Shown here one piece after another: positions 1 through 64,000 of a DNA stretch of 64,000 nucleotides (within the stretch, counting starts at the first letter, position 1; each line of letters begins with the position of its first letter). This DNA comes from Acidobacteriota bacterium. Lineage in GTDB: Bacteria > Acidobacteriota > Blastocatellia > Pyrinomonadales > Pyrinomonadaceae. The notes beneath the pieces were generated by a model. It was not told where the DNA came from. It did no database searches and saw nothing but the letters and a program-made list of their open reading frames with translations. The DNA lies in contig RFGC01000035.1 in the NCBI GenBank assembly GCA_003697135.1, positions 1 through 64,000 on the forward strand, given 5' to 3'. Position numbers and translations under genes: made by a program.

Positions 1-1360
1 GGGTTTTAATTGAACCGACGTGGGATTGAAACCAAGATCGACGCAAAATCGCTGAAATAACAGGACTTAGTTTTAATTGAACCGACGTGGGATTGAAACC
101 AAGAAGAATCGTGTGGAAGGGTTTGGGGAGCAAAAGTTTTAATTGAACCGACGTGGGATTGAAACAGTCAATGTAAGGGCGCATCCGCAATATCGGGGAC
201 GAGTTTTAATTGAACCGACGTGGGATTGAAACGCAAAATCCCGCCTCTCGGTAGTGTATATTCAACTTGGTTTTAATTGAACCGACGTGGGATTGAAACT
301 GCAATATTTCAACCCGAAAACCGTTATTAATCGCGTTTTAATTGAACCGACGTGGGATTGAAACCAAGTCGTGATCTCGAACGACAGCGAAACCCGCTAT
401 GTTTTAATTGAACCGACGTGGGATTGAAACACAAAAAAACAAACAAACGAACAGCAAGAGATACAACAGGTTTTAATTGAACCGACGTGGGATTGAAACT
501 GCGTTTCATTTCGACCCGCCAATCGTAATCCCAAAGTTTTAATTGAACCGACGTGGGATTGAAACGTTGAGCTTGCAAACGGCAAGGAGTTTGAGGGATA
601 TGTTTTAATTGAACCGACGTGGGATTGAAACATTTTTGCATTTTGGATTGGATCAAAAAGCAGGTCGTTTTAATTGAACCGACGTGGGATTGAAACGATA
701 CGCGTTACTTCAAATACGCTTGACACGCAACATGTTTTAATTGAACCGACGTGGGATTGAAACCGATATTTTCTGCCTCGTCGCGTCTCGAAAAGGCATA
801 GTTTTAATTGAACCGACGTGGGATTGAAACAGCGTTACATTTACAACGCTATTTTGCCGATTAAATGTTTTAATTGAACCGACGTGGGATTGAAACAATC
901 TACGCATCATTTATTGTGCGGGACTACACTTAGTTTTAATTGAACCGACGTGGGATTGAAACCACGTAAGTAAGCACGACCCTGGTACGCTTCGCTAAGG
1001 TTTTAATTGAACCGACGTGGGATTGAAACGCGGATTGATCTCATAAACACGTCTCAGCACTGCATGTTTTAATTGAACCGACGTGGGATTGAAACCTTCT
1101 TCGATTATCTCGATCTCGTCGAGAGTCTCCTGTTTTAATTGAACCGACGTGGGATTGAAACTGTCGGCAAAGTTTCCTCTTCCGCAAAAAGATAGCGTTT
1201 TAATTGAACCGACGTGGGATTGAAACTGTGTAATTTGGACTTATCACGTGGATGTCGCAGAGGTTTTAATTGAACCGACGTGGGATTGAAACGATGCTGG
1301 CGAATACGTCGTTCCTAATCTTCAAGAAAGGTTTTAATTGAACCGACGTGGGATTGAAAC
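1..1360 (+). CRISPR. CRISPR array, 21 repeats, truncated at left edge
   Basis: Twenty-one 30-bp repeats appear identical by eye. Each begins GTTTTAATTG and ends GGGATTGAAAC. They start at 3, 70, 136, 203, 270, 335, 401, 470, 536, 602, 667, 734, 801, 867, 933, 1000, 1066, 1132, 1197, 1263 and 1331. The 20 complete spacers are 35-39 bp, and positions 1-2 are the end of another spacer, so the array continues to the left. The 3' end ATTGAAAC is the usual crRNA 5' handle of type I-A/I-B repeats, so transcription should run on the plus strand and the leader should lie off the left edge. The repeat ends form an imperfect inverted repeat (GTTTtAAT/ATTgAAAC). The last repeat shows no decay. No leader or promoter is visible at 1361-1395. 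Confidence 0.99.
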
Positions 1361-1395
1361 AAAACTTGCCTAGCAGCGGGAGGGTATAAGGCTTG

Positions 1396-2223
1396 CTACC
1401 GTTGCAAGTCTTCTATCTCCTTTAGGTTTTCAGGTGGTTTCATCCACATTGGTGCTTCTTTTTCGAGCACTTGTCTTATTGAAGCGGGAAGTTGCTCGTA
1501 TTTTTCTACTCTGTAAGCAACTAACTGGAAAACGCTATCGCCTCCGCCAAAGAATGAAGGTAAGAAACTGCGGCGATTCCAGCTAAGCTGGTATCTCGGC
1601 GCTCTCTTGATTCCTTCAGGCTCGATGAAAAAATCATAGTTCTCATAAGCCTTATAATTCGGCGTGTTTATGAACAAGGGCGAGCTTATGACAATCAAAT
1701 CTCCAAATTTCCGAACGATGTTTTTGCCTTCTGAAGTGATTTTCTGAATCCTCGGTTGTTTTCCTTGAATGACAGTAGAATACATCTTGCCGTCTCGGAG
1801 TTCGTAGGTAATCATTTGATAAGGATAAGCGATTGGCTCGACCTTCTGCCCGTTGTATTCTCTCAAAATTTCATTCGTTACAGGGTCACGATAGAAAAAA
1901 ATCTTGCGCGAAAGCTGAAGAACTTTGGTTTCGGTTGATTCTGACTTTACGACTTTTGCAGTGTCAATCCCTTCAACTTTCGCTATCAGTTTTCCGCTCG
2001 GAAATTCGTAAATCTCGCCTATGCAATACCAATAAACCGGCTCGCCTTCGCCTACTCTCATTTTGACAAACTCTCTGAAAAGATTTATGTCAAAATTCTG
2101 CGCATTCACCGCAGAAAGACAAAATAAAAGACTTAAGGTTATAATCTTAAGACTTTTAACGAAATCAAAAATTTTTGTAGTCCGAAGATACTGCAACATT
2201 TTGAACAACTGATTTCTTCTCAT
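1396..2223 (-). CDS. Secreted DUF1838-like protein
   Basis: A 275-residue protein with a long N-terminal region, a hydrophobic stretch at about 27-39 and a likely signal-peptidase site near VNA-QN (40-42), so it is probably exported. The mature part resembles DUF1838: a Y/W-C-G-E-Y-F-P-G-K stretch near 65-77, then LSRKIFFYRDPVTNEIL, matching that family's pattern of a tyrosine/Asp-Pro-x-Thr segment. The family has no established function. It is the last gene of a minus-strand unit, 15 bp after the LOG-family gene. A GGAG lies about 10 bases before the chosen ATG; the next Met (residue 9) is an alternative. It is convergent with the CRISPR array, its stop lying 35 bp from the last repeat. Confidence 0.72.
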   Translation of the reverse strand: MRRNQLFKMLQYLRTTKIFDFVKSLKIITLSLLFCLSAVNAQNFDINLFREFVKMRVGEGEPVYWYCIGEIYEFPSGKLIAKVEGIDTAKVVKSESTETKVLQLSRKIFFYRDPVTNEILREYNGQKVEPIAYPYQMITYELRDGKMYSTVIQGKQPRIQKITSEGKNIVRKFGDLIVISSPLFINTPNYKAYENYDFFIEPEGIKRAPRYQLSWNRRSFLPSFFGGGDSVFQLVAYRVEKYEQLPASIRQVLEKEAPMWMKPPENLKEIEDLQR

Positions 2224-2238
2224 TTTTCTGCATCTCCT

Positions 2239-2778
2239 TCATAAATTTTGCACAGACACTTTTGATAAAACTATTCTGCAAGCTTCTTCGGCAGAATCGG
2301 CGAAATCTAGCAGGGCTATATCTTCTTCGCTTATGACAAGATGCTCTTGCCAGCACCTTATAACCTTTCGCCAGCAATCTCCAAGCAAAACCAGCGGGCG
2401 TGGCTCAATGACTTGTGTTTGCAACTTGTTCCACACTAAAGCAACTTCCGAAATAGTTCCCATGCCACCGCGCAGGGCTATGAAACCGACTGAACGCGTT
2501 ATCAAATTTTGCAGTCGCTCGTAAAAGTGGTTGGTTGCCACTTTATCCGTCAAATAGCGATTTGGTTCGGTTTTGAACTGATTCATCACGATGCCAAGCA
2601 CACGTCCGCCTTTTTCCCGTGCTCCGCGCGAAGCCGCTTCCATAACGCCCAAATAGCCGCCTGTGCAAATCGTAAAGCCTGCTTCTGCCAAAATTCCACC
2701 GATACGATAAGCCTGCTTATATTCTTCCGAAAATTCATCGCATTTCGACCCACCAAAGATTGTAACGATTTTTTCCAT
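2239..2778 (-). CDS. LOG-family (lysine-decarboxylase-like) Rossmann protein
   Basis: A 179-residue protein of the TIGR00725/LOG family, whose characterised members are cytokinin riboside 5'-monophosphate phosphoribohydrolases or nucleotide-binding proteins. The visible marks are a Rossmann start IVTIFGGS (4-11), TGGYLGVMEAA (39-49) and RGGMGTISE (103-111), the last equivalent to the family's PGGxGTxxE signature with Pro replaced by Arg. Length is normal. It lies 28 bp after the phosphodiesterase gene and 15 bp before the DUF1838-like gene, so the three are probably co-transcribed. The true substrate cannot be read from sequence; nucleotide monophosphate is the family expectation. Confidence 0.85.
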   Translation of the reverse strand: MEKIVTIFGGSKCDEFSEEYKQAYRIGGILAEAGFTICTGGYLGVMEAASRGAREKGGRVLGIVMNQFKTEPNRYLTDKVATNHFYERLQNLITRSVGFIALRGGMGTISEVALVWNKLQTQVIEPRPLVLLGDCWRKVIRCWQEHLVISEEDIALLDFADSAEEACRIVLSKVSVQNL

Positions 2779-2806
2779 AGCTCATCTAAATCCGCTTTGT
2801 AGCTTT

Positions 2807-4066
2807 TTATCTCAAGACTTTTTTAACCGTTTCCGGATTACCATCGTTTTCTGCCGGGGAGATTTTCAGAATCTCAGCTATGATGTTGTAAATGTCAACA
2901 TTCGGAAAGGCTTCGACGACTTTTCCTTCCTTGAAAGCCCTGCCGTATGCAATAAAAATTGCTCGCATGGACTCAAGTTGATTATCGTAGCCGTGAGCGC
3001 CACGAATTTTGCCGAAATCAGGGCGTTTCTTGCGCTCTTCGTATCTCAATCGTGAAGTCAGATACCAACCTTCCTGCGCAGAACAAACAATCGGAGCAAT
3101 GCGCGGACTTGCCCGATAATGAAATCTTTCAGGTATATCTTCTTTTTTCCAACATTCGGCATTTTTGATGTTTTTGAGTTTTTCGGCAATAAAATCTTTC
3201 TGCCCTTCTCTGGGAAAGATTTGCACTATCTCGTTCGCCCAAAGAATTCTCTCTGCAAGTCCCAGTTCAAAGTATTCATCAAGAAAAACTGCGTTCTCTG
3301 GTTTCAAAGTAGCCATGCCATGGTCCGAAACTATTATCAGGTTCACCTTGCCAAAAACGTTTCTTGCCTTCAAACCTTCAATTAGAGCTTTGATTTGTTC
3401 ATCAACGCGCTTTATTGCATTTGCAACACATTCCGACTCAGGACCGCATTCATGACCCGATGTGTCAGGCTCATCAAAGTAAAGTATCAAAAGTTGTGGA
3501 CGCTCAGTTCTCGGTAAATCAAGCCAGCCTAGAATTGTTTTGACTCTTTCTTCATAAGGTATTCGGGCATCATATTCTTTCCAAAACTTAGGTCTAATGC
3601 CTTTTATCTCAGCTTCTGTTCCGGGAAAGAAAAATGCCGCTGTTCGTCTTCCCTGTTTCTCAGCAGTTACCCAGATCGGTTCACCAAGCCACCATCGCCC
3701 ATTTTGGACTTCTTCTCGATTAGCTATTGTGAAAACTGTTCCGAAATCATACATATTGTTTTCGACTATGCCGTGACGCTCTGGATAAAGTCCCGTGGCA
3801 ATCGAATAGTGATTCGGAAAAGTCTTGGTTGGGAAAACCGGAATCAGATCAGCGCGAACCCCCTTTTGCGCAAGCTCCAAAAGCGTTGGTGGTTTATACT
3901 TTTCAAGATAATCCGCACGAAACCCATCAAGGGAAACGAGAATAACCGTCGGTTCTAAGTCTTTTATGGGCTTTTGCGGAAATACAGGTAGGAAAACCAG
4001 CAAATAAAAAAATGCGGCGAATAAAAATGCTGATTTGCCGAAAAACCTCAAGAATCTACAAACCAT
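2807..4066 (-). CDS. Type I phosphodiesterase/nucleotide pyrophosphatase (NPP-like)
   Basis: A 419-residue member of the alkaline phosphatase superfamily, NPP branch, which hydrolyses phosphodiester or pyrophosphate bonds outside the cytoplasm. An N-terminal hydrophobic segment (about 11-30) suggests export. The metal-binding start is VILVSLDGFRADY (41-53, Asp47). The nucleophile segment is FPTKTFPNHYS with probable nucleophile Thr82, followed by ATGLYPERHGI. Later metal ligands sit in DEPDTSGHECG, IIVSDHGMA and RGAHGYDN. All canonical metal motifs are present, so it should be active. It is the first gene of the three-gene minus-strand unit. The substrate could be a nucleotide or a phospholipid-like diester; sequence does not decide. 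Confidence 0.9.
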   Translation of the reverse strand: MVCRFLRFFGKSAFLFAAFFYLLVFLPVFPQKPIKDLEPTVILVSLDGFRADYLEKYKPPTLLELAQKGVRADLIPVFPTKTFPNHYSIATGLYPERHGIVENNMYDFGTVFTIANREEVQNGRWWLGEPIWVTAEKQGRRTAAFFFPGTEAEIKGIRPKFWKEYDARIPYEERVKTILGWLDLPRTERPQLLILYFDEPDTSGHECGPESECVANAIKRVDEQIKALIEGLKARNVFGKVNLIIVSDHGMATLKPENAVFLDEYFELGLAERILWANEIVQIFPREGQKDFIAEKLKNIKNAECWKKEDIPERFHYRASPRIAPIVCSAQEGWYLTSRLRYEERKKRPDFGKIRGAHGYDNQLESMRAIFIAYGRAFKEGKVVEAFPNVDIYNIIAEILKISPAENDGNPETVKKVLR

Positions 4067-4151
4067 TTCTTCAACCTCTTTTTCGTGTTATCATAGCTCA
4101 ACTTTAACAACGACAAAAATCTGTAGAAAGTTTGCACAGTTAGACAGCGCC

Positions 4152-4397
4152 TTATTTTCGGCTTGCCTTGTATGCTGAAAAGCCTTCCACGGCGCGTTCA
4201 TGCATGATTTCAGGCTTATGATATTTCCAAAAAACCTCGAATTCTTCATCAGACATCTCAGCTTTTTCTTCTCTAACTTTGTTTTTGAGATAGTTTTCCA
4301 CCCATGCGCGAATCTCCGGATTATGATTCATCGCCATTCTCGCGCCGTGCGTTAATGCGTCTCTTTTTTCTTTTTGGTTTGATAGGTCTTGTTTCAT
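4152..4397 (-). CDS. Small charged protein of unknown function
   Basis: An 81-residue protein I do not recognise. It starts MKQDLSNQKEKRDALTHGAR and is highly charged, helical-looking and soluble, with aromatic clusters (FEVFWKYH) near residues 53-60. A longer reading frame runs upstream to 4673, but it is antisense to the start of the M16 gene and is probably not translated, so I chose the ATG at 4397. The Shine-Dalgarno is weak (GAATGAAG). It is divergent from the M16 gene with 64 bp between starts, and the phosphodiesterase gene begins 85 bp beyond its stop. Coding appearance is moderate only. Confidence 0.5.
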   Translation of the reverse strand: MKQDLSNQKEKRDALTHGARMAMNHNPEIRAWVENYLKNKVREEKAEMSDEEFEVFWKYHKPEIMHERAVEGFSAYKASRK

Positions 4398-4461
4398 TTT
4401 TTCTTCATTCCCATTGTAGAATTTTCTTAAAATCGGATTCAGAAGCAAAGGAGTTAAATCA

Positions 4462-5952
4462 GTGAAAAAAGCTCTTTTATTTTTTGTCTTAATTTTAAGT
4501 CTTACACAAACATTCGTTAGATCACAAACTTCCGAAACAAAAAACACAAAGCCAGGGCTTGAAATCCCATTTGTCACCAAAACTTTGCCAAATGGCTTGG
4601 AAATAATCGTTCTCCTTGATAACTCTGTGCCTTTGATAACCGTAGAAGCTGTTGTGCGAAATGGTTCATTCACTGAACCGCCTGAACTAAACGGCTTATC
4701 GCATCTTTACGAACACATGTTTTTTAACACAAACCGCGCAATCGAACTTTTTAGATGCAATCTGTTCAGCGAATATAGACGAACAGACTTATATGCGAAT
4801 TATGGATGCGATTCGGTGATGAAATACAAGAAAGAACTCGGAGACGTAAGCTACTTGAAAACAGCTGATGAAATCGGTTTCCTACGCAATGGCTCAACTC
4901 ACGAAGAACATGTCAATTACTATTTCCACACAACTAGCGAACATTTGCCAATAGCCATGCGCTTGATGCGCGACTCACTTCTCTACCCATCATTTGACGA
5001 AGAAGAACTTAAAAAAGAAATTCAGGTTGTTCTAGGTGAGCTGGATCGTCAGATGTCTGAACCATCTTATCATCTGGAAAGAACAATGATGAATAAGCTC
5101 TTCTACAAATACCCAAGCCGAAAGAATCCTGCAGGCACGCGTGAAACCGTCGCAAGTGCTACAATCGAGAAGATGCGTTTGATTCAATCTCGTTATTACG
5201 TTCCGAACAATTCCGCTTTGGTTGTCACGGGAGACGTTCGTCCAGAAGAAGTTTTCAAACTAGCTGAAGAACTTTTTGGTAATTGGAAGCGTGGCGAAGA
5301 CCCATTCAAAAAATATCCGATGGTCGAGCATCCACCACTTGAGAAAAGCGAAGGTGTGATCCTAATTCAAGATGTCGAAAACGTCATAATTCAATTCGGC
5401 TGGCAAGGTCCTTCCATCGGTAAAGATGACGCATCAACATACGCCGCAGACGTTTTTTCCTTCATCGTTGAACAGCCTGAATCTCGATTGCAGAAAGCCT
5501 TAGTAGATTCCGGTTTAGCCTCAAACGTTAGCGTTCACTACTACACTCAACGCAATGTTGGACCAATAAGAATAACAATGATAACCTCACCCGAAAAGGC
5601 AAGAGAAGCCATCAAGAAACTTCGAGAAGAAATTGCTAGTTTCGCTAGTCAAGACTATTTCACCGATGAAGAACTGGAAAGCGCAAAAGCCCTGCTTGAA
5701 GCTGAAAATCTTTATCGTAGAGAAAAACTCACTGACTACACACATGAATTGAGCTTTTGGTGGTCTTCTACCGGAATCGAATACTACAGAAATTACTACA
5801 AAAACTTGCGCGCAGTCTCGCGTCAAGATGTTAAACGGTATATTTCAACTTATATTCAAAATAAACCGTTTATCGCAATTGCAATGCTCTCAGCCGAAAA
5901 TCAGCAAAAACTCAAACTCACAGAAGCAGATTTGATCGGCAATCTCAAATAG
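4462..5952 (+). CDS. Secreted M16 zinc metallopeptidase, catalytic subunit
   Basis: A 496-residue pitrilysin-family (M16) protein. It has a signal peptide (1-21, hydrophobic 5-17). The inverted zinc motif HxxEH is intact as HLYEH (81-85), and the distal Glu ligand probably falls in VVLGELDRQ (about Glu193). The second M16 half carries the usual YYVPNNSALVVTGDV segment near 250. The HxxEH-to-Glu spacing is longer than in classical M16 enzymes because of an insertion of about 45 residues (roughly 92-136). The GTG start at 4462 is preceded by AAAGGAG with good spacing. The next gene, 33 bp downstream, is an M16 paralogue lacking the zinc site, the usual heterodimer arrangement in bacterial M16 pairs. 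Confidence 0.92.
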   Translation: MKKALLFFVLILSLTQTFVRSQTSETKNTKPGLEIPFVTKTLPNGLEIIVLLDNSVPLITVEAVVRNGSFTEPPELNGLSHLYEHMFFNTNRAIELFRCNLFSEYRRTDLYANYGCDSVMKYKKELGDVSYLKTADEIGFLRNGSTHEEHVNYYFHTTSEHLPIAMRLMRDSLLYPSFDEEELKKEIQVVLGELDRQMSEPSYHLERTMMNKLFYKYPSRKNPAGTRETVASATIEKMRLIQSRYYVPNNSALVVTGDVRPEEVFKLAEELFGNWKRGEDPFKKYPMVEHPPLEKSEGVILIQDVENVIIQFGWQGPSIGKDDASTYAADVFSFIVEQPESRLQKALVDSGLASNVSVHYYTQRNVGPIRITMITSPEKAREAIKKLREEIASFASQDYFTDEELESAKALLEAENLYRREKLTDYTHELSFWWSSTGIEYYRNYYKNLRAVSRQDVKRYISTYIQNKPFIAIAMLSAENQQKLKLTEADLIGNLK

Positions 5953-5985
5953 TTCGATGCCTTAAGATTAAAGGACTTAAAACTT

Positions 5986-7329
5986 ATGAAAAGCTCAATA
6001 ATTTCAAGACTTTACAAAATTTCAATTATCGCTCTTTTACTTTGCTTTCTCTCTACTGTGAAAGCACAAAGCATTAGCTCAAAACCCCAAGAAGCGCTTA
6101 TTTCGGAGTTTGAGATCAACGGCTTGAAGGTGATAGTAAAACGTCGTGCTGGAACTGCAACCGTTTCTGCTGGTATGTTTGTTCGTGGTGGCGTTAGAGA
6201 ACTCACTCCAGAAACTACAGGGCTTGAAAACCTAACACTTCTAACAGCAATCGAAGCCAGCAAAAAATTTTCACGTCAAACCCTACGCAGAGAATTTTCT
6301 AGAACAGGAAGCATACTAAATGTGGAAGCCGCAGAGGACTTCAGCGTCGTTTCCTTGTCCTGCACGAAAGAACATTTTAATAAAGCTTGGGAAATCTTTG
6401 CTGATGTAATCGTTAACCCGGCCTTCAATCAAGAAGACTTTTCATTGGTTCGGGAAAGAGTTTTAACGGCATTGAGAAATCAAACTATCAGCCCTGATAT
6501 ATTCTTGAATGTGCTACAAAGCCGATTCATCTATGCAAATCATCCTTATTCAAATGACCCCCTAGGAACAATCGAAAACATAAATCGTTTCAAGTTGGAA
6601 GATGTTCGAGCTTATCATCAAAAAATCTTGCAAACCTCAAGATTGCTTTTGGTTGTTGTAGGCGATGTTGAAAACGACGATGTTCGGCGAAAAGTAGAAG
6701 CCTCCTTCGGGAAACTTCCAAAAGGCGACTATAAGCCAAAACCTCTACCGCCATTGATTTTTGAAAAACCGACGGTTGACATAGCAGAACGGAATCTTCC
6801 AACCAATTACATTCGTGGCGTTTTTGCGGCTCCTTCACTTTCAAATCCCGATTATTATGCAATGCGAGTTGCCATAGCTTTACTTCAATCACGCGTCAAT
6901 CAAGAAGTTCGTGTAAAACGTCAGCTTTCGTATGCGCCCGATGCCGCAATGAATGATAATGAAGCAAACACAGCCTATATCTACGTAACAGCAACCGATG
7001 CAAACCAAGCTGTTAAAGTCATGCTTGAAGAGATAGAAAAAATGCGCCAACAACCACCAGATGAAGACAGTTTCGTAGGTCTGCCCGGATTTTTCTTAAC
7101 GCTTTACTACATTCGTCTTGAAACCAACGCTTCTCAGGTTGGTGAACTCGGACGTTACGAGCTAATAGGCGGTGGCTGGAGAAATTCGCTTCAGTTTCTC
7201 GACAAAATCCGTCAAGTCAAACCGGAAGACGTCCAAAGAGTAGCTAGAAAATATATGAAAAACATTCGCTTTGTGATTGTAGGTAACCCATCAGCTATAG
7301 ACAAAAAGGTTTTTCTTGGGCAAGAATAA
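5986..7329 (+). CDS. M16-family non-catalytic partner subunit
   Basis: A 447-residue M16-fold protein with a signal peptide (about 1-27, ending VKAQS). The expected HxxEH is absent: the aligned segment reads GLENLTLLTAIEAS, so the zinc ligands are missing. Other fold signatures remain, including GLKVIVKRRAG near 48 and LLLVVVGDVENDDV near 223. In known M16B pairs the inactive subunit contributes an arginine/tyrosine pair to the active chamber of its catalytic partner. Its position 33 bp after the catalytic gene supports that role. AAAGGA precedes the ATG. It meets the ABC permease gene tail to tail with no intervening base. Confidence 0.9.
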   Translation: MKSSIISRLYKISIIALLLCFLSTVKAQSISSKPQEALISEFEINGLKVIVKRRAGTATVSAGMFVRGGVRELTPETTGLENLTLLTAIEASKKFSRQTLRREFSRTGSILNVEAAEDFSVVSLSCTKEHFNKAWEIFADVIVNPAFNQEDFSLVRERVLTALRNQTISPDIFLNVLQSRFIYANHPYSNDPLGTIENINRFKLEDVRAYHQKILQTSRLLLVVVGDVENDDVRRKVEASFGKLPKGDYKPKPLPPLIFEKPTVDIAERNLPTNYIRGVFAAPSLSNPDYYAMRVAIALLQSRVNQEVRVKRQLSYAPDAAMNDNEANTAYIYVTATDANQAVKVMLEEIEKMRQQPPDEDSFVGLPGFFLTLYYIRLETNASQVGELGRYELIGGGWRNSLQFLDKIRQVKPEDVQRVARKYMKNIRFVIVGNPSAIDKKVFLGQE

Positions 7330-8433
7330 CTATTCATAACTCAAAGATTCGACCGGATCGAGACTTGCCGCTTTCAATGCAGGGTAAAGTGCGCCTACGA
7401 TACCGCCCAAAACAGCCGTAATGAAGGTGATAGCCATCAGCCACAAGCTTATTTCAATCTCAAGCGTTGTCACTTTTGTTAGCACAAACCGCAGCGCGTA
7501 TGTCGAAGCAATTCCCACCAAAACTCCTGCAATGCTTATCAAAAGCGCTTCTTGAGTTATGATCCAAGCAATTCCCATCTTCGACATACCTAAAGATTTT
7601 AGAATCCCGATTTGACGAGTTCTTTCGGTCACGGTCGTATACATTGTGAGCAAAATGACAAGCGTTGAGATCACACCGGCAATTCCTATTACAACGTCCA
7701 AGAATACGTCTAGCTGAGGAATGCTGTTAAGATACAATTCTTCCAAATCTTTTGTTGGAATAAGCTGGCTATTGGGAAATTTTTCGTTTATTTTTTCGGC
7801 GACCTGTTCAAGCGTCCATCCTTCAGCGATTGAAATTAAAAACGAAGTGCATTTGTTTTCGCCTCCAAGTTGTTCTTGCATCGTTGTAAGCGGAACTTTC
7901 ACGCGTGCGCCCGCCGCAGGCTCATAAGTTCCGACTATCTTGAAAGGTCGCTCCCAAATCTGCATCGTATCTCCCACTTTCAGCTTTTTTTGTTTCTGAA
8001 ACCCCGTGTCAATCATTGCTTCGTCGCCCACTGATCCAATAGCTCGGCCTTCAATAACCTTCAGACCAGCCATCGCAGCGTATTCATCAAAATTTATGCC
8101 ATCAATCAACCTGCTTCCGACATTGCTATCTTCCGCAGAAACCGAAATTTGACCGATGGGAACGACCGCTTTTACACCTTCTATTTTTCTCAACTCTTGA
8201 GCCATTGAAATAGGCAATCTGAAAGACTCCGATCCACTCAATCCAAAAGCTCCCGATGCTCGCAAGATTAAATCTGCCCCTACGTTTGCTTCACGACGCG
8301 CTCGCTCTCGCATCGTCCCATTTGATAAACCAACTGTGAAGAGAATCAACAAGACTCCTAGCGCAATCCCAATAACACTTGCTAACGCCCTCGCCGGGCG
8401 GCTTACCACATTGGACAGAACAAGACTATTCAC
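7330..8433 (-). CDS. ABC transporter permease, MacB/FtsX family
   Basis: A 367-residue inner-membrane permease. One N-terminal transmembrane helix (about 17-38) is followed by a MacB-type periplasmic domain (about 45-240) and three C-terminal helices (about 245-270, 290-315, 330-355) carrying the FtsX signature, including TERTRQIGILKSLGMSK. Such permeases work with a LolD/MacB-like ATPase in lipoprotein export or mechanotransmission. No ATPase gene adjoins it here, so its partner must be encoded elsewhere. Its stop directly abuts the stop of the convergent M16 partner gene. Confidence 0.88.
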   Translation of the reverse strand: MNSLVLSNVVSRPARALASVIGIALGVLLILFTVGLSNGTMRERARREANVGADLILRASGAFGLSGSESFRLPISMAQELRKIEGVKAVVPIGQISVSAEDSNVGSRLIDGINFDEYAAMAGLKVIEGRAIGSVGDEAMIDTGFQKQKKLKVGDTMQIWERPFKIVGTYEPAAGARVKVPLTTMQEQLGGENKCTSFLISIAEGWTLEQVAEKINEKFPNSQLIPTKDLEELYLNSIPQLDVFLDVVIGIAGVISTLVILLTMYTTVTERTRQIGILKSLGMSKMGIAWIITQEALLISIAGVLVGIASTYALRFVLTKVTTLEIEISLWLMAITFITAVLGGIVGALYPALKAASLDPVESLSYE

Positions 8434-8516
8434 AAACTCTTATTTGAACAGGAAAATAAATGTTTTTCAAATTGCTCTATCGGCATGGTTTGTGATTTGA
8501 TATTGCCTTGCAAGCT

Positions 8517-9107
8517 ATGAAAACGCTTACTAAAAGGCAAAGAGAAATCTTAGATTTTATCAGCGATTACATCAGAAGAAGAGGTTTCAAGCCTTCATAT
8601 CAACAAATCGCAATGCATTTTGGACTTTCTTCCAAAGCGGGTATTGCCAAGCATATTGTTAACTTGGAAAAAAAAGGATTCATTCGCAGAAAAAGAAATG
8701 AAAGAAGTTTTTCGATTGAAATAATTTCGCCTGAAATAATAGAAGAATCCATTTGCAGAGTCGAATGGTTTGAGAATCTCGACGAAGACGTTTTGCCTTT
8801 CTTTATATCAAAATCTGCAATAAATCTTTTCGGCGACGGGCAAGTTTTCGCATTTCGGGTTACCGACAACTCTATGGCCGAAGAACACATTATCGAAGGT
8901 GATATAGCCTTAATCGAAAGAAAAAGCTTTGCACCAGACCGAGCATTAGTGCTTGTCGAGATCAGAGATCAACTGCTGATAAGAAGATATTTATACCAAG
9001 GTTCAAAAATAGAATTGAGAGCTGGAAAAACAATCTCTTCTCTTTTCACACCAAGCAAAATCAAGATACACGGCGTCGTTCGTGCCATACTGCGCACAAA
9101 GTTTTGA
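8517..9107 (+). CDS. LexA-like regulator with altered S24 protease domain
   Basis: A 196-residue protein with LexA architecture. The N-terminal winged helix-turn-helix (1-65) is very LexA-like: LTKRQREILDFISDYI, then GFKPSYQQIA and a GLSS-x-AGIAKHI recognition region. The C-terminal S24 fold keeps the nucleophile Ser119 in RVTDNSM and the EGDIALIE strand. The general-base lysine position is Arg156 in LLIRRYLY where E. coli LexA has VKRL, and the linker region (70-95) contains no Ala-Gly cleavage pair. Self-cleavage therefore looks impossible. An in-frame TTG at 8508 would add three residues; the ATG is preferred. It may be a non-SOS repressor or one relieved by another route. Confidence 0.85.
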   Translation: MKTLTKRQREILDFISDYIRRRGFKPSYQQIAMHFGLSSKAGIAKHIVNLEKKGFIRRKRNERSFSIEIISPEIIEESICRVEWFENLDEDVLPFFISKSAINLFGDGQVFAFRVTDNSMAEEHIIEGDIALIERKSFAPDRALVLVEIRDQLLIRRYLYQGSKIELRAGKTISSLFTPSKIKIHGVVRAILRTKF

Positions 9108-9416
9108 AAACAACAAATTATCACAGCAAAACTTAATGCAACTCGAAGATTCTATGCCAAGCAAAAACCTTTAGATTATCTCGCATTTCTCCCTTTAATC
9201 GAATCATCTCAACTGTTTGCCACGAATTTTTTGCAGGAATTTCTGTAAAAATTGAAGATTTAACATAAACTAGTGTTTCAAAAACTTTACAAAACTTAGA
9301 AAATTTGCATAATAAAGGATTTGTGCCAGAAAGAAAGCGTGCGGCTCTTTGAAAGAAACGCTACGCACCTACTGGCAGTAGAATTTTTCAAAAAAATTTC
9401 TCTGTTGGGGGTGGGA
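9108..9416. other. Intergenic region upstream of speD
   Basis: About 310 bp between the LexA-like gene and speD. It is AT-rich and contains no convincing coding frame. An in-frame extension of speD to a TTG at 9321 exists but is not supported, since a GGGGGTGGGA sequence sits directly before the ATG at 9417. A possible promoter lies at 9286-9313. I see no tRNA or recognisable riboswitch. Confidence 0.6.
9286..9313 (+). promoter_or_regulatory. Possible sigma-70-type promoter for speD-speE
   Basis: TTTACA (9286-9291) and CATAAT (9308-9313) are separated by 16 bp. Transcription would begin near 9320 and give a leader of about 100 bases. This rests on pattern matching only. Confidence 0.35.
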
Positions 9417-9806
9417 ATGAAAAATCTGCTTTTGGGAAGACACTACATTTGCGATTTTTCAGGGTGCGCTGGCGATTTGCTACTTGATAGCGAACAGTTG
9501 CACCGGGTCTTCGTCGAGATCATTGAAAAGTCTGGTTTAACAATAGTTGACGAAGGCTTTCATAAGTTCAATCCCTACGGTTCGACTAGCTTCTTACTCT
9601 TAGCAGAGTCGCATGCTAGTATACATACTTGGCCTGAGTATAACTACTGCGCCATAGATATTTTCACCTGCGCTCTGGAAAAAGACTTACAACCAGTAAT
9701 CGCTGAACTTCAGCGTCGTTTAGGAGCTGAAGAGGTAAGCGTGCGCATTGTAGAACGCAACGCTGATATTTCAGTTGCAAAAGAATTAGCAGTTGCCGAG
9801 GTTTAG
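9417..9806 (+). CDS. speD: S-adenosylmethionine decarboxylase proenzyme
   Basis: A 129-residue prokaryotic class AdoMet decarboxylase (SpeH type). It self-cleaves between Glu64 and Ser65 in LLAESHASIHTWPEY to generate the pyruvoyl group. His70 and Cys78 (in YNYCAID) are the conserved processing and active-site residues. It makes decarboxylated AdoMet, the aminopropyl donor for spermidine. Length is typical. The start follows a strong purine-rich GGGGGTGGGA; the upstream in-frame extension was rejected because family members begin at this point. speE follows after 40 bp, so the two are very likely an operon. Confidence 0.95.
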   Translation: MKNLLLGRHYICDFSGCAGDLLLDSEQLHRVFVEIIEKSGLTIVDEGFHKFNPYGSTSFLLLAESHASIHTWPEYNYCAIDIFTCALEKDLQPVIAELQRRLGAEEVSVRIVERNADISVAKELAVAEV

Positions 9807-9846
9807 AATTGTATCTCGTCAAGAAATATTTTCGGAGGTACTGCAA

Positions 9847-10710
9847 ATGACCAGAGTTTGGTTTACGGAGGAACTTTATCCTTTTGCAAGAATTAGCCTA
9901 AATGTTCGACAAATTCTCGCTGACGAGAAAAGTCCGTATCAGCATATACAAGTTTTTGATACGGATCGCTTTGGGCGTGTTCTAGTTTTAGACGGCATAA
10001 TCCAAGTTACTGAATTCGATCACGCCGCTTATCATGAGATGATGGTTCATATTCCGGCTCTGGCAGTCGGCAACCCTAAACGTGCGCTGATAGTCGGCGG
10101 AGGAGATGGTGCCGCACTCAAGCAAGTGCTTCGCTATCCTTCTATCGAAGAAGTCGTAGTTTGTGAACTAGACGAACGCGTCATCGAAATCTGCCGTAAG
10201 TTTTTTCCTTCGTTCGCTCCTGCTTGGGAAGATAAACGCGTCAACGTTAACATAGGCGATGCCTTTGAATATCTTCAAAAAGCTCCTGAATCAAGCTTTG
10301 ACTTGATTTTGTCTGATAGCACCGATCCAATCGGCATTGCAGAAAACCTATTTTCTAAAGAGTTTTATCGTCTGATTGTGCGTGCTCTCACACCAGAAGG
10401 AGCTGCGGCGTGCCAGTGCGATCAACCCGACTTTAACCCCGAACTCGTAAGACGCCTTTATGAAACCGCTGCGAAACTCGTCAAAAATCCAGCTTACTAC
10501 TGGGCGTTGATGCCAAGTTTTGTTGGCGGAGCAATAGGCATGATGTATTTGTCAAACAAGCCCTGGCAAGATGGGCTTAAGACGCCGTATCCGCCTGGTG
10601 AAAACGAATACCTTAATCCCGAAATTCATCGTGCCGCTTTCGCTTTACCCGAACACTTCAAGCGAACGATGAACATAACTTCAGACTCCAAAAGGGCTTT
10701 TCATACTTAA
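9847..10710 (+). CDS. speE: Spermidine synthase (polyamine aminopropyltransferase)
   Basis: A 287-residue aminopropyltransferase. The N-terminal beta-domain contains FGRVLVLDGIIQVTEFDHAAYHEM, and the Rossmann-like domain carries LIVGGGDGAALKQVLRYP (GGGDG 84-88) and the acidic DSTDPIG segment. It transfers the aminopropyl group from decarboxylated AdoMet to putrescine. The ATG follows GGAGGT with 6-base spacing; a longer frame from 9793 overlaps speD and is rejected. It pairs functionally with speD. No putrescine-forming enzyme is in the window, so putrescine must come from elsewhere. Confidence 0.95.
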   Translation: MTRVWFTEELYPFARISLNVRQILADEKSPYQHIQVFDTDRFGRVLVLDGIIQVTEFDHAAYHEMMVHIPALAVGNPKRALIVGGGDGAALKQVLRYPSIEEVVVCELDERVIEICRKFFPSFAPAWEDKRVNVNIGDAFEYLQKAPESSFDLILSDSTDPIGIAENLFSKEFYRLIVRALTPEGAAACQCDQPDFNPELVRRLYETAAKLVKNPAYYWALMPSFVGGAIGMMYLSNKPWQDGLKTPYPPGENEYLNPEIHRAAFALPEHFKRTMNITSDSKRAFHT

Positions 10711-10824
10711 GTCATTTGCGCAGTAAATTTTGCTTAGCCTAAAAACTTCATCTTCAACTTTCCTACATTGAAATTTTGTGTTAAGCCTTTTTGCTTCGAT
10801 TTCTTAGTGCTATGCCCAGTGCGT

Positions 10825-10830
10825 TATAAT
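10825..10830 (+). promoter_or_regulatory. Probable -10 element of superoxide dismutase gene
   Basis: A perfect TATAAT at 10825-10830 puts initiation near 10837. It overlaps the in-frame ATG at 10829, which would then be untranscribed and supports the downstream ATG at 10856 as the start. No good -35 was found at normal spacing. Confidence 0.45.
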
Positions 10831-10855
10831 GAAGAAAAAGTCGAGGAGAAAAGGT

Positions 10856-11482
10856 ATGGGATTGAATACTGTTTACAAAGCTAGAACATGGGATTTGAGC
10901 GATCTAAACGGCATTTCCAATAGAACATTGGAAGTCCATTTCAAGCTCTACGAAGGATATGTCACGAACACAAATATCCTGAACGAAAAAATTGCTGAAT
11001 TGATAAAAGATGGCAATCTTGATCCTACTAAATCTGCCGCATTCAGCGAATTGAAGAGACGCTTTGGTTTCGAGTATAACGGAATGGTGTTACACGAATA
11101 CTATTTCGACAACTTAACCAAAAATGGTTCCGGTGACCCTGCAAAGGATTCGCCTTTCTACAAAGCGGCAGAAGAGAGCTTCGGCAGCTACGAAGTTTGG
11201 AAAGCTGATTTCATCAATGTTGGAAAGATGCGCGGAGTGGGCTGGGCGATTTGCTATCAAGACCCACAAACTAAAGCTCTCTCCAACCACTGGATAAACA
11301 TGCACGAAACAGGCAACGTTGCAGGCTACAAGCCGATTTTAGTAATGGACGTTTGGGAACATGCTTTTATCTTGGACTATCTACCTGCAGAGCGTCCGAA
11401 ATACATAGAGGCATTTTTCTCGAATATCAACTGGGACGTCGTAAATGCACGCATAACAGGTGCAGAAGCGGCAAAAGCATAA
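10856..11482 (+). CDS. Superoxide dismutase (Fe/Mn family)
   Basis: A 208-residue Fe/Mn superoxide dismutase, converting superoxide to oxygen and hydrogen peroxide in the cytoplasm. The four metal ligands can be placed as His28 (LEVHFKLYEGYV), His80 (MVLHEYYFDNL), Asp165 and His169 (MDVWEHAFILDY). The motifs differ from the E. coli enzymes: there is no NHxxYW at the second ligand, as in a divergent bacterial subgroup. Metal preference is not decidable. The start at 10856 has GAGGAG upstream with 8-base spacing; the earlier ATG lies on the TATAAT. A strong terminator follows. Confidence 0.92.
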   Translation: MGLNTVYKARTWDLSDLNGISNRTLEVHFKLYEGYVTNTNILNEKIAELIKDGNLDPTKSAAFSELKRRFGFEYNGMVLHEYYFDNLTKNGSGDPAKDSPFYKAAEESFGSYEVWKADFINVGKMRGVGWAICYQDPQTKALSNHWINMHETGNVAGYKPILVMDVWEHAFILDYLPAERPKYIEAFFSNINWDVVNARITGAEAAKA

Positions 11483-11501
11483 ATGATCAAAAACTCAAGC
11501 T

Positions 11502-11540
11502 AAATGAGGCTAATCTTTTCGATTAGCCTCATTTTTTATT
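11502..11540 (+). terminator. Rho-independent terminator after superoxide dismutase
   Basis: A perfect 14-bp stem (11502-11515 with 11521-11534), loop TTTTC, followed by a T-rich stretch. It lies 20 bp after the SOD stop. It could also help terminate the convergent sigma-factor gene, though the T tract is poor on that strand. Confidence 0.9.
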
Positions 11541-11572
11541 GCCTTTTCATCGAAAAAAACTTACTCGATTTT

Positions 11573-12214
11573 CTACTTTTGAGACCTAACCAAACGCGGA
11601 TTAGCTTTTTTGAGCAAGAGCTTGCGGAGTTTTGCTCTGGCTTTATGAAGCTGCGACTTCGAAGTGCCAACGGAACAACTTAGTATCTGTGCAACTTCCT
11701 CATGCTCATATCCTTCAACATCGTGTAATATAAAGACTGTCTTGTATCCTTCTGGTAGCTGTGCTATGGCTCTTTCAAGCGCTATTCGATCGACCACTGG
11801 CATTCGATTATGGTTTTCTGTTCCCGGAACTATCTGCACAGGCTTTTGTTCTTCTTCCGTGGTGGTTTCAAATTTTACAAATCTTTTGCGGAAATGCATT
11901 AGAACCTGATTGATTGTTAAACGATAAAGCCATGTGGTAAACGCAGAGTCGCCACGGAAACTTCCAATTTTCCGATAAAGTTGAACAAACACATCTTGCG
12001 TCAAATCTTCAGCTTCAGCAGTATTCTGCAACATTCTCAAGCACAGTGAATAAACCCGCCTGTAGTGCCTTTTGTAAAGTTCTTCAAAGGCTTCCATATC
12101 TCCATCCGCCGCTAACCTTGCCAAACTTGTATCGTCATTATCCTGAACCCTTTCCTCAACGAAATCTTCCGTCGAAATTAAATCCATCGTGTATTCAAAA
12201 GTTTCCATCACCAT
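11573..12214 (-). CDS. ECF (sigma-24-type) RNA polymerase sigma factor
   Basis: A 213-residue ECF sigma factor. Region 2 lies at about 35-105, with [20 protein letters not shown] and [16 protein letters not shown]. Region 4 lies at about 140-200, with [20 protein letters not shown] and a C-terminal helix-turn-helix ([20 protein letters not shown]). The N-terminal 30 residues are acidic. No anti-sigma gene is adjacent: downstream is the convergent SOD gene and upstream is a divergent membrane-protein gene. GGAGAAAAG precedes the ATG. Its inducing signal cannot be inferred. Confidence 0.93.
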
Positions 12215-12453
12215 AGCCTTTTCTCCTTCTGCTACCAGTCATCAATCAATTACCATGCCAAAACATCTCTTCCTGAACCACAGCGACTCAAATGCCTGTA
12301 AAATCGGCTTTCCAGTGATCTTAAAAAACACTATCGAAAAATAATCTCAAAAACTCTCACTGAAGTTTACACGAAATCGTGTAGTGTGGTATCGGTTTCA
12401 TACAACACTTAATCTTTCCGTCTTAAATTGCTATTATTAAAGCAAGAGCAAAA

Positions 12454-13215
12454 ATGTCTATGAAATTCCTATGCCTGCTAATCTTCTCTCTCTCAATAAC
12501 TGCGTTTGCAGAAAATCGAGACCTGCAAAGCATTCTTCGAGATTATTCAAGAAGCCAGGAACTCTCTGAAGATGGCATTCCTGTGATTATCAAGAACTTA
12601 CCTGATTGGGAAAAAGTCAAAGACGAAGCCTTGTTGATCAAAAACAAAGATGAACTCATAGCAGTTCTAGGAGAAAGACCTGTCTTTGAAGCAATTGACT
12701 TCATAGCTGGCACGGAAGCTGCTGTGGCTAACTATCAGGAGGGAAAACTTTTGCTAATCGAATATAACACCCCACAACTTTCAATCGAAGCCGATGAAAA
12801 GATAAAAGCGAAACTCTCAGAAGCACCAAACGATCCGACCGTTCTCTACAAACGTATTGGAAACTACAATGCTTTTGTTTTCGACATAACAGACACGAAA
12901 GGCGCAGAAATCCTTTTAGGCAAAATCAAATATGCAAAAGTCGTAAAGTGGCTCAGCGAAGACCCATTTCTTTATGAGAAGATACAAAGAAGTTACTACA
13001 TAACAGCAGGACAAATAATCGTCTCAAGCATCATGGCTGTAGTTTTGGGAATTGGCATCTCTGCCGTTTTGGGAGTTTTCACCGGTATTTTGATTTTTCA
13101 GGTAAGACAAAGGCAAAGAAAATCATGGACTCATTTTTCTGATGCTGGCGGTATGCTCCGTCTTAATCTAGACGATCTACAGGAAGTCCCGAAAAAACCT
13201 CTGCTAAAAGGCTGA
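12454..13215 (+). CDS. Exported protein with C-terminal membrane anchor, function unknown
   Basis: A 253-residue protein I do not recognise. It has a cleavable-looking signal peptide (about 1-19, ending AFAEN), an extracytoplasmic domain of about 160 residues with DUF-like alpha/beta character, and one C-terminal transmembrane segment (about 183-212, rich in Ile, Val and Gly). A short basic-then-acidic cytoplasmic tail ends KKPLLKG. This is type I membrane topology. It is divergent from the ECF sigma gene with 239 bp between starts, so co-regulation is possible but unproven. Confidence 0.75.
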   Translation: MSMKFLCLLIFSLSITAFAENRDLQSILRDYSRSQELSEDGIPVIIKNLPDWEKVKDEALLIKNKDELIAVLGERPVFEAIDFIAGTEAAVANYQEGKLLLIEYNTPQLSIEADEKIKAKLSEAPNDPTVLYKRIGNYNAFVFDITDTKGAEILLGKIKYAKVVKWLSEDPFLYEKIQRSYYITAGQIIVSSIMAVVLGIGISAVLGVFTGILIFQVRQRQRKSWTHFSDAGGMLRLNLDDLQEVPKKPLLKG

Positions 13216-13218
13216 TTG

Positions 13219-14397
13219 CTACAATGTTTCAAGCAATTTTTCTAGTCGTTGATTTTCGATTCCATAGAAACTTTTTATTGCCTGAATCTGTTCGTCAATT
13301 TCCTTTACGCTTTCATTTTTAACTTGCCTCTTTATAGCAACAATCATGTTGTTTTTAGGCGTGTGTTCAACTGAGATAAACTCGAAAACTTTGGCTGCAT
13401 ATCCGTTTTTTTCAAGAAGCAAAGCTCTTAGCCCGTCTGTTATGGTTTCTGCTGTTCTTTCCAGCATCACACCGTGCTTTAGAATATTCTTAAACATTTC
13501 AGGTGGTTTAATTTGAGGGCGTATCTCTTGATGACAACAAGGCGCAACCACGATAGCTTTTGCTCCCGATCTAATCGCTTTGAAAATAGCATCATCTGTT
13601 GCTGTATTGCAAGCGTGAAGAGCAATCAAAATGTCAACCTTATCGAATTCATAATCGCCTATAAAACCATGCACAAACTCAAGTCCATCGAATTCGCAAG
13701 ATTTTGCAACCGAATTGCATAACTCAACCAAACCGGCTTTTGCGTCAACGCCTGTTACTGTAACATCAATCCCAAGAACATTCTTGAAATAATCGTATGA
13801 CGCAAACGTCAAGTATCCCTTTCCACTTCCCATGTCAATTATGCGAAGTTTGTTTTTGTCAAGCTCTCCTTTGATTTGCTCATAAACATTAGCTAAAATT
13901 TCAACAAACTTATTTATCTGCTTCCACTTATCTTGCTGTTTGTCGCGAATCTCGCCCTTATCGGTTGTAATCCCAAGTGCCTTCAGATAAAAAGCATTTG
14001 GACTTATGAGAGATTTTTTCTCTCGGTTATGTGAAAGCGATGGCTTCGTCTTGAATGTAGGCTTACCGATATTGAGCCTTGCTTTGCCTTTTTTCCCTAT
14101 GTCAAGCTGAAAGTCATTTTCCGTCGTAAAAAGATGCCCGTTGAAAAAATCTTTTCCCAAAAGTTGTCGAACCAGAGCAACACCTTCTTTGAAATCATAA
14201 TTTTTCGCTGTGTCTCGTGTGTCGTAACGATAAAGGAAAAAGAGCCGCAAACCCTTTTTCGTTTCTATAAGGCGCACCATTATTTTTTGTAGATGAGTAT
14301 CCTCGCCCTTATAATTACTTAAGATTAGTTTTACAAAAGTGTCTTTCGATAGACTTTCCGAAAATTTTTCAATGAATTTCTCGATGTTTTCGTTCAT
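13219..14397 (-). CDS. SAM-dependent methyltransferase (Methyltransf_32-like)
   Basis: A 392-residue class I methyltransferase. The C-terminal half holds the AdoMet fold: [14 protein letters not shown] (about 186-199), TVTGVDAK, then [13 protein letters not shown] and [10 protein letters not shown]. The ALHAC and CCH combination is typical of the family containing METTL25-like proteins, whose substrates are largely unknown. The N-terminal ~150 residues form a separate domain with basic patches. It is convergent with the membrane-protein gene (3 bp between stops) and divergent from the VOC gene (29 bp between starts). Confidence 0.82.
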
Positions 14398-14426
14398 TGT
14401 TTCTGCGCTTTGTTGGTGTTGGTCTT

Positions 14427-14843
14427 ATGAATAGTTTATTTCATCTAGCATTCCCGGTGAAAGACCTAGAAGAAACCCGACGGTTTTATACCGAAGTTTT
14501 AGGCTGTGAAGAAGGAAGAAGCTCGGAGCGATGGATTGATTTTAATCTCTTCGGGCATCAGATCGTTGCTCATTTAGCTCCAGAAATAGCGGGAAAGAAA
14601 AACTACAACGAAGTTGATGCCGACAATGTGCCAGTCCCGCACTTCGGAGTTATATTGACAATGGAAGAATGGCAACGCCTTGCCGAAAGACTTAAAGAAA
14701 AGAATGTTAAATTCATAATCGAACCGAAAATAAGGTTTGCCGGAAAAACAGGCCAGCAAGCTACAATGTTTTTTCTCGACCCAAGCGGCAACGCTCTTGA
14801 ATTCAAAGCCTTTGAAGACTTCTCAAGGGTTTTTGAGAAATAA
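14427..14843 (+). CDS. VOC-family (glyoxalase/dioxygenase-like) protein
   Basis: A 138-residue vicinal-oxygen-chelate protein with two beta-alpha-beta-beta-beta units. It starts [23 protein letters not shown] and ends [17 protein letters not shown]. His5, His at about 74 (VPHFGV) and the C-terminal Glu can act as metal ligands. The reaction catalysed by this subgroup is uncertain. The ATG at 14427 was chosen because an upstream TTG overlaps the divergent methyltransferase start. Its Shine-Dalgarno is weak. Confidence 0.85.
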
Positions 14844-14888
14844 ACAAAGAAAATCTGCTTTTGAGTTCGTTGTTTTTTGGAGCGAAAA

Positions 14889-15833
14889 ATGAGAACGGCT
14901 GTTGTTCATCATCCGATTTATCAGAAACATGACACAGGTTGGGGGCATCCTGAAACTTCAAAGCGTTATGAAGTCATAATGAAGGCTTTGAAAGAATCTC
15001 CTGAGTGGCAGAATTTTGTTGAGATAACACCACAGCCAGCAACAGAAGGGACGATAAAAGCAGTTCATACGGCAGAGCATTTCAAATTCGTTGAAAAGGC
15101 GGTCGAGCAAGGAATTCCATATTTAGATGCCGATACGGCTATCTCACCGTATTCGTTCGATGCGGCACTTTACGCTGCCGGTGGAGTCTGTCGCGCTGTT
15201 GACGCCGTAATGAAAGGAGAAGCTGATAATGCGTTCGTGGCAGTGCGCCCACCCGGACACCATGCCACTGCACAAAGCGCAATGGGATTTTGCCTTTTCA
15301 ACAACGTTGCAGTTGCCGCAAGATATGCACAAAAAAATTACAAAGAGATCGAAAAGGTTGCAATTGTTGATTGGGACGTGCACCACGGAAACGGCACTCA
15401 AGCAATCTTTTATGACGATCCAACCGTGTTTTTCTTTTCGATGCATCAATATCCTTGGTATCCCGGCACAGGTTCGAGAGGCGAAACAGGCTATGGACGC
15501 GGCAAAGGCTTTACGCTGAATGTGCCGGTTAAAGCACAAACACCCGCAAAAGAGCAAAGGCGCATGTTTGAAGAAGCAATTGAAGAAATTGCAGGAAAGT
15601 TTAAGCCTGATCTAATCATAATCTCCGCGGGTTTTGACGCGCATCTAAGCGACCCACTTGGACAGCTCAGACTTGAAGACGAGGACTTCGTTGAAATGAC
15701 CAAAACCATCAAGCAATGGGCAAAAGAGACTTGCAAAGGGCGTATAGTTTCGGCACTCGAAGGCGGATATAACTTGCAAACGCTTGGCGAAACCGTCAAG
15801 AACCATGTAATAGCCTTAAGCCAAGACGAATGA
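14889..15833 (+). CDS. Histone-deacetylase-family amidohydrolase (AcuC/HDAC-like)
   Basis: A 314-residue zinc-dependent deacetylase of the arginase/HDAC fold. The catalytic tandem histidines are in [20 protein letters not shown] (His124-His125), the zinc ligands in [13 protein letters not shown], and the third Asp in [13 protein letters not shown]. Bacterial members deacetylate acetyl-CoA synthetase, polyamines or other acetylated amines. A polyamine substrate is possible because speD-speE lie nearby, but that is only proximity. GGAG lies six bases before the ATG; an in-frame TTG at 14877 is an alternative start. Confidence 0.92.
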
Positions 15834-16083
15834 GTTTAAGGTAAAATTTTTTACTCTGCAATCACGAAAAAAAGAATACCGTCTTTCTTACATTTACAGA
15901 CTTAAATTTTCTCAGCCATCATTTATTCTCCTGCAAGCGATTTCAATTTTGATGTTGACTTTTTCAATTAACGCTTAATAAGATTTGAATCATAGCTTGA
16001 AGAGCATAATTTTTAGGCTTGGCAATTTTACATTTTGAAGTTTTCATGATTGCTAATTTTGGGGATAAGCAAGGAGGAGTGAG

Positions 16084-16365
16084 ATGCCAGACCTAGAAAT
16101 TACATGCGTTCAGTGCAAGCGAGTTTTTATTTTTTCAGAGAAAGAGCAGGAAATTTTTTACCGGAAGAATCTGCATCCGCCACAGCACTGTCCGAAGTGT
16201 CGTTCCGAAAAGGCTGTTGGTGAAGGCAATGTGCCAAAGAAGTTTGAAATAATCTGTGATCATTGCGGTAGAAGAGATCAAGTTCCCTTCAAGCCGAAAG
16301 TCGGAAGAGAGGTGCTTTGCAGAGAATGCCATAGCGCATTGATGGCAAGAACAAGATTTGTTTAG
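16084..16365 (+). CDS. Two-domain zinc-ribbon protein (CxxC-x17-CxxC)
   Basis: A 93-residue protein with two zinc ribbons. The first is Cys8-x2-Cys11 paired with CPKC near 38-41. The second is CDHC then CREC separated by exactly 17 residues (about 58-82), the arrangement of the CxxC-x17-CxxC domain family. No catalytic domain is present, so it probably binds nucleic acid or a protein partner. AAGGAGGAGTGAG directly before the ATG is a very strong ribosome-binding site. The 250 bp upstream contain no other feature I can support. Confidence 0.85.
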   Translation: MPDLEITCVQCKRVFIFSEKEQEIFYRKNLHPPQHCPKCRSEKAVGEGNVPKKFEIICDHCGRRDQVPFKPKVGREVLCRECHSALMARTRFV

Positions 16366-16438
16366 AGATTGCTTCCGAAGATAAAAACTCAAGCAAAACC
16401 AAAGCACGCTCTCTTACCTGATTATCTCTTCGGAATCC

Positions 16439-18736
16439 TTATTTCGAGAATCCAATCCGCAAGCCGACTCTATACATTCTGCCCGCTTCAGCACGATAGA
16501 TTGGTAGCGGTTGCCCCGTCGAGTCAAACTTGCCTATATTCGGATCACGACTGTTGAAAAGATTGTCAATTGTCCCAAAGAGTTCTGCTTGTTTCAATTT
16601 TTTAGCTACGTAAACGTCCCAAAGTTGGTAGCCTGGAGCAGTAACCGCAACATTCACACCACGACTTACCAAAACCTGCCATTTACTAACGAAAGTCCCA
16701 CGCAAGTTAGCACGAAAACCAAGCGCAGGATTTTCATAAGCTAACTTCACAAAACCCTGATGCTTGCTTCGATCTTGCAGATAGGCTCCCGTTTGCTTAT
16801 TGCGCGCATCAAGATAAGTGTATGCGCCGCTGAAAGAAAAATTCTTCGGCAACTTAATGTCCGTATCAAGCTCTACACCTTGCGTGAAAATATTCGACGA
16901 ATTCGTGTAGATTAGCAAAAGACGATTCAAAGCCGTGTTGTAATCCGAAGGATTCAAGCCGAGGCGCAAAAAGATTGCGTTTGCTTGTGCCTGCGTTCTA
17001 ACAAAGCCAAAATTCGTGGCTTCTATTAAGTTACGCACATCGTTTCTAAAGAAGTTGATTCCGAAACGATAGGTCTTTTTCGTGCTTGAATACTCAGCCC
17101 CAACTTGCCAGGAACCAGAATGTTCGGGAGCAAGATTTGGATTGCCGAAAACCTGATAAAGATTGGTCGGATTGTATAAACGATAATAGAGTTGGCCTAA
17201 ATCAGGTGCGCGGAAACCACGCCCCCAAGAAGCTCGCAAATTTATTCGCTCTGTAGCGCGCACATTCAAGCCTATTTTCGGTGAAACGGCTGAACCGAAA
17301 ATCGAATGATTGTCATATCTGATACCAAGCGTCAAAGTTATCCAATTTGTAACGCTGATCTTGTCTTGCGCCCAAAAGACTCTTGTATCAGCGCGTTCAC
17401 CGGACGCATTGCGAAGCCGATTGAAACCTGCATAGCGATCAGTATTCCATTCAGCACCAATCTGCATTATCTGCCTTTCACCCCAAACATGAATCAGTGA
17501 AGCATCGAGTCTGCCGAAACGCTGAAATAGATTTTCGTCCGGAAACCTCGCGCCACTGCGAAATCGTGAATTCGGAAGAACAAAAACACTTCCAATCTCG
17601 TCGTATCTGGCAAAATATCCACGTGCTTGCACGGCTGTTCTTGAATTGACATTCCAATTAGCAGTCAGGCCATAGGTCTGAAAGGTTTCATCAACATCGT
17701 CCGATTGATAACCAGCCTCACCAAGCGAGATGCCAACAGAGTTTGCCTTTTTAGCATCAGCAAAACCGGTTACATAAAAATTCGGTGTAAACTCGTATTT
17801 CGCTTTTCCGAAAAAGTCGTAGCGATGAAAGCCTGCGCCGGTTGTATCGGGAAGTGTCGGTGTTAAGTCAAATGAATTTTGTTTATGGCGCTCAACGCTC
17901 AAGAAAACGCTTGTTCTCTTTCTCTTCAAACCGAATTCAGCCCGCGGATCAAATCTACCGAAGTTCCCGCCTGAAATCGTTACAGAGCCTTCTAGCGGGC
18001 TTTTCGGCTCGCGAGTGATTAAGTTAATCACACCACCGATTGCATCAGAACCGTAAAGTGCCGACGCCGCACCCTTGACAACCTCGATTTGCTCGATCCT
18101 TGCAGTTGATTGCCTATCAAGATTTATAACTCCGCTTTTTATGCCGCGAGCATTGATTATAGGAAAGCCATCGAGCAAAACAAGCGATTGCCTTGAGCCA
18201 ATTCCTTGAATTTGCTGTCCCGCGGCACCCGAAGAAGTGCCTGTCTCGGAACCTCTGCGCGTCAAAACCCCGGGAAGTTCTCTTAAAACCTCGCCTACAG
18301 TCTCATAACCCGTATCGCGAATTTGCCGATCTGTTATCACATCAACCTTTGTGCTCAAGCTTTCGCGCAATTCTTCTTGCCTTGAACCCGAATAAACGGT
18401 CGTCACTTTCTCGAAAGGTTCAATCTCAAGAGTCACGTTAATTTGTGGCTGATCCTGATAACTAATCACAACCTGCCGAAACCCTTTCGCAGTCACTACG
18501 AGTTCATATTCACCTTCACCCAATCCGACAAACCTGAATTGCCCTTGTGAATCAGTTTGAGTAACCCTTTCTAAGCCCGTTTTTTTATTACGCAAAACAA
18601 CAGTTGCACCAGCAATTAAGGCACCATTTTGATCGGTAACTTCACCGCTTACTTGTCGGCTTTGAGCAAAAATGTTCGTATAAACAGAAATGATTGCTAA
18701 AATTAGAATCAAGATTTTCAGTAGCTTCCTAACCAT
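16439..18736 (-). CDS. TonB-dependent outer-membrane receptor
   Basis: A 765-residue receptor. It has a signal peptide (about 1-25, ending FAQSR), a carboxypeptidase-regulatory-like beta-sandwich (26-115), a plug domain (about 130-240, with GIGSRQSLVLLDGFPI and EVVKGAASALYGSDAIGGVINL) and a beta-barrel ending in VGLRIGFSK with the expected aromatic residue. It imports a ligand using TonB energy. It is the last gene of the unit with the heme oxygenase and a second receptor under a Fur-like operator, which suggests an iron chelate or heme. The start is preceded by GGAGG. Confidence 0.93.
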   Translation of the reverse strand: MVRKLLKILILILAIISVYTNIFAQSRQVSGEVTDQNGALIAGATVVLRNKKTGLERVTQTDSQGQFRFVGLGEGEYELVVTAKGFRQVVISYQDQPQINVTLEIEPFEKVTTVYSGSRQEELRESLSTKVDVITDRQIRDTGYETVGEVLRELPGVLTRRGSETGTSSGAAGQQIQGIGSRQSLVLLDGFPIINARGIKSGVINLDRQSTARIEQIEVVKGAASALYGSDAIGGVINLITREPKSPLEGSVTISGGNFGRFDPRAEFGLKRKRTSVFLSVERHKQNSFDLTPTLPDTTGAGFHRYDFFGKAKYEFTPNFYVTGFADAKKANSVGISLGEAGYQSDDVDETFQTYGLTANWNVNSRTAVQARGYFARYDEIGSVFVLPNSRFRSGARFPDENLFQRFGRLDASLIHVWGERQIMQIGAEWNTDRYAGFNRLRNASGERADTRVFWAQDKISVTNWITLTLGIRYDNHSIFGSAVSPKIGLNVRATERINLRASWGRGFRAPDLGQLYYRLYNPTNLYQVFGNPNLAPEHSGSWQVGAEYSSTKKTYRFGINFFRNDVRNLIEATNFGFVRTQAQANAIFLRLGLNPSDYNTALNRLLLIYTNSSNIFTQGVELDTDIKLPKNFSFSGAYTYLDARNKQTGAYLQDRSKHQGFVKLAYENPALGFRANLRGTFVSKWQVLVSRGVNVAVTAPGYQLWDVYVAKKLKQAELFGTIDNLFNSRDPNIGKFDSTGQPLPIYRAEAGRMYRVGLRIGFSK

Positions 18737-18797
18737 AACCCAAACCTCCTTTTTTATTCTCTCAAGCCTTGCTTAAGAATTCGTAGTAGAATCCATA

Positions 18798-19391
18798 TTA
18801 GATTTTCAAATCCAAAACATAAGTCTCTCTGAAACATCGAGCAAATCCTTCAAAAGTTTCATTTGCGCCTGAGATTATTTCTTCATCGTTTTGATATTCA
18901 GAAGCGAAATTTTCAAGAATTATGCCGAACTCCTTCCACGCAGTTGCGGTCTCCTTGCCATATCCGCTAAAGAATGCCGCTCCGTTGCTTTCATCTAGTC
19001 CTAACCGAAGTTTTAGGTGTCTAGAGATAACTTGCCCACCGAGATTCGCTCCTTCCAGAACATACAAGCACCCAAAAGCTTTTCCGATGCTACCGTTTAG
19101 ATCAGGCAAACCTTCCCAACCTTCAAGTTTTTTAGCCTCATTCATTATGTCAAGACTTTGCAGGTCTTTAAGCAGAAGCGGTAGTTTTCGGCGCTTCGGA
19201 AAATCGTAACCGAACAAATCCCATTCAAAACTTGCAAGGCGTGGCTCGATGAATGAGTAGAATCTATAGAATTTTAAGAGTTTTGACTTGTAATCTTCGA
19301 TGCTGAGCGTTTCGCTCATCAAATCAACTGCTTGTTCTAGTTCTTCGTGTTGTTTTCTGGTTGCTTCTTTGAGCCTTTGCATTATTGACAT
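18798..19391 (-). CDS. Heme oxygenase (biliverdin-producing type)
   Basis: A 197-residue heme oxygenase-like helical protein. The proximal heme ligand is probably His15 in RKQHEELEQ. The distal-helix signature is LYVLEGANLGGQVISRHL (about 109-126), including the conserved Gly-Gly. It would open heme to biliverdin, CO and ferrous iron. It sits between two TonB receptors, so it probably releases iron from imported heme. GGAGGTGAAAAG precedes the ATG. A terminator-like hairpin lies 13 bp or so before this start and may limit its expression relative to the upstream receptor gene. A role in bilin synthesis for phytochrome is the main alternative. Confidence 0.9.
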   Translation of the reverse strand: MSIMQRLKEATRKQHEELEQAVDLMSETLSIEDYKSKLLKFYRFYSFIEPRLASFEWDLFGYDFPKRRKLPLLLKDLQSLDIMNEAKKLEGWEGLPDLNGSIGKAFGCLYVLEGANLGGQVISRHLKLRLGLDESNGAAFFSGYGKETATAWKEFGIILENFASEYQNDEEIISGANETFEGFARCFRETYVLDLKI

Positions 19392-19404
19392 CTTTTCACC
19401 TCCG

Positions 19405-19439
19405 TAAGAAAAAGGGAGTTAGGCTGATACTAACTCCCT
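19405..19439 (-). terminator. Intrinsic terminator/attenuator between receptor and heme oxygenase
   Basis: On the minus strand a perfect 10-bp stem (19439-19430 with 19422-19413) with a 7-base loop is followed by TTTTCTTA. It lies between the stop of the upstream receptor gene and the start of the heme oxygenase gene, with no room for a promoter downstream of it. It probably acts as a partial terminator. Confidence 0.75.
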
Positions 19440-19462
19440 ATGGAATTTACCGCACATTACGC

Positions 19463-21823
19463 TTACCGCAGACTCCACTTAAAGCCGAGTTGAACTAGGC
19501 GTGGGCTTGAAGGCAAAATCCCACGCGAACGATCAACTATGAAGGTTTTATCGAAAAGATTCTTTGTCGTCATGAAAAGCACGGTTTTCCATTTTTCTAT
19601 TCGATAGTTGACAGTCACGTTCCAATAATTCTGCGCACCTATCAAACCCCGCTGACCGTTCGGCGTCGGTGTGATCGTATTCAAATCGTCAGAGAATTGA
19701 CGGGAAATATAATTGTTCTCCAGAAATCCATCGAAGTTTTTGTAAGTAACACCTAGAATCAAATCTAGAAGAGTCTTGGGAGTGTATGGCAAACGATTGC
19801 CGGTCACTAGAACACTCGTATTGACTGAGCTATAACGCACCCCGCGAAATTCTGCCTTCTGAAGATTAGTGTATGCAGTCTGCACATAGAAATTAACCTT
19901 GCTTTTCAAGATGTCAGCAGAATCCAAACGTGCAAAAATCTCTATGCCTTGATGCAAGGTTTTGCCACCATTGGTGAATGTAGCACCAACGCCACCAGCA
20001 AGCGATGCAGGCACTATTTGATTCGAGTAGTCCATGCGGAAAAAGGTGGACTCAACTCGCAAACCATCAAAAGGTCTTGTCCGAATGCCCAGTTCGTAGT
20101 TCCAGCTTTTTTCCGACTCTAAATCAACTACTCCACCGTTATTTGAGATAATGTCTTCAGTTCTAGGTGGCGCAAATCCTCTATGAACGCCTGCAAAAAT
20201 TGTGGTGTTGCTAAAGAGGTTGTAAGCCAAGCCTAATCCTGGTATCACTTCGGTTAGTTCAGTTTCACCGGTAGTGTTATTTAAGCGATTGGTGCGCTTG
20301 TATTTTATATGCTCTACTCTAACGCCGGGTGTTACAGCCAGCCCTTTCCAGATAAAGCGATTCTGAACGAACCCAGCAAAAGCCAGATTTTTTCTCAGGT
20401 TATTCTCTACAATCACACCATCACGCGATAAAGGCAGATCACCGTTTTTCTGCAATCGGTCTTGTTTTTCCCAATGAATACGAATACCAAAACTTAAGTC
20501 ATTATTAACATCGCCAATTTTGAAGTTGGCATTATAGCGCGGCTCGATTCCCCATGTTAGATAATCTCTCAATCTTCCTTGATTACCGCATGTAGTATAA
20601 AGGTCTTGCATTCCTCGACAATCGGGATCGTTACCTAGGCGATTTGGTCTTTCATTAGAGTTTGAAGATTGACGCCACCAATCACGAGAGAAATAATTGA
20701 TGTAAAAGGTCGTGACGAGACTCGATTGAGCCGTCACGATTGACGTATGTTGAACTGAAAAGCCTGTGCGGAATAGGCTGAACGAATCGTTCCGAAACGG
20801 ATTTTGTCGAGGGTTTGAGGCATATTCGGCTTCTGTGAGTCCCGAATATGTCACGCGTGAGTCTTCTTTCAGATGGCTGAACTTGAAGGTTAGATAGTTT
20901 CGGTTGTTGAGTTGCTGAACCAGCTTGGAACTAAAGTCGCTCAAGCCTATTCGCACATTATCACGCGCACCCTGTCCTTGCTTGCGCGTGAAATTCAAAA
21001 TCAATCCTGTTTTTCCAAAACCTTTTCCAAAACTGATGTTACCATCAAAAACGTCACGGTTTCCGCCAAAAGCTTTTATCGAAAGCGCCGTGTCTTGTGG
21101 AGGATTCGGTGTTATGTAATTCACAACACCTGCGACCGTAACAGGTCCATAACCTATCTGTCCCGATCCCTTCACTACTTCTACAGATTCAAACCTCTCA
21201 ATGGGCGGATGGTAGTATGAAGCGTTATCACCATAAGGCGCATAAGTTAGCGGAATACCGTCTTCTAAAAGCAAAACCTTCGTTGAACGAGTTGGTAGAG
21301 TGCCTCGGATTGAGATATTGGGCCTTAAACCAAACCCTTCTTCTTCACGAGTGTAAACGCCCGCAATCCTGCGAAGTGCCTCGGAAGGTGTGAAAAATCT
21401 TGCATTTTCTAAGCTATCTTTGTCAATAGTTTGGAAAGAACCGGGAATTACTTCCAAAGATTCAGGTTTACCAGCTAGATAGTTCGACGTTACAGAAACA
21501 TATGCAACCGCAGGAGCAGGAACTAAAACTATCTCGATTGTTTTGCTCTCCCCGTCTAATTCTACTTCTACAATCTTTGAAGCAAATCCCTTAGCCGTAA
21601 CAGCAACTTGATACTTGCCCATAGGTAAAGCCTTCAATAAACAACTTCCCTTATCATCCGTTTGGGCAGTTCTAGAAACAACTCCCTTAACTTCCACTGA
21701 AGCACCTTGAATCAACCCACCTAGCAAGTCTCTTATCTGTAAAGCTAAATTTGCACTCTGCGCAAATACAACGTTTGAAAATAGAAAGAAACCAAGTATA
21801 AACAACAGTCTTCTCATAAACAT
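19463..21823 (-). CDS. TonB-dependent siderophore/heme-type receptor
   Basis: A 786-residue outer-membrane receptor. It has a signal peptide (about 1-21, ending FAQSA), a carboxypeptidase-regulatory-like domain (22-108), a plug (about 120-240, with PNISIRGTLPTRSTKVLLLEDGIPL and VEVVKGSGQIGYGPVTVAGVVNY) and a barrel. The FecA-like plug spelling suggests iron-chelate transport. A cysteine pair (about Cys399/Cys407) may form an extracellular-loop disulfide. It follows the 73-residue gene by 26 bp behind the Fur-like operator. Ligand identity is unknown. Confidence 0.93.
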   Translation of the reverse strand: MFMRRLLFILGFFLFSNVVFAQSANLALQIRDLLGGLIQGASVEVKGVVSRTAQTDDKGSCLLKALPMGKYQVAVTAKGFASKIVEVELDGESKTIEIVLVPAPAVAYVSVTSNYLAGKPESLEVIPGSFQTIDKDSLENARFFTPSEALRRIAGVYTREEEGFGLRPNISIRGTLPTRSTKVLLLEDGIPLTYAPYGDNASYYHPPIERFESVEVVKGSGQIGYGPVTVAGVVNYITPNPPQDTALSIKAFGGNRDVFDGNISFGKGFGKTGLILNFTRKQGQGARDNVRIGLSDFSSKLVQQLNNRNYLTFKFSHLKEDSRVTYSGLTEAEYASNPRQNPFRNDSFSLFRTGFSVQHTSIVTAQSSLVTTFYINYFSRDWWRQSSNSNERPNRLGNDPDCRGMQDLYTTCGNQGRLRDYLTWGIEPRYNANFKIGDVNNDLSFGIRIHWEKQDRLQKNGDLPLSRDGVIVENNLRKNLAFAGFVQNRFIWKGLAVTPGVRVEHIKYKRTNRLNNTTGETELTEVIPGLGLAYNLFSNTTIFAGVHRGFAPPRTEDIISNNGGVVDLESEKSWNYELGIRTRPFDGLRVESTFFRMDYSNQIVPASLAGGVGATFTNGGKTLHQGIEIFARLDSADILKSKVNFYVQTAYTNLQKAEFRGVRYSSVNTSVLVTGNRLPYTPKTLLDLILGVTYKNFDGFLENNYISRQFSDDLNTITPTPNGQRGLIGAQNYWNVTVNYRIEKWKTVLFMTTKNLFDKTFIVDRSRGILPSSPRLVQLGFKWSLR

Positions 21824-21849
21824 TCTCCCTTCTCTTTCAGTTCTTTGAT

Positions 21850-22071
21850 TTAACTAAATAACTCTTGATTTTCATCAAGCAGATCGTTACTCTCTTTGAA
21901 AAAACTAGAGCAGTAACAATCAACAAGCCCATTGACAAGACTTGTAAACTCACCTCGATCAAGCGTCAAAAGCATCTCACCAATCTTAATGTGATAGCAA
22001 CCACAACTTTCACAAAACCAGATTTTTAACTCCGTTTTGCTCCCACTGCCCACAGCAATTACCATATCCAA
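21850..22071 (-). CDS. Small cysteine-containing protein heading the iron unit
   Basis: A 73-residue protein without a signal peptide. It carries FCESCGCYHIKIG (19-31), an LTLDRGEF segment, and CYC near 53-55, giving five cysteines that could bind metal. I do not recognise the family with confidence. It is the first gene after the Fur-like operator and precedes a TonB receptor by 26 bp. That position suggests a cytoplasmic iron- or heme-handling or sensing role, but this is inference. Confidence 0.7.
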   Translation of the reverse strand: MDMVIAVGSGSKTELKIWFCESCGCYHIKIGEMLLTLDRGEFTSLVNGLVDCYCSSFFKESNDLLDENQELFS

Positions 22072-22108
22072 TCTCCTATAATCTCAACTCACAAAAATCT
22101 CGAAAATA

Positions 22109-22135
22109 GAAAATGAAAATGACTTTCATTTTCAT
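22109..22135 (-). promoter_or_regulatory. Fur-like operator (two overlapping palindromes)
   Basis: GAAAATGAAA (22109-22118) and TTTCATTTTC (22124-22133) form a perfect 10-5-10 inverted repeat. ATGAAAATGA (22113-22122) and TCATTTTCAT (22126-22135) form a second, perfect 10-3-10 one. Overlapping palindromes of this A/T-rich GAxAAT type are characteristic of Fur boxes. The site covers the expected transcription start of the iron unit. Confidence 0.75.
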
Positions 22136-22138
22136 CAA

Positions 22139-22165
22139 TCTATAAAAAAGACCTCTGTTTGTCAA
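22139..22165 (-). promoter_or_regulatory. Promoter of iron-acquisition unit
   Basis: On the minus strand a perfect TTGACA (22165-22160) is followed after 15 bp by TATAGA (22144-22139). The spacing is short, but the element lies immediately upstream of the Fur-like palindromes. Confidence 0.55.
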
Positions 22166-22377
22166 GTTGAGAAAAAAGCTTTTTGACAAAGCGGCTAATT
22201 TATATCTGCGAGATTATATTCGTGTTTGTCATTTGCGTAAATGAGACCAGCGTTTAATATCTCACCGATGGTTTCCAAAAAGTTTTGGAAAGCAGAAACA
22301 AAGGCTCTAAACGCTCAAATCTAGATTCAATCAATCCAAGAAATCGCTCCGGCGAAAGTTTCTTCCCAATTCGGTTA

Positions 22378-25080
22378 TTATGCTTTAAGGGCTTCAATGT
22401 TTTGAGAAAGAGTTTTTATCTGTGACTCCAGTTCAACAATTCTTGAACGCACTTCTTGGACTTTTTCTACCGGTGCTTTCTCGATGAAATCCTTGTTTTC
22501 GAGTTGCTGTTTCAGGCGATTGTATTCGCCCTCGTATTTTTTGAGTTGATTTTCAAGTCGCGTCCTTTCTTTGTCAAAATCAATCAAACCTTCCAAGGGG
22601 ACAGCGATTTCAGCATCAGCAGTAACAGCGCGAGCTGAAGCTTTCGGAATTCCATCTAATCTTTCCGTTAAGATCAGACTCTCAGCTCTAGCGAGTTTCA
22701 AAATCTGGGCTTCGCTTGCCTTAAAAACCTCTGGACTTTCAGTCGCCGCATAAATGGTAACCCTATCAGCAGGCTTAATTTGCATTTCCGCTCTGATATT
22801 GCGAACCTTTGAGATCAGTTCTATAACCATCTGCATTTCTTTTTCCGCCTTCTCGTCTATCATCGCCTCGTTTCCACGTGGAAAATCAGCAAGCATAATC
22901 GTAGGCTCAGGCAAATGCCTATATGCTTCGTTGTGAAGTTCAATTGATATACCGGGAAGTTTTTGCCATAACTCTTCAGTCAAAAACGGCATAAAGGGAT
23001 GAAGTAACCGTAAAGACTGCTCCAACACCGTAATGAGTCTTGTTCGTGCCTTGATAACATCAGGCGAACTAGAATTTGCACTTACTTCATCCTTTACAAA
23101 CTCGATATACCAATCGCAGAAGTCATGCCAAAAAAAGTGATAAAGCGTTGAGACAGCTTCATGAAATTGATATGATTCGAGCGCTTGGTTGACTTTCAAA
23201 GTAACCTTGTTGAGCTTTGAAATTATCCAGCGATCCGCAATTGAATCATCATGATTTACTTCAAGAGAATTGATGTCAACAGTTGCTCCTTCGCTGTTGA
23301 GCAAGCAAAATCGTGCCGCATTCCAAATCTTGTTAGCAAAATTTCTGTAAGTTTCGATTAAATTATCACTCCAACGAATATCTGCTCCCGTCGCTATTGC
23401 GGCTAGGTAAATTCTCGTTGCGTCAACACCGAATTTATCGAAACAATCAAGCGGATCGACTCCGTTGCCGCGCGACTTCGACATGGGCTTCCCGTCCCTA
23501 CCGAGAACTGTTCCAGTAACGAGCACGTCTTCAAACGGTTTCTTGCCAACAAACTTCAGAGTTGTCATAACCATTCGGGAAACCCACAAAAAGATAATGT
23601 CGCGCCCTGTAACCAAAACGTCTGTTGGTAGAAAAGTATTCAAATCCTCTGTTTCAGTTACTTCACCGTTCCAACCAAAGGTTGAAAATGCCCATAATGC
23701 CGACGAAAACCAAGTATCAAGAACGTTTTCGTCCTGAACTAAATCCCTCGTTCCAGCCTTTTCAGCCGCTTCTTCAAAAGAACGCGCAACAAAAACATTT
23801 CCTTTCTTGTCATACCACGCTGGGATTTGATGTCCCCACCAAAGTTGACGCGAAATCGTCCAATCCTTTATGTTTTCAAGCCAATTTGTATAAACCTTCT
23901 TGTGAGGCACTTCAGGATAAAAACGCGGCGAATTTTCGTTTTTTATCAAATTCAGAGCCAAATCACGCATTTCGTCCATTTTTACGAACCATTGCTCAGA
24001 AAGAAAAGGCTCTATAACAGTTTTGCATCGCTCACAAGTCGGAAGCGGCGTTTCGTGATCTTCTATTTTCTCCAGTAGTCCCAATTCAGCAAACTTTTCA
24101 ATCACCTTTTTTCTTGCTTCAAATCTATCAAGTCCGACAAAATCAGCGCCCGCATTTTCATTCATTGTTGCATCCTCATTCATGACAAGAAGCGGCGGCA
24201 GATTATGGCGAAGTCCAATCTCGTAATCGTAAGGATCATGAGCGGGCGTGATTTTTACAGCACCTGTTCCAAATTCAGGATCAACGTATTCATCGGCAAC
24301 TATCGGAATCTCCCTGTTTGCAATCGGCAACAAAACTGTTTTACCGATCAGATGCTTATAACGCTCGTCGTTTGGATTGACAGCCACACCCGTATCGCCA
24401 AGCATCGTTTCAGGACGCGTTGTTGCAACGGTAATTTTTTCGTTTGATTCCTTGACAGGATACTGCAAATAATAAAGCTTCCCGTTTTTATCAGGCTCTT
24501 CTTTAACTTCTAAGTCCGAAAGGACCGTTTTATCTTTCGGACACCAGTTGACGATTCTTTTCCCGCGGTATATCCAACCTTCTTCATAAAGTCGCACAAA
24601 TACTTCTCGAACAGCACGCGAAAGGCTCTCGTCCAGCGTAAATCTAAATCTCGTCCAATCTACAGAAGCACCTTCGCGGCGCATCTGTTGAAGAATCTCG
24701 CCACCGTATTTCTCTTTCCATGCCCAAGCCCTTTTCAAGAATTCCTCACGCCCGATTTCTTGCGGCGTTTTGCCCTCTGTTTTGCGCAACTCCTCAACAA
24801 CTTTCCTCTGAACCGAAATACCAGCGTGATCGGTTCCGGGAAGCCAAAGCGTTTTGTAGCCTTGCATTCTTTTGCGTCTCACGAGCACGTCCATTAAGGT
24901 ATGCTGCAAGGCATGCCCCATGTGAAGCGAACCGGTAACGTTTGGCGGTGGAATGACTATCGAGTATTTCTTTGCATTCGGATTTTGGTTGGTTTCAGGT
25001 CTGAAACATCCTAATCTTTCCCATCTATCGTAATGAACGCTTTCAGCTTCTTTCGGATTGTAAGCCTTTGCAATTTCCAT
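22378..25080 (-). CDS. valS: Valine--tRNA ligase
   Basis: A 900-residue class Ia aminoacyl-tRNA synthetase that charges tRNA-Val. The HIGH motif is HMGH (53-56) within PPPNVTGSLHMGHALQH. The second signature reads PMSKS within DGKPMSKSRGN instead of KMSKS. The CP1 editing domain holds TTRPETMLGDTGVAV. A C-terminal coiled coil of the ValRS tRNA-binding arm occupies about 830-895 (heptads in LENQLKKYEGEYNRLKQQLE). Length and domain order are normal. A terminator separates it from the upstream REC gene, so it probably has its own promoter in the short gap before 25080. Confidence 0.97.
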   Translation of the reverse strand: MEIAKAYNPKEAESVHYDRWERLGCFRPETNQNPNAKKYSIVIPPPNVTGSLHMGHALQHTLMDVLVRRKRMQGYKTLWLPGTDHAGISVQRKVVEELRKTEGKTPQEIGREEFLKRAWAWKEKYGGEILQQMRREGASVDWTRFRFTLDESLSRAVREVFVRLYEEGWIYRGKRIVNWCPKDKTVLSDLEVKEEPDKNGKLYYLQYPVKESNEKITVATTRPETMLGDTGVAVNPNDERYKHLIGKTVLLPIANREIPIVADEYVDPEFGTGAVKITPAHDPYDYEIGLRHNLPPLLVMNEDATMNENAGADFVGLDRFEARKKVIEKFAELGLLEKIEDHETPLPTCERCKTVIEPFLSEQWFVKMDEMRDLALNLIKNENSPRFYPEVPHKKVYTNWLENIKDWTISRQLWWGHQIPAWYDKKGNVFVARSFEEAAEKAGTRDLVQDENVLDTWFSSALWAFSTFGWNGEVTETEDLNTFLPTDVLVTGRDIIFLWVSRMVMTTLKFVGKKPFEDVLVTGTVLGRDGKPMSKSRGNGVDPLDCFDKFGVDATRIYLAAIATGADIRWSDNLIETYRNFANKIWNAARFCLLNSEGATVDINSLEVNHDDSIADRWIISKLNKVTLKVNQALESYQFHEAVSTLYHFFWHDFCDWYIEFVKDEVSANSSSPDVIKARTRLITVLEQSLRLLHPFMPFLTEELWQKLPGISIELHNEAYRHLPEPTIMLADFPRGNEAMIDEKAEKEMQMVIELISKVRNIRAEMQIKPADRVTIYAATESPEVFKASEAQILKLARAESLILTERLDGIPKASARAVTADAEIAVPLEGLIDFDKERTRLENQLKKYEGEYNRLKQQLENKDFIEKAPVEKVQEVRSRIVELESQIKTLSQNIEALKA

Positions 25081-25126
25081 AAAGCCTTTGTTCAGCGCTT
25101 GAGATTCTATGCAAAAATTTTATGAT

Positions 25127-25161
25127 AAAACAAAAAGCGGCTGGTTTGAAACCCAACCGCT
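25127..25161 (-). terminator. Intrinsic terminator after REC-repeat protein gene
   Basis: On the minus strand a hairpin with AGCGG/CCGCT outer stem (25161-25157 with 25140-25136), inner G-C pairs and one wobble is followed by TTTTTGTTTT. It lies about 30 bp after the stop of the gene ending at 25190. Confidence 0.75.
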
Positions 25162-25189
25162 AATTCCACTTCAGGCGCAAAGAATCTAG

Positions 25190-27424
25190 CTACTGCTTTT
25201 TGAGCTTTTCCTCAACCATTTTTCTGATTATAAGCTCAGCCTGTTGTGGAACAACCTCCCAAGCTATTTCTCTTATAGTCTTCTCGGAAAAGATTTCGAC
25301 TATTTTTTCGGCGACTTTCTGTGCTATCGTTTCAATCACCTCTGGCGGCAAACTAAATTGTTTTTCAGGTGCTTGCAAAGCTGTTTCCTGCATTGAAGTA
25401 GATGATTCGCTCACTCCAACTCCCAACTCTTGAGTTGAAGGTTTACTTGTTTCCGCTTCCAGTTCTTGTGTCGAAACAAATGGTATATCTATTTCAACTC
25501 CCACTTCCTGCCCCAAAGGTAATGGCTCACTTACAGCATCCTCTAATTCCTGTTCTGAAGGTGATCTTCTGTCCACTCTCCCCATCCTCTGAACCGGCAC
25601 ATCACTTACAGTAGCCTCTAATTCCTGTTCTGAAGGTGATGGTTCACTAATCTCAACTTCCAATTCCTGCACTGAAGCTAACGCCCCATCCATCACAGTC
25701 TCTAACTCTTGCACCGAAGTTGGTAGTTCATCTGCTTTGGTCTCTAATGTTGAACCCAACAACTCACTTGATTCAGGCTCTAACCCCTGCATTGAAGTTG
25801 ATAGCTCGTTTACTTCAGCCTTCAATTCCTGTTCTGAAGTTAACAACTCACTCGACTTAGCTTCCAACTCCTGTTCTGAAGCTGAAGGTTCGCTTATCTC
25901 TACTTCCTTACGCTCTGCAACAATTTCTTCAAACTTTGTCTGCTGATAAGTAGCCTGTGGTGCGAAGGTTCCAGTTCGAATAAACTCATCTGGCAAATCC
26001 ATTGGAAGTTCTAGAATCTCGTCTTCTCCCATCTCAAGTAGTGAAACAGTTTCTGGCTGTGGTATTTCTTTCTCGAATGTTTGCTCCCTCACTCCAAGAC
26101 CTTCTGAGGCCAAACTTTCAACATCTGGTTCTTTCAACTCCTGCACAGTTTCAGCGTCTTGAATAGTTTCTTGAGCTACTTCTTGAGTTTCAAACGGTTG
26201 AACAGTGAATCCTGTCTCTGCCACGGGTTCAACATGATGCTCTGGCTTCGATTCTGTTAATCTTTCCGCTTCACCAGCGCCAATCTGCCTACCTTCCAGC
26301 TTAATTCCTGTAGTTTCTTCTTCTGCTAGTTTAGCTAAACCTTCTGTTGTAAGTTGAGAAGGCCCTATATCACTTTCTATGACTTGTTCTATTGAATGCT
26401 CTACATTCTGCCCTGTTAAAAGCTCAGTAGCAACCTCCATAAGTTCCGCGGGTTGTTCGACATCAACTTCAGAAGGTTCCGTGGCCCTGACACCCTGAGT
26501 TGCTGACTCTGCTTGAAGCATCTGCTCAAATTCAACCTCGACTCTCTCTTCTCCCTTGAAACTCTTACTTGGTTCTTCAGTCCGTTCGCCTGAAACCTCC
26601 ATCTCCGTCCCAACAAAAATAGCCCGATCGCTAACCTTCACATCCGATTTTGCGGTTGTTTCTACTTCTCGCTCTTGGCTCGGTTCTACCGTAACTTTTT
26701 CTTGTTCTGGTGAGACAAGCTCAACACGGATTTCCTCGATGTGATGCTCAATCTTCTGCCCTTCCGACATCGGAGCCACTTCTTGAGTTGTTTCGTGAAT
26801 TACTTCGTGAGCTTCTTCGTGAGAAACGCCTTGCGGTTCTTCTGCTTTTATTTCCTTAATGTCTTCAGGTGAGAGCGGTTGTGTTCTTGCCAAGTCTTTT
26901 TCGGTCCTCTCTTCATAACTCACTTCGCTAACGTAAGAAACCGCAGGCTCTTCATGGATTGTAACGTCCTCTATTTCTGCTACTGGATATTCCTCTGATT
27001 CCAAGGCTCGATAATCAAACTCCTTTGTAGATGATTTTTCTGCAGACGAAGCACTTGCCTCAAGTAGCGATGAAACCTTGTTCATTAGATGGCGGATTGA
27101 TTGGAAAGGCTTTGTTAAAAAGTCATCTGCTCCTACTCTTTTTGCTTCTTCTTCATTAAAAGGCTCGAAAGACCCAACCAAAAGAATAACAGGGATATTC
27201 TTCAGATTTTCGTCTGTTTTTATTCTTTCGCAGATTTGATAGCCGTTCGGCCCTGGCATGTTGACATCTGCAATGACTATATCAGGCTTGTGAGCAAAAA
27301 GCATTTGCAACGCCGTATTTCCATCACCTGCCGTAAGAACTTCTATCCCTTCATCTGCAAAAGTAAGATTTACGACCTTTTGTATCGTAACCGAATCATC
27401 CGCTAATAGTAGTTTCTTTGACAC
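25190..27424 (-). CDS. Response-regulator protein with long acidic repeat region and C-terminal helix
   Basis: A 744-residue protein in three parts. Residues 1-120 are a REC domain with acidic pair Asp9-Asp10, phospho-acceptor Asp53 (IVIADVNMP) and Lys103 region (LTKPF). Residues about 125-680 are Glu/Ser/Thr-rich and probably disordered, with degenerate repeats near 505-680 built on SEQELEAxxSE. The last ~55 residues contain VAEKIVEIFSEKTIREIAWEVVPQQAELIIRKMVEE, a conserved helical tail seen on REC proteins of Acidobacteria and Deltaproteobacteria. The layout recalls polar-organising scaffolds such as PopZ, by analogy only. No kinase gene is adjacent. Confidence 0.8.
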   Translation of the reverse strand: MSKKLLLADDSVTIQKVVNLTFADEGIEVLTAGDGNTALQMLFAHKPDIVIADVNMPGPNGYQICERIKTDENLKNIPVILLVGSFEPFNEEEAKRVGADDFLTKPFQSIRHLMNKVSSLLEASASSAEKSSTKEFDYRALESEEYPVAEIEDVTIHEEPAVSYVSEVSYEERTEKDLARTQPLSPEDIKEIKAEEPQGVSHEEAHEVIHETTQEVAPMSEGQKIEHHIEEIRVELVSPEQEKVTVEPSQEREVETTAKSDVKVSDRAIFVGTEMEVSGERTEEPSKSFKGEERVEVEFEQMLQAESATQGVRATEPSEVDVEQPAELMEVATELLTGQNVEHSIEQVIESDIGPSQLTTEGLAKLAEEETTGIKLEGRQIGAGEAERLTESKPEHHVEPVAETGFTVQPFETQEVAQETIQDAETVQELKEPDVESLASEGLGVREQTFEKEIPQPETVSLLEMGEDEILELPMDLPDEFIRTGTFAPQATYQQTKFEEIVAERKEVEISEPSASEQELEAKSSELLTSEQELKAEVNELSTSMQGLEPESSELLGSTLETKADELPTSVQELETVMDGALASVQELEVEISEPSPSEQELEATVSDVPVQRMGRVDRRSPSEQELEDAVSEPLPLGQEVGVEIDIPFVSTQELEAETSKPSTQELGVGVSESSTSMQETALQAPEKQFSLPPEVIETIAQKVAEKIVEIFSEKTIREIAWEVVPQQAELIIRKMVEEKLKKQ
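25385..25907 (-). repeat. Degenerate coding repeats (SEQELE-type units)
   Basis: About ten imperfect units of roughly 15-20 codons share the core S-x-QELE followed by acidic residues and a Ser-rich turn. They vary in length and spelling, so this is an old or relaxed tandem repeat, not a recent duplication. It forms part of the disordered region of the REC protein. Confidence 0.75.
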
Positions 27425-27497
27425 GATTTTTTACTCCCCGATTTTTTGATTGGCAATACTATTTTACATCAAACATTTTCAAAAAAAAGACCTTTTT

Positions 27498-27911
27498 TCA
27501 TTCTCTTCCAACCTGTAAACTGTCATCCAGACTAACGTATTTCTTAAGCATCTCTTGGAGTTGTGAAGGTGTAAAAGGCTTTGGCAAAAATCCAACAGCT
27601 CCCGCTTCTATGCTTTCCGTAGATAATCTGGGATTTTGCTCTGCAGTCATTACAATCACTGGTATTTTCATCAAGCGCTTATCAGACTTCATGTATCGGA
27701 CAAGCTCTGTTCCTTGAATATAAGGCATTATGACGTCTAGAATAGCGGCTACGAAAGGACCTTCCGTTTGTAGCAGTTTATAAGCATCTCGCCCGTCACG
27801 CGCCGTTATAACCGAATATCCTTCCTTTTCAACTATGACTTTTATGAGGCGCAAGATTGCAGGATCGTCGTCAGCTACTAGAACTTTCGGTTTTACACCA
27901 GATACTTCCAT
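27498..27911 (-). CDS. Single-domain response regulator (CheY-like)
   Basis: A 137-residue REC-only protein. The acidic pocket is VADDDP (12-17), the phospho-acceptor Asp59 lies in AAILDVIMP, the switch Thr in VIVMTAEQ, and the conserved Lys in FLPKPFTPSQL. With no output domain it must act through protein contacts. Its ATG overlaps the pdxA stop codon (TAATG), so translation is coupled. It precedes the large REC-repeat gene by 73 bp, so the two REC proteins may work in one pathway. Confidence 0.9.
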   Translation of the reverse strand: MEVSGVKPKVLVADDDPAILRLIKVIVEKEGYSVITARDGRDAYKLLQTEGPFVAAILDVIMPYIQGTELVRYMKSDKRLMKIPVIVMTAEQNPRLSTESIEAGAVGFLPKPFTPSQLQEMLKKYVSLDDSLQVGRE

Positions 27912-28972
27912 TACAAACTTTGAATTTTCTGCTGTTGCAGGTTTCTTCTCTTAAGTAACACAAGGTCTCTAGCAAGTCTAATCGCTGCTATCATGCTAGA
28001 TGCATCGGCAACTCCCTTACCCGCAATTTCAAAGGCAGTCCCATGATCAACTGAAGTCCTTATGAACGGTAACCCCAAAGTAACATTTACAGCATCTCCA
28101 AAAGCCAAGCACTTAACCGCAATGCTTGCTTGATCATGGTAACAAGAAACCACAAAATCAAATTCACCTCCAAAGGCTCTCAAAAATACCGTATCCGGCG
28201 AGTAAGGACCTGAAACATCTATACCATATTCCTCTCGGCAATACTCAATTGCCGGTAGAATCTCTTTATATTCCTCTTTACCAAACATGCCTTTCTCAGA
28301 CGCATGAGGATTAAGCCCTGCAACAGCTATTTTCGGTTTTTTATAGAAAAGTTTCCTAAACTCAAAATCTGTAAAAGCTATAAGCTTGATTAAATTCTTT
28401 TTCTTCACAAGTTTTATAGCCTCTTTAAGTGGCAAATGTGTTGAAAGCAGGACAGTCCGCAAATTTCCAGCAAAAAACGACATCGCAAAATCTTTCGTTC
28501 CCGTCAAATGTGCTAAAAACTCCGTATGTCCCGGAAAATCGTAACCTGCCATTTGAAGTGCTTTTTTGCTAATCGGAGCTGTAACGATTGCATCAACTTG
28601 ATTTTCTTTGCAAAGACGCACAGCCGTTTGAATATATTCAGCCGCAGCGCGCCCGTAGCTAGCAGATTCTACACCGAATCTGATCGGTTTTTCTAGATTC
28701 TGCAAATCGTATATTATTGGCTTATCCGCAATCTCAGGAATGCTTTGGTTTTTTCTTATGACCTCAAAATCATGAATCAAGCCAAATTTTCTAGAGCATT
28801 TAAGCAAAAAATCCGCGTCGCCGATTACAACAGGCACAAACGATGAAGTTAATTGTTCTAGGGCTTTTAAGGTAATTTCAGCACCAATGCCAGCCGCATC
28901 ACCTATCGTGATGGCTAAGCGTGGACGGTATTCTTCCGAATTTTTGCTTTCAAAGTAATACGAACCGTTCAC
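27911..28972 (-). CDS. pdxA: 4-hydroxythreonine-4-phosphate dehydrogenase (PdxA family)
   Basis: A 353-residue PdxA-family oxidoreductase. It converts 4-phosphohydroxy-threonine to the aminoketone precursor of pyridoxal 5'-phosphate, using NAD and a divalent metal. Visible signatures are ITIGDAAGIGAEI (21-33; usual spelling GDPxGIGPE), DAIVTAPISKKAL, FPGHTEFLAHLTG, LNPHASEKGMFG and CYHDQASIAVK. The histidines of the last three are the metal ligands. It overlaps the CheY-like gene by one base and lies one base after the Hfq-like gene. PdxA2-type enzymes act on other substrates, but the position among housekeeping genes favours vitamin B6 synthesis. Confidence 0.92.
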   Translation of the reverse strand: MNGSYYFESKNSEEYRPRLAITIGDAAGIGAEITLKALEQLTSSFVPVVIGDADFLLKCSRKFGLIHDFEVIRKNQSIPEIADKPIIYDLQNLEKPIRFGVESASYGRAAAEYIQTAVRLCKENQVDAIVTAPISKKALQMAGYDFPGHTEFLAHLTGTKDFAMSFFAGNLRTVLLSTHLPLKEAIKLVKKKNLIKLIAFTDFEFRKLFYKKPKIAVAGLNPHASEKGMFGKEEYKEILPAIEYCREEYGIDVSGPYSPDTVFLRAFGGEFDFVVSCYHDQASIAVKCLAFGDAVNVTLGLPFIRTSVDHGTAFEIAGKGVADASSMIAAIRLARDLVLLKRRNLQQQKIQSL

Positions 28973-28973
28973 C

Positions 28974-29336
28974 TCACTCAGCCTTCTTGCTATTCTTTTT
29001 CGTCTCTTTCGTTTCTTTTGCCTCTTTTGCTTCCGCTTTAGTTTCTTGTGCTTCTGTCTTAGCGCTTTTTAGTTTTTCTCTTTCCTCAGCTTTATACATA
29101 TATTTGATATTATGCCTCAAAAGCATTATGTTCGGTGCATCCTTGCGGTTGATTTTTAAGGCTTCTTTGTCATACCACTCGATAGTTCCTTCTATTTCCT
29201 CCCCATCTTGAAGCACTATAACCATTTGAGTATGAGCATCTATTTGCTTTTTGTAGTAGTAAATTTCAGCTCTCGTCTCAGCCGGTGGTGGTGTTTTCTT
29301 TCTTTCCCCGACATTCCTCGCAGAATTTCTCATCAT
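28974..29336 (-). CDS. Hfq-like Sm-fold RNA-binding protein with charged tail
   Basis: A 120-residue protein. Residues about 24-82 look like an Sm/Hfq fold, with [26 protein letters not shown] as Sm1 and an Sm2-like [13 protein letters not shown] in place of E. coli Hfq's YKH. It probably binds A- or U-rich RNA as a ring. The tail (83-120) is a run of Lys/Glu/Ala with repeating KEAKETK and is probably disordered. Start: the first of two adjacent ATGs, with AAGGAG eight bases upstream; an extension to 29393 is rejected. It lies between ftsZ and pdxA. Confidence 0.75.
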
Positions 29337-29493
29337 TGCTTTTCTCCTTGATTTACTTGAAACTACAAGATTGATCTCTTCAAAAAGAATCAACCAAAGA
29401 AACTTTTATGGTAACAAACTTTTTCAGAATCTTTCAAGCCCGGAAGCTTCTATCAGTGTTTAAGATTGCCTCACTTTCGATCCTAACCGAAAC

Positions 29494-30642
29494 CTAATCA
29501 GCCTGCCGCCTCATAAAAGTCGGAATAGTTATGTCTTCCCTCATCTGCGTTTTCTCAGCTTCAGTTTGATGATAGGAAGATCGAAGATCGTAAACTCTCA
29601 GATTTGACTTCTCTGCTGGCTTTTGACTCATTGCAGCACGTGTTTCAAACCCAGTTGCTATAACCGTTACCTTTACTTCATCTTCCATTGAGTTCTTGAT
29701 AACAGTTCCGAAAATTATGTTCGCATCTTCATCAGCCGCTTCGTAAACCATGGCTATTGCTTCCTCAATATCATTCAAAGGCATATTCTCAGAACCAGTG
29801 AAGTTTATCAAAGCGCCTTTTGCACCTTTTATAGAGTTTTCTTCTAACAGTTTCGACTCAATCGCCGCCTTCATTGCTTTTACAGCCGCGCCTTCACCTT
29901 TCGCTCTTCCTATGCCCATCAAAGCCACTCCCATTCCCTTCATCACCGCTCTAACATCGGCAAAATCAAGATTAACAACACCGGTCTCTGTCACCAATTC
30001 ACTGATTCCTTGAACTGCTTGCAAAAGCACATCATCAGCACGGCGGAAAGCTTCCATGATAGAAATCTTCTCATCAACTTCCTTGAGCTTTGAATTCGGT
30101 ATAGTGATGATTGTATCTACCGAACCGCAAAGCTCTTGTAGCCCTCTTTCAGCTTGCATCATCCGCTTCTTTCCCTCAACGGTGAAGGGTTTCGTAACAA
30201 CAGCAACCGTCAAGATGCCAAGTTCCATAGCTAAAGCCGCTATGACAGGTGCGGCACCTGTTCCTGTGCCGCCACCAAGCCCAGCCGTAACAAACACCAT
30301 ATCAGCACCTTGCAAAATATCTATAAGCCTCTCGGTGTCTTCCAAGGCCGCTTCTTTTCCTATCTCTGGATCAGAGCCAGCTCCAAGTCCTCTGGTTAGA
30401 CTGCTACCTATCTGAACTTTTATCGGTGCCTTTGAATTCCTCAAAGCTTGAATATCAGTGTTAACCGCTATGAACTCAACTCCCTCGATCCCGGCTTCGA
30501 TCATGCGATTGACGGCATTTCCACCTCCGCCGCCAACACCGATAACCTTGATCTTTGCTCCTACCATTAAGTCATCATCAGGCTCGATGATGCTTGGAGC
30601 TATTTTATCCATCAAAAATTTTTCGGTTAGTTTATCAGCCAT
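29494..30642 (-). CDS. ftsZ: Cell division protein FtsZ
   Basis: A 382-residue tubulin homologue that forms the Z ring. The GTP-binding signature GGGTGTG lies at 123-129, with [12 protein letters not shown] near 36-47 and NTD at about 61-63. The T7-loop synergy residues are in the NLDFADVR segment. The C-terminal binding peptide is [12 protein letters not shown], for FtsA/ZipA-type partners. The linker is short. The ATG at 30642 was preferred to an upstream GTG (30660), as AAGGGAAG precedes it. It is the last gene of the dcw cluster, 122 bp after ftsA. Confidence 0.98.
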
Positions 30643-30764
30643 AATCTTTCTTCCCTTCACCAGATTTTCAAACTGCCAATACCACTAGCTCGGTTTGTTC
30701 CAAGATGTTGTGCTTACATCGCAAAAGAATACAACAAGTTGCGCCAAGAAATCCAATCTAAACT

Positions 30765-32003
30765 TCACAACGTCATAAATTTTTCTCGAAAAATTCCAAG
30801 CCATTGTGCAACACGCCTTGCCGCTGATTTGCTTGGAGAAGTCCGAAGTTGAAGTTCCATGGAAGCCAGAGCCAATCCGCAGGCTGTAGCCCACGCAGGC
30901 GTCTGAATTTCATCAATCAAACCACCGAAAATATCGCTTCTTGGCACACCTATTCTTGTTGGTGCGTCGAAAACCTGCTCGGCTATTTCAACCATTCCGC
31001 GAATCAATACGCTTCCACCTGTTAGAACAACTCCGCTGGAAATTTGCCTTTTCGACAAATTGATTTCATGCGCAACATGCTGAAATAGCTCAATCGCACG
31101 TGGCGACATTATATCGCATAAAATTTCCTTCGACAGCCCTCTTTTTTCATTTCGACCAACCGGAGTAATCTCGATTATTTCTTGCTTTTCCCGCTCATCC
31201 ATCAAAAACGAAGCTACACACCCATAGTTTCTTTTTATTCGCTCGGCTTCAGGGATCGAAACCCGCAAACCATGGGCTATGTCTCTTGTAAAATACATCC
31301 CGCCAAAAGGAAAAATCGCAGTATGCCTTACCGCCCCACGCTCAAAAATCATCAAACTAGTTATCTCAGAACCCATGTTAACAAGTGCTGCTCCGTATTC
31401 TTTATCATCGTCTGTAAGAGTGCTTTCAGCAGCGGCTAACGGTTCAAGCGTCATTTTTTCTATTTCCAAACCCGCATTGTGAATCGCCTTTACAAGGTTC
31501 TGTCTGCCCGCGCTCGGACTTGTAACAACATGAACACGACTTTCTAGCCTTGCACCAGTCATTCCCACAGGCTCGATTATCCCGTCCTGCCCATCAACAA
31601 TAAATTCTTGCGGTATTCGCTCGACTATCTCCCAACCAGCAGGAAGCGACATTGCACTTGCAGATTCCATCGCCCGCGCAACATCTTCTTCGGTAATCTC
31701 TCTTCCTGCCCCTGCTACAGCAACTACACCTTGTTTGTTCTCACCTCTCAAATGCTCACCCGAAATGTTTATAGTGACCTTTTGAATCTCCAAACCGCTA
31801 ACTCTTTCTGCTTCTTCCACGGCTTGCCTTATGGAATCTGTGACAGCCTCAGTCGCAGTCACAATTCCTCTTCTCATACCCTTAGCTTCCGCTTCACCGA
31901 TGCCTACAATATCCAAAGTTCCCTTCTCAGAGAGTTCACCAATAATGCATCTGATTTTGCTGGTTCCTACGTCTAATCCTACTGCTTGAACAACCCGACT
32001 CAT
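30765..32003 (-). CDS. ftsA: Cell division protein FtsA
   Basis: A 412-residue actin-like protein that tethers FtsZ to the membrane. It begins VVQAVGLDVGTSKIRCIIGEL (phosphate 1 motif), contains the 1C SHS2 insertion with VTINISGEHLRG, and has phosphate 2 and adenosine motifs in GAALVNMGSEITSLMIF and GVVLTGGSVLIRGM. The C-terminus (ARRVAQWLGIFREKFMTL) is a basic amphipathic helix, the membrane-targeting sequence. GGAGAAGGGAAG before the ATG at 32003 decides the start. Confidence 0.97.
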   Translation of the reverse strand: MSRVVQAVGLDVGTSKIRCIIGELSEKGTLDIVGIGEAEAKGMRRGIVTATEAVTDSIRQAVEEAERVSGLEIQKVTINISGEHLRGENKQGVVAVAGAGREITEEDVARAMESASAMSLPAGWEIVERIPQEFIVDGQDGIIEPVGMTGARLESRVHVVTSPSAGRQNLVKAIHNAGLEIEKMTLEPLAAAESTLTDDDKEYGAALVNMGSEITSLMIFERGAVRHTAIFPFGGMYFTRDIAHGLRVSIPEAERIKRNYGCVASFLMDEREKQEIIEITPVGRNEKRGLSKEILCDIMSPRAIELFQHVAHEINLSKRQISSGVVLTGGSVLIRGMVEIAEQVFDAPTRIGVPRSDIFGGLIDEIQTPAWATACGLALASMELQLRTSPSKSAARRVAQWLGIFREKFMTL

Positions 32004-32054
32004 CTTCCCTTCTCCAAACAAACAAGTTTTATTGAACTAAATCTCATCCCGATC

Positions 32055-32861
32055 TTACAAATGCCTAAACCTAACAATCACGTCTTCTCTTTGTAAAACA
32101 ACTGCTTCAATCTCTTTTCCGCGTCCTTTCAGCACTTCCAGTGCTTTGAGAACAGATTTGCCGAAACTATCTTTATCCGGAAAAATTGCGACCTTCTCAC
32201 CCGAATCTTCAACAAAAATCTGCGGTTCCGACAGATTGGAAAGATTCACAGCCTTGATTTGATCCTCAATTCCCATTTTCTTGAATTCATCTCTCATGGT
32301 AATCGCCATCTTTACACGCTCTCGGTTTTCCTTATTCGCCTTATCGCTTTTGTTTTGCTCTAGCCCCAGCAAAACCCAGTTTATTTCCTCTTGCCGAGCC
32401 TTCTTTAGAACTTGCCCTTCGTCGTCTATCCAAAAATAATCAGAGCCAATCTGAGCAACCAACTGAGGTATTCTCTCAACAACACTCACCCTGATTGTGC
32501 TCGGTAAAATCTTGCTTACCACAGCTTGCTTTATCATCGAAATATCCTCAATTTTCTCCCTAATCGAATCAATATCAGCACTCCAAACACTTTTTCCTAC
32601 GGTTTCAACGCGCACGATTCGCTCGATCTCATCTTTCGCAACTCGATTCGCCCCGTAAATCTCGATATTCTTGACCCTAAAAAATGAAGACTCAGTCAAA
32701 TTCTGATAAAGCAAAAAGCTCACAAATCCTAAGCAGAACAAAATCAAACAAAGCAACAGAAACGGCAAAACAGATGTGAAGAAAAACCCGCCTTGCCTTT
32801 TCTTAGGCAAAGACGCATTGCTTGTTTTGCGCTTAGCAAGCTTTTTCTGCTTTACCGTCAT
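32055..32861 (-). CDS. ftsQ: Cell division protein FtsQ/DivIB
   Basis: A 268-residue bitopic membrane protein. It has a basic cytoplasmic N-terminus (1-25), one transmembrane helix (about 27-51), a POTRA domain beginning [21 protein letters not shown] (about 59-79), and a beta domain (about 130-265). It links early and late divisome proteins through FtsL/FtsB partners. It overlaps the murC stop by four bases (ATGA), so translation is coupled. Confidence 0.93.
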
Positions 32862-34249
32862 GGCATTTCTCTCTTTTTCAAAGCTTCCAAAAATTGATCG
32901 GAAAGCTTGGTTACGCTTCCGGCTCCAAGCGTAATCACCAAATCACCTTCCTGAAGTCTTGGCAAAATCTTGTCTAGAGCGCCTTCAATATCGCCAATAT
33001 AGTTTGCGTCTTTGTGTCCGAATTGCTTGATTTTCTCTGTAAGCACTTCCGAAGTTACGCCCTCAATCGGTGGTTCGCTTGCAGGATAAATATCAAGAAC
33101 AAACAAAACATCGGCATTATTGAAAGACCTTGCAAAATCATTCATCAAGTCGTGCGTTCTCGTGTAGCGATGAGGCTGAAAAATAACCACTGTGCGTCTG
33201 CCTTCAGAGCTTCTTTTAGCCGCATCTAAAGTGGCTAAAATCTCCGTAGGATGATGCCCATAGTCATCAACCACCATGATTCCTGCAACCTCGCCTTTAA
33301 TTTGAAATCGCCTGTTGGCATTTTTGAAGACTCTGAAGCCTTCTGCAATTATTTCAAATTCAACTCCTAACTCTGTCGCTACCGCAGTTGCAGCAAGAGC
33401 GTTGTAAACGTTATGTTTTCCGGGAACAGGCAGTTCTATCTTGCCCAAAACTTGCGTGCCTTTGTAAACCGTAAAACTTGAGCCGAAGTGATCGTTGTAT
33501 TGAATCTCATGAGCCGAAATATCAGCCTGCGCAGTCAAACCGTAAGTCACACGCTTTCTCTTAACATGCGGAATCATCGCTTGCACATTCGGATCGTCTA
33601 AACAAAGCACTGCCGCTCCGTAAAAAGGCACTTTATTGACAAAATCAGTAAAGCACCTTATCACGTCCTCTATGTCTCTGTAAGAATTCATGTGTTCGCG
33701 ATCAATGTTCGTAACTACTGCAATCGTCGGATAGAGCATTAAGAAAGACCTATCGCTTTCATCAGCCTCTACTACGAACCAATCGCTTTGCCCTAAACGC
33801 GCATTCGAGCCAAGAGTATCAACAACACCACCGACAATCGTTGTCGGGTCTATGCCCGCATGTCCTAGTATCGTTGCCACCATCGAAGTTGTAGTGGTCT
33901 TTCCGTGTGAACCAGCAACAGCAACACTGTAAGGTTTTAATCTCATCAATTCTGAAAGCATTTCAGCACGCGGGATAACCGGAATGTTCTTTTCTCTTGC
34001 CGCTACTATTTCGGGATTATCCTCCGTAACAGCCGAAGAATAAACCACAACGTCCGCAGTGCCGATATTTTCTGCTTTATGCCCCTCAAACACCTTCGCA
34101 CCCAAAGTTTCCAGCCTCTCAGTAACACTAGACTTTTTCAAATCAGAACCGGAAACCTTGAATCCCAAATTACAAAGCAGTTCGGCAATTCCCGACATTC
34201 CGATACCACCGATTCCGACAAAGTGAACATGCTTTACGTGGCGAAACAT
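32858..34249 (-). CDS. murC: UDP-N-acetylmuramate--L-alanine ligase
   Basis: A 463-residue Mur ligase that adds L-Ala to UDP-MurNAc in the cytoplasm. The N-terminal Rossmann domain starts [17 protein letters not shown] (9-25). The ATP-binding P-loop is GSHGKTTT (113-120). The central domain holds [14 protein letters not shown] and the C-terminal domain [10 protein letters not shown] and FQPHRYTRT, all MurC-specific spellings. It overlaps murG by one base and ftsQ by four. Confidence 0.98.
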
Positions 34250-35340
34250 TACCTTTTCTTCCTTCCTAACTCCAAAATCAATTTAGCAACAGCCTCAGCC
34301 GCATCAGGCTTTGCAAATCTCTTCACCGCTTTTTCCATCTCAGTTATTTTTTGCGGTGAATCTGCAAGCTCGATGATTTTTTCTGCCAAAACCTTTCCAC
34401 TTAAATCCTTTTGAAGAATCATCTGCGTAGCTCCCGCCCTTTGAAATGCCTCAGCATTTTTGCGTTGGTGATCGTCGGCGGCGGTTGGAAGCGGAATCAT
34501 AATTGAAGCTTTACCAGCCGCCGCTAGTTCTGCGCATGTTGTAGCACCTGCTCTCGACACTATCAAATCATGCTCTGCAAAAAACTTAGGCATGTCTTGA
34601 ATGTATCGAAAAATCTCATAATTCTTCCAACCAGTCGCTTGATAAGCCTGAAGCACCCTTTCGTAATCTTTCTCGCCAGTTTGATGCGTTAGCTTAAGTT
34701 TATCTTGGTATTTTTCCAAATAAGGTAGTGCTTCAATCACCGCATCGTTTATCGCTCTTGCTCCTTGCGAACCTCCGAAAATTAAGACCGAAATCAAGTC
34801 TTTATCTCTGCTTTTCGGTTTTATCTCAAAAAACTCCCGACGAACCGGGTTTCCCGTTACTACTGCTTTTTTGCCGAAATAAAGCGTAGCTTCTTCAAAT
34901 GTCAAAGCCGCCTTTTTAACAAACCAAGCCAGCACACGATTAGTAAATCCCGGCAGTGCATTCTGCTCAATAACCAACGTCGGGAAGCCCATCAAATAAG
35001 CCATCATAAGAACAGGTCCCGAAACGTATCCACCTGCGCCAACCACAACATCAGGCTTAAATTCCCTTAACAAACGCCATGCTTGAAGAAAGCTCTTCGG
35101 CAACACCAAAATTCCCTTCAACTTTCCCCAAAATCCGACGCTTTTCAAGCCTAAACTCTCGATAAAAGATATTTCAAAACCGTTTTCTGGAACTATCCTG
35201 GCTTCAAGTCCTCGTCTGGTGCCTACAAAGCGAATAATACCGCCACATCGCTGTATTTCTCTTGCAACAGCGATTCCCGGATAGATATGCCCACCTGTTC
35301 CACCTGCCGCTATCAAAACTTTCAATCCCTCACAATCCAT
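34249..35340 (-). CDS. murG: UDP-GlcNAc transferase MurG (lipid II formation)
   Basis: A 363-residue GT28 enzyme that transfers GlcNAc to lipid I at the inner face of the membrane. The acceptor-side glycine loop is [14 protein letters not shown] (13-26). The donor-side signatures are [34 protein letters not shown] and [17 protein letters not shown]. The ATG at 35340 is used; an upstream TTG adds two residues. It lies between ftsW and murC in the dcw cluster. Confidence 0.97.
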
Positions 35341-35391
35341 CGTCAATTCATCGAAAATAAACCTAACATCACAAATCCAATTTTCAGCCCA

Positions 35392-36573
35392 TCAAGCCTT
35401 AACTTTTCTGATTCTTCTCCGAATCGGCTTTATCGGTTTAGGCTCTTCAACATGCACAAAGCCCGCATATTGCGACAGATTAAGCAAGATACCAACACCC
35501 AAAAGAGTCGTTATAATCGAAGAACCGCCATAAGAAATGAAAGGCAACGGTATTCCCTTTGCCGGTAAAATCGAAATAGCCACGGACAAGTTGAAAAGCA
35601 CTTGGAAAATTATACCCGTGACGATTCCGATACCAAGAAGCATTCCGAATCTATCAGGAGCAGACATAGCGGCTCTTGAAGCACGCCATAGAAAAAGCCC
35701 AAAAACAAAAACCAATGCCATTGTCCCTATCAAACCTAACTCTTCACCTATAACTGCAAAGATGAAATCCGAATAAGGATAAGGTAGATAAAAAAGTTTC
35801 TGTTGTCCTTTGGCAAATCCTTCGCCGAAAACTCCACCAGAACCTATCGCATAAAGAGATTGACAAACCTGATAGCCTGCTCCCGAAGCGTTTTCAGGTG
35901 CACAAGGATCAAGAAAAGCAGTCAAACGTCGCAAACGCCAAGGAGAAAAAATCAATGCAGTAACCAAAAACCCCAAAATTGGCAAGATTATTAAGACCAA
36001 ATGCCAAATTTTCGCTCCCGCACTGAAGTAAACCACAAAGAAAATTGCACATAAAACCATCGTCGTTCCAAGATCAGGTTCTACAAAAATCAATCCGCAC
36101 AAGACAGCCAAAACGAGCAAACATGGTAGCAAAGACTCTTTAAGCGAATGCATTTTTTCTTCCCTGTCTGCCAGAAACGAAGCCAAGAATATCGGCAAAG
36201 CAAGTTTTGCAAGCTCCGAAGGCTGGAATGAAAACCCGCCGAATCGAATCCAGCGTTGCGCTCCATTAACAGGCGGAAACAAAAACACCAAACACAAAAG
36301 CACTATGGTTAATGCTAAAAACCCATAAACTACGGCTTTCTTTTGCAAAACATGATAATCAAACTTCGTAAAAAACCACATCAGAAGAATGCCCACCAAG
36401 GCAAAAACTGATTGTTTGTAAAAGTATGCGTATTCGGTTGGCCCTTGAGTGCTGTTTTTCGTTTCCTGAAGTGAAATCATGGCGGAAGCGGAATAAACCA
36501 TGACAGCGCCGAAAAGCGCAAGCGTTGTCGCAATCGCAAATAAAAACCAATCTACTCTAAGTTTTTTCGCCAT
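35392..36573 (-). CDS. ftsW: SEDS glycosyltransferase FtsW
   Basis: A 393-residue polytopic membrane protein of the SEDS family, with about 10 transmembrane helices. SEDS markers are GAQRWIRFGGFSFQPSELAK, FVEPDLGTTMVL and LPFISYGGSSIITTLLGVG. The FtsW assignment over RodA rests on its place between murD and murG. It polymerises lipid II at the septum with its cognate class B PBP, here the ftsI gene of the same cluster. A basic tail (IRRRIRKVKA) is cytoplasmic. Confidence 0.95.
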   Translation of the reverse strand: MAKKLRVDWFLFAIATTLALFGAVMVYSASAMISLQETKNSTQGPTEYAYFYKQSVFALVGILLMWFFTKFDYHVLQKKAVVYGFLALTIVLLCLVFLFPPVNGAQRWIRFGGFSFQPSELAKLALPIFLASFLADREEKMHSLKESLLPCLLVLAVLCGLIFVEPDLGTTMVLCAIFFVVYFSAGAKIWHLVLIILPILGFLVTALIFSPWRLRRLTAFLDPCAPENASGAGYQVCQSLYAIGSGGVFGEGFAKGQQKLFYLPYPYSDFIFAVIGEELGLIGTMALVFVFGLFLWRASRAAMSAPDRFGMLLGIGIVTGIIFQVLFNLSVAISILPAKGIPLPFISYGGSSIITTLLGVGILLNLSQYAGFVHVEEPKPIKPIRRRIRKVKA

Positions 36574-36616
36574 AATGCCAAAATCTAGGCCGATTTTTCA
36601 TCTCAATTCAGTTCCT

Positions 36617-38029
36617 TCAGCCATTTTGCCTTTGCGTTTGCTGTCTATCGGAAAAAGCAAGTTCTTGTTTCAAGTTCAAGACCTCTTGCTTAAAAACCTT
36701 CCCACGCTCTTCAAAAGAGTTGAACATATCGAAGCTGGCACAAGCAGGCGAAAGAAGCACCAGATCGCCTTCGTGCGCATTCTGAAAAGCTAGTTTGACA
36801 GCCTCTTTCATCGAATCAGCATGGAAGATTTCACACAAGCCTTTCAGCTCTGTTTTTATCCTTTCAGCATCTTCACCGATTAACACCAGCGCACGAACCT
36901 TCTTTTCAATCAGCGGAGCAAGCGGAGTATATGGTGCATTTTTCCCGCGCCCGCCCATGATTAAAACGATTTTTCCAGCCTCATCGCTTAATGCTTCTAA
37001 CGCTTTCAGTGTCGCGTCAACGCTCGTCGCCTTTGAGTCGTTGTAAAACCGCACACCTTGAATCGTATCAACCAACTCAAGCCGATGCTCAACTCCTTTG
37101 AACGTCCGCAGAGTTTCTCTCATTGATTCCAAAGAATCTTGGCAGATATTCCAAACCGCCGCAAGCGACGCTAAAACATTTTCAACATTATGCAAACCGC
37201 GCAGCAAGATTTCATCTCGGCTGATTAAAAACTTTTCCACCTCACCATTTCTGAAAAATAGCTTTCCATCTTTCAGAAAAAAACCTTCCTCAAGTTCTTT
37301 CTTAACGGAAAAGAAAATTACTTTGGCTCTTAAGCCTTGTGCCCAACTAGCTGTGACTTCGTTATCAGCATTCAATACGGCAATATCTTGCGGTGTTTGA
37401 TTCATGAAAATTCTATGTTTCGCAGCGGCATAATCAGAAAAGAAATCGTATCTGTCAAGATGGTTCGGCGTCACGTTTAATGCAACTGCGACGTTTGGAC
37501 GAAAGAGTTTTATCGTTTCAAGCTGAAAACTCGAAACTTCAATAACGTTCCAGGTATCTTCCGTCGAAGTTTCAATAACCTCTGTCAAAGGTAAACCGAT
37601 GTTGCCTGCAACCTGCACTTTTTTGCCTGCATTTTTCAAAAGTTCGCCGATCAAGGTAGTAGTCGTTGTTTTGCCGTTCGTTCCCGTGATTGCAACTATT
37701 TTGCCCTTCAAGAATCTGTAGGCAAGCTCGATTTCTCCGATAACTTCACCGCCTTTGCGATCAACGTATCTAGCCGGGATTGTGTTTGTAGGCACTCCGG
37801 GACTTATAACCAAAAGGTCTATTTGATCCAAAAGCCATGAGGGAATCTGCCCATCAATCAAACCAACACCGAATCTTTCTTTAAGCGAGCGCGCTTCTTC
37901 TGTCCATTCGGCAATAGGTTTTTTGTCGTGAAGCGCTACTATCGCACCGCGACTTGCCAGAAACTTTGCCGCCGCAACTCCGCTTTTTCCTGCTCCTAAA
38001 ACCAAAGTTTTTTTCTTGTAAAGTTCCAT
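36617..38029 (-). CDS. murD: UDP-MurNAc-L-alanine--D-glutamate ligase
   Basis: A 470-residue Mur ligase that adds D-Glu. The N-terminal domain begins TLVLGAGKSGVAAAKFL. The P-loop is GTNGKTTT (116-123). Further MurD features are VIEVSSFQLET, NVTPNHLDRYDF and NDSKATSVDATLKAL. The C-terminal part includes GGRGKNAPY and LLSPACASFDMF. It lies 5 bp after mraY and 43 bp before ftsW. Confidence 0.97.
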   Translation of the reverse strand: MELYKKKTLVLGAGKSGVAAAKFLASRGAIVALHDKKPIAEWTEEARSLKERFGVGLIDGQIPSWLLDQIDLLVISPGVPTNTIPARYVDRKGGEVIGEIELAYRFLKGKIVAITGTNGKTTTTTLIGELLKNAGKKVQVAGNIGLPLTEVIETSTEDTWNVIEVSSFQLETIKLFRPNVAVALNVTPNHLDRYDFFSDYAAAKHRIFMNQTPQDIAVLNADNEVTASWAQGLRAKVIFFSVKKELEEGFFLKDGKLFFRNGEVEKFLISRDEILLRGLHNVENVLASLAAVWNICQDSLESMRETLRTFKGVEHRLELVDTIQGVRFYNDSKATSVDATLKALEALSDEAGKIVLIMGGRGKNAPYTPLAPLIEKKVRALVLIGEDAERIKTELKGLCEIFHADSMKEAVKLAFQNAHEGDLVLLSPACASFDMFNSFEERGKVFKQEVLNLKQELAFSDRQQTQRQNG

Positions 38030-38034
38030 AAAAC

Positions 38035-39183
38035 TTATCTCAGCTTCAGCGTTGAAAGACTAAGCAACGCAAAAAGTATGGCTATTATCACGAATCGAAA
38101 AACTATCTTCGGTTCTTCCCAACCCTTCATTTCAAAGTGATGATGAAGCGGTGTCATTCTGAAAACTCTCTTTCCCACACCCGTTTTAGGGTCTTTCGTT
38201 AACTTGAAAACCGAAACCTGAATCATTACGGACAAAGCTTCAAGGATAAAAACTCCGCCGATAAAAGGCAAGAGAAACTCTTGCTTTGTCAAAATTGCAA
38301 CTGTTCCGACCGCACCACCAATTGAAAGACTTCCGACATCGCCCATAAAGACTTCGGCTTTCGGTGCGTTGAACCACAAAAAACCTAAAGATGCACCGAC
38401 CATAGCGCCACAGAAAATAGTTAATTCTGCCGCTTCGGGCCTATGAGTAATGTCAAGATATTCAGCCCAGCGCCTATCGCTTGCAACATAAGTTAGTGCA
38501 GTCAGAGCTGTCATCGCTATAAAAGTAACACTCGCCGCCAGCCCATCAAGTCCATCTGTGAGATTTACCGCATTCGACGAACCTAGCAAAACGAATATAA
38601 TGAAAAACAGGTAAATGTAAGGTCCTACGTAAGTTATACCGTAAGGCTCCGCTGTAGCTTTGAAGAAAGGAATGCTCAAGTTCCAAGGATAATTTCCCCA
38701 CATCCACAGCACGAACCAAACGCCTATAGCTACAATCAACTGTCCGAGTAGTTTCTGCTTGCCTGTTAAACCGAGACTACGCCGCTTGACTATCTTGATG
38801 TAATCATCGGCAAACCCTATCAAAGCGAAAAGAGTTGTTGCAATTAAAGCTATCCAAAGATAAAGGCTATCGAGCCTCGCCCAAAGAAGCGTTGAGATAA
38901 AAACTGAACCTATTATCAAAACTCCGCCCATCGTCGGAGTTCCCTTTTTTCGGTAGTGCGACTGTGGTCCTTCTTCACGGATTTCTTGTCCAAACTTCAA
39001 TTCAGCAAGTTTTCTTATCACAAAATTACCGAAAAGCAATGAAACTAAAAGCGAAGTTGCCGTAACCATCGCTGTTCTGAATGTTACATATTGCACAACG
39101 TTCAGAGCTTTGAAAAAATATGACTCACAGCCTAAACCGCACTGGGCTTGATAAATCAACTTGTAAAGAATGTAGTAAAGCAT
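38035..39183 (-). CDS. mraY: Phospho-MurNAc-pentapeptide translocase MraY
   Basis: A 382-residue integral membrane enzyme that makes lipid I from UDP-MurNAc-pentapeptide and undecaprenyl phosphate. Diagnostic segments are [27 protein letters not shown] (catalytic Asp pair), [13 protein letters not shown] and the cytoplasmic [14 protein letters not shown]. About ten transmembrane helices are apparent. It lies between murF (32 bp) and murD (5 bp). Confidence 0.98.
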
Positions 39184-39215
39184 CGCTTCCCTGCAAAAAT
39201 TAACAAACAGCCGAA

Positions 39216-40664
39216 TTATTTGGCAATATCGAAATGCGAGCGCAGTTTTTCAACTATCTTTTCCATGCGCACGCTTCGCGAACCCTTAACCAAAATCAAA
39301 TCGCCTTCCTTGACTTCACCTAAAATGTAATCACCAGCCTTTTCCGAATCTTCAAAAAATTCAACTTCTTTCAAACCAGCTTCTTTCGCACCTTCAATCA
39401 GTCTCTTTGCCAAACTCCCAACACCCACGAGAAAATCAACACCGCTTTCGGTGATTTTTTTTCCAACTTCGTAATGAATTTTCTCGGCTTCTGTCCCAAG
39501 TTCCATCATCTCACCTGCCATTACTATTTTTCGCTTCGCATTCTTGCCATTTTCAACAATGGTCTTGACCATCGAAAGCAAAGCATCAGGATTGGAATTA
39601 TAAGAGTCATTCACCACAACAAATCCTTTTTCAAATCGCAAAATTTCGCCGCGCTGTTCTGGTGCAGTAACCTTGCTTAGAGCTTCAGCAATTTCTTCAG
39701 CCGACATTCCGAAAACATATCCGACAGCAGAAGCGGCGAGAGCGTTCATCACGTTATGCTTGCCGTCTAACGGGAAATTTACCTTTGCACTGCCGCTTGG
39801 GAGTTTCAAAGTGAAGGTTGTTTTGCCGAATCCGCCGAAACTTATTTCTTCAGCCATAACTTCGGCGCTACGCTCGATTCCGTAAGTTATCGTCTCTCCC
39901 TTGCTCAAACTCCTCATTGCCGAAACTCTAAAGTCATCAGCGTTTAAGATAGCAACCCCACCCGGCTTCATTCCTTCAACGATTTCGGCTTTGGCCTTTG
40001 CGATATTTTCTATCGAACCGAGATGCTCTATGTGAACCGGCAAAACATTCAAAACAACCGCAACGTCTGGTGGAGTGATTCGGCAAAGCCTTGCTATTTC
40101 GTTATACGGCGTTGACATAGCCATTTCCAGAACGGCAAGATCGAAGTCTTGATTTTCAAGTAGCTTCAAAACCGTCAGCGGATGCCCGATATTGTTGTTG
40201 TGATTCTTCTCATTGCTTAAAACCTTCTTCCCTGCAAAGCGCAAAAGGTGTGCTGTGATTTCTTTTGCCGTCGTTTTGCCTGCACTTCCCGTTATTCCTA
40301 CCACAGGCTTGTTCCATTTTTGATAAACACCTTTTGCTAAAAGTTGAAATGCATAGATCGCATCACCAACCAAAAGAAGTTTTCCCGCAAAAGGCTCAAG
40401 CGCTGGTTTATGTTCGTTGAACCTATCAGGACGAACGACAGCCGCAATAGCTCCGTTTTCAAATGCTGTCGGCACATAAACGGTTGCATCTTCAAAATCA
40501 CCGTTGAAACAATTGTTTCGATAATCAGGTTGAGAAAATGCGAAAAACAAATCGCCAGGTTTGGTTTTGCGCGAGTCTATCGAAACACAGCCAAACTCAG
40601 CCTCTAGAATTGCTTGCTCAACTGCTTCTGCATTCATCAACTTTGCCGCTTCACTCAATTTCAT
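39216..40664 (-). CDS. murF: UDP-MurNAc-tripeptide--D-Ala-D-Ala ligase
   Basis: A 482-residue Mur ligase that attaches D-Ala-D-Ala. The P-loop is GSAGKTT (126-132) in [17 protein letters not shown]. MurF-like segments are [27 protein letters not shown] and [15 protein letters not shown]. murE, normally just before murF, is absent, and murF instead overlaps the end of ftsI by 14 bp. The identity as MurF and not MurE is supported by the NNIGHPLT and EM(A)MS segments. Confidence 0.95.
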
Positions 40665-42579
40665 CTTTCTTAAATCTTCCCTTTCTATTTTCTGTCTCCT
40701 TGTTACCTTTAACTTCTGAAGTTTTTTCTTTGCCTACAACCGTTCTGGTTTTCTTGGCATAATCTGTTGTTTCATTTTTCAGGCTAGCCAGCGAGTTCAC
40801 AGAGTTTTTCAAAATCGCCTGTTGAGATTCTATAGTTTGCTTGTCTGGTGGGATTTTCATTTCTGGCAAGATGGCTTCGGCGATTTCGCGAAAAATAGGT
40901 GCCGCTACATCGCCGCCGTTGCGTGCGGCTACTCTCGGTTCATCAATCACAACAGCAATCACAACCGATGGATTCTCAATCGGCGCAAAACCTATGAACG
41001 ACGAAATATACTTTGCCTCGTTGTATCTTTTCAGTTTCTCATCGTATTTCCATGCCGTCCCGGTTTTGCCACCAGCAGTATAACTTTTAAGCAATGCTTT
41101 TTTCCCCGTGCCTTCGAGAACAACATATTCAAGCATCTGTCTGAGCTTTCTTGCCGCTTCAGGACTTAAAACGCGAAATTCCCTTACTTCAGGCTTGTAA
41201 AAAACATTGTCTCCACTACGGATTTCCTTGATGATATACGGAGAAACTCTCACACCGTCGTTTGCAATTGCCGCAAAAGCTGAAGCCATCTGCAATGCTG
41301 TAACTCCTATCTCGTAGCCTATTGAAGTTGAAGCAAGACTCAATCCCGACCATTTTTCAGGTGAGTTTACTAATCCCGCAGATTCAGCAGGTAACTCAAT
41401 GCCAGTCTTTTCTCCAAAACCAAATGCTTTAATGTAATGGAAAAAAGCCTCCTTTCCTATTGCTTGTGCCGTTTTTATTGCGACCAAATTACTTGAAACC
41501 GCTATTGCCTCAAAATATGAGATTTTTTCTTTGCAGTGTTTATCGCTAAATCTTCTATCAGCTATTTCGATGTATCCTTTATCACAACTAATTGTTTGGG
41601 CTGGATTTACAATGATTTGCTTGTCAACAGCCGCACCGTAGGTAACGATTTTGAAGATCGAACCGGGCGAGAAGACATTTTGAATAGCTTTGTTAGCGAA
41701 GAACTCACTTTGAAATTCTCTGTATCTGTTAGGATCGAACGTTGGATAATTCGCCATTGCTAAAATTTCACCTGTCTTTGGATTCAAAACTATAGCCGTT
41801 CCAGATTTTGCCTTTGCTCTTTGAACGCCTTCTTTCAAGGCTTGCTCGACTTTGTATTGAATCGAAGCTGAAATCGTCAGGTAAACGTCTTTCGGCGGAT
41901 CGCTTTCTTGCACATCAGACTCATAAACTCTTCCAAGCCGATCCCTCTCTTGCCATTTTTCAACTACTTGACCGCGCAAAAACTTCTCCTGTGAAAGCTC
42001 AATTCCCGCTTGCCCAACATCGTCCACGTTGCTAAAGCCTATAACGTGTGCACCCAAACCCCCGAGCGGATAGTAACGTTTTTGCTCCTCTTGCCAATAC
42101 AAACCTTTGAATTTCGGCTCGTCGGCTTTTCTTATGTCTGTTCGCAATAATTCATTGATTTTCTCAACCTGAGCTTCATCTAATTTCCTCGCTAGAAATA
42201 AAAATCTCCTACCTGCATTTTTCGCTTCTTTCAAATCCCTTAAAACATCTTCCGCTTTCAGATTCAGAACGCTTGCCAAAACCTCGGCTATCTTTTCTTC
42301 ATCTTCGACTTCTTGCGGATTTGCAACTAAGGACTTTGCTTTAATACTCATTGCCAAAGTGCGGCCGCTAGTGTCGTAAATTGTTCCACGAAGCGTTTTA
42401 GTTACAATTTTTTCACGCCTCTGAGCGAGTGCTTTCTGACGCCAAAATTCATGCTGTTCAACTTGAAGATGAACAAGCCTGAAACAAATACCTCCAAACC
42501 AAATCAGAAACACTGCAACAACAAACAAAAACCTTGTTGAAACCATCTGAGCGTATTTTTGGCTTGTTCGGCTCTGCAT
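40651..42579 (-). CDS. ftsI: Class B penicillin-binding protein, septal transpeptidase FtsI
   Basis: A 642-residue membrane-anchored transpeptidase. It has an N-terminal transmembrane helix (about 13-35), a PBP dimerisation domain (about 55-230) and a transpeptidase domain. The catalytic SxxK is SIFK in SPGSIFKIVT (about residue 305), SxN is SSN in AVSSNLVAIK, and KTG is in AGGKTGTAWKYD. All three motifs are intact, so it should cross-link septal peptidoglycan. A C-terminal tail rich in Lys/Thr/Glu (about 600-642) is low complexity. Position in the dcw cluster with ftsW supports FtsI. Confidence 0.95.
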   Translation of the reverse strand: MQSRTSQKYAQMVSTRFLFVVAVFLIWFGGICFRLVHLQVEQHEFWRQKALAQRREKIVTKTLRGTIYDTSGRTLAMSIKAKSLVANPQEVEDEEKIAEVLASVLNLKAEDVLRDLKEAKNAGRRFLFLARKLDEAQVEKINELLRTDIRKADEPKFKGLYWQEEQKRYYPLGGLGAHVIGFSNVDDVGQAGIELSQEKFLRGQVVEKWQERDRLGRVYESDVQESDPPKDVYLTISASIQYKVEQALKEGVQRAKAKSGTAIVLNPKTGEILAMANYPTFDPNRYREFQSEFFANKAIQNVFSPGSIFKIVTYGAAVDKQIIVNPAQTISCDKGYIEIADRRFSDKHCKEKISYFEAIAVSSNLVAIKTAQAIGKEAFFHYIKAFGFGEKTGIELPAESAGLVNSPEKWSGLSLASTSIGYEIGVTALQMASAFAAIANDGVRVSPYIIKEIRSGDNVFYKPEVREFRVLSPEAARKLRQMLEYVVLEGTGKKALLKSYTAGGKTGTAWKYDEKLKRYNEAKYISSFIGFAPIENPSVVIAVVIDEPRVAARNGGDVAAPIFREIAEAILPEMKIPPDKQTIESQQAILKNSVNSLASLKNETTDYAKKTRTVVGKEKTSEVKGNKETENRKGRFKKDEIE

Positions 42580-42700
42580 TTTAATTTGCAGTCAAAAACC
42601 CTAAAAACTTCTCAAAAACTCGCTTTTGGCAGATTCAACAAATCATCGAGAATCCTAAGACTTGTAGATTGGCTTCGCCCAGCAGGGCTTTTATCAAAAG

Positions 42701-43243
42701 TCATGGATTTTTTGATTCTTTTTGGCTGATATTTTTCAAACTACCATCCTTGTTGCGAATGACGCTCCGATTTTCCATACCCTCAGCCATTAAAACTGTG
42801 CTTCTGCCTTTTGTGTCTTCCTTCTTTTGTTCTTCAGCTTTTCGAGTTTCTGAATCCTCTTCAGAAGTTTGTTTTTTCATGATCTCGATATTCTCAGCAG
42901 AAATTTCTCGAAAACCGAGCTTTCGAGCCGTTTTTTTGATCTCAGCTGGCGAGAGAGCTTCTTCTTTTTGTAATTTCAGTCTTCTTTGTTCATTTTCCAG
43001 CTCTTCGATTTGTTTGAGGAGTTTTTCGTTTTTGATGCTGTAATCCATTGCCTCAAAGTGCTGTTTCGCCGCATAGATAAACCCTGAAGCCAAAAATACT
43101 ACGCAGAAAAGCACCATTAGGCAATACCTCCAAGGTATCGGATCGCGCTCACGACGCACTTTATTAGAAGCGCAGGCTCCCGTGAAAACACCAGCTTTGT
43201 AATTTTTCGGTCTGTTCGCTACTCTTCGCATCTTTTCAGACAA
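42701..43243 (-). CDS. ftsL: FtsL/DivIC-like septum protein with long acidic tail
   Basis: A 180-residue bitopic protein. A basic N-terminus (1-37) leads to one transmembrane helix (about 39-59) and a coiled coil (about 66-97, IKNEKLLKQIEELENEQRRLK). The ARKLGFREISAENI segment after it is typical of FtsL/DivIC. The last ~70 residues are highly charged and low complexity, unusually long for FtsL. It overlaps rsmH by 25 bp; Met5 (43231) is an alternative start. The assignment rests mostly on position and topology. Confidence 0.8.
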   Translation of the reverse strand: MSEKMRRVANRPKNYKAGVFTGACASNKVRRERDPIPWRYCLMVLFCVVFLASGFIYAAKQHFEAMDYSIKNEKLLKQIEELENEQRRLKLQKEEALSPAEIKKTARKLGFREISAENIEIMKKQTSEEDSETRKAEEQKKEDTKGRSTVLMAEGMENRSVIRNKDGSLKNISQKESKNP

Positions 43244-44172
43244 GCTCTCAACTTGGCACTTCTCGATCTAGGATTTTCTTTCTTTTCGGCTTCACTCGGC
43301 CTTACGGGTTTACGCGTTAAAATCTCAATTAGCCTTTTTGCACCGCAAACACATTCAGGAAAATTTTTCGGGCACATGCATTTTCCCGAAAGCCTCAAAA
43401 AACTTGTCTTAACCAACCTGTCTTCAAGGGAATGAAAACTAATAACAACAAATCGTCCGCCATTTTTCAAAACATCAATTGCATCAAAAATAAACTTTTC
43501 CAAAACTTCCAATTCGCGATTCACGGCAATTCTTAAAGCCTGAAAAGTTCGTGTCGCCGGATGAATTTTCTCACGCCTTCGACCGCCAATTACTTCCTCG
43601 ACTAATTTAGCCAGTTCCAGCGTTGTTTCAATATGCTTTCCCGCTTCCCTATACATAACAATTTTCTTGGCTATTTGCCGCGCAAACTTCTCTTCACCAT
43701 AACGCAAGATAATATCGGCTATCTCTTCTTCGCTCAAAGTTTTCAATAAATCTGCGGCTGTTCGTGTTTGCGCATCTGGGTTCATGCGCATATCAAGTTT
43801 TGCATCGAACCGAAAACTAAACCCTCGCTCTTTATCATCGAGTTGTAAGGACGAAACTCCCAAATCCGCCAAGATTCCATCAACTTTTTCAACTCCTGAC
43901 CGATTCAAAACCAGCTTTATATCGGCAAAATTAGCATGGATAATCTTAACTCTATCGCCAAATCTCTTTAGTCTCTGCTTAGCTATCTCGATCGCTTGTT
44001 TGTCTTGATCAATCCCGACTAGCTCGACGTTTTCGGACCTGTCCAAAATCGCTTCTGCATGTCCACCAAGCCCGATCGTTGCATCAACAAAAACGCCTCT
44101 GATCGGCGATAAATACTTTATAGCTTCTGCTAGAAGAACAGGCTTGTGTTGATTTTCAAAGAGCATTGCCAT
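43219..44172 (-). CDS. rsmH: 16S rRNA m4C1402 methyltransferase RsmH (MraW)
   Basis: A 317-residue AdoMet-dependent methyltransferase that N4-methylates C1402 of 16S rRNA. It begins HKPVLLAEAIKYL, followed by the AdoMet site VDATIGLGGHAEAIL (29-43), LVGIDQDKQAI, and ILADLGVSSLQLDDKERGFSFR. It also has VVISFHSLEDRLVK and a C-terminal C-x-C zinc-like CMCPKNFPECVCG segment. Its ATG overlaps the mraZ stop (TAATG), indicating coupled translation. Confidence 0.98.
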   Translation of the reverse strand: MAMLFENQHKPVLLAEAIKYLSPIRGVFVDATIGLGGHAEAILDRSENVELVGIDQDKQAIEIAKQRLKRFGDRVKIIHANFADIKLVLNRSGVEKVDGILADLGVSSLQLDDKERGFSFRFDAKLDMRMNPDAQTRTAADLLKTLSEEEIADIILRYGEEKFARQIAKKIVMYREAGKHIETTLELAKLVEEVIGGRRREKIHPATRTFQALRIAVNRELEVLEKFIFDAIDVLKNGGRFVVISFHSLEDRLVKTSFLRLSGKCMCPKNFPECVCGAKRLIEILTRKPVRPSEAEKKENPRSRSAKLRACLKRCEE

Positions 44173-44615
44173 TAAATTCCAAGTCTTGCCAAAATTGCGG
44201 CGTGTTCCTCGCTGAACGGGTTTTCAGCCAAGAATTTTTCAATCTTTTCAAGATTCCAAACATTCAAAAAAGTCAACTGCCCAAGAACTGCAACTTCTCC
44301 GTAAATTTCAGCTTTACGCCTAAGCAAAGGATGAATCAAAACTCTACCTTGATTGTCAATCTCTGCTTCTTGTCCCCAAAAACTCGTTCCCATAACATAA
44401 ATAATTCTGGCTTTTTCGTTTGTTGGCAGAAGAGCTAGTTTCTTTTCGATTGTTTCCCACTCTTGAAGCGGGAAAATCTGAACACTTTCTCCTGTAAGGC
44501 TTGTCACATAAACTTCTCTTGAACCATATTTCTGCTCTATCTTACGCCTAAAGTGAGTTGGAATTTTAAGCCTTCCTTTTTCATCTACTTTGGCAGTGTA
44601 ATTACCTCGTAACAT
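44172..44615 (-). CDS. mraZ: Transcriptional regulator MraZ
   Basis: A 147-residue double SpoVT/AbrB-like DNA-binding protein, first gene of the dcw cluster. The two copies are MLRGNYTAKVDEKGRLKIP (N-terminal DxKGR motif) and EAEIDNQGRVLIHP (second DxxGR motif). MraZ rings bind tandem boxes upstream of their own operon; boxes of this kind are visible at 44668-44707. The ATG at 44615 fits the family start MxRGxY; a TTG nine bases upstream is rejected. No clear Shine-Dalgarno precedes the ATG, and a long palindrome lies close by. Confidence 0.96.
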   Translation of the reverse strand: MLRGNYTAKVDEKGRLKIPTHFRRKIEQKYGSREVYVTSLTGESVQIFPLQEWETIEKKLALLPTNEKARIIYVMGTSFWGQEAEIDNQGRVLIHPLLRRKAEIYGEVAVLGQLTFLNVWNLEKIEKFLAENPFSEEHAAILARLGI

Positions 44616-44624
44616 CTTTAACAA

Positions 44625-44647
44625 GACTGCTTAAAATTTAAGCAGTC
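44625..44647. promoter_or_regulatory. Perfect 11-1-11 palindrome directly before mraZ
   Basis: GACTGCTTAAA (44625-44635) and TTTAAGCAGTC (44637-44647) flank one A. It starts nine bases before the mraZ start codon inside the mRNA leader. As RNA it would form an 11-bp stem near the ribosome site; as DNA it is a plausible dimer-binding operator. No T-run follows on either strand, so it is not a standard terminator. Confidence 0.7.
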
Positions 44648-44667
44648 AACCTTTTATTCATCTTTCA

Positions 44668-44707
44668 AACCCTTTTTAACCACTTTGGTCTATTTTCGAC
44701 CACTCTT
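44668..44707 (-). promoter_or_regulatory. MraZ-box operator, four 10-bp direct repeats
   Basis: Read on the minus strand, four adjacent decamers are AGAGTGGTCG, AAAATAGACC, AAAGTGGTTA and AAAAGGGTTT. The strict 10-bp phase and AAAGTGG core match known MraZ boxes (AAAGTG-type, 10-bp period). They lie directly downstream of the predicted promoter, consistent with autoregulation of the dcw cluster. Confidence 0.75.
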
Positions 44708-44713
44708 AGAGCA

Positions 44714-44743
44714 TCTTAAAATTATTCTCTTTGTCATGTCAAG
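44714..44743 (-). promoter_or_regulatory. Promoter of dcw cluster (mraZ promoter)
   Basis: On the minus strand TTGACA (44743-44738) and TAAGAT (44719-44714) are separated by 18 bp. Initiation near 44707 would place the MraZ boxes at the start of the transcript, leaving a leader of about 90 bases before mraZ. Confidence 0.6.
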
Positions 44744-44874
44744 CATTATTTTCGGTTTTTTGTTTTATTCACTTGCTTAAAAATCAAACGAAGCGATTTT
44801 GCAAGGTAGCTTGCCATTTAGCGAAATTTCATCGTAAACTTAAGGATTCGCCTTTTATCGGGGATCGAAGCAGT

Positions 44875-45657
44875 ATGAAGCCAGGTCTTTTCGAGCTATT
44901 ACTTCTAGGAAGTTTAGCGGCTTTAGGGAATATCTTGGGTGGTTTAATACTTTTTCCTTCCGAAATTTACCGCAAGCTAAAACCTTTTCTAACCTACATA
45001 CTCGCTCTTAGTGCGGGCTTCATGATTTCGGTCATATTTGTCGAGATTCTGCCGAAAGTGGACGCTTTGAGAAAACAAACAGATGAAATCACTTTTTCAC
45101 CGATGGTTCTTCTTCTTGCAGGTTACATGGCAACGCAGTTTTTTGAACACACAATAGCGCCACATTTTCATCTCGGCGAAGAAGTTACTGGAGAAAACCT
45201 TATCTCAACGAAAACTGCTTACACAGCCATTGCGGGTTTGACAGTTCACACCTTTTTTGATGGAGTTTCCATCTCCGCCGCTTCTGCACTTGATTACAAA
45301 GCAGGTCTTCTAGTTTTTATTGCTGTCTTCATGCACAAAATCCCTGAAGGCTTTACCGTAGCTTCGATAGTTTTAGCAGCAGGGAAAAGCCATCGTGAAA
45401 TACTGATTTTCACAGGCATAATAGGACTTACGACTTTTCTCGGAGTTATCACGTTTTCCTTTTTAGGTAGCGAGAACGTGAACTCCATTAGTCTCGCCTT
45501 GCCTTTTGCCAGTGGAATTACACTCTACGTTGCGGCAAGCGATCTGATTCCGGAAATCAACCACCACGGCGGTAAAAATCCGATGGTTTCTCTAGCGGTA
45601 TTTGCGGGAGTCGGAATGTTCTTCATGCTTCATGCTTTGCTTCATTCGATTCTTTGA
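44875..45657 (+). CDS. ZIP-family divalent metal transporter
   Basis: A 260-residue inner-membrane transporter of the ZIP family with about eight transmembrane segments. Metal-site helices are GLTVHTFFDGVSISAA (helix IV) and FMHKIPEGFTVASIV (helix V), with the HxxxD and HKxPEG patterns. A His-rich HFHLGEE loop and NHHGGK lie between helices. It probably imports zinc, iron or manganese. The ATG at 44875 was chosen because the upstream extension lacks family similarity and overlaps the mraZ promoter. It is divergent from mraZ. Confidence 0.9.
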   Translation: MKPGLFELLLLGSLAALGNILGGLILFPSEIYRKLKPFLTYILALSAGFMISVIFVEILPKVDALRKQTDEITFSPMVLLLAGYMATQFFEHTIAPHFHLGEEVTGENLISTKTAYTAIAGLTVHTFFDGVSISAASALDYKAGLLVFIAVFMHKIPEGFTVASIVLAAGKSHREILIFTGIIGLTTFLGVITFSFLGSENVNSISLALPFASGITLYVAASDLIPEINHHGGKNPMVSLAVFAGVGMFFMLHALLHSIL

Positions 45658-45777
45658 AATCAGCAAGCCTCAGGCTTTGATTCTTCAATTTTGCAAGAGA
45701 TATAATCGAGTTTTCTCAAATCGTCGAGTTTACAAAGCCTATCGAAACTCGGCACGAGATGAAACTTTGAATCCAAT

Positions 45778-47139
45778 ATGAAAGAAAAAATCAAAGTAGC
45801 GAGTGGGCAAGGTTTTTGGGGCGATCTTTTGACTGCTCCGATTGATCAAGTGCGCAAAGGTCCGATTGATTATCTGGTGCTGGATTATTTGGCAGAAGTG
45901 ACGATGTCAATTCTCCAAAAGCAAAAGTCCAGAAATCCAGAAGCTGGCTATGCAAGAGATTTCGTTGACTTGATGCGAGAAATTTTTCCCGACTGCGTAG
46001 AAAAAGGCATTAAAGTCATATCGAACGCAGGCGGAGTGAATGTTTCAAGCTGTGCCGAAGCATTGAAAAAGACTGCGCAAGAAGCAAATCTGAAAACGAA
46101 AATCGGAGTGATAAAAGGTGATGATATTCTCAATAGACTCGACGAATTTCTTAATCAAGGCATCGAGATAGTTAACATGGACACAGGCGAGCCTCTTTCA
46201 GCTATACGTGACAAGGTTCAGTCGGCAAATGTTTACCTCGGTGCAAAGCCTATCGTGGAAGCCCTAGAGAAAGGAGCTCAAGTTGTAGTCGGTGGTAGGC
46301 TCACAGACACAGGTTTGACGCTCGCTCCTTTGGTTTACGAATTTGGTTGGAGTTTTGATGATTGGGACAAACTGGCGGCGGGAACAATTGCAGGTCATAT
46401 AATCGAATGCGGCGCTCAATGTTCTGGCGGTAATTGTCAATACGAATGGCAAACGATTCCCGATTTGGCAAACGTTGGCTTTCCGATAGTTGAAGCCTAT
46501 CCGAACGGCGAATTCGTCATAACAAAACACGAAGGCACAGGCGGACGCATAAACGTTCCTTCAATCAAAGAACAACTTCTTTACGAAATGGGCGATCCAC
46601 GCTCTTACATCACGCCTGACGTCATAGCCGATTTCACAACGATAAACTTAGTGCAAGAAGGTGAAAATCGTGTTCGGGTTTATGGAATAAAGGGCAGGCC
46701 AAACACTGAATTTTATAAGGTTTCGATTGCTTATTCTGCCGGCTGGAAAGCCGTAGGAACGCTTGTTTATGCTTATCCCGACGCTTATGAAAAGGCAAAA
46801 GCGGCAGACAAGATATTGCGAGCAAGGCTCGAAAGATTAGGCTTGAAGTTCGATGTAATTTTAACGGAATTTGTAGGAGTCAATGCAACACACGGGCATT
46901 TAGCAGGTGAACCGAATCCCGATATTCCCGAAGTTCAGCTTCGCGTAGGCGTCAGAAGTCAAGATAAATCGGCAGTAGAACGCTTCACAAGAGAAATTGC
47001 TCCACTGATTTTAACAGGGCCACCTGCGGTTACGGGCTTTGCAGGCGGTCGTCCCAAAGTCGAAGAAGTGGTTGCTTACTTTCCTACTCTAATACCTAAA
47101 AATCTTATTCAGACGGAAGTCGAAATTATCGAATCTTGA
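45778..47139 (+). CDS. AtuA-like protein (DUF1446)
   Basis: A 453-residue protein of the DUF1446/AtuA family. It starts [16 protein letters not shown], continues [13 protein letters not shown], and has the characteristic [17 protein letters not shown] and [17 protein letters not shown] segments. The family was named from acyclic terpene utilisation in Pseudomonas, where its exact reaction is unclear. This copy lacks the extra C-terminal domain present in longer AtuA proteins. No other terpene or leucine catabolism gene is adjacent, so the pathway cannot be inferred. Confidence 0.85.
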
Positions 47140-47146
47140 AACAATT

Positions 47147-47689
47147 TCATGATGCAAAACCATAAGCTCGAAGTCTTGATAAAAAATCTTCCAAAATGAT
47201 TGCAGCAGCTACCTGATCACGATGGCGGTTTATCTCTCGTATTGAATAACCCTTTGCTTTGAGAAGCCTTTCAGCCTCGTATGAAGTAAGCCTTTCATCT
47301 TGCAAAAAAACAGGGATTTTTAGGCTCAGAGAATAATTTCGGTAAAGTCTCTTAACGTGCGAAGTCATCTCGTTTTCAGTGCCGTCGAGATTTAGCGGTA
47401 AGCCCAGAACTAAAGCCACTACGTTGTATTCTTCTATGAGTTTCATTGTATCTTTAAGTAACTTTTTCCAGCTTCCTCTTTGCAAAGTTACAAGTGGCTT
47501 AACCGAGATTCTCAATTCATCGCAGACAGCGACTCCAACGTGCTTGAGTCCTATATCAAGAGACAGAATTCTGCCGCTTTGCGGAAGTTTCTTTAGAATT
47601 AACTCTCTTTCTTGCACCGAAGGAACTCTTGATGGATAATTATTTATCGGCAGACGGATTTCGTCAAGTGATGGTTTGAAATATGTCAT
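47147..47689 (-). CDS. ruvX: YqgF/RuvX-family putative Holliday junction resolvase
   Basis: A 180-residue RNase H-fold nuclease. Catalytic acids are Asp45 in ILSLDIGLKHVGVAVCD, the Glu region in LVLGLPLNLDGTENEM, and the last Asp in HRDQVAAAIILEDFL; QDERLTSYEAE is also typical. The family is linked to pre-16S rRNA processing as well as recombination. It has an unusual N-terminal extension of about 38 residues. Its ATG overlaps, on the opposite strand, the start codon region of the S41 gene; a GTG at codon 25 (47617) is an alternative start. Confidence 0.88.
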   Translation of the reverse strand: MTYFKPSLDEIRLPINNYPSRVPSVQERELILKKLPQSGRILSLDIGLKHVGVAVCDELRISVKPLVTLQRGSWKKLLKDTMKLIEEYNVVALVLGLPLNLDGTENEMTSHVKRLYRNYSLSLKIPVFLQDERLTSYEAERLLKAKGYSIREINRHRDQVAAAIILEDFLSRLRAYGFAS

Positions 47690-48954
47690 TCAAAAGTAAA
47701 GTAACCTTTGTTTTTCTTTCTGCAGTTGTAGCGGCTTATGTATTCGTTGGCGGCTGGCTTGGCACAAAAGCACAACAGCAGATAAACGATCCGGGTGCGC
47801 AAATGCGCATCTTCGAGAGCGTTCTACAGCATATTCAAAACGATTATGTTGATGAACCAGACCTGGCAAAAGTTAGAGCTGGAGCTTTGAGAGGCTTAGC
47901 CTACGGACTTGATCCTTATTCTTCATATCTCACGGCTGAACAAGTTAAAGATTACTTATCGAATAAAAATGTTAAACTAGTAGGTATTGGTGCTGAATTT
48001 TCGCAAGTTTCAGGCTATCTATATGTAATCTCGACCATTAAAGGTTCACCAGCCGATAAAGCAGGGCTAAAGGCAGGCGATGTGATTGAATACATAGAAA
48101 ATAAGGCAACACGCGATATTTCGCTTTACGATGCGCAACAATTGCTTTTAGGCGAGCCGGGTTCAAAGGTAAAACTTAGAGTTCTGCGGAGTGGTTCAAG
48201 ACCGCAAACTATCATAGTTGAGCGCGGAAGCTACAAAATACCAGAAGCAGAAAGCCGAATGGAAGCTGGCAAAATCGGCATAATCAAGGTTTACAGTCTC
48301 GAAGAAGGCGAAGCAAAAGACATTCGGAATCAGCTACAGAATCTTTTGAAACAAGGTGCTGAGAAAATCATTCTCGATCTGCGAGGCGTTGCGGCCGGCA
48401 CATTAACCGAAGCCGTAGAAGTTGCTAATCTCTTCATCAAAGAAGGCACTTTGGCGCAGGTTATTGGTCGAGAAAACAAGGTTTTGAGAACCTACACGGC
48501 AGACCCATCGAAGCATGTTTTTTCAGGTCCTCTGGTTGCTTTAATAGACATTGGCACTGCTGGAGCGGCAGAAGTGGTAGCATCGGCTATACTGGAATAC
48601 TCGCGCGGCGAAGTCGTCGGTGAAAAAAGCTTCGGCGCAGGAACAGAACAAGAACTCTTCACACTCCGTAGTGGCGATGGATTTCTTTTAACAGTTGCGA
48701 AATGGGCTTCTGGTAAAGGCAAGCCTTTCTTAGCAGATGAAAGATCAAACTCAGGCGTGAAACCTTCAGTAGAGGTTAAACGAAGCGACTCGCCTGATTC
48801 AACTGATTTGGAAAATATACTCGATCAAGATGAAGAAACACCGCAACAGCAGCAGCAGCAAACACAACCTAAACCAAACGAGCAAGAAGACATTCAGCTC
48901 AAGAAGGCTTTGGAAATTCTTCAAGGAAAGTCGGCGGTAGCAACGCCAAAGTAA
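47683..48954 (+). CDS. S41-family protein lacking catalytic Ser/Lys (CtpA-like pseudoprotease)
   Basis: A 423-residue homologue of carboxyl-terminal processing proteases. It has a signal/anchor helix (about 6-27), an N-terminal helical region with GLDPYSSYLTAEQ, a PDZ domain (about 95-180, GIGAEFSQVSGYLYV and GSPADKAGLKAGDVI), and a tail-protease core with IILDLRG. The nucleophile segment reads GTAGAAEVV where active enzymes have SASASE, placing Gly294 at the catalytic Ser. The lysine segment reads SFGAG, with Ala319 for Lys. The C-terminus has a short poly-Gln tract (QQQQQQ). It probably acts as a PDZ-bearing binding protein. Divergent from ruvX. Confidence 0.85.
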   Translation: MSFKSKVTFVFLSAVVAAYVFVGGWLGTKAQQQINDPGAQMRIFESVLQHIQNDYVDEPDLAKVRAGALRGLAYGLDPYSSYLTAEQVKDYLSNKNVKLVGIGAEFSQVSGYLYVISTIKGSPADKAGLKAGDVIEYIENKATRDISLYDAQQLLLGEPGSKVKLRVLRSGSRPQTIIVERGSYKIPEAESRMEAGKIGIIKVYSLEEGEAKDIRNQLQNLLKQGAEKIILDLRGVAAGTLTEAVEVANLFIKEGTLAQVIGRENKVLRTYTADPSKHVFSGPLVALIDIGTAGAAEVVASAILEYSRGEVVGEKSFGAGTEQELFTLRSGDGFLLTVAKWASGKGKPFLADERSNSGVKPSVEVKRSDSPDSTDLENILDQDEETPQQQQQQTQPKPNEQEDIQLKKALEILQGKSAVATPK

Positions 48955-49027
48955 AAAGCTATAGGATAGATTAACAATCGGAAGTGCTATTGAATTGTTA
49001 ATTTCTAAATTGCTAGAATCGGCTCTT

Positions 49028-49474
49028 GTGGAACTCAAAATACGTCTCGTAGAAGAAAAAGACTTTGCACAATGGTTACGTCTGCGCAAGTTTCTGTGGG
49101 ATCAGCTAACCGAGGAAGAACACCTCGAAGAAATGCGAGGTATTTACCACAACCCTGAAACTCAACTCGTCTTAGTTGCTGAATTAGAAAATGGGAAGAT
49201 AGTAGGTTTTTTAGAGGCAAGCATACGTCCTTTTGCTGAAGATTGTTTGACCGATAGGGTCGGATACTTGGAAGGTTGGTTTGTAGAACCAGAGTTTCGT
49301 AAAAAAGGCATCGGCAGAGCATTAGTCGAAGAAGCAGAGGAATGGGCTAGAAGTCATGGATGCACCGAGATGGCTTCTGATTCTGAAGTAGGTAATGAAT
49401 TGAGTATAATTGTTCATTCCCGTCTAGGCTATACGGAAACATCATGCCTTATACACTGGAGAAAGGAACTTTAA
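49028..49474 (+). CDS. GNAT acetyltransferase resembling aminoglycoside 6'-N-acetyltransferases
   Basis: A 148-residue GNAT protein. The acetyl-CoA site is EPEFRKKGIGRALVEEAEEWA (R/Q-x-x-G-x-G/A). VGYLEGWFVEPEFR, SHGCTEMASDSE and HSRLGYTET closely follow the spelling of the AAC(6')-I group. Its natural substrate is unknown; many chromosomal relatives in environmental bacteria are not resistance genes. The GTG at 49028 is used; a TTG at 48995 would add 11 residues. The gene is convergent with dapF (42 bp). Confidence 0.8.
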   Translation: MELKIRLVEEKDFAQWLRLRKFLWDQLTEEEHLEEMRGIYHNPETQLVLVAELENGKIVGFLEASIRPFAEDCLTDRVGYLEGWFVEPEFRKKGIGRALVEEAEEWARSHGCTEMASDSEVGNELSIIVHSRLGYTETSCLIHWRKEL

Positions 49475-49516
49475 TCCCGCCAAAAGGCTTGAAGATATTT
49501 GCTTTCTTTGCAACCT

Positions 49517-50332
49517 TTAGACTATGAATTTACCGTAAAAAACGAACTCTGCTTCGCCCTTGATGTGCATTCTATTTTTCTCGTCCCAGCAAGTTTCTGT
49601 AACTCCACCGGGCGCTTTGACCAAAACCTCTCCGCGTTCATTTCTTTTAGCCAAATGAACTACTGCCGCAGCAACAGAACAAGTGCCTGATGAAGAAGTT
49701 TCACCCGCACCGCGCTCCCATATCCGCACTTCGATCTCCCTAGGTCCTAAAACCTTCACGAAAACGACATTGGTTCTTCTTGGAAAAGCAGGATAAACCT
49801 CTATTTCGGCACCTATTTTGCGCCAATCTATTGAATCAAAATCATCAACGAAAAATACGCAAACAGGATTCCCGACATCTACAAAATCTGCCAATAAAAA
49901 TTTTCCCATCGGAAGATAAAGCTCTACTTTCTCGATTCTTGAAGGCTCTCCTATTTCTGCCTCAAACCAGAAACGATTTTCTTCTCTTTTCAAAAGCTTA
50001 AATGTTTTGGTGCCACTTGCGGTTTCTAATCTTAGCGTCGTTTTTTTCCAAAATTTCTTCAGGTAAAGATAAGCTACAGCGCAACGAGTGCCATTACCTG
50101 AAAAAGCGGCTTCGCTTCCATCAGGATTAAGAATCGTGCACCCATAATCGGCTGACTCGTCGGTTATCGGCTTTTCGATAATCACAATCCCATCACCACC
50201 GATACCGCGATGCCTATCACATACCCTTATGGCAAAATCCGTCAGTGAAGAAATACCCTCTAGTGATTCCCTCTCAACAATCACGTAATCGTTACCAAAT
50301 CCGTGAAACTTGTAGAATTCAATTTCTCTCAT
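49517..50332 (-). CDS. dapF: DapF-family epimerase with both catalytic Cys replaced by Ser
   Basis: A 271-residue diaminopimelate epimerase-fold protein, with FYKFHGFGNDYVIVE at the start and the two-lobed symmetric layout. Canonical DapF has CGNGxR and ACGxG cysteines. Here the first is Ser78 in FSGNGTRC and the second is Ser215 in GAGETSSSGTCS. Neighbouring cysteines (84 and 218) sit at non-catalytic positions. It is thus either a serine-variant subgroup or has another substrate. The start at 50332 has CAGGA upstream, and it overlaps the dacB end by 14 bp, linking it to the cell wall. Confidence 0.82.
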   Translation of the reverse strand: MREIEFYKFHGFGNDYVIVERESLEGISSLTDFAIRVCDRHRGIGGDGIVIIEKPITDESADYGCTILNPDGSEAAFSGNGTRCAVAYLYLKKFWKKTTLRLETASGTKTFKLLKREENRFWFEAEIGEPSRIEKVELYLPMGKFLLADFVDVGNPVCVFFVDDFDSIDWRKIGAEIEVYPAFPRRTNVVFVKVLGPREIEVRIWERGAGETSSSGTCSVAAAVVHLAKRNERGEVLVKAPGGVTETCWDEKNRMHIKGEAEFVFYGKFIV

Positions 50333-51992
50333 CGGTTTTTCCTGCAAAATTCGCAAGTAACAAGACTATTTCGTCAATCGTTGAAACTCTCAAGCTCTGT
50401 TCAGGAAGATTGTTGATTATAATCGAAAAAACGAATTTTTCGCCTGATAAAGTGTTAACATATCCGCTTAATGCTGAAACCTGATTGATTGTTCCCGTTT
50501 TCCCGCGGACATTTTTTTCAGCTAGCGTTCCCTTGAATCGCTCCTTCAGAGTTCCGTCCGTGCCTGCGATTGTTAAAGATTCATACCACGCATCAGCAAA
50601 TCGGCTTTTTTTCATGAATGAATACAGTTGGACAGTAGCTTCGGGAGTCACCAGATTATGCCTCGACAGTCCCGAACCGTCATACATTAAAACGCTTCCC
50701 GATGGCACACCAATTTCTTGCAAGAATTTATCAACAACAGCAATGCCTTTATCCAAACTGTTTCTCTTTGGGTCTTTCAGTTCGCCTAGGGCTTCGCCCA
50801 TAGCTCTAAGCATCAACTCTGTGTAGAGATTTTGACTTGGTTTCATCGTTTTCTGGGCGATCAACTTGAGTGGTGGCGACTCTAGCTTAGCAATTTCAAT
50901 TAAACCCACAGGTAAAGGATTTTTCTTGCGGTAATCTGAATTAACCGTCTCAGTTTTTCCTGTGATTACAATTCCTTTCTGTTCTAGAAGAAGTCGCAAA
51001 ATCGAAACAAACGTCAAGGCTGGGTTGGGAAGAGCAACATAGGTCTCAAAAGGTTTTGCACTTCTGCCTATAAAGCCAGAAACTTCCAATAAATTTGTCC
51101 CTAAACTTCTTTTTATCCCGATCTCACGAGAATTTCCTTCAGCAGTGTTTACTTCATTTATCAATGCAAAACCACTTTCAGGCGGTATGATTTGCACAGA
51201 CGCTTTTTCATTTGCCTTGCTAGAAGGCTTAATCACAACTTTTGCGGCATTATCATTTATGGAGAGAGCAGAAACTTGCGCGCCGTAATACCATTGAAGG
51301 TCATCCCATTCCCAAGTGTAGGGTATTGGAGAACTACTGAAATAGCTTTCGTCTCCGATTAGATTTCCTTCGATCTTCTTTACGCCCGCCGCAACTATTT
51401 TTTCAACCAGTCTTTCCATTCCCTTAACATCATCTTCCGGGTTAATACCAAAAGAGATTGTCGGATCGCCACGACCGAAAATTATCAAGTCTCCTTTGAT
51501 GATGCCATCTTTATCAGGTGCTGAAGTTGCATAAACACTGGTTACGAAACGAAAATCTGGTGTTAGTTTTTCTAACGCTGTTGCTACGGTGAAATTCTTC
51601 ATGTTCGAGGCTGGCATGAAGTATTTATCACTATCTTCATCGAAAACTACCTTGCCTGTGTCGAGAGAAACGATCTTTATACCTATTCTGCATCGTCGAA
51701 GTGAAGGCTGAGAAAGTATTTGACGAATCTTATCTTGCAGTTCTGAAAGACTTTTAATCGGTTCAAGCGGTTTTCTCGCTACTTCAGATATTGGTGTTTG
51801 ACTTGGTATTGGTGTGCTTGGTGGTGTCGGAGTCGGCGAAGGACTCTGAATTTTTGAAGGCGTCGGAGTCTGCGAAGGTGTAGGTGTAACGACTATTCTA
51901 CTTCGCCGCGTTTCTTGCGCCGAAGGTGCGTAGCTAAGCAGTAGTGAAATAAAAAACAAAAAGATTATGTTACACACAGCTTGACGTTTCAT
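50319..51992 (-). CDS. dacB: D-Ala-D-Ala carboxypeptidase/endopeptidase PBP4 (S13)
   Basis: A 557-residue periplasmic penicillin-binding protein. It has a signal peptide (about 1-25), then a Pro/Thr/Ser-rich linker (about 34-70) typical of surface linkers, then the S13 domain. SxxK is SNMK in MPASNMKNFTVATALEKL, SxN is SIND in VSALSINDNAAKV, and KTG is in RGKTGTINQVSALSGYV. It trims or cuts peptidoglycan cross-links. Its 3' end overlaps dapF, so the two are co-transcribed. Confidence 0.92.
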   Translation of the reverse strand: MKRQAVCNIIFLFFISLLLSYAPSAQETRRSRIVVTPTPSQTPTPSKIQSPSPTPTPPSTPIPSQTPISEVARKPLEPIKSLSELQDKIRQILSQPSLRRCRIGIKIVSLDTGKVVFDEDSDKYFMPASNMKNFTVATALEKLTPDFRFVTSVYATSAPDKDGIIKGDLIIFGRGDPTISFGINPEDDVKGMERLVEKIVAAGVKKIEGNLIGDESYFSSSPIPYTWEWDDLQWYYGAQVSALSINDNAAKVVIKPSSKANEKASVQIIPPESGFALINEVNTAEGNSREIGIKRSLGTNLLEVSGFIGRSAKPFETYVALPNPALTFVSILRLLLEQKGIVITGKTETVNSDYRKKNPLPVGLIEIAKLESPPLKLIAQKTMKPSQNLYTELMLRAMGEALGELKDPKRNSLDKGIAVVDKFLQEIGVPSGSVLMYDGSGLSRHNLVTPEATVQLYSFMKKSRFADAWYESLTIAGTDGTLKERFKGTLAEKNVRGKTGTINQVSALSGYVNTLSGEKFVFSIIINNLPEQSLRVSTIDEIVLLLANFAGKTDERN

Positions 51993-52301
51993 TTTGACGT
52001 TTCACTTTTCGGCGCTTTATTTTTCGAGACAAAAGCTTGCAAAAGTTGATTATACGAAAAACTTACCTCGCCCAAAAATCGAGAAAATCGCAAAAATCCA
52101 CTCGATTGTGGGTAAATCTCAAGATTACTTAATGCTTCTAAAAAATTCCTCGTATGATTTTTTGAACAAAGTATGCTAAAAAATAGCTGAGATAAACGAA
52201 ATTATCTCATCTCAAAAGCCGAAAGAGATAAAACTCAAATCTAAATCCTCAGGGCTTGTTTTGATTGTTGAGTGAACTTTTTTCGACAAAGGTAAACATT
52301 T
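51993..52301. other. Intergenic region between dacB and peroxiredoxin genes
   Basis: About 309 bp between divergent genes, AT-rich. A short direct duplication, TTGACGTTTCA at 51981 and again at 51994, overlaps the dacB start and could be an operator pair. No supported coding frame, RNA gene or clear promoter was seen. Confidence 0.5.
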
Positions 52302-52754
52302 ATGAGAGTTGGAGATGCAGCACCTGATTTTGTTTTGAAGGATTCGGACGGAAAAGACTGGAAACTTTCCGATCACAAAGGCAAGGTGATAGTTTTGCTA
52401 TTCTATCCGGGCGATGATACTCCCGTCTGCACGAAACAACTTTGTTCGGTGCGTGACAATTGGGAAAAATACACACAAACGGGCGCTGAAGTTGTCGGCA
52501 TATCAACCGATTCAGTTCAATCCCATAAAAAGTTTGCTTCCAAATACAACTTACCCTTGAAACTTCTCTCGGATGAAAAAGGCGAAGTGATTAGAAAATA
52601 TGAGATGCAGTCCTGGATCCCAGGTTTTTCAGCACGCGGAGTTGTTGTGATTGATAAAAACGGTAAGATAGCCTACCACAAAGTCGAACCCTTAAGCCTT
52701 TTCCGCCCCAAAGATGAAGAGATAATAAAGGCAATTGAAAAAGCTAACGCTTGA
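52302..52754 (+). CDS. Thioredoxin-dependent peroxiredoxin, BCP/PrxQ type
   Basis: A 150-residue peroxiredoxin that reduces hydrogen peroxide and organic peroxides. The peroxidatic Cys43 and resolving Cys48 are in YPGDDTPVCTKQLCSVRD, the five-residue spacing of PrxQ enzymes. The Thr three residues before Cys43 (Thr40) belongs to the catalytic Pro-x-x-x-Thr-x-x-Cys motif. It is cytoplasmic, with no signal peptide. The next gene begins 61 bp later and encodes a YggX-like protein, also an oxidative-stress function. Confidence 0.95.
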   Translation: MRVGDAAPDFVLKDSDGKDWKLSDHKGKVIVLLFYPGDDTPVCTKQLCSVRDNWEKYTQTGAEVVGISTDSVQSHKKFASKYNLPLKLLSDEKGEVIRKYEMQSWIPGFSARGVVVIDKNGKIAYHKVEPLSLFRPKDEEIIKAIEKANA

Positions 52755-52802
52755 TGAATCAGCTAAATGCTCTTCTCTCTTTTCTTTAGTGTTTGCGCTT
52801 TT

Positions 52803-52808
52803 TATAAT
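52803..52808 (+). promoter_or_regulatory. Possible -10 element giving leaderless mRNA
   Basis: TATAAT at 52803-52808 lies seven bases before the ATG of the YggX-like gene, so initiation would fall at or next to the start codon. No Shine-Dalgarno precedes that ATG. The -35 is weak. Confidence 0.35.
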
Positions 52809-52815
52809 TTTGCTT

Positions 52816-53115
52816 ATGGGACTGTTTTCATCGGAAAAATTCAAATGCACAAGATGCAGTAGAAAAGGCGAACAATTACCTTTTGCTCCGTTCCCCAATG
52901 AGATCGGCACGAGAATTTATAATGAAATTTGCCAGATTTGTTGGCGAGAATGGATGCAGAGACAAAATCAGCTAATAAATCATTTCGGTTTGGACGTATC
53001 CGATCCAGAAGCCCAAGAGTTTTTATTCGATCAAATAAAACTCTTCCTTTTCAACGAAGGCAGTCGCCCGATTGCAGAAATAGACACAAGCAAAGAAGGA
53101 ACAATTAAGTGGTAG
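52816..53115 (+). CDS. YggX-like Fe(2+)-trafficking protein
   Basis: A 99-residue protein resembling the oxidative damage protection protein YggX. It has CTRCSRKGEQL (11-21), FPNEIGTRIYNEIC, WREWMQRQNQLINHFGLDVSDP and FLFDQIKLFLFNEG, paralleling the family's iG-x-x-I, W-x-x-W-x-x-x-Q and LIN segments. YggX protects Fe-S clusters from oxidation. Here an extra CxxC could bind metal. The upstream extension to 52735 overlaps the peroxiredoxin gene in another frame and is not supported. A TATAAT lies just before the ATG. Confidence 0.75.
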   Translation: MGLFSSEKFKCTRCSRKGEQLPFAPFPNEIGTRIYNEICQICWREWMQRQNQLINHFGLDVSDPEAQEFLFDQIKLFLFNEGSRPIAEIDTSKEGTIKW

Positions 53116-53206
53116 TTTCTGCAACTTTGCCAAAATTCTTCTCGCAGAGAAATCGTAGATTTCTTGGTTGCCGGCTTTGCGCCGACAAAAATTTTTGTGC
53201 TAGATT

Positions 53207-55429
53207 TTAGCCCAAACAGGCGACTTGGCCTATCAAACAACATATTGCCGATTCAGCGCCTTGGTTCATACTTGCGCCGTGTGGATCGAGTCCATCAGAG
53301 CAGGCTCCGGTTATAAAATCATAAAGTTTCACCCCAAGCCTGTTTCTTCCCAAAAACCACTCCATTGCCGCTCTTGCCATTTTGAGATAACTTGCTTCTT
53401 TGGTGATCGTATAAGCTAACAAGCAGGCTTCAACCGTATATCCTGCTTCTATAGGCTGTTGGCTAAAGATTGCTCTTTGTCCACCTCGGCGATACCAACC
53501 TTGATTGCCTACAAAATCAAAGTAACCTTCTTTGTTATAAGTTTGCTCCAGAAGAAAGTCTAACGACTCAAGCCCTATCTCTTTGTAAAGGTCTTCATCG
53601 GTTACTTTGTAAGCAAGAAGCATTGCCTGCGGCATTTTGGCGTTTGCGTATGTTATTTCATCTCCGAACCATCGCCAATCATCTGCTCGACTTGAACGAT
53701 AGATTTCAGCCAGCTTGTCAGCCAATTCAACTAAACGTCGTCGAACTAAAACGGCGCCTTCGTATTTCTGCAAGAAAGAATACAAACCGCATATTGCATA
53801 AGCCATCGCTCTGGGATAATTCAACTCCAGTTTTTCAATCGTTTTCTCGAAAATATCTTTAGCAAGGATTCGCATTCTTTCATTCGGTGCAAGCGAAACC
53901 GCTGTTCCCAATCCCCACAATGCCCGTCCTATTGTGTCCTCGCTCCCGCACTCGTCAATAAATTCCCTAGCATAGTTCATGAAATTATGAAACTTTCCGT
54001 CAGGCATTTGAGCGTATTGAATGAAACTCAAATATATTTCTGCCAGCTCGATGGCTTTTGGCTCTTGGTATTGCTGGAAGTAATTAAGCACAGCAACAAG
54101 CGCGCGAGCGGCATCGTCGGTTGTGTAACCGTATCTTCTATCTGGAACGCCGTATGTAGCATGTTGAAATATACCTGTATCGTCTGTTAGCTTGATGATA
54201 TGACCTAACCTAGCTTCTGGCAAATCTCCTACCAAAACCGTCTTGCCTGTTGTTTGCAAGATTCTTGGAGGTCTTTTGGCTTCCGATATTATCTTCTCGA
54301 ACAGCCCCGCATAAGCACTTCCAACATTCTGCCACGTCATCTGACGCCCAAATTCATAGGCTTTCTTTCTCATTCGATGGCGGGTAGCTTCATTCTCTAT
54401 AAGCTTTATGAGCGTTTCCGAAAGCTGCTTGACATTACCGAATTCAACCAATTTTCCGCGTCCATCTGCCAGTAATTCTTCCGCATAGAAATATGGGGTT
54501 GAAACCACAGCTTTCCCCATACCAACCGCATAAGAAAGCGTCCCGCTTACGATTTGCTCCTTTGATTGATAAGGAGTAATGTATATGTCACAAGCTCCGA
54601 TGAATTCGCACAATTCATCGAAATCAACGTATCTGTCATAAAAAATCACGTAATCTTCTAGCTCCAATTCTCTAACGAGTCTTTTTAACCAAAGCCTGTA
54701 TTCTTCGCCTTCACGCTTCTTTACTTCAGGATGTGTTGCTCCAAGCACGATATACACGACTTCAGGATGACGCTCAACAACTTTTGGTAACGCCTTAAGC
54801 ACAAACTCTATGCCTTTGTTGCGACTTATAAGTCCGAAGGTCAAAAGAACAAGCTTGCCTTCAACGTTGAACTTATCTTTGTAAAAATTCGGATCAACGA
54901 AAGGAACATCGGGAACGCCATGAGGTATCACGCTTATCTTGCTGTTGGGTATTCCATAAACTTCTTTCAAAATTGATTCAGCCTTTTTGCTCATCACTAC
55001 CAAATGTGCAGACGCATCAGCAACTCTTAAAAGAGTATCCTTCAATGCATCATTTGGCTGACTTATTACGGTATGCAAAGTCGTAACTACTGGCTTTTGA
55101 AGATTCAAAAGTAGTTCGATTATGTATTTACCGTAATTACCGCCGAAAATGCCGAATTCATGTTGTAAGCATACCAAATCAGCTCCAGAAAAGTTTATGT
55201 ATTCAGCCGCTAATCTATAATCGCTTAGCTGACTTTGTCTAATTTCAAAAACGACCTCTGATGGATAATCGAATCTATCTGAGTCGCCCGTGAGTGCTAT
55301 AACAGAAGATTGACAATCATTCTCCATCAAGGCTTGTCTCAAATCGCTCGTGAAAGTGGCTATTCCACAGGCTCTCGGCGGATAAGTCGCTATAAGACGG
55401 ACCTTTCTTTTGACTTTTCCGTTTTGCAT
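53207..55429 (-). CDS. GT4 glycosyltransferase fused to a C-terminal (alpha/alpha) toroid domain
   Basis: A 740-residue cytoplasmic protein. The N-terminal ~390 residues are a GT-B glycosyltransferase of family 4: start RLIATYPPRACGIATFTSDL, donor-side LLTFGLISRNKGIEFVLKAL, and the YQSKEQIVSGTLSYAVGMGKAVVSTPY segment with catalytic Glu. Residues about 430-740 form an (alpha/alpha)6-like domain (DDAARALVAVLNYFQQ, WFGDEITYANAKMPQAMLLAY) like that of glycoside hydrolases. The acceptor is unknown. It is convergent with the YggX-like gene and has its own start, with GGAGG upstream. Confidence 0.85.
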   Translation of the reverse strand: MQNGKVKRKVRLIATYPPRACGIATFTSDLRQALMENDCQSSVIALTGDSDRFDYPSEVVFEIRQSQLSDYRLAAEYINFSGADLVCLQHEFGIFGGNYGKYIIELLLNLQKPVVTTLHTVISQPNDALKDTLLRVADASAHLVVMSKKAESILKEVYGIPNSKISVIPHGVPDVPFVDPNFYKDKFNVEGKLVLLTFGLISRNKGIEFVLKALPKVVERHPEVVYIVLGATHPEVKKREGEEYRLWLKRLVRELELEDYVIFYDRYVDFDELCEFIGACDIYITPYQSKEQIVSGTLSYAVGMGKAVVSTPYFYAEELLADGRGKLVEFGNVKQLSETLIKLIENEATRHRMRKKAYEFGRQMTWQNVGSAYAGLFEKIISEAKRPPRILQTTGKTVLVGDLPEARLGHIIKLTDDTGIFQHATYGVPDRRYGYTTDDAARALVAVLNYFQQYQEPKAIELAEIYLSFIQYAQMPDGKFHNFMNYAREFIDECGSEDTIGRALWGLGTAVSLAPNERMRILAKDIFEKTIEKLELNYPRAMAYAICGLYSFLQKYEGAVLVRRRLVELADKLAEIYRSSRADDWRWFGDEITYANAKMPQAMLLAYKVTDEDLYKEIGLESLDFLLEQTYNKEGYFDFVGNQGWYRRGGQRAIFSQQPIEAGYTVEACLLAYTITKEASYLKMARAAMEWFLGRNRLGVKLYDFITGACSDGLDPHGASMNQGAESAICCLIGQVACLG

Positions 55430-55552
55430 TGTTTCCTCCTTCCTCGTGTTGTGTATAAACCAGATTTTACCAAAAGCCAGTTTGAGGTCTTAAAACCTTA
55501 GGAAGCCCGTTTGGTAAAGCCTTCTGGTCTAGAGATGTCTTCTGCGGGAAAA

Positions 55553-56206
55553 TTATTTTCTTTTTTGAATAACGGTTAATTTAACATTTCGACGCCCAAA
55601 GCGAATAGCTTCTGAGCATTTCGGAACCCATACGTCAATCTTGCGTCCCTTGACTTTTCTTCCAGTGTCGGCAACAACGTATGTCCCACTATAAGAGCCT
55701 GCTGTTAATTGAACTAGCGAACCCATGGGTAAAACTTTTGGATCAGCCGCTATTATGCCACGTCGAACAAATGCTCCGGAAGCTGTCCTGCCTTTCAGAC
55801 AGTAAGCAGTAGCGGTAAAGCTACGAGCAGATTCAGCCATCTTATCCTGACCATCGTTTTGATTTCGATTACCGCTAGATGGCTTTACGACTTCAGAATC
55901 TTTTTCTTGAAACTTCTCATTACTTACAACTTCTGCTTCTTTCTTGGAATCTTCAGATTCCTTTCTCTTATTTTTATCGTCTTGTTGCAAGCTAGAATCT
56001 GAAGCTAACGGACTTTGACTGACTTCTTGAGTTTTTTCAAAATTGGTCTGAACAAAACTTTGATCGCCCTTAAGACTCTCTTCTTGATAAACCCTAAAAT
56101 CTGCTGAAAAGTCAACTTCTCCTGCTTGCTGTTGAATAAGAGATACGCCTATTACCAACACCGCAAGACCAGAGAAAGCGCTTTTCTTAGCCAGATTTTT
56201 CATCAT
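55553..56206 (-). CDS. Exported 3D (Asp-Asp-Asp) domain protein
   Basis: A 217-residue protein. It has a signal/anchor helix (about 8-27), an intrinsically disordered charged linker (about 30-120, rich in Lys, Glu, Ser and Asn), and a C-terminal 3D domain (about 125-213). The domain contains FTATAYCLKGRTASG, GIIAADPKVLPMGS, YVVADTGRKVKGRKIDVWV and FGRRNVKLTVI, giving the three Asp and the double-psi beta-barrel. Such domains cleave or bind peptidoglycan, like MltA. It is divergent from the cas operon. Confidence 0.88.
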   Translation of the reverse strand: MMKNLAKKSAFSGLAVLVIGVSLIQQQAGEVDFSADFRVYQEESLKGDQSFVQTNFEKTQEVSQSPLASDSSLQQDDKNKRKESEDSKKEAEVVSNEKFQEKDSEVVKPSSGNRNQNDGQDKMAESARSFTATAYCLKGRTASGAFVRRGIIAADPKVLPMGSLVQLTAGSYSGTYVVADTGRKVKGRKIDVWVPKCSEAIRFGRRNVKLTVIQKRK

Positions 56207-56323
56207 CTAAACTCTCCTTTTCCAAAATTGCACAAACAGCAAAAGCAAAATTTTGCACACTTAGCAGATGATAGCATAGATTCTTCAAAATTTCATCTTC
56301 AGAGAATATTGTGGCCACAAGTT

Positions 56324-56390
56324 GTTGTGCAGGCACAACTTAAGCAAATCACTTAACTTAAACTTTACTTTTTCAGATACTTAAAGTATC
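56324..56390. promoter_or_regulatory. Two palindromes upstream of cas operon
   Basis: GTTGTGC-AG-GCACAAC (56324-56339) is a perfect 7-2-7 inverted repeat, and GATACTT-A-AAGTATC (56376-56390) is a perfect 7-1-7 one. Both lie between the divergent 3D-protein gene and cas6 and could be operators for either. The second ends 29 bp before the cas6 ATG. Confidence 0.5.
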
Positions 56391-56419
56391 CTGTGGGTAA
56401 GTTAGGAGTGAAATTGAAA

Positions 56420-57166
56420 ATGCGCCTTAAAGTTCTTTTAGAAGCTAAAGGAAAATCGTCAATAACACTGCCTTGGAATTATCGCACCGCCTTAGTTGGT
56501 TTGATCTATGAAATCCTGAAAAAAGCAGACGAAGGCTATGCTGATTGGCTACACTGCAAAGGTTTCAAAAAGGGTAATCTCTCATTTCGGCTTTTTACTT
56601 TTTCTGATCTAAAGCCAAACAAATGGGAGTTGTCCAACGACGGAATGATTCTGCGCGATCCTCTTTTAACTTGGGAAATCGCAAGTCCAGATGAAAGATT
56701 TATTAGTAGTTTCATCGAAGGAGTGAAACTCAAAAACCATCTTTTGAAAATTTTTCACAATGATTATGAAGTTCTGGATATTGCTCAAGTAAACTCTTCG
56801 TTATTTCAAAATCAAACGAGTAGTGCCCGCAAGTTTCAAACAATTTCGCCTATAGCTGTCTCGCTTCACGATAGAAGCATATCAAAACATGCAATTTACT
56901 TAAGTCCTGATGATGCAAGGTTTACCGAATTTCTAAAAAAGAATCTGATGACAAAATGGGAAGCCTTCAATCAAAAACCTTGCAGTGATGACACTCTCGA
57001 TTTCGAGATTTTACAAGTGAAGAAAAAACTTGTGCCTGTTTTTAATGTCAACGTGCGCGCATGGCATCTGAAATTTCGCATGTCTGGCTCTGAGGAACTG
57101 ATTCGTTTTGCCTATGACGTAGGTTTGGGCATTAGAAATAGCCAGGGATTCGGCATGATTGAATAA
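56420..57166 (+). CDS. cas6: CRISPR endoribonuclease Cas6
   Basis: A 248-residue Cas6 of the RAMP superfamily. It begins MRLKVLLEAKGKSSITLPWNYR, the Cas6 N-terminal ferredoxin-like strand. It ends with the Gly-rich loop GLGIRNSQGFGMIE (235-248), the signature G-x-G-x5-G-F-G of Cas6. It cuts pre-crRNA inside each repeat, leaving the ATTGAAAC handle. The ATG at 56420 was chosen over the GTG codons at 56393 and 56408 because AGGAG lies 11 bases before it. It is the first gene of the cas operon; cas8 follows after 73 bp. Confidence 0.9.
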   Translation: MRLKVLLEAKGKSSITLPWNYRTALVGLIYEILKKADEGYADWLHCKGFKKGNLSFRLFTFSDLKPNKWELSNDGMILRDPLLTWEIASPDERFISSFIEGVKLKNHLLKIFHNDYEVLDIAQVNSSLFQNQTSSARKFQTISPIAVSLHDRSISKHAIYLSPDDARFTEFLKKNLMTKWEAFNQKPCSDDTLDFEILQVKKKLVPVFNVNVRAWHLKFRMSGSEELIRFAYDVGLGIRNSQGFGMIE

Positions 57167-57239
57167 TTGCGCAACATTAAAACGAAGTCTTAAGACTATA
57201 TGAAGTTCAATTAGCGGATAAAAAGCGGAAAGGATTGTT

Positions 57240-59384
57240 ATGATATTGACGCTCTTCCATATAGCAAATGAAATGTTGAACTATGAAATCAAAAGAAAGT
57301 CTCATGACTGGCGTAGTTATCAAGTCAATTTCACAGGAAACTCAGAACAGGTAGAAAAATTAAAAAGTCAGGTTATTTTGCACCGTTTGTGTCAAAGCGC
57401 AATTAAAGTAACTAGAGGCAAGGAAAACATACCCAAAGTTGCCGTAATCGAATTTGAGAAAGAAAGTAGAAATCTCTTTGATTTCAAGCTGACTTACAAA
57501 GGAATTCACCTTGAAGACTACAAAGAAGGAGAAAGACACAAATACTTGCATGCTCTCTCCAAAGGCAATAGATCCGTGGGACCTGCGCGGCTCCTAGACC
57601 TTAAGGCTAAAGAAACTGAGGAAATAACTGAGAAAATTAAGAATGGAATAGAAAAAATCAAAGACCCATTAAAAGACTTCTTGAAAATCGAAGAAGCATT
57701 GAAACAAATAGACTGGGAAAAAATAAGCCAAGATTTGACTGAACAAACCAAAAATGAAAAATCCGTTTTGCTAACCATTTCAATTGACGGCAAATTGCCA
57801 GGAGAAATAGATGAATTTTGTAAAAAGTTTACCGAAAAGAGAGTTTTAGAAGGAGATAGAGCAAAGCAAAAAGGCGAAGGAAATTGTGCCATTTGCAAAA
57901 GCAAAGCAGAAGTTCAATCCGCTGTTCCTTTTGATTTCTTTACGGTTGAAAAAGAAGGTTTTGGTCCAATGGGCGTCAAGAGTGCTTTTTGGAAGTATGC
58001 TCCGCTGTGCAAAGGGTGCGCTGAACTACTCTATGTATCCGATAGCTATCTACAAGAGAATTTAAGCACCAGAATTGCGGGGAAAAATGCTTATCTTGTT
58101 CCTGATTTAGAGCCAAATTCTTCGGAAATTGAAGGCTCCTTTATTCATTTTCTTTGGGAATGGCGCGAACGCCACAAAAACAAAATCGCTCCAGAAGATA
58201 ACTTTCCTGAAATAGAAGATACCGAAATTTCAGAGGCAGATCCAGACAAAGAAGAAGGAAGTCTTGAGACTGAACGTTCGTCACCAGAAAATTCGGAAGC
58301 CTTGTTTCCAAATCTTTTTGAAGGATTGGTTGATGAGTCAGATAAAAAGTTCAAAGAAAATCCGCCGTTTCGCTCTGCGTCGCTTGTTTTCTACGAACCT
58401 GGACAGAAATTCATGTTTTTATACACAATCTCGGAAGTTCTCCCGGAAAACTTAAAGAAAACCAAAACCAGATTAGCACGAATACGTAGGCTTTTAAGGC
58501 AAGGCGTTTTCGGCACAAACGGCGAAGAGATTGCGAAAAAGATAAGAGCAGATTTTGAGTTCATTTCATACGCTTGGAAATGGCATCGCAAAGGTCAAAA
58601 TGAATCACAAGGAGAGATGAAACTAACGCCGATGCATCTTGTAGAAACAATCTTGACAAATCGAATGCCACCAAAAGAACATCAATTCTGGCTAGATGTT
58701 GACAAGATTCTCAGAAGTCTCTACTTGGAAGCAATACAAGGCAAGAAACAAAAATCCGAAGATAAAAGTCAAAGACTTCAAAGCAAAATTGCTGAGAAGG
58801 TAAAACTTATCTGGATTTTATGGACTTTAATTTACAGGTTTAGGGAATTAGAAGGAGATGATTTTATGAGCGCACTAACCAAACAAACAGATAGTCTTAA
58901 GACTGGTTCGTTCGATGGTTTTTGGGAAGATTTTTTCAAGCCGAGAATGTTGCTCAATACTCCACAAAAGCGAGCAATGTTTTTGATCGGCGTTCTTTTC
59001 GGTAGAGTAGAGGATCGACAACGAGAAGAGCGCGAGTCAAAATCCGGCGAGATGCCTATCGTCAATCGCCTACGTGGTCTTGCAATTTCCTATGAAGAAA
59101 TCAAGAACAAACTCTTTCCCGAATTGCAACTTAAGCTTCGCCAGTTCGACGCCAACACGCGCGCAATTCAAAAGATTCAAGAAGCGGCGGCAGACTTTCT
59201 TTCCATAGGTGGTGACTTGACCGATGAAGAAGCGCGTTTTTGTTTCTGTGTCGGTTGGGCACTTTGGTGGGAAACAATAAAAGCTATCAACAAAACGTTT
59301 AAGTCTTCAGAAGAAGACCAAGAAGAAACTCTTACCGAAGAGGAACATCAAGAAGAAAAAACTCTTCCCAACGAGGAAGACTAA
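57240..59384 (+). CDS. cas8b: Type I-B large subunit Cas8b (Csh1/TM1802-like)
   Basis: A 714-residue Cascade large subunit. A zinc-binding pair is visible: CAIC (216-219) and CKGC (257-260), with the PFDFFTVEKEGFGPMGVKSAFWKYAPL segment between, as in TM1802/Csh1 proteins. An acidic low-complexity stretch (about 320-350) and a Glu-rich C-terminus (about 690-714) are probably disordered. It should recognise the PAM and help DNA unwinding. Assignment rests on its place between cas6 and cas7 and the zinc motif. Cas8 sequences diverge widely, so the subtype is fairly but not fully certain. Confidence 0.88.
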   Translation: MILTLFHIANEMLNYEIKRKSHDWRSYQVNFTGNSEQVEKLKSQVILHRLCQSAIKVTRGKENIPKVAVIEFEKESRNLFDFKLTYKGIHLEDYKEGERHKYLHALSKGNRSVGPARLLDLKAKETEEITEKIKNGIEKIKDPLKDFLKIEEALKQIDWEKISQDLTEQTKNEKSVLLTISIDGKLPGEIDEFCKKFTEKRVLEGDRAKQKGEGNCAICKSKAEVQSAVPFDFFTVEKEGFGPMGVKSAFWKYAPLCKGCAELLYVSDSYLQENLSTRIAGKNAYLVPDLEPNSSEIEGSFIHFLWEWRERHKNKIAPEDNFPEIEDTEISEADPDKEEGSLETERSSPENSEALFPNLFEGLVDESDKKFKENPPFRSASLVFYEPGQKFMFLYTISEVLPENLKKTKTRLARIRRLLRQGVFGTNGEEIAKKIRADFEFISYAWKWHRKGQNESQGEMKLTPMHLVETILTNRMPPKEHQFWLDVDKILRSLYLEAIQGKKQKSEDKSQRLQSKIAEKVKLIWILWTLIYRFRELEGDDFMSALTKQTDSLKTGSFDGFWEDFFKPRMLLNTPQKRAMFLIGVLFGRVEDRQREERESKSGEMPIVNRLRGLAISYEEIKNKLFPELQLKLRQFDANTRAIQKIQEAAADFLSIGGDLTDEEARFCFCVGWALWWETIKAINKTFKSSEEDQEETLTEEEHQEEKTLPNEED

Positions 59385-59426
59385 GAAGAAACCTAATCTG
59401 AAAATTAAAATCTATGGAGGTGAATT

Positions 59427-60485
59427 ATGGAAACTGTAAAGAATTCAGCTACAACAGAAGTTACAGAAAAGTCCAAAACTTATCCCTATCGCTCGGAGAT
59501 TTTATTTCTCTATGATGTTTTTCGTTGCAATCCAAACGGTGATCCGTTTGAAAACCGCCCGCGTCAAGACCCAAGAACGGGAAGAATTGAAGTAACAGAT
59601 GTTCGCCTGAAGCGAACAACTCGCGATTACATTTTGCGCTATAAGCACAAAGAAAACGATAATCTAGAAATCTTCGTTCGGGCAATCGGCGATATTGCAC
59701 TGACGGCTGAAAATCGCTACAAGGAAATCTTTGGTGATTTACCTAAAAGTGGTGAAGAAGACACAGCACGTCAAAACTTAATCGAGAAATGCATAGATGT
59801 TAGAATGTTCGGCGCTCTTGTTCCGATAACAGGAGAAAAGGGCAAAGGAAAAAAAGATAAAGGAAAAGATGAAGGAGCAAATAAAGATAGTCAAAAAGGT
59901 GGCGGGATTCAGTTAACAGGGGCTGTTCAATTCAATCCGGGGCAGAGTCTTCACGCGGCGGAAATTTTAGAAATTGCCGGAACTGGCGGATTTGCGTCTG
60001 GAGAGGGCAAAAAGCAGAAGACTTTCCGTCGCGAATTTCTGGTGCCTTACGCTTTGATCGGCTTTTATGGCGTCATTAACGAAAACATAGCCAAAGAAAC
60101 CGGGCTTACCGAAGCTGATGTTGATTTACTCATGGAAGCCTTATGGAAAGGGACGCTTTCGCTTCATTCGCGCTCTAAAGCCTTTCATCGCCCACGCTTG
60201 CTAATCAGGTTCGACTACAAAGATGAAAAAGTCTGCGGCTATTTCTTGGACAAGATCGAACTTGTCACTAACAATGGTCTTGCTGAAACAAGCATTCGTT
60301 CACCGAGAGACTATGTGATAAAGCTAGATGCTTTGCTCGAAGAAATCCAGTCTTACAAAGACTCACTTGAGAAAGTTACCTGTCGAGTTGATAGATGGTT
60401 GAATCTATCGCCTTCTGATCTCAAAGGTGAAATCGAAAAAATCTTGGGCAACGACGGTAAGACACTGGTTTTCGAGGTAACCTAA
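59427..60485 (+). CDS. cas7: Type I-B backbone protein Cas7 (Csh2-like)
   Basis: A 352-residue Cas7 of the DevR/Csh2 group that coats the crRNA. The RAMP start is EILFLYDVFRCNPNGDP (24-40), with FENRPRQDPRTGRIEVTDVRLKR after it. The IQLTGAVQFNPGQSLH and RREFLVPYALIGFYGVI segments are also typical. Residues about 136-160 are a Lys/Gly-rich insertion (GEKGKGKKDKGKDEG and on) in the thumb region. GGAGG precedes the ATG. It follows cas8b by 42 bp and precedes cas5 by 47 bp. Confidence 0.95.
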   Translation: METVKNSATTEVTEKSKTYPYRSEILFLYDVFRCNPNGDPFENRPRQDPRTGRIEVTDVRLKRTTRDYILRYKHKENDNLEIFVRAIGDIALTAENRYKEIFGDLPKSGEEDTARQNLIEKCIDVRMFGALVPITGEKGKGKKDKGKDEGANKDSQKGGGIQLTGAVQFNPGQSLHAAEILEIAGTGGFASGEGKKQKTFRREFLVPYALIGFYGVINENIAKETGLTEADVDLLMEALWKGTLSLHSRSKAFHRPRLLIRFDYKDEKVCGYFLDKIELVTNNGLAETSIRSPRDYVIKLDALLEEIQSYKDSLEKVTCRVDRWLNLSPSDLKGEIEKILGNDGKTLVFEVT

Positions 60486-60532
60486 TCAGCAAGAATTCTT
60501 GAAACAAAAGAAAACCTTGAGAGTTTTTGAAG

Positions 60533-61315
60533 ATGAGCACTGTTTACGAAAAGTTACAGATTTTTCGGCTATCGGGAGAGTTTGCTCACTGGCGCAAGTG
60601 GTTTACAACCACTTCAGCACTCACTTTTAGCTTTCCGCCGCGAACAGCCATCATAGGGCTTGTTGGAGCAGTTCTCGGAATTCAAAGAGATGACGTGCCC
60701 ATCAAATTCCCAGCAGACCAAACCCGAATAGCTGTTTCTCCGCTTGTTGCCATAGAAAAATCTAGACTTGCAGAAAACTGGCGCCAAACCCCACCGCAAA
60801 TTAGTGCTGGTAAGTTCAGATATGTTAAGATGCATGAAAATTTTCAATCCAACATGGAAGTTATACGTCGCCCATGTTATCGGATTTTCTTCTGGCACGA
60901 AGACACTAGGTTACTTGATGAGCTTAAAAGAAGACTTCAACAAAAGCGCTATGTTTACACGCCTTATCTGGGGATTTTAGGATTTTTGGCAAAAATCGAG
61001 TGGGAAGGAGAAGATACGGCTCACGAGAGCTTAAAAAGCGAGGCTGAAATTTGCACTGTTCTACCGCTTGATGAAGAATCAGCTAAACATGCTCGACTTA
61101 AAGGCACAAGCTCTTATGTTCGTGAAGAACGTATTCCGAATGAAGTATTTCCCGGGCGCCAGTTCAGCTATCTTCATCTTGCTTATGTGCCTCGCGACGC
61201 AAACATGATTTCGGTTCAGGCGGAGAAGGAAGTTCTTTCTGTATTTGAACTCAAAGAAAGAAAATGGTGCGGCATGTTCCTTGAGCAAAACTCGATAGAG
61301 TCTAAAAAGCCTTAA
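60533..61315 (+). CDS. cas5: Type I-B Cas5 (Cas5b/h)
   Basis: A 260-residue RAMP protein that caps the crRNA 5' handle. It has FRLSGEFAHWRKWFTTTSALTFSFPPRTAIIGLVGAVLGI (about 10-48; split here by eye into the Cas5 FxGxxAxFR-like start and the PPxTAxxGLxxxxLG motif). The C-terminus has WCGMFLEQN. The ATG at 60533 was chosen; an in-frame TTG six bases upstream is possible. It is followed by cas3 after 5 bp. Confidence 0.93.
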   Translation: MSTVYEKLQIFRLSGEFAHWRKWFTTTSALTFSFPPRTAIIGLVGAVLGIQRDDVPIKFPADQTRIAVSPLVAIEKSRLAENWRQTPPQISAGKFRYVKMHENFQSNMEVIRRPCYRIFFWHEDTRLLDELKRRLQQKRYVYTPYLGILGFLAKIEWEGEDTAHESLKSEAEICTVLPLDEESAKHARLKGTSSYVREERIPNEVFPGRQFSYLHLAYVPRDANMISVQAEKEVLSVFELKERKWCGMFLEQNSIESKKP

Positions 61316-61320
61316 AAGCT

Positions 61321-63849
61321 ATGTGCAAACTGATTTCTCATCCCGACATTTTGTTATACGACCATTTGAACGATGTAGGAACGAGAGCGGCGAAACTAAT
61401 TCTCAAATTGCGCAAGTATCTTAAACTTGAGATAAAGGCAGAAGACTTGGCAAAAGCGGCTTTTATTACAGGCATCTGTCATGACTTTGGAAAGGCGAAA
61501 GAGCAGTTTCAAAGCTACATCAGAGGCGAAAAAACCAAAAACAAAGAACATGCCGCTATTTCTTCGGTCTTTGCCTTCGTCGTTGCTAGTCAAGTTTTCA
61601 AGGATGCAGAACAACCTACCAGGTTACTACCTTTCATTTGTTCATACACTGTGAATCGCCATCACGGTCTTTTGCGTAATATCCTTGAAGTTATCACCGA
61701 AGAAGCTATAGAAAACGAGATACAGGTTGCCAAGGGCAAAATCAAAGAAGAAATTTGGAAGTTTGAATTCACGCTGAAAATAGGAAATGAAGACTTAAAA
61801 ATCAAGTTCGCAGATTACAAAGAATCATTCGATAAACTGAAGGCAAAAGATATTTACAATCAATTTTCTGGATTTTACAACATACTCAAACAATCCACTG
61901 AAGTAGGCCAGCCGCTTTCTGAAAGCCGACTTATTGACCTTTATTTTGCGCTTTTGCTTATTGTATCGGTTTTAACGGAATCGGACGTGGCTTGCGTCAT
62001 AGGTGCACCGGAACTTGAATCGGCTAAGCCGATTGTTCCTAAAACGATAGAATCTTACACATCGAAACTTACTTCATCAACAGGCGATATTTTTCAAAAA
62101 CTTCGCCATCAAGCATGGGAAGAAATCCGTCAAGCGTCAACTTCGGATATTTTGAGATTGACACTTCCGACGGGACTGGGCAAAACTTTGATGGGATTTT
62201 ATTTGAGCGGGAAAATAAACAAACAAACAGATGAAATAAACGAACAAACAGGCGAGATGAAATCCCCGACCATCTATTCCCTGCCTTACCTTTCGATAAT
62301 CGAGCAGACAAGGCAGAAAGCATCTGAGATTTTTGGAGAATGCGAAGATTTTCGTTTGATAGAACACCACAGCCTTAGTTTTCCGTCAGTCTTAAGACTT
62401 TCATCTTCAGACTCGGAAGAGCCGAATTTTGAAAAAGCACGCTTTGCATTAGAAGATTGGAACGCTGATTTAGTAATCACTACGTTCGATCAGCTTTTTT
62501 ATTCCTTTCTCTCGCAAGAACGAGCCTTTATCCGCCGATTTGTGCGCCTTGTGGGCGCAACGCTTGTTTTAGACGAAGTTCAAACGATCCCTGCACGTCT
62601 TATCCCTGCTGTGGAAACCTTTCTTCAAAACCTGAATCGAAAACTTTCAACCAAACTGGTTTACATGACTGCAACGCATCCGCCTTTTCTAAAAGGCGCA
62701 AGTAGCATTGTCAAAAATGAGAGCGGTTACTTCAGCCCTTTGAATCGAACATGCCTTAAAATTCAAATAGAAAACCCCATAAGTTTTACCGAGTATCTTT
62801 CAAGTCTCGGAGATTGGCTATCACGAAGGCAAGGCAAAAAGATTTTGTTCGTAGCAAACACAATCAGAAGCGCTCGCGATATTTTCTTTCATCTTAAAAC
62901 ACTCAAGGAAACTAATTTTAGCAATCTTAAAATCTTTTACATTTCAGGAAGCGTCGCTCCCATAGAGCGACTCCAGCGAATCAACGAGATTAAAAATGTT
63001 GCGTCTGGAAATACTGAAGAATGGCTCATAGTGGTTTCTACACAATGCGTGGAAGCTGGAGTTGATCTAGACATGGACGAAGCTGTGCGTGATTTTGCGC
63101 CTTGGGATTCGATTCAGCAAGTCTGCGGACGCACTAACCGCTTCGGTCTCAAAAAATGCTCGGACGTATGGATTTACCGCTGGCTAGACGAACGCGAAAG
63201 AGAATTCCATAGTTACATCTACGATTCTACTTTTACGGATGCAACGCTCTGCATTCTCAAAGATCGCCCTGAAATTCCCGAAGAAGCATATTTTGAAATT
63301 CAACAAGAATACGTGAAAGAGCTTGAAAGACGCCTTTCCGACGAAGAATCGAAAAAACTCATCAAATCGGCGCTTTCATGGGAATTCGACGAATTGGATT
63401 TCCGCGTGCTTCTCCGTGGTGACAACAGAGCCTGGAAAGTTTCGGTCTTTTGCGTTATTGACGATGCATCTGAAATCCTCAAAGAGATTGTAATAGAATG
63501 TTGGTCAAGCAAACAGCCTCAAAGTGCGCTTAAACGTTTGATTAAGCTTTGTGAAGATGAAGCCATCAAACCTGCTACGGAATTCTTGCGAACTACTCCT
63601 GAAGAAATAAAGAAACATGCCGAATCCCTAGCGTCTCTATCAAATCGCCAATTATCATTTAGTCTCGCCAACTTGTTAAAACCGCTCCTTCAAGCTTACA
63701 CTATTCAAATGCCCATTCGGCGCTTGGAAGATGCGCGGTTCGGAAAATTAACAGAAGATTTTTATTATTTGCCGAAAGAAGAGTATGAAGCTGTAAACCT
63801 TTCAACAGGTGAAGGGAAGACAGAAGAGCTACCAGATTTTATAATTTGA
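61321..63849 (+). CDS. cas3: CRISPR nuclease-helicase Cas3
   Basis: An 842-residue HD nuclease plus superfamily 2 helicase that degrades target DNA. HD residues are His15, His54-Asp55 (ICHDFGKAKEQF), His77 (KEHAAIS) and His114-His115 (VNRHHGLLRN). Helicase motif I is PTGLGKT (283-289), motif II is DEVQ (418-421, the usual DExH position), motif III is MTATHPP, and motif VI is QVCGRTNRFG. All are intact. A short duplicated insertion (NKQTDEINEQTGE) follows motif I. It lies 5 bp after cas5 and 4 bp before cas4. Confidence 0.97.
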   Translation: MCKLISHPDILLYDHLNDVGTRAAKLILKLRKYLKLEIKAEDLAKAAFITGICHDFGKAKEQFQSYIRGEKTKNKEHAAISSVFAFVVASQVFKDAEQPTRLLPFICSYTVNRHHGLLRNILEVITEEAIENEIQVAKGKIKEEIWKFEFTLKIGNEDLKIKFADYKESFDKLKAKDIYNQFSGFYNILKQSTEVGQPLSESRLIDLYFALLLIVSVLTESDVACVIGAPELESAKPIVPKTIESYTSKLTSSTGDIFQKLRHQAWEEIRQASTSDILRLTLPTGLGKTLMGFYLSGKINKQTDEINEQTGEMKSPTIYSLPYLSIIEQTRQKASEIFGECEDFRLIEHHSLSFPSVLRLSSSDSEEPNFEKARFALEDWNADLVITTFDQLFYSFLSQERAFIRRFVRLVGATLVLDEVQTIPARLIPAVETFLQNLNRKLSTKLVYMTATHPPFLKGASSIVKNESGYFSPLNRTCLKIQIENPISFTEYLSSLGDWLSRRQGKKILFVANTIRSARDIFFHLKTLKETNFSNLKIFYISGSVAPIERLQRINEIKNVASGNTEEWLIVVSTQCVEAGVDLDMDEAVRDFAPWDSIQQVCGRTNRFGLKKCSDVWIYRWLDEREREFHSYIYDSTFTDATLCILKDRPEIPEEAYFEIQQEYVKELERRLSDEESKKLIKSALSWEFDELDFRVLLRGDNRAWKVSVFCVIDDASEILKEIVIECWSSKQPQSALKRLIKLCEDEAIKPATEFLRTTPEEIKKHAESLASLSNRQLSFSLANLLKPLLQAYTIQMPIRRLEDARFGKLTEDFYYLPKEEYEAVNLSTGEGKTEELPDFII

Positions 63850-63853
63850 CCGT

Positions 63854-64000
63854 ATGACTGACGAAGAATTTGTTGAGCTTAAGACAAACGGCGTAAAAGT
63901 TAATTACTACGTTGTCTGTCCGCGCAAGCTGTGGCTTTACAGTCATGATATTCGCCTTGAAAAATCAAGCGAGCGCGTCGAATTGGGGAAGATGCTACAT
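63854..64000 (+). CDS. cas4: Cas4 nuclease, truncated at right edge
   Basis: The first 49 codons of Cas4. The reading VNYYVVCPRKLWLYSHDI holds the conserved first iron-sulfur cysteine (CPRKLW) and is followed by ERVELGKMLH, with the catalytic His at the cut end. The rest lies outside the window. Cas4 trims prespacers for the Cas1-Cas2 integrase, which is expected next. The ATG lies 4 bp after the cas3 stop, so they are co-translated. Confidence 0.93.
   Translation, partial: MTDEEFVELKTNGVKVNYYVVCPRKLWLYSHDIRLEKSSERVELGKMLH

Follow-up and report, generated by a model that had tools for sequence, protein, structure and literature searches.

A widely conserved CtpA-type S41 homologue of Acidobacteriota without the catalytic serine and lysine

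The 423-residue open reading frame at positions 47683 to 48954 (+ strand, as are all features of its product given below) of the window, the whole 64,000-nucleotide stretch of contig analysed here, encodes a tail-protease homologue whose cutting residues are gone. Family membership by sequence is clear. The protein exceeds the curated Pfam cut-offs for Peptidase_S41 (PF03572, 9e-32, 110.4 bits against a cut-off of 24) and for a PDZ domain (PDZ_6, 7.8e-12), and it also passes the NCBIfam model for C-terminal processing peptidases (CTPs) (prc, TIGR00225, 226.2 versus 218.6 bits). In alignment with canonical S41 proteins, Gly294 (48562 to 48564) occupies the nucleophile Ser position and Ala319 (48637 to 48639) that of the catalytic Lys, 25 residues apart; the three canonical S41 proteins of the same genome carry SASASE and FGKG opposite these residues. 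The first-pass annotation had named exactly this pair and spacing, and was equally right that the fold markers and the PDZ domain remain; the export signal it named corresponds to an N-terminal hydrophobic helix in an AlphaFold2 model (residues 3 to 30).

A column comparison of 54 catalytically dead with 33 canonical sequences reveals that the loss reaches beyond the two residues. The Ser is found in 1/54 dead versus 33/33 canonical sequences and the Lys in 0/54 versus 33/33, so that the Ser-Lys(-Gln) site of an active CTP is missing from the target and across its clade, although Gln323 (48649 to 48651), the third triad residue, is kept (48/54 dead, 33/33 canonical). The conserved x-N-P-G-G loop, generally taken in the CTP family as the oxyanion loop, is replaced by GVAAG (residues 235 to 239, 48385 to 48399); Asn236 persists in 5/54 and Gly238 in 16/54 dead sequences, versus 33/33 canonical sequences for each. 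Tyr79 (47917 to 47919) stands at the position of His84/85 of CtpA, where His occurs in 0/54 dead versus 33/33 canonical sequences; the Asn, the second Gly pair and the His are thus conserved throughout the canonical set (33/33). The hinge Phe/Tyr has mostly given way to Pro, Lys, Ala and others in the dead set, and the first Gly of the PDZ loop (Gly101) is retained in only 14/54. The roles of these positions follow H. pylori CtpA (PMC12749690), P. aeruginosa CtpA (PMC11021448) and CtpB (PMC3808539).

Structural residues are strictly maintained: D77, G103, D232, R234, E297 and G318 occur in all 54 dead and all 33 canonical sequences, and the PDZ domain is kept throughout the dead set. Gly294 itself, present in 44/54 dead sequences, is conserved rather than drifting. 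Misalignment is ruled out: the TAGAAE and FGxG anchors can be placed without ambiguity in all orthologues, and a search for alternatives turned up no newly conserved Ser/Thr/Cys or Lys/His. Proteolysis by another residue or mechanism could find support in the retention of Gln323, Glu297, Asp232 and Arg234 around the site, and in two relatives, described below, that retain Ser and Lys; against it, no Ser, Thr or Cys has become conserved near the active site of the dead-clade sequences, Lys and His are conserved nowhere in them, and the oxyanion loop is altered as well. We regard continued protease activity as very improbable. The pseudoprotease status proposed by the first-pass annotation is instead strongly supported on sequence grounds, through the clade-wide loss of Ser and Lys, of the oxyanion Asn and Gly, of the His and of the hinge aromatic, with no replacement nucleophile or base. 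The protein also has the marks of a conserved pseudoenzyme, namely a catalytic loss shared by the clade, intact frames and selection on the protein; between the target and a same-genus homologue, dN is 0.126 with dS saturated.

The substitutions recur far beyond the host genome (2.79 Mb, 47 contigs), whose nearest named relatives are MAGs of the Pyrinomonadaceae, the family of Pyrinomonas methylaliphatogenes K22 (Acidobacteriota, Blastocatellia). Orthologues are found in 40/40 nearest genomes (Pyrinomonadaceae/Blastocatellia), with the copies in G002 and G018 ending at contig edges. In all of them the Ser is absent (Gly, rarely Ala or Asn), and no copy that extends over the Lys position has Lys there (Ala, Ser, Val, Ile, Met or Thr instead). 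The best 80 loci of a named-genome scan, nearly all with Acidobacteria in their titles, carry Gly (77) or Ala (3) in place of the Ser, and Ala (77) or Ser (3) in place of the Lys. The alignment with S41 members that had been suggested as a check thus finds both substitutions conserved across relatives, a recurrence that argues against chance. A sequencing error or an isolated pseudogene is ruled out by the identical substitutions in all relatives with intact frames. Seven plasmid-borne relatives from other phyla carry both Ser and Lys (7/7).

At the scale of the phylum, a profile of 64 orthologues run against 199 evenly drawn Acidobacteriota genomes (E <= 1e-90) gave 90 strong matches. The active site could be read in 84, and 83 of these have no Ser-Lys pair, one of them (L087) keeping the Ser without the Lys; the remaining one is a canonical long CTP. 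Among 30 genomes below this threshold, 11 encode a short CTP-like protein (8 dead, 2 with Ser and Lys, 1 apparently active), and the others have canonical long CTPs only, or none. The dead CTP gene is therefore frequent in Acidobacteriota, though not present in every genome. The two Ser- and Lys-bearing proteins (L325 and L326, genomes G078 and G066, both of family f29) lack His79 and the hinge aromatic, along with either Asn236 or its loop context, and may represent an intermediate stage, the activation relay having been lost ahead of the catalytic pair. One branch of the dead family, drawn from several Acidobacteriota families (L210-L223), has Arg for the catalytic Lys in nearly all members and Gly (or Asn/Gln) for the Ser, another dead site that is likewise conserved. 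The fifth S41 gene of the host genome (L004, G000:C14:210826-211308, - strand) is possibly a second atypical S41 type, with the Ser kept (GSTSE), Val at the Lys position and no KGxxQ motif.

Phylogenetic analysis points to an old event. In a tree of 30 dead sequences with CTPs of Acidobacteriota, Pseudomonadota, Bacillota and Bacteroidota, computed after removal of seven discriminating columns, the dead sequences form one clade (UFBoot 92). When the most divergent short members are added, support falls to 55, and the two f29 sequences with Ser and Lys are placed within the clade, at low support. An early loss of catalysis is likely from these sequences; a single loss for the whole phylum is not firmly established, given that the value of 92 obtained with 30 dead sequences is unstable once divergent members are added.

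Structurally, the protein is predicted to retain the domain plan of CtpA. The AlphaFold2 model (mean pLDDT 88.7, pTM 0.82) begins with the hydrophobic helix (residues 3 to 30, 47689 to 47772), a signal peptide or membrane anchor whose SFRxKxxxxxxSAxxAxYAxxGG motif is conserved among relatives. An N-terminal dimerisation region (residues 37 to 76, 47791 to 47910) follows, placed by alignment with P. aeruginosa CtpA, which begins at residue 9 of that chain, the structural match beginning at model residue 30-39. The PDZ domain (about residues 100 to 182, 47980 to 48228; Pfam PDZ_6/PDZ_2) matches a CTP PDZ (6bxg, Z 14.5), the S41 catalytic-fold domain (PF03572) spans residues 197 to 365 (48271 to 48777), and a C-terminal helix around QLKKALEIL (residues 404 to 414, 48892 to 48924) resembles the CDR of CtpA in model and alignments. 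Closest in structure are the CtpA proteins of P. aeruginosa and H. pylori, at 29-30% identity, with a Z of about 38 and an rmsd of 2.7-3.4 across 342-352 residues; the match covers residues 37-421 in the profile alignment and 30-421 in the structural comparison. With both dimerisation regions present and no four-helix C-domain, the protein has the features of the CtpA subtype. It fits CtpB better in the resting (Z 35) than in the active state (Z 25), which puts the PDZ of the model close to its blocking position. The modules of the retinoid carrier IRBP/RBP3 are detected by sequence and by structure (Z 15-19). They show that ligand binding is one use to which an S41 fold can be turned, and the former active-site cleft might hold a lipid or other small molecule. 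Yet CtpA is far closer (Z 38), and the PDZ and dimerisation helices are kept, which makes such a carrier improbable.

Retention of the PDZ in all dead sequences, and of the GIGA loop in the target, would also suit the binding of peptide C-termini proposed in the first-pass annotation, in the form of a receptor or chaperone whose oligomer captures exposed protein C-termini by the PDZ and holds them uncleaved. A CtpB Ser mutant (S309A) retains an affinity of 2-10 uM for C-terminal peptides and changes shape on binding (PMC3808539), and by this analogy C-terminal peptide binding by the dead CTP is plausible. However, the hinge Phe (F105 of HpCtpA) is Leu99 in the target, and the substrate-sensing Arg (R168 of CtpB, R162 of HpCtpA, its role following PMC3808539 and PMC12749690; placed by alignment with the MRG motif of PaCtpA) is Leu156 (48148 to 48150). 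With Gly101 (14/54 only) and the sensor Arg often lost in the clade, ordinary tail recognition is disfavored, and a dedicated tail receptor seems unlikely.

The gene neighbourhood offers a hint of function. The target gene is divergent from ruvX (yqgF; 47147 to 47689, - strand; Pfam RuvX 9.7e-36) nearly throughout Pyrinomonadaceae. The start overlap with ruvX reported in the first-pass annotation amounts to 7 bp if the ruvX ATG is at 47689, but it is not a conserved trait, as the gap varies widely in relatives. Upstream of its RuvX domain this ruvX product has an N-terminal extension of ~38 residues, part of which (NYP..V.VQE) recurs in relatives, so the overlapping start may be real. Among Pyrinomonadaceae-type loci with enough upstream sequence, ruvX is present in 58/58 and mltG also in 27/58. 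At 60 loci of other families, a set that includes one canonical control (L235), mltG is adjacent to ruvX or on its far side in 26/60; one (L090) has ruvX, mltG and the dead CTP gene in that order and in a single orientation, with 34 bp separating open frames. In 15 further loci of the 60 the CTP gene is followed in the same orientation by a gene for PBP1A, a class A penicillin-binding protein, at a distance of up to about 220 bp in 11 loci and of about 1.1 kb in 4. The divergent ruvX-mltG arrangement spans many families, and the PBP1A arrangement is that of another. The mltG and PBP1A identities derive from Pfam on representatives.

In the window genome, mltG sits on a different contig from the target, and dapF and a gene for a PBP4-type carboxypeptidase are close to the target. 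A complete dcw cluster (mraZ, rsmH, ftsL, a transpeptidase, Mur ligases, an mraY-type transferase, ftsW, murG, ftsQ, ftsA and ftsZ) occupies 29494-44624 (- strand), 3 kb away. About 40 bp downstream of the target, a GNAT acetyltransferase gene (48995-49474, + strand) exceeds the NCBIfam AAC(6') group E cut-off (147.2 vs 140 bits); it recurs in a subset of Pyrinomonadaceae, in loci mostly without mltG beside ruvX. The region holds no RNA element above Rfam thresholds and no excess of promoters or terminators relative to shuffles. Through gene association (ruvX-mltG, PBP1A, dcw, dapF and the PBP4-type gene), this context suggests a role in peptidoglycan synthesis; it may also simply reflect ancestral gene order.

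A partner might alternatively be sought among the active CTPs of the same cell, with the pseudoprotease entering mixed oligomers with one of them, or delivering substrates to it, and so regulating it. The genome indeed encodes three CTPs with intact triads, 58/60 phylum genomes have a strong canonical long-type match, and a dead partner is conceivable, since dimers of PaCtpA and HpCtpA have one active subunit at a time (PMC11021448, PMC12749690). But these active CTPs are of a distinct, longer type (about 520-700 aa), in which an extended insertion precedes the C-terminal helix; shared dimer interfaces are therefore doubtful, and no conserved gene neighbourhood with long CTPs was seen. Nor was another short CtpA-type protein seen in the window genome, where the canonical CTPs have 577-612 aa, which disfavors an adaptor to an active partner of the same type. 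We consider this regulatory role unlikely.

On balance, we favor, with some reserve, a CtpA/CtpB-type protease that died long ago and that much of Acidobacteriota has retained as a non-proteolytic, oligomeric envelope scaffold. Sequence and model show that the cutting machinery and activation relay are lost while the fold and assembly regions are kept, along with long-term conservation and linkage to ruvX-mltG or PBP1A. Such a protein would either be exported through the inner membrane or stay anchored in it, would assemble through its N- and C-terminal dimerisation regions as CtpA does, and could act structurally or as a regulator, a scaffold that would hold partners in peptidoglycan synthesis without cutting them, presumably through the PDZ and former substrate cleft. 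The candidate partners, MltG and PBP1A, are proposed from gene neighbourhood. MltG is a substrate of Prc (PMC7481392), and P. aeruginosa CtpA, within CtpA-LbcA, degrades wall hydrolases (PMC11021448). As active CTPs elsewhere degrade peptidoglycan enzymes and a Ser-less CtpB binds peptides, a binding-only CTP is physically reasonable. The more specific proposal, a family of early Acidobacteriota origin that regulates peptidoglycan synthesis as a non-proteolytic oligomer by binding MltG and PBP1A, is tentative. The MltG C-terminal tail was rejected as PDZ ligand, the MltG C-termini having no common tail motif.

The dead family is not described in the literature searched on S41 pseudoproteases, inactive CTPs and bacterial PDZ pseudoproteases, a search with most subscription papers outside its scope; a 2008 survey of prokaryotic serine proteases counts inactive homologues and does not cover S41. 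New here, relative to that literature, is a widely conserved, catalytically dead branch of a known CTP family. Automatic annotation names its members 'S41 family peptidase' or 'C-terminal processing peptidase', in line with the TIGR00225 score, and protease counts therefore probably conceal a non-enzyme that occurs phylum-wide. If the cell-wall link is true, the branch would represent a second, non-degradative control of peptidoglycan enzymes by the CTP fold; if it binds MltG and PBP1A as a regulator, a family of proteases that destroy wall enzymes would here have come to scaffold them instead.

Other pseudoproteases that have lost their catalytic residues, C. difficile CspC/CspA and the rhomboid iRhoms, have signalling or adaptor roles, but belong to protease families unrelated to S41. 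IRBP/RBP3 modules share the S41 fold and are not known as proteases, but form a distant vertebrate retinoid carrier. Prc/Tsp of E. coli is likewise an S41 protein with a PDZ, and MltG is among its substrates; unlike the target, it is larger, active and works with NlpI. CtpB of Bacillus subtilis shares the fold and the position of the Ser-Lys-Gln site, with the Gln kept, whereas the target is catalytically dead, has no evident four-helix C-terminal dimer domain and lies in another genomic context. CtpA of P. aeruginosa and H. pylori is an S41 hexamer (trimer of dimers), whereas the target is modelled here as a monomer, and the Ser, Lys, His84/85, hinge Phe, sensor Arg and NPGG loop of CtpA are all replaced in it. 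In length, in fold and in the order of N-terminal dimerisation region, PDZ, cap/core and C-terminal helix, the protein resembles CtpA.
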